Source: an uncultured Bacteriovorax sp. (GTDB lineage: Bacteria; Bdellovibrionota; Bacteriovoracia; Bacteriovoracales; Bacteriovoracaceae). From it: a DNA stretch of 19,227 nucleotides. The DNA lies in assembly GCA_946482295.1 (NCBI GenBank), contig CAMLRB010000045.1:1-19227 (forward strand), read 5' to 3'. The position numbers were made by a program, and so were the translations under genes. Below the pieces are notes generated by a model, which searched no databases, was not told where the DNA came from, and was given only the letters and a program-made list of their open reading frames with translations. Shown one piece after another: positions 1-19,227 of this stretch (positions are counted from its first letter, which is position 1; each line of letters opens with the position of its first letter).

Positions 1-329
1 ACAACTTCTCCATTCATTACTCGATCCATCCAAGGATTGATGATGGGATAAGTATCAGGCCAACATTCTTTATAAGTCGCGCCTAAATTTTTTGGATGAC
101 GTGGCCCCATGATTTGAGCGTATCCATCATTATAAATTTGAACACGATCTTCTCCCCAAAAAATAATAGCGGGACTCGGAAGTGACAAAATCATACTGAC
201 ATACCCATGAAGAGTAGCGGGCCAGGATTGCATATCGCCGATTGAAGTTTTGGACCAATCAAATTGTCGAACGAGAGGACCAACAGTACCTTCGTTATAA
301 TTTAGAAAAGAGACACCAGGAACTTTCAT
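1..329 (-). CDS. PAS-domain sensor histidine kinase, N-terminal part only (3' end outside window)
   Basis: An open frame runs from an ATG at 327-329 leftwards to the window edge without a stop, giving about 109 residues. The translation contains FDWSKTSIG (about residues 23-31), then a WP pair, IIFWGEDRVQIYNDGY (about 55-70), IMGPRHPKNLG and ECWPD. This order is the familiar N-terminal PAS domain of large soluble sensor kinases of the FDWS-T-LG type. Neither catalytic nor receiver parts are visible, so kinase activity is inferred from family habit. No signal peptide or membrane segment is seen in this part, so a cytosolic sensor is likely. The start lies 7 nt after the stop of the GNAT gene on the same strand, which argues for co-transcription behind rng. 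A PAS phosphatase or diguanylate cyclase with the same sensor domain cannot be excluded. Confidence 0.75.
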   Translation of the reverse strand, partial: MKVPGVSFLNYNEGTVGPLVRQFDWSKTSIGDMQSWPATLHGYVSMILSLPSPAIIFWGEDRVQIYNDGYAQIMGPRHPKNLGATYKECWPDTYPIINPWMDRVMNGEV

Positions 330-336
330 ATGCAGA

Positions 337-921
337 TTATATTTCTTTTAACCAATAAACCATTTTCTTAGGGGTGTTCTCAATATCACCCAAATCAGGC
401 CATGCAAACTCACTTTTTAATTCCGGATGTTTTTTAAAACCTTTTTTGAGCCAGAATTCATCAAGTGGATGATAGTTCAAAGGTCTGGATGGATGATTTT
501 CAGGACGTTCAACTGCACAAAACGCAGCGAGTTTATAACCCCATTCTTTTGCTGCGGATTCACGTCCTTCAAAAAAACGATGTCCAAGTCCCATTCCTCT
601 GAAGCCTTTTTCTAAAACACTTTCAGCGAAATAAAAAATTTCATTAATGTTATAACCAGCTTCTAAAAAAGGTTTCTGAATATAATCAGCTTCGTCTGCT
701 AGAGGCATGCCTGTTGAGGCACCAACGAGATCATTTTGAGTGTCAAAGACTGCAACGAGAACACTTCTTGGTGTTTGGGGATAAATTTTCAAATAGTTTT
801 CTTCATAGGCCATTGAGCCTTCATATAGATAAGGAAAATCGCGAAAAACTTTAATTCTAAGTTGAGCAAGAGCAGGAATGAATGGTTCAATTTCCTGCCC
901 TTTATAGATTTTCACTTTCAT
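337..921 (-). CDS. GNAT-family N-acetyltransferase
   Basis: This 194-residue protein belongs to the GCN5-related acyltransferases, which transfer an acyl group from acyl-CoA to an amine. The acetyl-CoA pyrophosphate loop is visible as GFRGMGLG at residues 106-113, directly after a beta strand (NEIFYFAESV) and followed by a helix (HRFFEGRESAAKEWG), as expected for motif A. A later FWLKKGF segment (about 156-162) matches the usual C-terminal beta strand-GF element. No signal peptide or extra domain is seen, so it should be cytosolic. The substrate cannot be told from sequence. The start is 4 nt downstream of the rng stop, with CAGGAA ahead of the ATG, so it is almost certainly translated from the rng transcript and is followed closely by the PAS kinase gene. 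Confidence 0.85.
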   Translation of the reverse strand: MKVKIYKGQEIEPFIPALAQLRIKVFRDFPYLYEGSMAYEENYLKIYPQTPRSVLVAVFDTQNDLVGASTGMPLADEADYIQKPFLEAGYNINEIFYFAESVLEKGFRGMGLGHRFFEGRESAAKEWGYKLAAFCAVERPENHPSRPLNYHPLDEFWLKKGFKKHPELKSEFAWPDLGDIENTPKKMVYWLKEI

Positions 922-925
922 GGAA

Positions 926-2521
926 TTAGTATTCCTGTGGAAAAATCTCGTATTGTTCGATGTGATAATTATTTTCCGAACGAATCTGAATTGATTTACC
1001 GTGAGCTTCTTCCAGCGTTTCGATGAGATCGAAATCCTCTCCCGTTAAAGTTGCAGTGACTTCAGGGTGAGCGTAGATAGAAACTTTAGATCCTTTACTT
1101 TTCGCCAGAACTTTATTCAATTCACGGATAAGTTCGTAACAAACTGTAAGAGTCGATTTCACTCTCCCCGTTCCTTCACAGTACGGACATGGTTCGCACA
1201 TAATACGCGAGAGAGTGTCTCTCGTTCGTTTACGAGTCATTTCCACCAGACCAAGGCCTGAGATGGGAAGAACGTTTGTTTTTGCACGATCTTTTTTTAG
1301 AGCTTCAACAAGAGCATTGTAAACTGTTTGTCTGCTCTCTTCTTTTTCCATATCGATGAAATCGATGATGATAATACCACCGCAATTTCTTAAGCGAAGT
1401 TGATATACGATTTCTTTAACAGCTTCCAAGTTTGTTTTAAGAATTGTTTCTTCAAACGTTTTTCTTCCGATAAATTTACCAGTGTTAACATCGATAGAAA
1501 CAAGAGCTTCAGTCTGATCAATATTGAGTGATCCACCTGACTTCAAAAAAACTTTGTTATCAATAGCTCGTTCTACTTCGAGATCGATTCCGAATTTTTC
1601 AAAAATAGGAACGGCTTCTTCACCGTAGAACTTAAATTTCCCTTTCATTGTAGGAAGAAACTTCTGAACAAATTTTTCAGCATCTTTGAGATTTTCTTTT
1701 GAGTCACAAACTATCTCATCAACATCTTCATCAGTGATGTCGCGAAGAACTCTTTGGATGAAACTTAAATCCTGATGAACAACTGAAGGGGCACGTACCT
1801 TCTCTGCTTTTCTAGAAACATCTTTCCAGATTTTCACCAACATGTTGTAGTCGAACTTTAATGTTTTATAACTTTGTCCCTCTGCTACAGTACGAGCAAT
1901 AACGCCCGTTCCGTCTGGACGAATAGTTTCTAGAATTTCTTTTAAACGTTCACGTTCTTTTTCGCTTTCAATTCTTCGTGAAACACCTGTGTGTTCAATG
2001 AAAGGCATGAAGACGATATGGCGGCCAGCGAATGTGATATGTCTTGTAACACGTGGACCTTTCGTCGAGATCGGCTCTTTTGCAACTTGAACGAGAATTT
2101 CATCTCCTTCTTTAATAAAAGATTCGATGCTGATGTCTGGACGAAAGCGCATGTTAACCGCTTCTGACAAAGTCGAAAGTTCATCGGGAATAACTTCTCC
2201 GTGGCGCTTTGATTCTTCGACAGACTTTTTGCTTTTTTCCGCCATTTCTCTTTGTTCTTCAAGAGTGGGAATGTAAGCATCGTCGACATAGAGAAAAGCA
2301 GCTTTTTCATAACCAATATCAACAAAAGCTGATTGCATTCCGGGAAGAACGCGTACAACTTTGCCTTTGTAAATATCGCCTACAAAAGGGAAATCCACAC
2401 GGTTATGTTCAGCACTGTGATGATGGGATCTCTCCATCAAGAAATCGAGAATTTCACCATTTTCAATAAGCGCCGCTCGGCACTCATTGAGTGTCTGGTT
2501 GATAATTAATTGTTTGGCCAT
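926..2521 (-). CDS. rng: Ribonuclease G (RNase E/G family endoribonuclease)
   Basis: The 531-residue product matches RNase G, a cytosolic single-strand-specific endoribonuclease that matures rRNA 5' ends and decays mRNA. An S1-type RNA-binding domain spans roughly residues 38-175 (GDIYKGKVVRVLPGMQSAFV, GRHIVFMPF). The catalytic metal-binding acidic residues are in VSIDVNTGKF (D344) and IIIIDFIDM (D387, D390). The zinc-link cysteines are in CEPCPYCEGTG (C445 and C448). There is no long C-terminal scaffold as in RNase E, so it is RNase G-sized. It is somewhat longer than the E. coli enzyme because of a charged insertion of about 45 residues (about 85-130) inside the S1 domain. The ATG is preceded by TAAGGA at good spacing. 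It heads an operon with the GNAT and PAS-kinase genes. Confidence 0.95.
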   Translation of the reverse strand: MAKQLIINQTLNECRAALIENGEILDFLMERSHHHSAEHNRVDFPFVGDIYKGKVVRVLPGMQSAFVDIGYEKAAFLYVDDAYIPTLEEQREMAEKSKKSVEESKRHGEVIPDELSTLSEAVNMRFRPDISIESFIKEGDEILVQVAKEPISTKGPRVTRHITFAGRHIVFMPFIEHTGVSRRIESEKERERLKEILETIRPDGTGVIARTVAEGQSYKTLKFDYNMLVKIWKDVSRKAEKVRAPSVVHQDLSFIQRVLRDITDEDVDEIVCDSKENLKDAEKFVQKFLPTMKGKFKFYGEEAVPIFEKFGIDLEVERAIDNKVFLKSGGSLNIDQTEALVSIDVNTGKFIGRKTFEETILKTNLEAVKEIVYQLRLRNCGGIIIIDFIDMEKEESRQTVYNALVEALKKDRAKTNVLPISGLGLVEMTRKRTRDTLSRIMCEPCPYCEGTGRVKSTLTVCYELIRELNKVLAKSKGSKVSIYAHPEVTATLTGEDFDLIETLEEAHGKSIQIRSENNYHIEQYEIFPQEY

Positions 2522-2550
2522 AAAATTCCTTAAAGTGATAAATCTGAATT

Positions 2551-2579
2551 AGTTTATCAAATGAAGGACGATCTATCAA
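2551..2579 (-). promoter_or_regulatory. Probable sigma70-type promoter of the rng operon
   Basis: On the minus strand TTGATA (2574-2579) and TAAACT (2551-2556) are separated by exactly 17 nt, a good match to -35 and -10 boxes. The predicted start would be near 2544, about 22 nt before the rng ATG and its TAAGGA ribosome site. This is pattern matching only. Confidence 0.45.
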
Positions 2580-2580
2580 A

Positions 2581-2601
2581 GGGCAGCAACGCACAATGCC
2601 C
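2581..2601 (-). terminator. Weak hairpin after the small membrane protein gene
   Basis: GGGCA (2581-2585) and TGCCC (2597-2601) are inverted repeats around an 11-nt loop, lying 15 nt beyond the stop of the 2617-3036 gene. On the minus strand only TTTGAT follows, so it would be a poor intrinsic terminator at best. It might also be chance. Confidence 0.25.
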
Positions 2602-2616
2602 GACTAAATGGCCTAA

Positions 2617-3036
2617 CTAAAAAGAAAAGTTGAATTGAGCAGATGTGGGTTGTTGATATTTAGCAGCGATTCTTTCATTCATGAACGCTAGACGCGAAAG
2701 TGATTCGGCACCCGTTTCATTGAGAGGACGTTTGAGATCAGTAATTGTTGTTTGTGAGCGAGTGGCCTGAGAAAAAATCACGACACCAACACCAACGACG
2801 ATACCAATGGCACCACCTATAGAGATATTTTTTAAGTGATCTTTAGGCTCATCTACGAAGGACAAAGTCGAAAGACCTAAAACAGCTCCCACTACTCCTG
2901 TCCCTAAAACAATCGTAATATCACGCAAAGATTCATCAACGATATCACCACTCGGCCCTTGCTCCTGCGCAAAACCTGATAAAGGATTCATTGTAAGGAT
3001 CAGTGTAAGTGAAAGTGCTAAAAGTTTGTTTACCAT
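2617..3036 (-). CDS. Small exported or membrane protein of unknown function
   Basis: I do not recognise a family for this 139-residue product. It begins with a clear signal peptide (hydrophobic LLALSLTLILTM, likely cleavage after GFA near residue 23). Two glycine- and valine-rich hydrophobic stretches follow at about 40-60 and 71-89, separated by a charged DEPKDHLKN loop, which looks like a membrane hairpin. The C-terminal part is polar and ends FNFSF. The start ATG has AGGA 7 nt upstream. The gene is divergent from the nucleoside-salvage operon and 95 nt upstream of rng on the same strand. A promoter candidate lies in that gap, so it need not share the rng transcript. It is probably envelope-located and nothing indicates its role. 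Confidence 0.7.
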   Translation of the reverse strand: MVNKLLALSLTLILTMNPLSGFAQEQGPSGDIVDESLRDITIVLGTGVVGAVLGLSTLSFVDEPKDHLKNISIGGAIGIVVGVGVVIFSQATRSQTTITDLKRPLNETGAESLSRLAFMNERIAAKYQQPTSAQFNFSF

Positions 3037-3080
3037 CTTGGTGTCCTGTAACCTTTGTCATGCGTTATATTTGATAATTT

Positions 3081-3109
3081 TTGATTTCTTTAAGGGTTTT
3101 GAATACACT
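3081..3109 (+). promoter_or_regulatory. Probable sigma70-type promoter of the nucleoside-salvage operon
   Basis: TTGATT (3081-3086) and TACACT (3104-3109) are separated by 17 nt. The transcript would start near 3116, some 25 nt before the chosen deoA start at 3141. This position also argues against a translation start as far upstream as 3081, which would sit inside the -35 box. Confidence 0.45.
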
Positions 3110-3140
3110 ACTTCTCTTAACAAAACTTGAAGAGCCGCTC

Positions 3141-4493
3141 ATGATTCAATCACTCTCTGCATATACTATTATACAAAAGAAACGAGATAAAGAAAAACTT
3201 ACCAAAGAGGAAATCGCTTGGTTCATCAATGGACTAAACAGCGGGGAAATCGCCGACTACCAAATGTCTGCCCTCTTGATGGCCATATTCCTAAATGGCC
3301 TTGATCGCGAAGAGACCGCTCATTTAACAGATGCCATGCTCTACTCTGGCCGTGTGTTAAATTTTCCAGAACAACATTTTATCGACAAACACTCAACTGG
3401 TGGAGTTGGTGATAAAGCTTCATTTATTCTTGCTCCTATCGCCGCTGCTTGCGGAGTAAAAGTACCTATGATCGCAGGACGTGGTCTAGGCCATACAGGT
3501 GGTACTGTTGATAAGATTGAATCGATTGAAGGTTTTAAAACTTCACTTTCACTTGATGAATTTGAACGTCTCTTAAAAGAGCGCGGACTTGTTATGATCG
3601 GACAAACTGGAGAGATTGCTCCTGCCGACAAAAAAATCTATGCTCTTCGCGATGTCACGGCAACTGTTGAATCCATTCCTCTCATCACTGCATCGATTAT
3701 GAGTAAAAAACTCGCCGAAGGTGCTAAAGGAATCGTGATGGACATCAAAACCGGAAACGGTGCTTTCATGTCCAAATTGAGTGATGCTAAAAAACTAGCT
3801 GAGAGTATTCGTCAAACAGGTCTTCGTTTTAATAAAAACATGATGACGATGATTACTGATATGAATGAACCGCTCGGACTAGCGGTAGGAAATTCACTGG
3901 AGATCATTGAAAGTATCGAAACTTTAAAAGGCAAAGGTCCAAAAGATTTGACGGAGCTTTCAGTGGCACTTGCCGGTGGAATGATCTATCTAGCAGGACT
4001 GGCAAAAACACACAAAGACGGTATCAAAAAAGCACAAGCATCAATCGATGATGGAAGTGCATTAGAAAAATTCCGTCAAATGATTATTGATCAAGGCGGA
4101 AATGCAAAAGTCATCGACAACTACGACTTACTTCCAAAGACTGAAGTTCTTTTAGAAGTGAAGTCTGCGAAAACTGGCTTCATTACAAAGATGAACTGCA
4201 CTCAACTGGGTCTACATTGCGTTCGCTTGGGCGGAGGTCGCATGAAGACTTCAGATAAAATTGATTTTGCTGTTGGCTTTATTTTGAATAAAAAAATTGG
4301 TGAACCTGTTAAAAAAGGCGAAACACTGATGACTATTCATTGCCATTCCAATCAGACAGAAATCGCGGAAGGAATTGCAAAGGCCGTTATTGGTGGAGAC
4401 ATCACAGTCGCCGCAACTAAACCTCGTACGAAAAAGAAACTTATTATTGAAGTGCAGACGAAATTTGCACCTAAGCCAAAAAAGAAGAAATAG
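3141..4493 (+). CDS. deoA: Thymidine / pyrimidine-nucleoside phosphorylase
   Basis: This cytosolic salvage enzyme splits thymidine, and perhaps uridine and deoxyuridine, with phosphate into base and (deoxy)ribose-1-phosphate. From the ATG at 3141 (GAAGAG about 8 nt upstream) the protein has 450 residues, normal for the family. An in-frame start 20 codons earlier would lie in the promoter. The phosphate-binding signature DKHSTGGVGD is at residues 82-91, followed by GRGLGHTGGTVDK, and the SIPLITASIMSKK segment carries base-contact residues. The C-terminal PYNP domain is seen in TGFITKMNC and GGGRMKTSDKIDFAVGF. DYQMSAL, TDMNEPLGLAVGNSLE and GEPVKKGE resemble the low-specificity Bacillus-type Pdp more than E. 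coli DeoA, so broader pyrimidine specificity is likely. The tail is lysine-rich. First gene of the operon with punA and cdd. Confidence 0.93.
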   Translation: MIQSLSAYTIIQKKRDKEKLTKEEIAWFINGLNSGEIADYQMSALLMAIFLNGLDREETAHLTDAMLYSGRVLNFPEQHFIDKHSTGGVGDKASFILAPIAAACGVKVPMIAGRGLGHTGGTVDKIESIEGFKTSLSLDEFERLLKERGLVMIGQTGEIAPADKKIYALRDVTATVESIPLITASIMSKKLAEGAKGIVMDIKTGNGAFMSKLSDAKKLAESIRQTGLRFNKNMMTMITDMNEPLGLAVGNSLEIIESIETLKGKGPKDLTELSVALAGGMIYLAGLAKTHKDGIKKAQASIDDGSALEKFRQMIIDQGGNAKVIDNYDLLPKTEVLLEVKSAKTGFITKMNCTQLGLHCVRLGGGRMKTSDKIDFAVGFILNKKIGEPVKKGETLMTIHCHSNQTEIAEGIAKAVIGGDITVAATKPRTKKKLIIEVQTKFAPKPKKKK

Positions 4494-4495
4494 TT

Positions 4496-5332
4496 ATGAA
4501 TCAATCACTCGCGGAAAAATTAAAATCATCAGCTGAATTTATTGAAAAACATAAATACACAAAACCTGTTGTCGGAATAATTTTAGGTTCAGGCCTTGGT
4601 GCATTCGTCGATCAAATCGAAGACAAAGTGATCATTCAATATAACGACATTCCAAATTTCAGGAAAACTACTGTTGAAGGTCACGCAGGCCAGATGATTT
4701 TAGGAAAAATCAGTGGAACTCCAATCGTCGCTCTTCAAGGACGTTTTCACACTTATGAAGGCCTTGATCTAGATGATGTTGTTTTCCCTGTAAGACTTCT
4801 TGGACGCCTGGGAGTTAAAAAACTTATTCTTACGAATGCCGCTGGTGGTGTGAATTTGAACTACCAACCAGGTGATCTTGTGATTATCGAAGATCACATC
4901 AACCTCACTGGTAAAAATCCACTCATTGGACCAAATGATAATTCAGTAGGCCCTCGTTTTCCGGATATGGGGGACGCCTACAACAAAAAGATGATCAAGA
5001 TTTTAGAAGATGTTTCTGAGAAATGCGGAAACAAATTAAAACGTGGAGTATACGTTGGCGTTTTAGGACCGACATATGAAACTCCTGCTGAGATTAGAAT
5101 GTTCAGAACACTTGGTGGAGACATGGTTGGAATGAGCACTGTTCATGAAACAATTGCTGCTCACCACATGGGTCTTAAAGTTTGCGGTATTTCATGTATC
5201 ACAAATATGGGTGCAGGAATTCTTAAACAGGAACTCAAGCATGAAGACATTAAAGATGAAGCAATGAAGGCCATGAACCACTTCACTGCAATTTTAAAAG
5301 ATGCTGTCGGACAGCTCGCTAATCTTCAATAG
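4496..5332 (+). CDS. punA: Purine nucleoside phosphorylase (trimeric, class I type)
   Basis: The 278-residue enzyme cleaves inosine- and guanosine-type nucleosides by phosphorolysis in the cytosol. Family residues line up with the human trimeric enzyme: GSGLG with S32, EGHAG with H63, GRFHTYEG with R83 and H85 for phosphate, GPTYETPAE around residues 191-199, VGMSTVHE with M213, and ITNMGAG with N237, the purine-binding Asn. Length is typical. The start ATG is 2 nt after the deoA stop, so translation is probably coupled. The hexameric DeoD family is excluded because these motifs are those of the trimeric group. Together with its neighbours it lets the cell use both purine and pyrimidine nucleosides. 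Confidence 0.94.
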   Translation: MNQSLAEKLKSSAEFIEKHKYTKPVVGIILGSGLGAFVDQIEDKVIIQYNDIPNFRKTTVEGHAGQMILGKISGTPIVALQGRFHTYEGLDLDDVVFPVRLLGRLGVKKLILTNAAGGVNLNYQPGDLVIIEDHINLTGKNPLIGPNDNSVGPRFPDMGDAYNKKMIKILEDVSEKCGNKLKRGVYVGVLGPTYETPAEIRMFRTLGGDMVGMSTVHETIAAHHMGLKVCGISCITNMGAGILKQELKHEDIKDEAMKAMNHFTAILKDAVGQLANLQ

Positions 5333-5341
5333 GAGTTAACA

Positions 5342-5740
5342 ATGGATGAAATCACAAAAAAATTAAGACAAAAGGCCATTGAAGTTTCGGCTAACGCCTA
5401 TTCTCCTTATTCAAAAGCTCAAGTGGGAAGTGCTATACTTATGAGTGATGGCTCTATCTACACTGGGTGCAATGTAGAAAACGCAAGTTACGGTGGAACG
5501 ATTTGTGCTGAAAGAACGGCCATTGTTAAAGCAATATCTGAAAACAAAAGAGGAATTGAGAAAGTTTATGTCTACACATCAGAAGGCTGGCCTCCATGCG
5601 GACTCTGTCGTCAGATCATGAGTGAATTTGCGACTAAAGATATGGAAGTGATTATGGGGAACGCTGACGGTGGAGAAACGGTCATGAAGTTCAAAGACCT
5701 CATGCCGCTCTCATTTACGCCAGATCACTTAACAAAATAA
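5342..5740 (+). CDS. cdd: Cytidine deaminase
   Basis: This 132-residue enzyme has the size of the small tetrameric cytidine deaminases, which hydrolyse (deoxy)cytidine to (deoxy)uridine. The zinc site is complete: C55 with catalytic E57 in TICAERTA, and C86 and C89 in PPCGLCRQ. The substrate-binding N44 and E46 are in CNVENASYGG. A strong GGAG sits before the ATG and overlaps the punA stop region. As last gene of deoA-punA-cdd it supplies uridine or deoxyuridine to the phosphorylase. Its TAA stop directly abuts the stop of the convergent phosphatase gene, with no intergenic base and no visible terminator. Confidence 0.95.
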   Translation: MDEITKKLRQKAIEVSANAYSPYSKAQVGSAILMSDGSIYTGCNVENASYGGTICAERTAIVKAISENKRGIEKVYVYTSEGWPPCGLCRQIMSEFATKDMEVIMGNADGGETVMKFKDLMPLSFTPDHLTK

Positions 5741-6514
5741 TTAAGCCTTACAACTGTTGATGATTTTTTCTTGCGTCTTTTCTATGTCGTCGATCGTTTT
5801 TTGATCTGAAACTTGTTGCTTAATTTCTTCGAGTTCATTTCTTCCCTCTTTTGGGCAATAACGATGTTTGATCGCAAGCCCTGCCCCATGCTCTTGTTTT
5901 ATGAAACTAGCGGCAACTTTTGAAATTGCCCCCGCGGACAATTTTCCTTTCAAGTGCTCGAGCCCTGCAATTTCCACAGCAGAAAAGAAATTTCTATCTA
6001 AACCATTAGAAGGAAGCGCTCTGTTTTGAATGGCTCGAATATAAATTCCTGAAACCTTTCTTGGATAGAGTTTAGAAATAGTATCGTAAACCTCAGGGTC
6101 CTTCTCTGTATCATCACCAATGAGAATAATCTCATCTGGTTTAGTATGTTCAATTAGGTCTTTGATAGCTTCAACTTTATATTCGTACGTTTCGATGTTT
6201 TTCGTTTTTAGTGTGAGATTCTTTCCTTGTGGGAAATCATTGTGATCCATGAAGTTGCAAATGATCGACTTAATGATCTTTGGTGAACCACTTACGTAAT
6301 GAATAATTGTTTCTTTATTATCGAGTTCTCTATAGAGGGCTGACATTCCTGAAAAGGCCTTCTTTGAAAAAAGCGCATTACGAACAATCTCTGTTTTTTT
6401 ATTAAGGACATCCGTCATCTTAACAGTGTCATCGACATCACTAACGATAAGAGTTTTTGCATGTAAGGGCGCAAGGGTAAGAAGTAATAGACCTGCTAGA
6501 ATGGGACCTTTCAT
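5741..6514 (-). CDS. Exported App1-like (DUF2183) HAD-type phosphatase
   Basis: The protein carries the catalytic domain of App1-type phosphatidate phosphatases, haloacid dehalogenase-like enzymes with a DxDxT motif. From the ATG at 6514 it has 257 residues. The first 19 form a signal peptide (LAGLLLLTLAPLHA), so it should act in the periplasm or outside the cell. DVDDT (26-30) holds the nucleophile and general acid aspartates. HYVSGSP (72-78) is the second HAD motif. ILIGDDTEKDPEVY (about 130-143) gives the metal-binding acidic cluster, after a conserved-looking lysine helix. The start at 6514 is preferred over an in-frame ATG 13 codons upstream because AGGAG lies 7 nt before it and the signal peptide then starts cleanly. 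Substrate is not proven; a lipid phosphate is likely from the family. There is little room for a promoter of its own (see the hairpin at 6531-6601). Confidence 0.85.
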   Translation of the reverse strand: MKGPILAGLLLLTLAPLHAKTLIVSDVDDTVKMTDVLNKKTEIVRNALFSKKAFSGMSALYRELDNKETIIHYVSGSPKIIKSIICNFMDHNDFPQGKNLTLKTKNIETYEYKVEAIKDLIEHTKPDEIILIGDDTEKDPEVYDTISKLYPRKVSGIYIRAIQNRALPSNGLDRNFFSAVEIAGLEHLKGKLSAGAISKVAASFIKQEHGAGLAIKHRYCPKEGRNELEEIKQQVSDQKTIDDIEKTQEKIINSCKA

Positions 6515-6530
6515 AAAGACTCCTAAAAAA

Positions 6531-6601
6531 TAAAAAAACGGTAACAGTCTCATGCTAACAAACCCCTAGAAAAAGGGTTAGTGGCCTGAAACTATTACCG
6601 T
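6531..6601 (-). terminator. Intrinsic terminator or attenuator between the L,D-transpeptidase and App1-like genes
   Basis: Read on the minus strand, ACGGTAATAGTTTC (6588-6601) can pair over 14 positions with GAGACTGTTACCGT (6538-6551), counting two G-U wobbles. A second hairpin nests inside: CTAACCC with GGG and GTTAG, 6555-6581. The outer stem is followed at once by a run of seven T and then more T (6525-6537). This is a textbook intrinsic terminator, starting 13 nt after the transpeptidase stop. Unusually, its T-tract runs straight into the AGGAG ribosome site of the next gene. Confidence 0.75.
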
Positions 6602-6614
6602 CTCTGTATACTTT

Positions 6615-7850
6615 TTAGACGGATGGAATATCGCTTACTCCGTCAATTCCCATGAATTTACGGTAGATTCTGTCTTTAGCAGAGTCTTTTCTCTTTCCTT
6701 CATCCTGGCAGGCCTGGATGCTTTTTTCATCTGCTGGAATGATCCCCGCCATGACTTTGGCCTGACACTCGTTTTTACGTCTTTCGTTTTGTTCTCTCAG
6801 CTGGGCCTGTGTATCGTAATTATAAAGCTCTTCATTGTTATCGTCTGCACGATCAACAAGTTTTTCAATTGGAGCTCCCGATTCTTTGTAAGTCATCTGT
6901 ACAAGATTGTCGCGATCGAGTGGGAAAAATGGACTCTCAGCTGTTCCATTATTTAGGACTGTCTTATAAGTTTTGTTTCTTTTGGCCCATGGGTGATCTG
7001 CTTTATCTTCTGTTTTATAAGAAACAGTAATTGGCAATTGTTGTTCATCTCCATCCATGATCAGGTCATGAAGGGCCTGAAGATCGAAAGCTCGTAAACG
7101 CATACATCCGTGTGAATCAAACCCACGTACGAATGAATCGTTGATTTCGATGTGAAATCCGATTGCTGTTGTATCAGCTTTTAAATCACGTCCATTAAGA
7201 ATACGAATGAATGGCTTTCCATCGAAATAACGAGGTTTTTCACGTTTTGAGATCACTGCTCTTTGATCAATAAATCCGTGTTTAAAACGTGGAGTTAATA
7301 GACTGACTTGTCCTTCGTTAAGAACACCTTCATCAAATCCACCAACACCGATAGGGAAAACAATTTTTAAATCAAAATTCTTATCTTCCAGAATGAGTTT
7401 ACGATCAATAAGTCCAACAGTGAGCGTGAGGTTTAACGATTTAACGTCAAAAGAACCTTGTTGCTCAATGCTCATCTCTTCTAGCTTCTTCGCGTTTTTA
7501 TTGTAACGAACGAGAATTTTCTCAATACGTGAGCCTTCTTTTGTTTTAATCAAGGCGGTTAACTTCAATTCTATCGTTGTTGTTTCCAGGTTTGGCTCTT
7601 CATTAAGGAAAACAGTGTGAAGAGTTTCAATTGACGATGTAGGGAAGAACGCTTGAGGATTCTTCTTCATGTTGGCCGCAACGTTTGCGAGTCCTGGAAC
7701 TAGTGAAGGCATTACATTTACCAAGTCATCAATTCTTACGCCAATAACTTTATTTTGTGCTTCAACTGGTAGCTGCTCTGCGAATGCATTTTGAACGCCG
7801 AAAGCAAGCATCGCTGCTAAAGTCGATGAGACAACCGTGTGTCTAATCAT
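6615..7850 (-). CDS. Exported L,D-transpeptidase (YkuD catalytic domain)
   Basis: This is a peptidoglycan-modifying enzyme expected in the periplasm, where YkuD enzymes form 3-3 crosslinks, attach proteins or exchange D-amino acids through an active-site cysteine. The ATG at 7850 has a very strong AGGGGG before it and begins a signal peptide (VVSSTLAAMLAFGV, cleavage near FAE), giving 411 residues. An in-frame start 14 codons upstream is less likely. The YkuD motif is seen as GFHIEI with H233, then SHGCMRL with C249 as nucleophile and R251. About 190 residues of unrecognised N-terminal region precede it. A charged C-terminal extension of about 130 residues (rich in E, K, Q and with two cysteines) follows. 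Bdellovibrio uses L,D-transpeptidases on prey wall, but a housekeeping role is equally possible here. Confidence 0.9.
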   Translation of the reverse strand: MIRHTVVSSTLAAMLAFGVQNAFAEQLPVEAQNKVIGVRIDDLVNVMPSLVPGLANVAANMKKNPQAFFPTSSIETLHTVFLNEEPNLETTTIELKLTALIKTKEGSRIEKILVRYNKNAKKLEEMSIEQQGSFDVKSLNLTLTVGLIDRKLILEDKNFDLKIVFPIGVGGFDEGVLNEGQVSLLTPRFKHGFIDQRAVISKREKPRYFDGKPFIRILNGRDLKADTTAIGFHIEINDSFVRGFDSHGCMRLRAFDLQALHDLIMDGDEQQLPITVSYKTEDKADHPWAKRNKTYKTVLNNGTAESPFFPLDRDNLVQMTYKESGAPIEKLVDRADDNNEELYNYDTQAQLREQNERRKNECQAKVMAGIIPADEKSIQACQDEGKRKDSAKDRIYRKFMGIDGVSDIPSV

Positions 7851-7882
7851 TTGAGTCCCCCTGTAATTTTTTAATGAAGCAG

Positions 7883-7903
7883 GTAGTACCAAAAAGGCAC
7901 CAC
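7883..7903 (-). promoter_or_regulatory. Hairpin in the divergent region ahead of the L,D-transpeptidase gene
   Basis: On the minus strand GTGGTGCC, TTTTT and GGTACTAC form an 8-bp stem (two G-U pairs) with a five-T loop, about 33 nt before the transpeptidase ATG. It could be a leader structure or a protein-binding site. No clear promoter was found for either divergent gene. Confidence 0.3.
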
Positions 7904-7987
7904 TTTAAGAATTTAAATAGCTCTGCGTGTATTTTTTACAGTCATTTCGCGCTATCATTGATTGTTCAAATAACAAGGAATGGATTG

Positions 7988-8566
7988 ATGGAAATGTGGG
8001 CCAATTTGAATTTTAAGGAGATGTTTTCGGTAACTCTTATTCTTTTTGCCGTCATCGATATTCTCGGCTCAATTCCGTTCATTTTGAATTTACGTAAACG
8101 CTACCAGAACATTGATGCATTTAAGATTACGTTAGTCTCAGGGATTCTGCTTTTCCTCTTCTTATACGTCGGACAATCCATTCTGAAGCTCTTTGGAGTT
8201 GATGTTCAGTCTTTCGCCATTGCCGGTGGTTTAATCATGTTCTTTTTAGGACTAGAAATGGTTCTCAACATTGAGATCTTCAAACATGATCCGCAAATTG
8301 AAGACTCATCGCCTATCGTTCCCCTCGCCTTCCCTCTTATTGCCGGTGCCGGATCGATGACTACACTCATTTCGCTTAACTCTCAGTTCGCCAAAATTAA
8401 TATTATTCTTGGGCTGATTCTCAATTTGATTTTTGTCTACGCGGTTTTAAAAGCATCCGATTTTATCGATAGGGCCATTGGAGTTACAGGAAGTATTATC
8501 TTAAGAAAATTCTTCGGAACCATTCTTTTGGCCATGTCGATTAAACTTATCAGAAGCGGAATCTAA
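7988..8566 (+). CDS. MarC-family integral inner-membrane protein
   Basis: The product is a MarC/UPF0056 membrane protein. Members have about six transmembrane helices and no agreed transport substrate, and the early link to multiple antibiotic resistance is not upheld. From the ATG at 7988 (AAGGA about 10 nt upstream) it has 192 residues. Six hydrophobic segments lie near 12-34, 45-67, 73-95, 108-128, 136-155 and 170-188. The family hallmark VPLAFPLIAGAGSMTT begins near residue 111. Longer readings start as far back as 7874, but they would add a polar, unconserved stretch and remove the divergent promoter region. The gene is divergent from the transpeptidase and appears to be a single-gene unit. 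Confidence 0.87.
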   Translation: MEMWANLNFKEMFSVTLILFAVIDILGSIPFILNLRKRYQNIDAFKITLVSGILLFLFLYVGQSILKLFGVDVQSFAIAGGLIMFFLGLEMVLNIEIFKHDPQIEDSSPIVPLAFPLIAGAGSMTTLISLNSQFAKINIILGLILNLIFVYAVLKASDFIDRAIGVTGSIILRKFFGTILLAMSIKLIRSGI

Positions 8567-8593
8567 AATTAGCCGAGTTATCTACTAGGACAT

Positions 8594-8610
8594 CTAAAAT
8601 CCTGTTTTAG
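8594..8610 (+). terminator. Weak AT-rich hairpin downstream of the marC-like gene
   Basis: CTAAAA (8594-8599) and TTTTAG (8605-8610) pair around a five-base loop, 28 nt after the stop, followed by TTGTTAG rather than a clean T-run. It may be a weak terminator. Confidence 0.3.
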
Positions 8611-8640
8611 TTGTTAGAAAATACTTAAGTAATTTATTAT
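8611..8640 (+). promoter_or_regulatory. Candidate promoter of the FeeM-like gene, with a 10-bp palindrome in the spacer
   Basis: TTGTTA (8611-8616) and TATTAT (8635-8640) are 18 nt apart. TACTTAAGTA (8622-8631), a perfect 10-bp palindrome, lies in the spacer and would be well placed for a repressor. AT-rich DNA gives such matches by chance, so confidence is low. Confidence 0.3.
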
Positions 8641-8681
8641 CATCCTCCGAAAAGTGAGAAAACTTGCTTCTTAGGTGATAA

Positions 8682-9539
8682 ATGAGATTAATCAACAAAC
8701 TTAAACAAAAAAAAATTAAAAGATTCTTTTGGGAGTTAATGCTTAGAACTCCATCTTTTTTACGCAAAAGGATTATTCGTTCTCGCTTTGAAATCAACTA
8801 CAATATGGATGAGAATATTGTTTTTAAACAAGCTCAATCAAAAAAAGAGATCGATACTGCTTTAAGTTTAGTCTATGAGGCCTACTTAGGTCTGAAATAT
8901 ATCGATAGCAATGTTCAAAATCTTCATTTTACAAAATATCTTGGTCTTCCAACTACTGTTATTCTTGTTATAAAAATTGGAGAGGAAGTAGTTGGTACAA
9001 TGAGCATTGTTCAGGATTCGGCCCTTGGTCTCCCTTGTGATACAACTTGGAATCTGGATGAAGTTAGAAAAAAAGGAAAGATTGCTGAAATATCTGCACT
9101 CTGTATTAAGAAAGACCTAAAAACTAATAAAGGGCATTTACTACTTCCACTCTGCAAATTGATGCACAAATTCTGCACAGAAATTCTCGATATAAACGTC
9201 ATTGTACTTGCGGCCACTCACGAAGTAGAACCTTTCTATACTGATCTTCTACTCTTTGAAAAAATTGATAATATAACAGGACAAAAACATTCCCTGGTTA
9301 AAGGGAACGAATCAACATGCTGTTATCTTGTCTTAGGTAAAAGTAATGAAGACAATTACTACAAAGTCTATAATGGGAAAGCGAAAAGCAAAAATTTACA
9401 CCACTTCTTTTTGATTCACGAAAGTTCAAATATAGAAATGCCAAATGAAGAAGAAATTTTTACATTAAGAACAAATGAAAAAAATAAGAACATCCTCGAA
9501 TTATTTAGGGAGAAACCTCTCAAGCTGAAGAATGGTTAA
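8682..9539 (+). CDS. FeeM-type N-acyl amino acid synthase domain protein (GNAT/autoinducer-synthase-like fold)
   Basis: Residues about 45-200 of this 285-residue protein fit the FeeM N-acyl amino acid synthase group, GNAT-fold enzymes related in structure to LuxI that transfer a fatty acyl chain from acyl carrier protein to an amino acid. The visible match is the order VGTMSIVQDSALGLPCD (104-120), WNLDEVRKKGKIAEISALCI (123-142), LLLPLCKLMHKF, INVIVLAATHEVEPFYTDLL and a GF-like LLFEKI. The first 40 residues are very basic (many K and R) and could bind membrane or nucleic acid. The last 80 are of unknown type. AGGTGA precedes the ATG. No acyl carrier protein gene is nearby. Its stop overlaps that of the convergent receiver gene in TTAA. 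The exact product, and whether it is a signal, is not known. Confidence 0.65.
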   Translation: MRLINKLKQKKIKRFFWELMLRTPSFLRKRIIRSRFEINYNMDENIVFKQAQSKKEIDTALSLVYEAYLGLKYIDSNVQNLHFTKYLGLPTTVILVIKIGEEVVGTMSIVQDSALGLPCDTTWNLDEVRKKGKIAEISALCIKKDLKTNKGHLLLPLCKLMHKFCTEILDINVIVLAATHEVEPFYTDLLLFEKIDNITGQKHSLVKGNESTCCYLVLGKSNEDNYYKVYNGKAKSKNLHHFFLIHESSNIEMPNEEEIFTLRTNEKNKNILELFREKPLKLKNG

Positions 9540-9943
9540 GTTCGATTTACAAATTTCCAACAATTATTTAATTTAGAAATTAATTCTTTTGAAGTCCATG
9601 GCTTTACAATATAGTCGCTTGCACCTTCTTGAATAGCTTCAAGGAAATGTGCAACCTCATCGTTTGTCGTACACATGACAAAGGGAGTTTTTAGAAAATT
9701 CTTTTCTTTACGAAACTCTTTTAGAAAATTTAGGCCTGAACCGTCTGGTAAATTCCAATCACAAATGACAAAACCAATTTCAACATTACGAAATTTTGAA
9801 AGTGCATCCTGAATAGATTCTGCTTCAGTAATTTCACCTTTACATCCAACTGATCTTAGATCATTGACCATTTGATTTCTAATAGACTGTAGGTCATCTA
9901 AAATAAAAAAGGGAACATACTCTAATGAAGATAATAATTTCAT
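9536..9943 (-). CDS. Stand-alone CheY-like receiver (response regulator 1)
   Basis: This 135-residue protein is a single receiver domain with no output domain. The phosphorylation set is complete: acidic pair D16-D17 in FFILDDLQS, phospho-acceptor D62 in VICDWNLPDGSG, T92 in VMCTTND and K114 in DYIVKPW. It would be phosphorylated by a histidine kinase and pass the signal on by protein contact or within a phosphorelay. The CDWNLPDGSG acceptor loop makes it less alike to the other two receivers here than they are to each other. It has its own divergent upstream region shared with the flavoprotein gene. A modest AGG lies before the ATG. Its stop overlaps the end of the FeeM-like gene by 4 nt. 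Confidence 0.9.
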   Translation of the reverse strand: MKLLSSLEYVPFFILDDLQSIRNQMVNDLRSVGCKGEITEAESIQDALSKFRNVEIGFVICDWNLPDGSGLNFLKEFRKEKNFLKTPFVMCTTNDEVAHFLEAIQEGASDYIVKPWTSKELISKLNNCWKFVNRT

Positions 9944-10018
9944 ATTTTACCTGAAAGGGGGTGTATCAATGGTAAATATTGTAATTCAAAATATGAGTTC
10001 TGCTTGATTTTTTTTTAA

Positions 10019-10033
10019 CGAGTACAGTACTCG
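10019..10033. promoter_or_regulatory. Perfect 15-bp palindrome, probable operator
   Basis: CGAGTACAGTACTCG is a perfect inverted repeat with 7-bp arms around a central A. It sits in the 157-bp divergent gap and is flanked on each side by very T-rich DNA on the plus strand. Its centre is about 44-50 nt upstream of the TATAAT ahead of the flavoprotein gene, a place where an activator or repressor dimer could bind. The binding protein is unknown. Confidence 0.5.
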
Positions 10034-10069
10034 GATTTATTTTTTTAATTCTTTAAATGTTATTAGTTG

Positions 10070-10075
10070 TATAAT
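10070..10075 (+). promoter_or_regulatory. -10 box (TATAAT) for the flavoprotein-receiver operon
   Basis: A perfect TATAAT at 10070-10075 lies 25 nt before the ATG at 10101. No good -35 box stands at 16-18 nt upstream, which suggests activator dependence, possibly through the palindrome at 10019. The AAAGGA ribosome site follows at 10088-10093. Confidence 0.5.
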
Positions 10076-10100
10076 CCTTAATATTTAGAAAGGATTTCAA

Positions 10101-11588
10101 ATGCAGATTACAACTACTTTAGGGATCAATCGTCAGGACATTACAATTTATGAGCCTGAAAGCATTGATGAATTAAAAAAAGATTTTGTGAATTATAGCT
10201 CCCGTTTTACGAATATCTCTGTTACGTCAGGGGGTAAAAACTGGGGTTATGGCTGTCACGCACCTAATGCTGATCAAAGCTTGCTAATTCATTTAAAGAA
10301 ATGCAATCGTATTATTGAGTTTGATAACTATCACGGAATCATTACGCTTGAGCCAGGCGTAACCTATGGGCAGTTGGCACTCTACCTGGAAGAAAAGGGC
10401 GATGAATGGATAGCTCCTGTCCATGGTGGTGGACCGGATTGCTCAGTCATTGGAAATGCTATGGAGCGCGGATACGGAATTACCCAACACACTGATCATT
10501 TCGGAGCTGTTATCACTTTAGAGGCTATTTTGAATGACGGCTCAATCTATGTTGGATCATTAAAAAAACTCGGGTTGGAAAGATTAGATAAGCTTTTCAA
10601 ATACGGTGTGGGGCCATACCTAGATCCAATTTTTACACAATCCGGAGTTGGTATTGTGACCCAAGCGACAATTAGGCTTGCCAAAAAGCCTTCATATGTT
10701 GAGATGTTTTATTATTTTCTGGAAGATGAAGCTTCTCTTCAACCATCTGTTGAGGCCATTAAAAAATCTAAACTAACACTAGGAAGCCTAGTCGGAGGAA
10801 TCAATCTCATTAACCGGGAAAGATGTTTAAGCATGCTCATTGATTATCCTCTTGAGAAAATACTTTCCAGGGCCCCATTGTCAGAAGAGGAAATGATCAA
10901 AGAAGCAAAAAAAAATATGATAACACCATGGCTTGTTGTAGGAATGCTTTATGGTGAAAAAAGGCTCGTAAAGGAATCACGAAAAATAATTGAAAATAAC
11001 TTCGCTGGAATTAAAAAGAGAAAATTTTATTTCAATACAAATAATCGAAAACTTTATCAACTTGCCCAAGAAGTACTTCGAAGAATAAACATCACCTCTT
11101 TTGACAGATCACTGACAAGCATGAACATGGCCTATGATGTCCTGTACGGCAAACCTAATAATGTTGCTTTAAAGCTCGCTTATTGGAAAAATGAAAATAA
11201 AGAACTAGTGAAAAATGATAATTTAAACCCAAATCGGGATAAATGCGGTCTCATTTGGTATGCTCCTTTAGTAGAGTTAACTGCATCAAGCGTGCAAACA
11301 TACTGCGAATTTATAAAAGAAGCTTCTAAGAAATTTAATATCAATTCGTTAATTACACTTACAACAATTGATGATCTTTGTTTTGATTCTACAGTCCCCA
11401 TACTTTTCAATTCCAATGATTCAAAAGATCGTGAGAATGCCTGGAAATATTATGAATATCTTATAGAAGAAGGAAAAAAATTGGGCTTTTTCCCTTATAG
11501 ATTGAATATTGAGAGCCAAAAAAAATATAATCTTAACAATTCTATACTTCGTTTTAATTTGATAAACGAAGCAAGGTACAACAATTAA
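10101..11588 (+). CDS. FAD-dependent oxidase/dehydrogenase of the vanillyl-alcohol oxidase / 4-cresol dehydrogenase type
   Basis: This 495-residue flavoprotein has the PCMH/VAO-type FAD-binding fold. Visible motifs in family order are SGGKNWGYG (43-51), LEPGVTYGQLALYLE (83-97), VIGNAMERGYGITQHTDHFG (116-135), YGVGPYLDPIFTQSGVGIVT (168-187) and, in the cap domain, DKCGLIWYAPL (about 380-390). The YGVGPYLDPIFTQS segment is close to the vanillyl-alcohol oxidase/4-cresol dehydrogenase subfamily. Those enzymes oxidise para-substituted phenols, and this is the basis for the call. The substrate here is not known. The C-terminus ends soon after YRLNIESQKKYNLNN and lacks the usual closing DPxGILxPG-like segment, and no frameshifted continuation is evident. 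There is no signal peptide. AAAGGA precedes the ATG. A receiver gene follows 14 nt downstream and is likely co-transcribed. Confidence 0.8.
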   Translation: MQITTTLGINRQDITIYEPESIDELKKDFVNYSSRFTNISVTSGGKNWGYGCHAPNADQSLLIHLKKCNRIIEFDNYHGIITLEPGVTYGQLALYLEEKGDEWIAPVHGGGPDCSVIGNAMERGYGITQHTDHFGAVITLEAILNDGSIYVGSLKKLGLERLDKLFKYGVGPYLDPIFTQSGVGIVTQATIRLAKKPSYVEMFYYFLEDEASLQPSVEAIKKSKLTLGSLVGGINLINRERCLSMLIDYPLEKILSRAPLSEEEMIKEAKKNMITPWLVVGMLYGEKRLVKESRKIIENNFAGIKKRKFYFNTNNRKLYQLAQEVLRRINITSFDRSLTSMNMAYDVLYGKPNNVALKLAYWKNENKELVKNDNLNPNRDKCGLIWYAPLVELTASSVQTYCEFIKEASKKFNINSLITLTTIDDLCFDSTVPILFNSNDSKDRENAWKYYEYLIEEGKKLGFFPYRLNIESQKKYNLNNSILRFNLINEARYNN

Positions 11589-11602
11589 AAAAAGAGCACA
11601 GA

Positions 11603-12010
11603 ATGAGTAAATCGGATCGATTAAGAGTTATGGTTGTTGATGATGTTTCTGCATATCGTGGGGAACTGATTGGAATTTTGAAAAGCATCGGTATTAATTA
11701 TATAGATGAAGCGGAAAATGGTCTCAAAGCATGGGATAAAATTGTGCTAGAGTCCAAAGGCAATGAAAAATTTGATTTAGTTATCAGTGATATTAACATG
11801 CCAATTCTAAATGGTCTTGAGCTATTGAAAAACATTCGTGAATTCAATCGGACTTCAAAGTTATCTGTTGTTTTAGTGTCTACAGAAAATGAAAAAGAGT
11901 TAATTATGCAGGCCATCTCTATGGGCATAAGTGATTATCTGATAAAACCCTATCAGGAAGAAACAGTAAAAAACCGAATAATTGCTTGTTTAAATAAAAT
12001 AATCAGCTGA
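11603..12010 (+). CDS. Stand-alone CheY-like receiver (response regulator 2)
   Basis: A 135-residue single receiver domain. Key residues are D13-D14 (VMVVDD), phospho-acceptor D63 in ISDINMPILNG, S93 in VLVSTENEK and K115 in DYLIKPY. It lies 14 nt after the flavoprotein gene with only a weak ribosome site (AAAGAG), so it is probably expressed from the same transcript. It converges tail to tail with the CheA-like kinase gene, making it the best candidate for that kinase's partner. It resembles the receiver at 17955-18347 (VSTE-EK, INMP and DY-LKP/IKP segments), which suggests a duplication within the locus. Both it and the kinase end in Ile-Ser-stop encoded by one shared palindrome. Confidence 0.92.
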   Translation: MSKSDRLRVMVVDDVSAYRGELIGILKSIGINYIDEAENGLKAWDKIVLESKGNEKFDLVISDINMPILNGLELLKNIREFNRTSKLSVVLVSTENEKELIMQAISMGISDYLIKPYQEETVKNRIIACLNKIIS

Positions 12011-14534
12011 TAGGAAGTATAAATCTGAATTCTGAACCGCTTCCCACTTTTGAATTCAGAATAATTTGGCCTCCAACTTTTTCTAAGGCTTCTTTAATTG
12101 CCGACATACCTACCCCTCTTCCAGAAAAAGCTGAAACTTCTTCACGGGTTGAAAAGTTTGGATCAAAAATTCGATAAATTATCTCCTGATCATTTTCAGA
12201 AACTTCTATCTTGGATTGTTCAAATTTTTTGCGAATTAAATTTGGGTCTATACCTTGGCCATCGTCTTTTACAATTATTTGCAGCTCATTTTTTGTTTTC
12301 TCAAATTGAACTGTAATTTTTCCTGCAGGATCTTTTCCTTGTGCTCGTCTTTTCTCAGGACTTTCAATTCCATGATCAACACAGTTCCTGAAAAGGTGAA
12401 CCATTGAATTAAAAAAATCAGAATACTTTTCAGCAGGGATCAGTACATCTGCACCTTTTAACTCCAAGGGACTTACTAATTTTCCTGTTCTATCGGCTAT
12501 AGTCTGCATTAATTTATCATATATTTTGAAGTAATTAATTGCAGGCTCCAGAAGGAAATCCTCGTAAAAAGTATCTTTCAATGTTGTATCACCCACACTG
12601 TCAATTAGAGTTTTCAATCTCAAAACTTTTTCCTTTTCGATTTCGATACTGCGTTTATTTTTATTAAAAGCTAACCCTGCATTGTTTTTTAAGTCTTCAA
12701 GATAATTTTCGAAGCTCTTTTTCAAATCAAGGACTAGTTTCTTCAAGACGACTTCTTCAACATTATCGTTCGTCTTCATAAATTCGCTTATCTTCATTTC
12801 AGATTCGACTGCCTGCTTTTGCAGATGGGTAATTGAGAAAAGCCCAAATCCTCCGTTAAGAGTATGGAAATTAATCATAAACCCTTTCAGGAGTTCTTCT
12901 TTTGTAATTCCTTCTTGATGCAAATTATCTAGTTTCTCGAGAATTGCATAAACCTCATCTACAAAAGAAGCAAAATGGCCCTTGTTACTCAATATTTTCA
13001 GAATCATTAAAACAAAGGCTTCTTTTTCTTTGAATTGTTCGTTGTAGATAATTTCTTTAGTTTTGTCTGTCGCAACCACTACAATATTTTTTAAATGATC
13101 ATCATCAGACATTGGAAAATAATTCAAAGTGATACTTCTAAAATTTTCATTAGAGTAATGATCTCCCCAAGTTTTTTCATGAGGCATTAAGCCAATGGCA
13201 CTTTCGAAGGGAATACGATTTCCAAAGGTGATTTTACTCCAATCTTCAAAAAATTTCTTCTTTCCACTTTCCTCTAAAATTTCATAAAAATACTTATTAT
13301 GAGGAGAATTTCCAAAAACTTTTTCGCAGGCCTTTGTATAAATATCATGGCACTTAAGATCCTGATCAAAGACAACTAGTCCCTGGTCAAGACTGTTGAC
13401 CATAGCACTCATGAAGTCATTCGCATTTTTTAACTCGGCTGTTCGCTGAGCAACCATTTTTTCTAGGTTATGACTATAATCTTCGAGCTGTGCCTTTGCT
13501 TTATTGAGTTCATCAATCATTGTCTGCTTTTCTTTTAATAGCGAACTAACTTCTTCTGCCATAAAGTTAAACGAATCTGATAAAATTTTAAGCTCATCAT
13601 TCGTTTTAACATTAGAACGAACATCAAAATTACGTTGGGCCAAAGCTTGAGATGTCTCGGACAAACTCAATATTGGTTTTGTAATACTTGATGAAAAAAG
13701 AGTACCGAAAACAATAGCTCCGCCGAGTAACGCAAAAGCGAAAAAAATAGTTTTATAAATTAGATTTTTAGTCACTTCAAATGCCTTTGCAGAAGGCATG
13801 CTCGAAGAAATCAATATTCCTTCATTTGGAAAATAAACATAAGCTATAAGCTGTTTTTCTTTATTATGTACTATCTCCCTAGCGCCTTTAAATAATGAAC
13901 TCTTTACGATTTCAGAAGCAATATTTTGACCGATTCCTGTACCAAGTGCCAGTTGCATGTTTTTTTCATTGCTGACAAACAACGAATTTGAGAACAATTG
14001 ATCTGTGGCCAGCAATTCCAGAACTGGCCGTGCTGTAAAAATTAGTACCCTTATGGTCGAACCATTGTCATTTGCAAGAGAGAAAAAAGGCTCACCATTT
14101 AAATTCATAAATTGAACTTTTCTCGAAAGTTTTTGCTCACGGATGCTTCGAAAAACAAACTCTTCTATATCGCTTTCATTAAGTTTGATTTTATAGGTCG
14201 AGTTATCACTGAAAGCTGACTTATCAATTAGAGAAAAATCATCACTGGAGAAAGTGAATGAAAAGGCCAATGATTTGCTTTGACTTGAGATTATCTTCAG
14301 GTTCTTGGCATTCTGATTTTTAAATTCTTCAAACAACTTCATAGTTTGAAGCATTTGATTGTATTCAAGCTTAATCTGATCACCTAAGTTTTCAGATCGT
14401 TTAAGTGCTGATTCAAATATGTATGCTCTTTTATCTGCGACAAAAAGATTGTAAGAATAGTACAAATTAAAACTAACTGTCGCCGCCAACAGAATAAAAA
14501 TTCCAAGTAGGATTTTCGACTTTAAACTAAACAT
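12003..14534 (-). CDS. Membrane CheA-like histidine kinase with HAMP, PAS-like and HPt-like domains
   Basis: Residue numbers here start from a TTG two codons upstream of the chosen ATG at 14534. The ATG is preferred because GATGAG lies at better spacing; it gives 843 residues. TM1 is at about 8-30, a periplasmic sensor region runs to about 258, and TM2 is at about 260-285. HAMP follows at about 285-335, then a coiled coil to about 372, a PAS-like domain (about 375-495) and an HPt-like helix bundle around INFHTLNGGFG with H559. A CheA-type ATPase completes it: HLFRNCVDHGIESPEKRRAQ (N-box N719), DDGQGIDP (759-766) and SGRGVGMSAI (806-815), ending in FRFILPIS. CheW-like and CheY-docking domains are absent. 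H559 is followed by TLNG, where HPt domains usually have a lysine (HxxKG). It would sense a periplasmic or envelope signal and phosphorylate one or more of the nearby receivers. Divergent from the FecR operon. Confidence 0.88.
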   Translation of the reverse strand: MFSLKSKILLGIFILLAATVSFNLYYSYNLFVADKRAYIFESALKRSENLGDQIKLEYNQMLQTMKLFEEFKNQNAKNLKIISSQSKSLAFSFTFSSDDFSLIDKSAFSDNSTYKIKLNESDIEEFVFRSIREQKLSRKVQFMNLNGEPFFSLANDNGSTIRVLIFTARPVLELLATDQLFSNSLFVSNEKNMQLALGTGIGQNIASEIVKSSLFKGAREIVHNKEKQLIAYVYFPNEGILISSSMPSAKAFEVTKNLIYKTIFFAFALLGGAIVFGTLFSSSITKPILSLSETSQALAQRNFDVRSNVKTNDELKILSDSFNFMAEEVSSLLKEKQTMIDELNKAKAQLEDYSHNLEKMVAQRTAELKNANDFMSAMVNSLDQGLVVFDQDLKCHDIYTKACEKVFGNSPHNKYFYEILEESGKKKFFEDWSKITFGNRIPFESAIGLMPHEKTWGDHYSNENFRSITLNYFPMSDDDHLKNIVVVATDKTKEIIYNEQFKEKEAFVLMILKILSNKGHFASFVDEVYAILEKLDNLHQEGITKEELLKGFMINFHTLNGGFGLFSITHLQKQAVESEMKISEFMKTNDNVEEVVLKKLVLDLKKSFENYLEDLKNNAGLAFNKNKRSIEIEKEKVLRLKTLIDSVGDTTLKDTFYEDFLLEPAINYFKIYDKLMQTIADRTGKLVSPLELKGADVLIPAEKYSDFFNSMVHLFRNCVDHGIESPEKRRAQGKDPAGKITVQFEKTKNELQIIVKDDGQGIDPNLIRKKFEQSKIEVSENDQEIIYRIFDPNFSTREEVSAFSGRGVGMSAIKEALEKVGGQIILNSKVGSGSEFRFILPIS

Positions 14535-14595
14535 GCTCAATACTCATCTGTTTATTAAAACAAATAATATGATATATTAGTTAGTAGAAACCGCT
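14535..14595. promoter_or_regulatory. Short divergent promoter region between kinase and FecR operon
   Basis: Only 61 nt separate the two divergent starts and most are A or T. TATATT at 14573-14578 could be a -10 box for the FecR gene, with a weak TTTATT at 14551-14556 upstream. TATCAT-like sequence on the other strand could serve the kinase. Their boxes must overlap, so the two units may be co-regulated. Confidence 0.35.
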
Positions 14596-16566
14596 ATGGA
14601 AAAAATTAATTATAATCAAAGTATTTCCAATAATAATGTCATTATTTGGGCAATGCTTTTTAGTGCAGTAAATATCTACTTCTTAATTAATACTCGCCCA
14701 CCGCTCAACATTCGTAATCTAAATCCGATTGCAGAAATAGGCCAAGTTGAATCGGAAGTAATGCATAAGATATATGGTTCGTTGACTTGGGGGCAGCCTA
14801 AAAATGGAGAGCCTCTATTTATTGGGGATGAAATATTTACCGGAGATCATTCTGAAGTGGTTATTAACTTCAAAAAAAATGGAATGAAACTTAGGTTAGC
14901 TCCAAATTCGCTAATTCGTATTGAGCAAACACTGGACCCAATAATTGAAGTAAAACTCGGCGATGCTATTGTAGAAAATCAACAAAAAGCGAAAGTTCAG
15001 ATCAAAACGGCCAGCAAGATTATTGAATTGACGTCCGATCCTGATTCTAAGATAAAAATTTCTTCAATTGGAGAAAATCTGGGAATTCAATCTTTACAAG
15101 GAAAAACTATTTCTGCAGGAAAGGAAATCCCCGTTGAATTGCTATCAATAGAGTCTCTTGAAAAATCTCTTCCCTCACTACCACAAATAACTTTTCCAGT
15201 CTCAGGACAAATTATTTTTCAAAATACCCCCGGCAGTAAGATTATTGTTGCAGAATCACTGCAGTGGAAAAATAGTAAGAAGATCTACAAACTGCAACTA
15301 TCCACTGATGAAAATTTCACCAACCTCATTCCAACTACGATTAAAGGTCTTCCTCTCAATTTGGGGGAACTACCTATGGGCATTTATTATCTGAGGCTTT
15401 CAACCGGTGAACAGTCCAGTTTTCCAATTAAATTTTCTGTCAAAAATGACGCTCGTTTCGAATCACTTCATCCTGAAAATGATTCCAGCATTATCATTCC
15501 TAGAGCAGGAAATATTAAACTCTCTTGGGTAACCAGCAAACCTTTATCATCTGATTTAATCATCGAAAACTTGAATAACAACAGAGTTGTTGAAATAAAA
15601 TCGCAAAAGTACGAAAGTATTTTCTCCCCTCCTGAAGCTGGAAAGTATCGTTGGAAATTAACTGGAAAAATAAAAGAACAAAGAATTACAGAAACTGAAG
15701 ATCAGTTTTTTGATGTCTCTTATGAGCCAATTGGAAGTTTACTGGGGCCACAAAAAAATGTTTTCAAAAGTGAAGAACTCAAAACTCTGAATTTTCAATG
15801 GGCGAAATTTAAAAACGAAGCTTTCAATGTCGAATTACTCGATTCAAAAAATAATAGGATCATTGATCAAGTCACACAATTAGATAGCTTTACATGGGAG
15901 TATCCAGAACCGGGCAAATATAAATTAAGATTGGCTTCACAAACATATCAATCAAAAACAACTTTTGAGTTTCCATTTTCTATACAGGCACCACTCCTGC
16001 AATGGCTTCCCTTTAAAAAACGCCTGGAAAGTACAGATCCTGAAATCAGCTTCAAGTTGCCTGTAAAGGTTTACCTAAACAACAAAGTAGGTGTAGAACT
16101 TTATCGTCCTGGAACGAGTTCAGGAAAAGAAATAAAAAGAGATTCCATCGTAAAATTAAATGATCCAGGTGAATATTGTTTAAGAGCTTCGGGCCCTATA
16201 GATTCACTTTCTTACTTTCCAGAGCCACTTTGCTTTGAGTTCATCAACCTGCTTCCTTTCACTGATTTGCCAAAACTGAATGACCAAATCTTAAAAAGTG
16301 GAAAAGAGGATGAATCACTATTTTATTTTTTGAAATCGCCAGATGTGAAAAATGCTACTCTGTATGAATTTTCTGTCTATAAAGACGCAGAAAAAAGAAA
16401 TTTAGTATTCAACTCCAAAGAGTCAAGACCTGAAACTAAGTGGAAAACAAATCGTTCAGGTGTATATTATCTTACTTATAAAGTTTATGACAAATATGGA
16501 AGGTCAAGCTTGGAATCTGAAGCAGCAAAAATCTTTTTCCCTGTCTCACCTTTGAGTGAATGGTGA
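14596..16566 (+). CDS. Membrane-anchored FecR-domain protein with five beta-sandwich repeats
   Basis: The 656-residue product starts with a short cytosolic tail, one membrane helix (about 15-32) and then a periplasmic part. A FecR-type domain spans about 55-150 (GSLTWGQPKNGEPLFIGDEI, RLAPNSLIRIE). The rest is built of Ig/FN3-like beta-sandwich units. Each closes with a G-x-Y-x-L strand: GIYYLRL (262-268), GKYRWKL (349-355), GKYKLRL (440-446), GEYCLRA (525-531) and GVYYLTY (622-628). Spacing is therefore 85-97 residues. This is not a classic FecR anti-sigma regulator, since no sigma factor gene is nearby. Bacteria of the Bdellovibrio type often pair such FecR domains with LysM peptidoglycan binders, as here. 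The gene is followed by a barrel protein gene with a TGATG overlap. A role as an envelope scaffold or ligand sensor is inference. Confidence 0.75.
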   Translation: MEKINYNQSISNNNVIIWAMLFSAVNIYFLINTRPPLNIRNLNPIAEIGQVESEVMHKIYGSLTWGQPKNGEPLFIGDEIFTGDHSEVVINFKKNGMKLRLAPNSLIRIEQTLDPIIEVKLGDAIVENQQKAKVQIKTASKIIELTSDPDSKIKISSIGENLGIQSLQGKTISAGKEIPVELLSIESLEKSLPSLPQITFPVSGQIIFQNTPGSKIIVAESLQWKNSKKIYKLQLSTDENFTNLIPTTIKGLPLNLGELPMGIYYLRLSTGEQSSFPIKFSVKNDARFESLHPENDSSIIIPRAGNIKLSWVTSKPLSSDLIIENLNNNRVVEIKSQKYESIFSPPEAGKYRWKLTGKIKEQRITETEDQFFDVSYEPIGSLLGPQKNVFKSEELKTLNFQWAKFKNEAFNVELLDSKNNRIIDQVTQLDSFTWEYPEPGKYKLRLASQTYQSKTTFEFPFSIQAPLLQWLPFKKRLESTDPEISFKLPVKVYLNNKVGVELYRPGTSSGKEIKRDSIVKLNDPGEYCLRASGPIDSLSYFPEPLCFEFINLLPFTDLPKLNDQILKSGKEDESLFYFLKSPDVKNATLYEFSVYKDAEKRNLVFNSKESRPETKWKTNRSGVYYLTYKVYDKYGRSSLESEAAKIFFPVSPLSEW

Positions 16567-17573
16567 TGAATAAGATATTTTTTATCTTTTTAGGAATTTT
16601 CTTTCTGTTTTTTATCAATGCTCAGGCAGAAGATTACTACAAATTAACTTATATAATCCCTGAAGAGACTGACTTTGCAGAGGCCATCAGAACATTCGTT
16701 AAAGATGATGCAATTATAAATGCCAAATCTCCAATGGTCATCAAAACCATTAAGAAAAACCCCCACATCAAAGATTGGAAAAATCTGATCGCTGGTCAGG
16801 AATTAGATTTATACATAGATGCCCGTTTTATTGATTTTCAAAAATATTTGAATTACGAAAAAAGAATAATTGCCGAAATTAACAAGAACAAATTAGGAGT
16901 TAGTTATAAAACTTCGGCCTATAATCACGGATTAAAAAGTTCAGTATATTATATGATTTCAAGTGGAACCTTTACACAAAAAAATCCACAGTTTGCAAAG
17001 GCCGAATTCAATCAAACCACTCCGCTTACATTTGGTCTTTCTTTAGCTTATTATCCAAAAAGAAGTCTCTATTCAACTTCTCTTAATTTCAGCTACTCAG
17101 CTTTTAATTCAGCCTCCACAAATCTGAATAATGAAAGTGTTAAAAATGATCCAGATGTGGGTATTGCACTGTACGAAGAATATAGAACGGCACGATTGGG
17201 CACTATATTTGCCGGTTTTGATTATGAGTCATTCTCAACTTTCGATCTCGAGACAATAAATAACCTGCAACAGATAAATTTTAACAAAAATAAAGTGACA
17301 TATTTGACAGTAGGTGTGGCAAAATCTTTTAAAATTTTTGATAAATTAATGTTAAGTAAGGCATCATTCTCTCAAAGTTTATTTTCCAGTCAAAGTTCAA
17401 CATTGGCCAACACAACTGATGAATATAAAGGAAGCAAAATTCTGCTTTACCTTGATTACAAGTTCACTGAAAATTTCTTCTTTCATACTCAATTTAAATA
17501 TCATTGGATGAAAGGCATTGATCAAATTACAGTCAGTAGAATTGGAGTAGGATTTGGATATGTACTTTTCTAA
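16566..17573 (+). CDS. LysM-like domain plus outer-membrane beta-barrel protein
   Basis: I do not know a named family. From the ATG at 16566 (in TGATG, overlapping the FecR stop, with GAG 9 nt upstream) the protein has 335 residues. An ATG two codons earlier is possible but spaced worse. A signal peptide covers 1-21 (FFLFFINAQA). Residues about 23-84 look like a diverged LysM domain ending in NPHIKDWKNLIAGQELDLYI, so it may bind peptidoglycan. From about 110 on, alternating hydrophobic strands rich in Y, F and S (SSVYYMISSG, LTFGLSLAYY, STSLNFSYSAF, SKILLYLDYKF, FFHTQFKYHW) suggest an outer-membrane barrel of roughly 8-12 strands. It closes with IGVGFGYVLF and a terminal Phe as in Bam substrates. 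It overlaps the next gene by 14 nt. Confidence 0.72.
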   Translation: MNKIFFIFLGIFFLFFINAQAEDYYKLTYIIPEETDFAEAIRTFVKDDAIINAKSPMVIKTIKKNPHIKDWKNLIAGQELDLYIDARFIDFQKYLNYEKRIIAEINKNKLGVSYKTSAYNHGLKSSVYYMISSGTFTQKNPQFAKAEFNQTTPLTFGLSLAYYPKRSLYSTSLNFSYSAFNSASTNLNNESVKNDPDVGIALYEEYRTARLGTIFAGFDYESFSTFDLETINNLQQINFNKNKVTYLTVGVAKSFKIFDKLMLSKASFSQSLFSSQSSTLANTTDEYKGSKILLYLDYKFTENFFFHTQFKYHWMKGIDQITVSRIGVGFGYVLF

Positions 17574-17958
17574 GCTTATTTTTATATGTGCAATCCTAAT
17601 CATTGGCCGAGCCCAGGCCAATGATTATTCTTGGTCGGTCGATAATGACAATGATCGAGTGGCCATCATTGATGCTAAAATTAGAGAGGCCAGAAACCAA
17701 GAAATAGAAATAGCACCTACTTTAGTATTCGACAGTCAACATCGAATTGACGAGTATAAAAAAGGGCTAAACAGCGTAACTCCCAGTATAAAAAAACCCT
17801 ATGCTCTATATAAAGTCCAAAAAGGAGACACTCTGGAATCCATTGCTGAAAAAGTCTATGGAAATAAAGACCGCTGGCATGAATTACTGGAAATTAATGA
17901 AACATTATTATTAAAAAATAAGATTGAAGAAGGACTTGAACTTAAATATGAAGATTAA
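17560..17958 (+). CDS. Periplasmic LysM-domain protein
   Basis: From the ATG at 17560 (AGGA about 8 nt upstream) the product has 132 residues. An upstream TTG at 17554 is a less likely start. A signal peptide covers 1-20 (LIFICAILIIGRAQA). A polar linker follows, then one standard LysM domain at about 83-130: YKVQKGDTLESIAEKVYG, DRWHELLEINE and IEEGLELKYE. LysM domains bind N-acetylglucosamine polymers, so it should sit on peptidoglycan in the periplasm. It is third in a tightly overlapping operon with the FecR-domain and barrel proteins, which together could span inner membrane, wall and outer membrane. Its TAA stop shares TTAA with the convergent receiver gene. Confidence 0.85.
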   Translation: MYFSKLIFICAILIIGRAQANDYSWSVDNDNDRVAIIDAKIREARNQEIEIAPTLVFDSQHRIDEYKKGLNSVTPSIKKPYALYKVQKGDTLESIAEKVYGNKDRWHELLEINETLLLKNKIEEGLELKYED

Positions 17959-18347
17959 GATAGAGCTGCCTTAACTTTCTTTATAATTGTCTCGGAATCA
18001 AAAGGTTTTAAAATATAATCGTTCGCTCCATTTATGAGGCAATTAACAATGACATCTTTCTCTTTCTCAGTTGATACCATAATAATTTTTGAATTTTTGT
18101 AAGTTTCAACTTGCCTCAATCTTCTTAAGACCGTAATTCCATCAATGACAGGCATATTTATATCTAAAAAAATAATGTCATATACATGAGAGAAACGAGA
18201 CTGCTCAATGGCCATTTCCAAGGCCCTTGTAGGTAAATTCGTATCCGCTATATTCCGGAAGCCCATTTGCTTCAGGATTTCAATCAGCATGATTCGAAAA
18301 GAATTGCTGTCATCAACGATTAAAACATTGGCATCTTCGATTCTCAT
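17955..18347 (-). CDS. Stand-alone CheY-like receiver (response regulator 3)
   Basis: A 130-residue single receiver with D12-D13 (VLIVDDSNS), phospho-acceptor D62 in IFLDINMPVIDG, S92 in IMVSTEKEK and K114 in DYILKPF. All residues needed for phosphorylation are present and there is no output domain. It is the closest relative in the window of the receiver at 11603-12010. AAGGA lies 9-10 nt before the ATG. The repeat-protein gene ends 27 nt upstream on the same strand, so the two may share a transcript. Its stop overlaps the LysM gene by 4 nt. Confidence 0.92.
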   Translation of the reverse strand: MRIEDANVLIVDDSNSFRIMLIEILKQMGFRNIADTNLPTRALEMAIEQSRFSHVYDIIFLDINMPVIDGITVLRRLRQVETYKNSKIIMVSTEKEKDVIVNCLINGANDYILKPFDSETIIKKVKAALS

Positions 18348-18374
18348 TTTTCTTTATCCTTTTACAATCTATTT

Positions 18375-19227
18375 CTAAAAACTCATTCGCTGTATGCGGT
18401 TACCTTCTGCTGCAAAGATTTTACCGCTAGTATAGAAAAGATCATTAATCATAGAGAATCCACCATTAACTAAACTGTTTAGGTAACTTCCTCCTGTACA
18501 CCAAGTAGATTGGACTCCAGCAAGACAAGTACCAGATGCTGATGAATATCCAATCGCCCCAACAAATGCTCCGGTTACAGAATTGAATTTTTGAACTCTT
18601 CCTGTTTCCCCTACATAAATGTATCCCCCACCAATTTCCAGTGCAGATAAATTGGTAAAGCCACCATCCGTTGTTGAAGTAGTGAAGGTGCCACCTGTGC
18701 ACCAACCATTTTGCTTGCCCAAAATACAGGTCCCAGATGCTGAAGAGGTAGTACCTATTGACCCAATAAAAGCTCCTGTGGAAAGAACAAACTTTTGAAT
18801 TTTGTTACCCGATGATGAAACAAACAAGCTGTTATTTGCAACATCAATAGCAATACCTTTCGGACTATAAAAGCCACCGTCATCAAAACTTAAACTAAAA
18901 CTTCCTCCCGTACACCAACCGTTTTGCTTACCTGCTACACATGTTCCAGAGGCAGTAGAGTTTCCAATAGCTCCAACAAATGCGCCCGTTGAAAGATTCA
19001 GTTTTTGGAGACGATGGTTAGAATTATCTGTAACAAATAAAGCGTTATTTGTTACATCAAGTGCAATCTCGGAAATGCCGTTGAAGTTACCATCACTGGC
19101 TCCAGAACTATAAACGCCTCCAGTGCACCAAGCAGTCTGGGAGCCGGCCACGCACGTCCCAGAAGCAGTCGATTTACCAACTGCCCCAACGAAAGCACCA
19201 GTTGAAAGTACAAACTTTTGAATGCGT
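18375..19227 (-). CDS. NHL-like repeat (beta-propeller) protein, C-terminal part; 5' end outside window
   Basis: The frame stays open to the right edge, so the true start is beyond 19227. A GTG at 19149-19151 falls in the middle of a repeat and is not a start. About 283 residues are visible, made of repeats of roughly 67-71 residues. Each repeat has a GI-ID-NN-LFV strand region, N-RIQKF, LSTGAFVGAIG, SASGTC, AGKQNGWCTGG and a short variable loop. The first four features resemble NHL-type propeller blades, while the SGTC-to-WCTGG cysteine pair is an unusual addition. It ends NRIQRMSF with no sorting signal seen. The full protein may be much longer, is probably exported, and might act in adhesion or ligand binding; that is inference. 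The receiver gene lies 27 nt downstream. Confidence 0.8.
   Translation of the reverse strand, partial: RIQKFVLSTGAFVGAVGKSTASGTCVAGSQTAWCTGGVYSSGASDGNFNGISEIALDVTNNALFVTDNSNHRLQKLNLSTGAFVGAIGNSTASGTCVAGKQNGWCTGGSFSLSFDDGGFYSPKGIAIDVANNSLFVSSSGNKIQKFVLSTGAFIGSIGTTSSASGTCILGKQNGWCTGGTFTTSTTDGGFTNLSALEIGGGYIYVGETGRVQKFNSVTGAFVGAIGYSSASGTCLAGVQSTWCTGGSYLNSLVNGGFSMINDLFYTSGKIFAAEGNRIQRMSF
18480..19227 (-). repeat. Tandem coding repeat of about 210 bp
   Basis: The block coding for LSTGAF-GAIG-SASGTC-AG-Q-WCTGG recurs with the second cysteine of each unit 71, 71 and 67 codons apart, i.e. every 201-213 bp. At least four copies of the core are visible and the first is cut by the window edge. The variable loops differ in length, so the repeat is diverged rather than recently copied. 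Confidence 0.8.

Follow-up and report, generated by a model that had tools for sequence, protein, structure and literature searches.

The DNA analysed here, a window of 19,227 nucleotides from an uncultured Bacteriovorax sp., carries a gene with FeeM-type motifs close to a gene for a flavoprotein of the vanillyl-alcohol oxidase (VAO) kind. This raises the question of whether the two enzymes act one after the other or merely stand side by side. We favour, with a probability of about 0.55, the reading that the two genes provide both steps of a short lipo-amino-acid pathway, in which an amino acid, probably tyrosine, is N-acylated and then oxidised.

The two enzymes and their setting

The arrangement of the genes (Table 1) agrees with the original prediction: both reading frames lie where it had put them, the gap of about 560 nt measures 561 nt from the FeeM stop to the flavoprotein start, and receivers stand beside both genes with a membrane kinase after them. 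The 3' end of the first receiver gene meets the 3' end of the FeeM gene, and this receiver gene is divergent from the flavoprotein gene; with it in between, the FeeM and flavoprotein genes are separate transcripts. The second receiver gene perhaps shares a transcript with the flavoprotein gene. Between positions 8500 and 12100, predicted promoter-like sites were fewer than in shuffles (7 versus 14.4) and terminator-like sites about equal (3 versus 1.9); they are therefore uninformative here.

Table 1. Features of the locus, in coordinates of the window
Feature	Position	Strand	Basis or remark
FeeM-family N-acyl amino acid synthase, predicted, 285 aa	8682..9539	+	ORF list, Pfam FeeM PF21926, fold
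DSALGLPCD motif, residues 112-120	9015..9041	+	aligns with FeeM 'DGAQGLPMD'
AEISALCI motif, residues 135-142	9084..9107	+	aligns with FeeM 'AEV'
Receiver, stand-alone, 135 aa	9536..9943	-	Response_reg 79.4 bits; no counterpart by the pair in the relatives examined
VAO/PCMH-type flavoprotein, 495 aa, predicted phenol oxidase	10101..11588	+	ORF list, FAD_binding_4 PF01565, PDB matches
Tyr50 codon (PCMH Tyr95 / VAO Tyr108, phenolate binding)	10248..10250	+	PCMH alignment; Tyr in 98/99 rows
Gly109-Gly110 codons, flavin-N5 pair	10425..10430	+	register from four MAFFT modes
CGLIWYAP subfamily signature, residues 382-389	11244..11267	+	search pattern for 80 loci; conserved
Asp429-Ser430 codons, site of flavin-linking His in VAO-type enzymes	11385..11390	+	alignment
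Tyr466-Arg467 codons (PCMH Tyr473-Arg474 / VAO Tyr503-Arg504)	11496..11501	+	alignment
Second receiver, stand-alone, 135 aa	11603..12010	+	Response_reg 80.9 bits; starts 14 nt past flavoprotein
Membrane kinase, HAMP / weak Hpt / HATPase, CheA-like	12003..14540	-	domain matches; convergent with receiver 11603..12010

The 285-residue protein carries the two motifs in the predicted FeeM order and matched the Pfam FeeM model PF21926 with 88.4 bits (cut-off 27). Used alone in a phmmer search of the PDB, it reached FeeM only at E 0.034, and a profile search reached FeeM at E 2e-4; its fold is of the FeeM/AHL-synthase-like GNAT type. The family assignment is carried by PF21926, by the profile search and by this fold rather than by the single-sequence search. 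Glu136, within AEISALCI, is invariant across 47 relatives. Many relatives have a C-terminal PilZ domain, which is absent from the window's protein.

The 495-residue protein proved to be of the expected vanillyl-alcohol-oxidase/4-cresol-dehydrogenase type. It matched FAD_binding_4 (PF01565) with 57 bits (cut-off 26.4) and, in the PDB, chains of VAO, p-cresol methylhydroxylase (PCMH), eugenol oxidase and vanillyl-alcohol dehydrogenase (best E 3e-36), and it shows a PCMH-type FAD domain and overall fold. In VAO, Y108, Y503 and R504 form the phenolate pocket, as a passage of PMC12909556 describes. By alignment, Tyr50, Tyr466 and Arg467 supply the same Tyr/Tyr/Arg set of 4-phenol oxidising flavoproteins (Tyr466 in 98 and Arg467 in 99 of 99 aligned rows), which supports an active site of the phenol type, a point on which the original prediction partly hung.

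Around the flavin the protein has features of its own. Asp429-Ser430 (Asp in 94 and Ser in 92 of the 99 rows) occupies the place of the flavin-linking His of VAO-type enzymes, and so the FAD is probably not linked through that His; the PCMH-type FAD-linking Tyr site falls outside the aligned stretches. Such a covalent His is not universal, since the Novosphingobium enzyme holds its FAD non-covalently, according to an excerpt of PMC7617285. The pair at flavin N5, elsewhere acidic/Leu in oxidases and small/Pro in dehydrogenases, is here Gly-Gly. This register was gapless against PCMH and the Novosphingobium enzyme, with a gap in vanillyl-alcohol dehydrogenase that shifted between the four MAFFT modes; it favours Gly109/Gly110 over His108/Gly109 as the N5 pair. 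Gly109 is present in 98 of the 99 rows. DSTVPILFN is a further signature of the subfamily.

A proposed two-step pathway and its possible products

In the first step, the FeeM-type enzyme would N-acylate an amino acid with a fatty acyl chain delivered by acyl carrier protein; the family is established by the matches above, and the substrate is most likely tyrosine. In the second step, the phenol of N-acyl-tyrosine, the presumed substrate of an active site of this type, would be gripped by Tyr50, Tyr466 and Arg467, and a hydride would pass from the benzylic carbon to the probably non-covalent FAD, giving a para-quinone methide. With its free carboxylate, the quinone methide would most likely lose CO2 to yield an N-acyl-4-hydroxystyrylamine, in line with the chondrochloren enzyme and with FeeG. 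O2 would probably reoxidise the reduced FAD. We propose this because of the Gly at the window's N5 site and the P151G precedent, in which Gly at that site gave a dehydrogenase O2 reactivity (in an excerpt of PMC7617285). Residue 110 is Gly in 34, Ser in 2 and Ala in 62 of the 99 rows, and this majority of Ala counts against the reading.

Alternatively, the same pair could act on the same substrate with the carboxylate kept, the quinone methide becoming an N-acyl-2,3-dehydrotyrosine of the thalassotalic acid or stieleriacine type or adding water to give a beta-hydroxy-tyrosine, an outcome that we regard as rather doubtful. Thalassotalea, Stieleria and Massilia naturally produce N-acyl-dehydrotyrosines (passages of PMC12479983), and alkenes and alcohols are also made from para-alkyl phenols by VAO-type enzymes (a passage of PMC12909556). 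Furthermore, no nitroreductase (PF00881) match lay within 10 kb of the FeeM-flavoprotein pair in any of the 29 genomes tested, so the flavoprotein could replace the nitroreductase. However, the relevant passages of PMC12479983 and PMC10404671 assign the dehydrotyrosine desaturation to a TyzC-like nitroreductase together with ThiF and name no FAD enzyme there; of 14 genomes of the genus Stieleria, 11 gave a flavoprotein match and 3 gave none; and in the known flavoenzyme precedents a free carboxylate leads to decarboxylation (excerpt of PMC3039461).

Linkage of the two gene kinds in relatives

We collected 80 loci of the flavoprotein subfamily by the CGLIWYAP pattern and detected FeeM-type reading frames in them with a custom, iterated FeeM profile; in a Pfam check of eight FeeM-type or flavoprotein reading frames, all synthases (7/7) exceeded the PF21926 cut-off. 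A FeeM-type reading frame was present in the examined flank of 50 of the 80 loci, within 3 kb in 42 and within 1 kb in 27, compared with chance expectations from FeeM counts and genome sizes of 0.26 (3 kb) and 0.11 (1 kb), Poisson values that count related genomes and hence overstate independence. Both genes lay on the same strand in 33 of the 42 pairs within 3 kb, and linkage was seen in 38 of the 62 loci whose flanks reach 3 kb or more in each direction. Linkage was scattered over the flavoprotein tree, including branches of Cyanobacteriota, Pseudomonas, Planctomycetota and Alteromonadales (locus L029, with a branch length of 10 and a row probably in the wrong frame, was kept in the counts). 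The genomes of 75 of the 80 loci contained a FeeM match (45/50 plus 30/30; 79 distinct genomes).

In the order of L001, which is likely also that of the window, FeeM was found in 18 of 20 flavoprotein-bearing genomes compared with 32 of 98 others, and the two genes lay at most 3 kb apart in 5 of the 20, overlapping in two of these five. Most of these FeeM-adjacent flavoproteins are distant (25-38% identity), and among the five only that of L109 has the subfamily signature. Metagenome relatives (60% identity) and FeeM relatives came with equal contig sizes (P0003/P0140, 10,439; P0004/P0147, 42,222), which suggests that each pair lies on one contig; a plasmid search gave one relevant match. With 42 of 80 loci and 5 of 20 genomes linked, the fear that the two genes are rarely neighbours in relatives falls away for the subfamily at large, but it is borne out by L001-L005, the five nearest genomes in the DNA examined, which had no FeeM reading frame in the examined flank (a full 10 kb in each direction only in L001 and L004) and carry their FeeM genes elsewhere in the genome.

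This gap in the nearest relatives, together with the separate transcripts and opposing receiver of the window and the 38 of 80 loci unlinked within 3 kb (24 of them with flanks of 3 kb or more in each direction), would fit two unrelated neighbours, the synthase making a lipid of its own while the flavoprotein oxidises phenols from the environment or other phenols of the cell. We judge this unlikely: subfamily linkage exceeds the chance expectation, the two genes co-occur within the order of L001, and they overlap in two relatives.

The original prediction further tied a possible pathway to two-component genes. In a full signalling module, the receivers and the membrane kinase would sense or control the N-acyl product. 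Receivers do flank both genes, one almost abutting the flavoprotein gene, 11 of the 80 loci, of Alteromonadales type, have both a kinase and a sigma-54 regulator no more than 7 kb away, receiver-like proteins adjoin the flavoprotein in L107, a phytochrome-type kinase is nearby in L004, and kinases and a FecR protein are nearby in L069. However, such genes are common in these genomes, nothing resembling the window's kinase or receivers turned up around the flavoprotein gene in L001, L002, L003 and L005, and the window's receivers, CheA-like kinase and FecR recurred as a set beside FeeM or flavoprotein in none of 25 selected loci, nor in a family-level look at L004 and L069. We therefore dropped the two-component genes from the core of the pathway, kinases and regulators of other types near some pairs notwithstanding; such wiring is very improbable, and the receivers on either side probably have no special tie to the pair.

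Comparison with known systems

FeeM, the N-acyl-tyrosine synthase of the fee pathway of soil DNA, shares its nomenclature with FeeG, and the FAD-dependent oxidative decarboxylase of chondrochloren is CndG. The claim that no described system has this gene set did not survive, because a review (PMC8762209) ascribes to FeeG of soil bacteria the oxidative decarboxylation of N-acyl-L-tyrosines. By analogy, the pair is of the FeeM plus FAD-oxidase kind of the fee pathway: the window's synthase is of the FeeM family by Pfam and fold, and its flavoprotein is of a type that could perform the reaction described for FeeG, a likeness of reaction type. In contrast to the fee pathway, the other fee genes are absent from the window as scanned. 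The chondrochloren enzyme likewise uses FAD to oxidise an acylated tyrosine, via a quinone methide (excerpt of PMC3039461), but its acyl-tyrosine stems from nonribosomal synthesis and not from FeeM.

Unlike PCMH, VAO and eugenol oxidase, the window's flavoprotein lacks the flavin-linking His at the VAO site and has Gly-Gly at N5, and a long, fully supported branch separates it from three reference enzymes in the tree. The OxD clade sits among 4-phenol oxidases, as a passage of PMC7617285 states. The NasY-ThiF-nitroreductase clusters (thalassotalic acids, kyonggic acids, stieleriacines) and mycobacterial Tyz also make an N-acyl-tyrosine and then oxidise its side chain (passages of PMC12479983 and PMC10404671), but the oxidation in these clusters is described for a nitroreductase-fold enzyme with ThiF; neither ThiF nor a nitroreductase was found beside the synthase among the scanned or listed window proteins of at least 80 aa.

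In Arsukibacterium (L066) the flavoprotein's FeeM-type partner is the PEP-CTERM/exosortase-associated acyltransferase TIGR03694 (221 bits, cut-off 112), a model that gave no match in the window's FeeM-type protein. A PEP-CTERM-type protein cluster lies near 35 of the 80 loci, and exosortase was found in none of the 13 genomes tested from the window's likely lineage, against 9 of the 10 tested from elsewhere that bear the pair. Tentatively, the flavoproteins might form a dedicated, so far unnamed subfamily (CGLIWYAP, DSTVPILFN, non-covalent FAD) that regularly partners FeeM-type synthases as their oxidase in at least five phyla. Its product would be an oxidised N-acyl-tyrosine lipid of the envelope, in exosortase bearers within the PEP-CTERM/exopolysaccharide system and in exosortase-less Bdellovibrionota with its synthesis governed by cyclic di-GMP via fusions of FeeM to PilZ. 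If true, an oxidised lipo-amino acid would be placed in Bdellovibrionota. Among the papers listed in literature searches, mostly read as passages, none was seen to report that these bacteria have a VAO-type flavoprotein next to FeeM. Overall, the pair resembles an already-known pathway of soil DNA, and the same kind of gene pair is adjacent in distant bacteria.

Gene arrangement in the window

The original prediction had described a FeeM-type acyltransferase gene and a flavoprotein gene standing near each other with receivers and a membrane kinase, and open reading frames and Pfam matches bear out each of these genes, their positions and their spacing. The two genes are 561 nt apart, with a receiver gene on the opposite strand inside the gap; a further receiver gene begins 14 nt past the flavoprotein gene and is followed by a membrane kinase on the - strand. 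A sequence search of the structure database showed that the flavoprotein is similar to solved structures of vanillyl-alcohol oxidase (VAO), p-cresol methylhydroxylase (PCMH), eugenol oxidase and vanillyl-alcohol dehydrogenase. Several partners have FeeM domains that also matched the first part of NCBIfam PRK14852 (989 aa), far under its cut-off.

Features of the window and of four related loci
Feature	Position	Strand	Remarks
FeeM-family protein, 285 aa	8682-9539	+	Pfam FeeM 88.4 bits (cut-off 27)
Flavoprotein, 495 aa	10101-11588	+	FAD_binding_4 57 bits; solved VAO-type structures matched
Third stand-alone receiver	17955-18347	-	Preceded by FecR-like/Ig-like, outer-membrane-like and LysM proteins
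Repeat protein	18375-19151		NHL-like units with recurring TCxxGxQxxWCTGGxY-type segments (by eye)
Operon-like run, Methylorubrum populi mobilizable plasmid NZ_AP014813.1	L105:4068-10711		FeeM-type synthase (133.7 bits), methyltransferase, subfamily flavoprotein, halogenase, amidase
FeeM gene that overlaps the gene of a VAO-type flavoprotein from a different subfamily	L107:6178-8650; L108:6062-8558		GFLLCTP replaces CGLIWYAP; Tyr and Tyr-Arg positions retained
Halobacteriovoraceae gene set	L069:3164-9715		Two flavoproteins, FecR protein, Hpt/HATPase protein, SpoIIE phosphatase; faintly resembles the window's kinase-FecR neighbourhood

Conservation of the pair

Scanning two signature peptides across 84,980 species genomes gave 96 relatives of the flavoprotein subfamily (signature CGLIWYAP, residues 382-389), of which 80 loci were retained, and FeeM-type ORFs were detected with an iterated FeeM profile. 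Such an ORF was present in the flank examined at 50 of 80 loci, within 3 kb at 42 and within 1 kb at 27, against chance expectations for a FeeM link of 0.26 (3 kb) and 0.11 (1 kb); where both flanks reach 3 kb or more, 38 of 62 loci were linked. The genes share a strand in 33 of the 42 linked loci, with FeeM upstream in 30 of those 33. Linked taxa, several represented by metagenome-assembled genomes, include Arsukibacterium, Rheinheimera, Alishewanella, Lacimicrobium, Bowmanella, Pseudomonas, Massilia and Noviherbaspirillum, as well as three Planctomycetota, one Nitrospirota and one Cyanobacteriota. Because they fall on many separate branches of the flavoprotein tree with 15 changes (42 rows) versus a shuffled mean of 32.7, linked loci are clustered by kinship yet spread. 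Genome-wide, FeeM matches were found for 45 of 50 and 30 of 30 locus handles (79 distinct genomes).

The predicted linkage thus holds for the subfamily at large but not for the nearest clade: the five closest genomes had no FeeM ORF in the examined DNA flanking the flavoprotein gene. Each carries 4 to 8 FeeM matches elsewhere. The window flavoprotein is placed in the tree amid Bdellovibrionota sequences and metagenome proteins, which makes this phylum the probable origin of the window, and two metagenome pairs of a flavoprotein relative and a FeeM relative lie on equal-sized contigs, a hint of linkage in this clade. Among 118 genomes from the order of L001, one of the five closest, 20 have a VAO-type match (E 1e-20) and 50 a FeeM match (up to 9 per genome). 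FeeM occurs in 18 of the 20 VAO-type-bearing genomes and in 32 of the remaining 98 (Fisher p 2e-6, with no correction for kinship). Five of these 20 genomes have the two genes within 3 kb of each other (adjacent in L106 and L109, overlapping in L107 and L108, 1.7 kb apart in L110); the subfamily signature occurs only in L109, the others being more distant flavoproteins that keep Tyr/Tyr/Arg.

FeeM relatives of the window protein (P0122-P0170; L106, L109, L110) are mostly 410-450 aa long; of the 50 listed, 30 have PilZ as their C-terminal domain, which is absent from the window protein. The fusion suggests that N-acyl amino acid synthesis is under cyclic di-GMP control.

Active site and predicted chemistry

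The active-site alignment comprised 99 rows (19 relatives, window included, and 80 genome loci), in which Tyr50 (98/99), Tyr466 (98/99) and Arg467 (99/99) are conserved. These residues align with Tyr95, Tyr473 and Arg474 of PCMH. They also correspond to VAO Y108, Y503 and R504, described in part of PMC12909556 as the phenolate pocket. Since Asp429-Ser430 occupy the site of the flavin-linking His of VAO in the alignment, FAD is probably not attached at that position; a passage of PMC7617285 records one non-covalent FAD member of the 4-phenol-oxidising family. The same source assigns to the flavin-N5 pair an acid and Leu in oxidases and a small residue with Pro or Ile in dehydrogenases, and reports that Pro to Gly at this pair conferred oxidase activity on vanillyl-alcohol dehydrogenase. 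The window pair is Gly109-Gly110 (residue 110 across the 99 rows: Ala 62, Gly 34, Ser 2); given this Gly and that precedent, O2 as electron acceptor would be plausible, and no more.

FeeM-type enzymes make N-acyl amino acids, and the idea of a synthase followed by a phenol oxidase is well founded: the flavoprotein would oxidise the FeeM-type product, whose amino acid would likely be tyrosine because the partner is of a phenol-oxidising type. Oxidative decarboxylation is the most likely predicted reaction because of three precedents in the published excerpts: soil-bacterial FeeG converts N-acyl-L-tyrosines to N-acyl-4-(2-aminovinyl)phenols (review PMC8762209), the FAD-dependent chondrochloren oxidase forms a quinone methide that then loses CO2 (review PMC3039461), and the 4-phenol oxidase phylogeny includes an oxidative decarboxylase clade (PMC7617285). 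Next in rank is a desaturation or hydroxylation that retains the carboxylate. The route to N-acyl-dehydrotyrosines described in PMC12479983 and PMC10404671 uses a nitroreductase and ThiF, and in none of the 29 genomes compared did a nitroreductase match (PF00881, which may not catch all such enzymes) fall within 10 kb of the pair.

Gene company and known systems

Neighbour clusters were typed from one scanned example each. The commonest cluster, present at 35 of 80 loci, is represented by an example with a PEP-CTERM motif; others are trypsin-like protease (30), TPR proteins (29), AMP-ligase (12) and carrier protein (9). Wiring of the pair to two-component genes, also proposed, found no support; kinase and sigma-54 regulator each occurred at 11 loci. 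The Arsukibacterium synthase (L066) matches TIGR03694, the PEP-CTERM/exosortase acyltransferase model, and an earlier report, Craig 2011 as cited in PMC4897644 and PMC11072679, ties such synthases to that system. Outside Bdellovibrionota, 9 of 10 genomes with the pair have exosortase; it was absent from all 13 Bdellovibrionota genomes tested. The pair is therefore independent of exosortase.

No specific model for the flavoprotein subfamily was among the Pfam/NCBIfam matches; this, the extent of the subfamily, its PEP-CTERM gene company and the Bdellovibrionota FeeM-PilZ fusions may be new here. The assertion that no such gene set had been described was wrong in kind, for the fee pathway, in which FeeM works with FeeG, is a precedent for the same kind of gene set.
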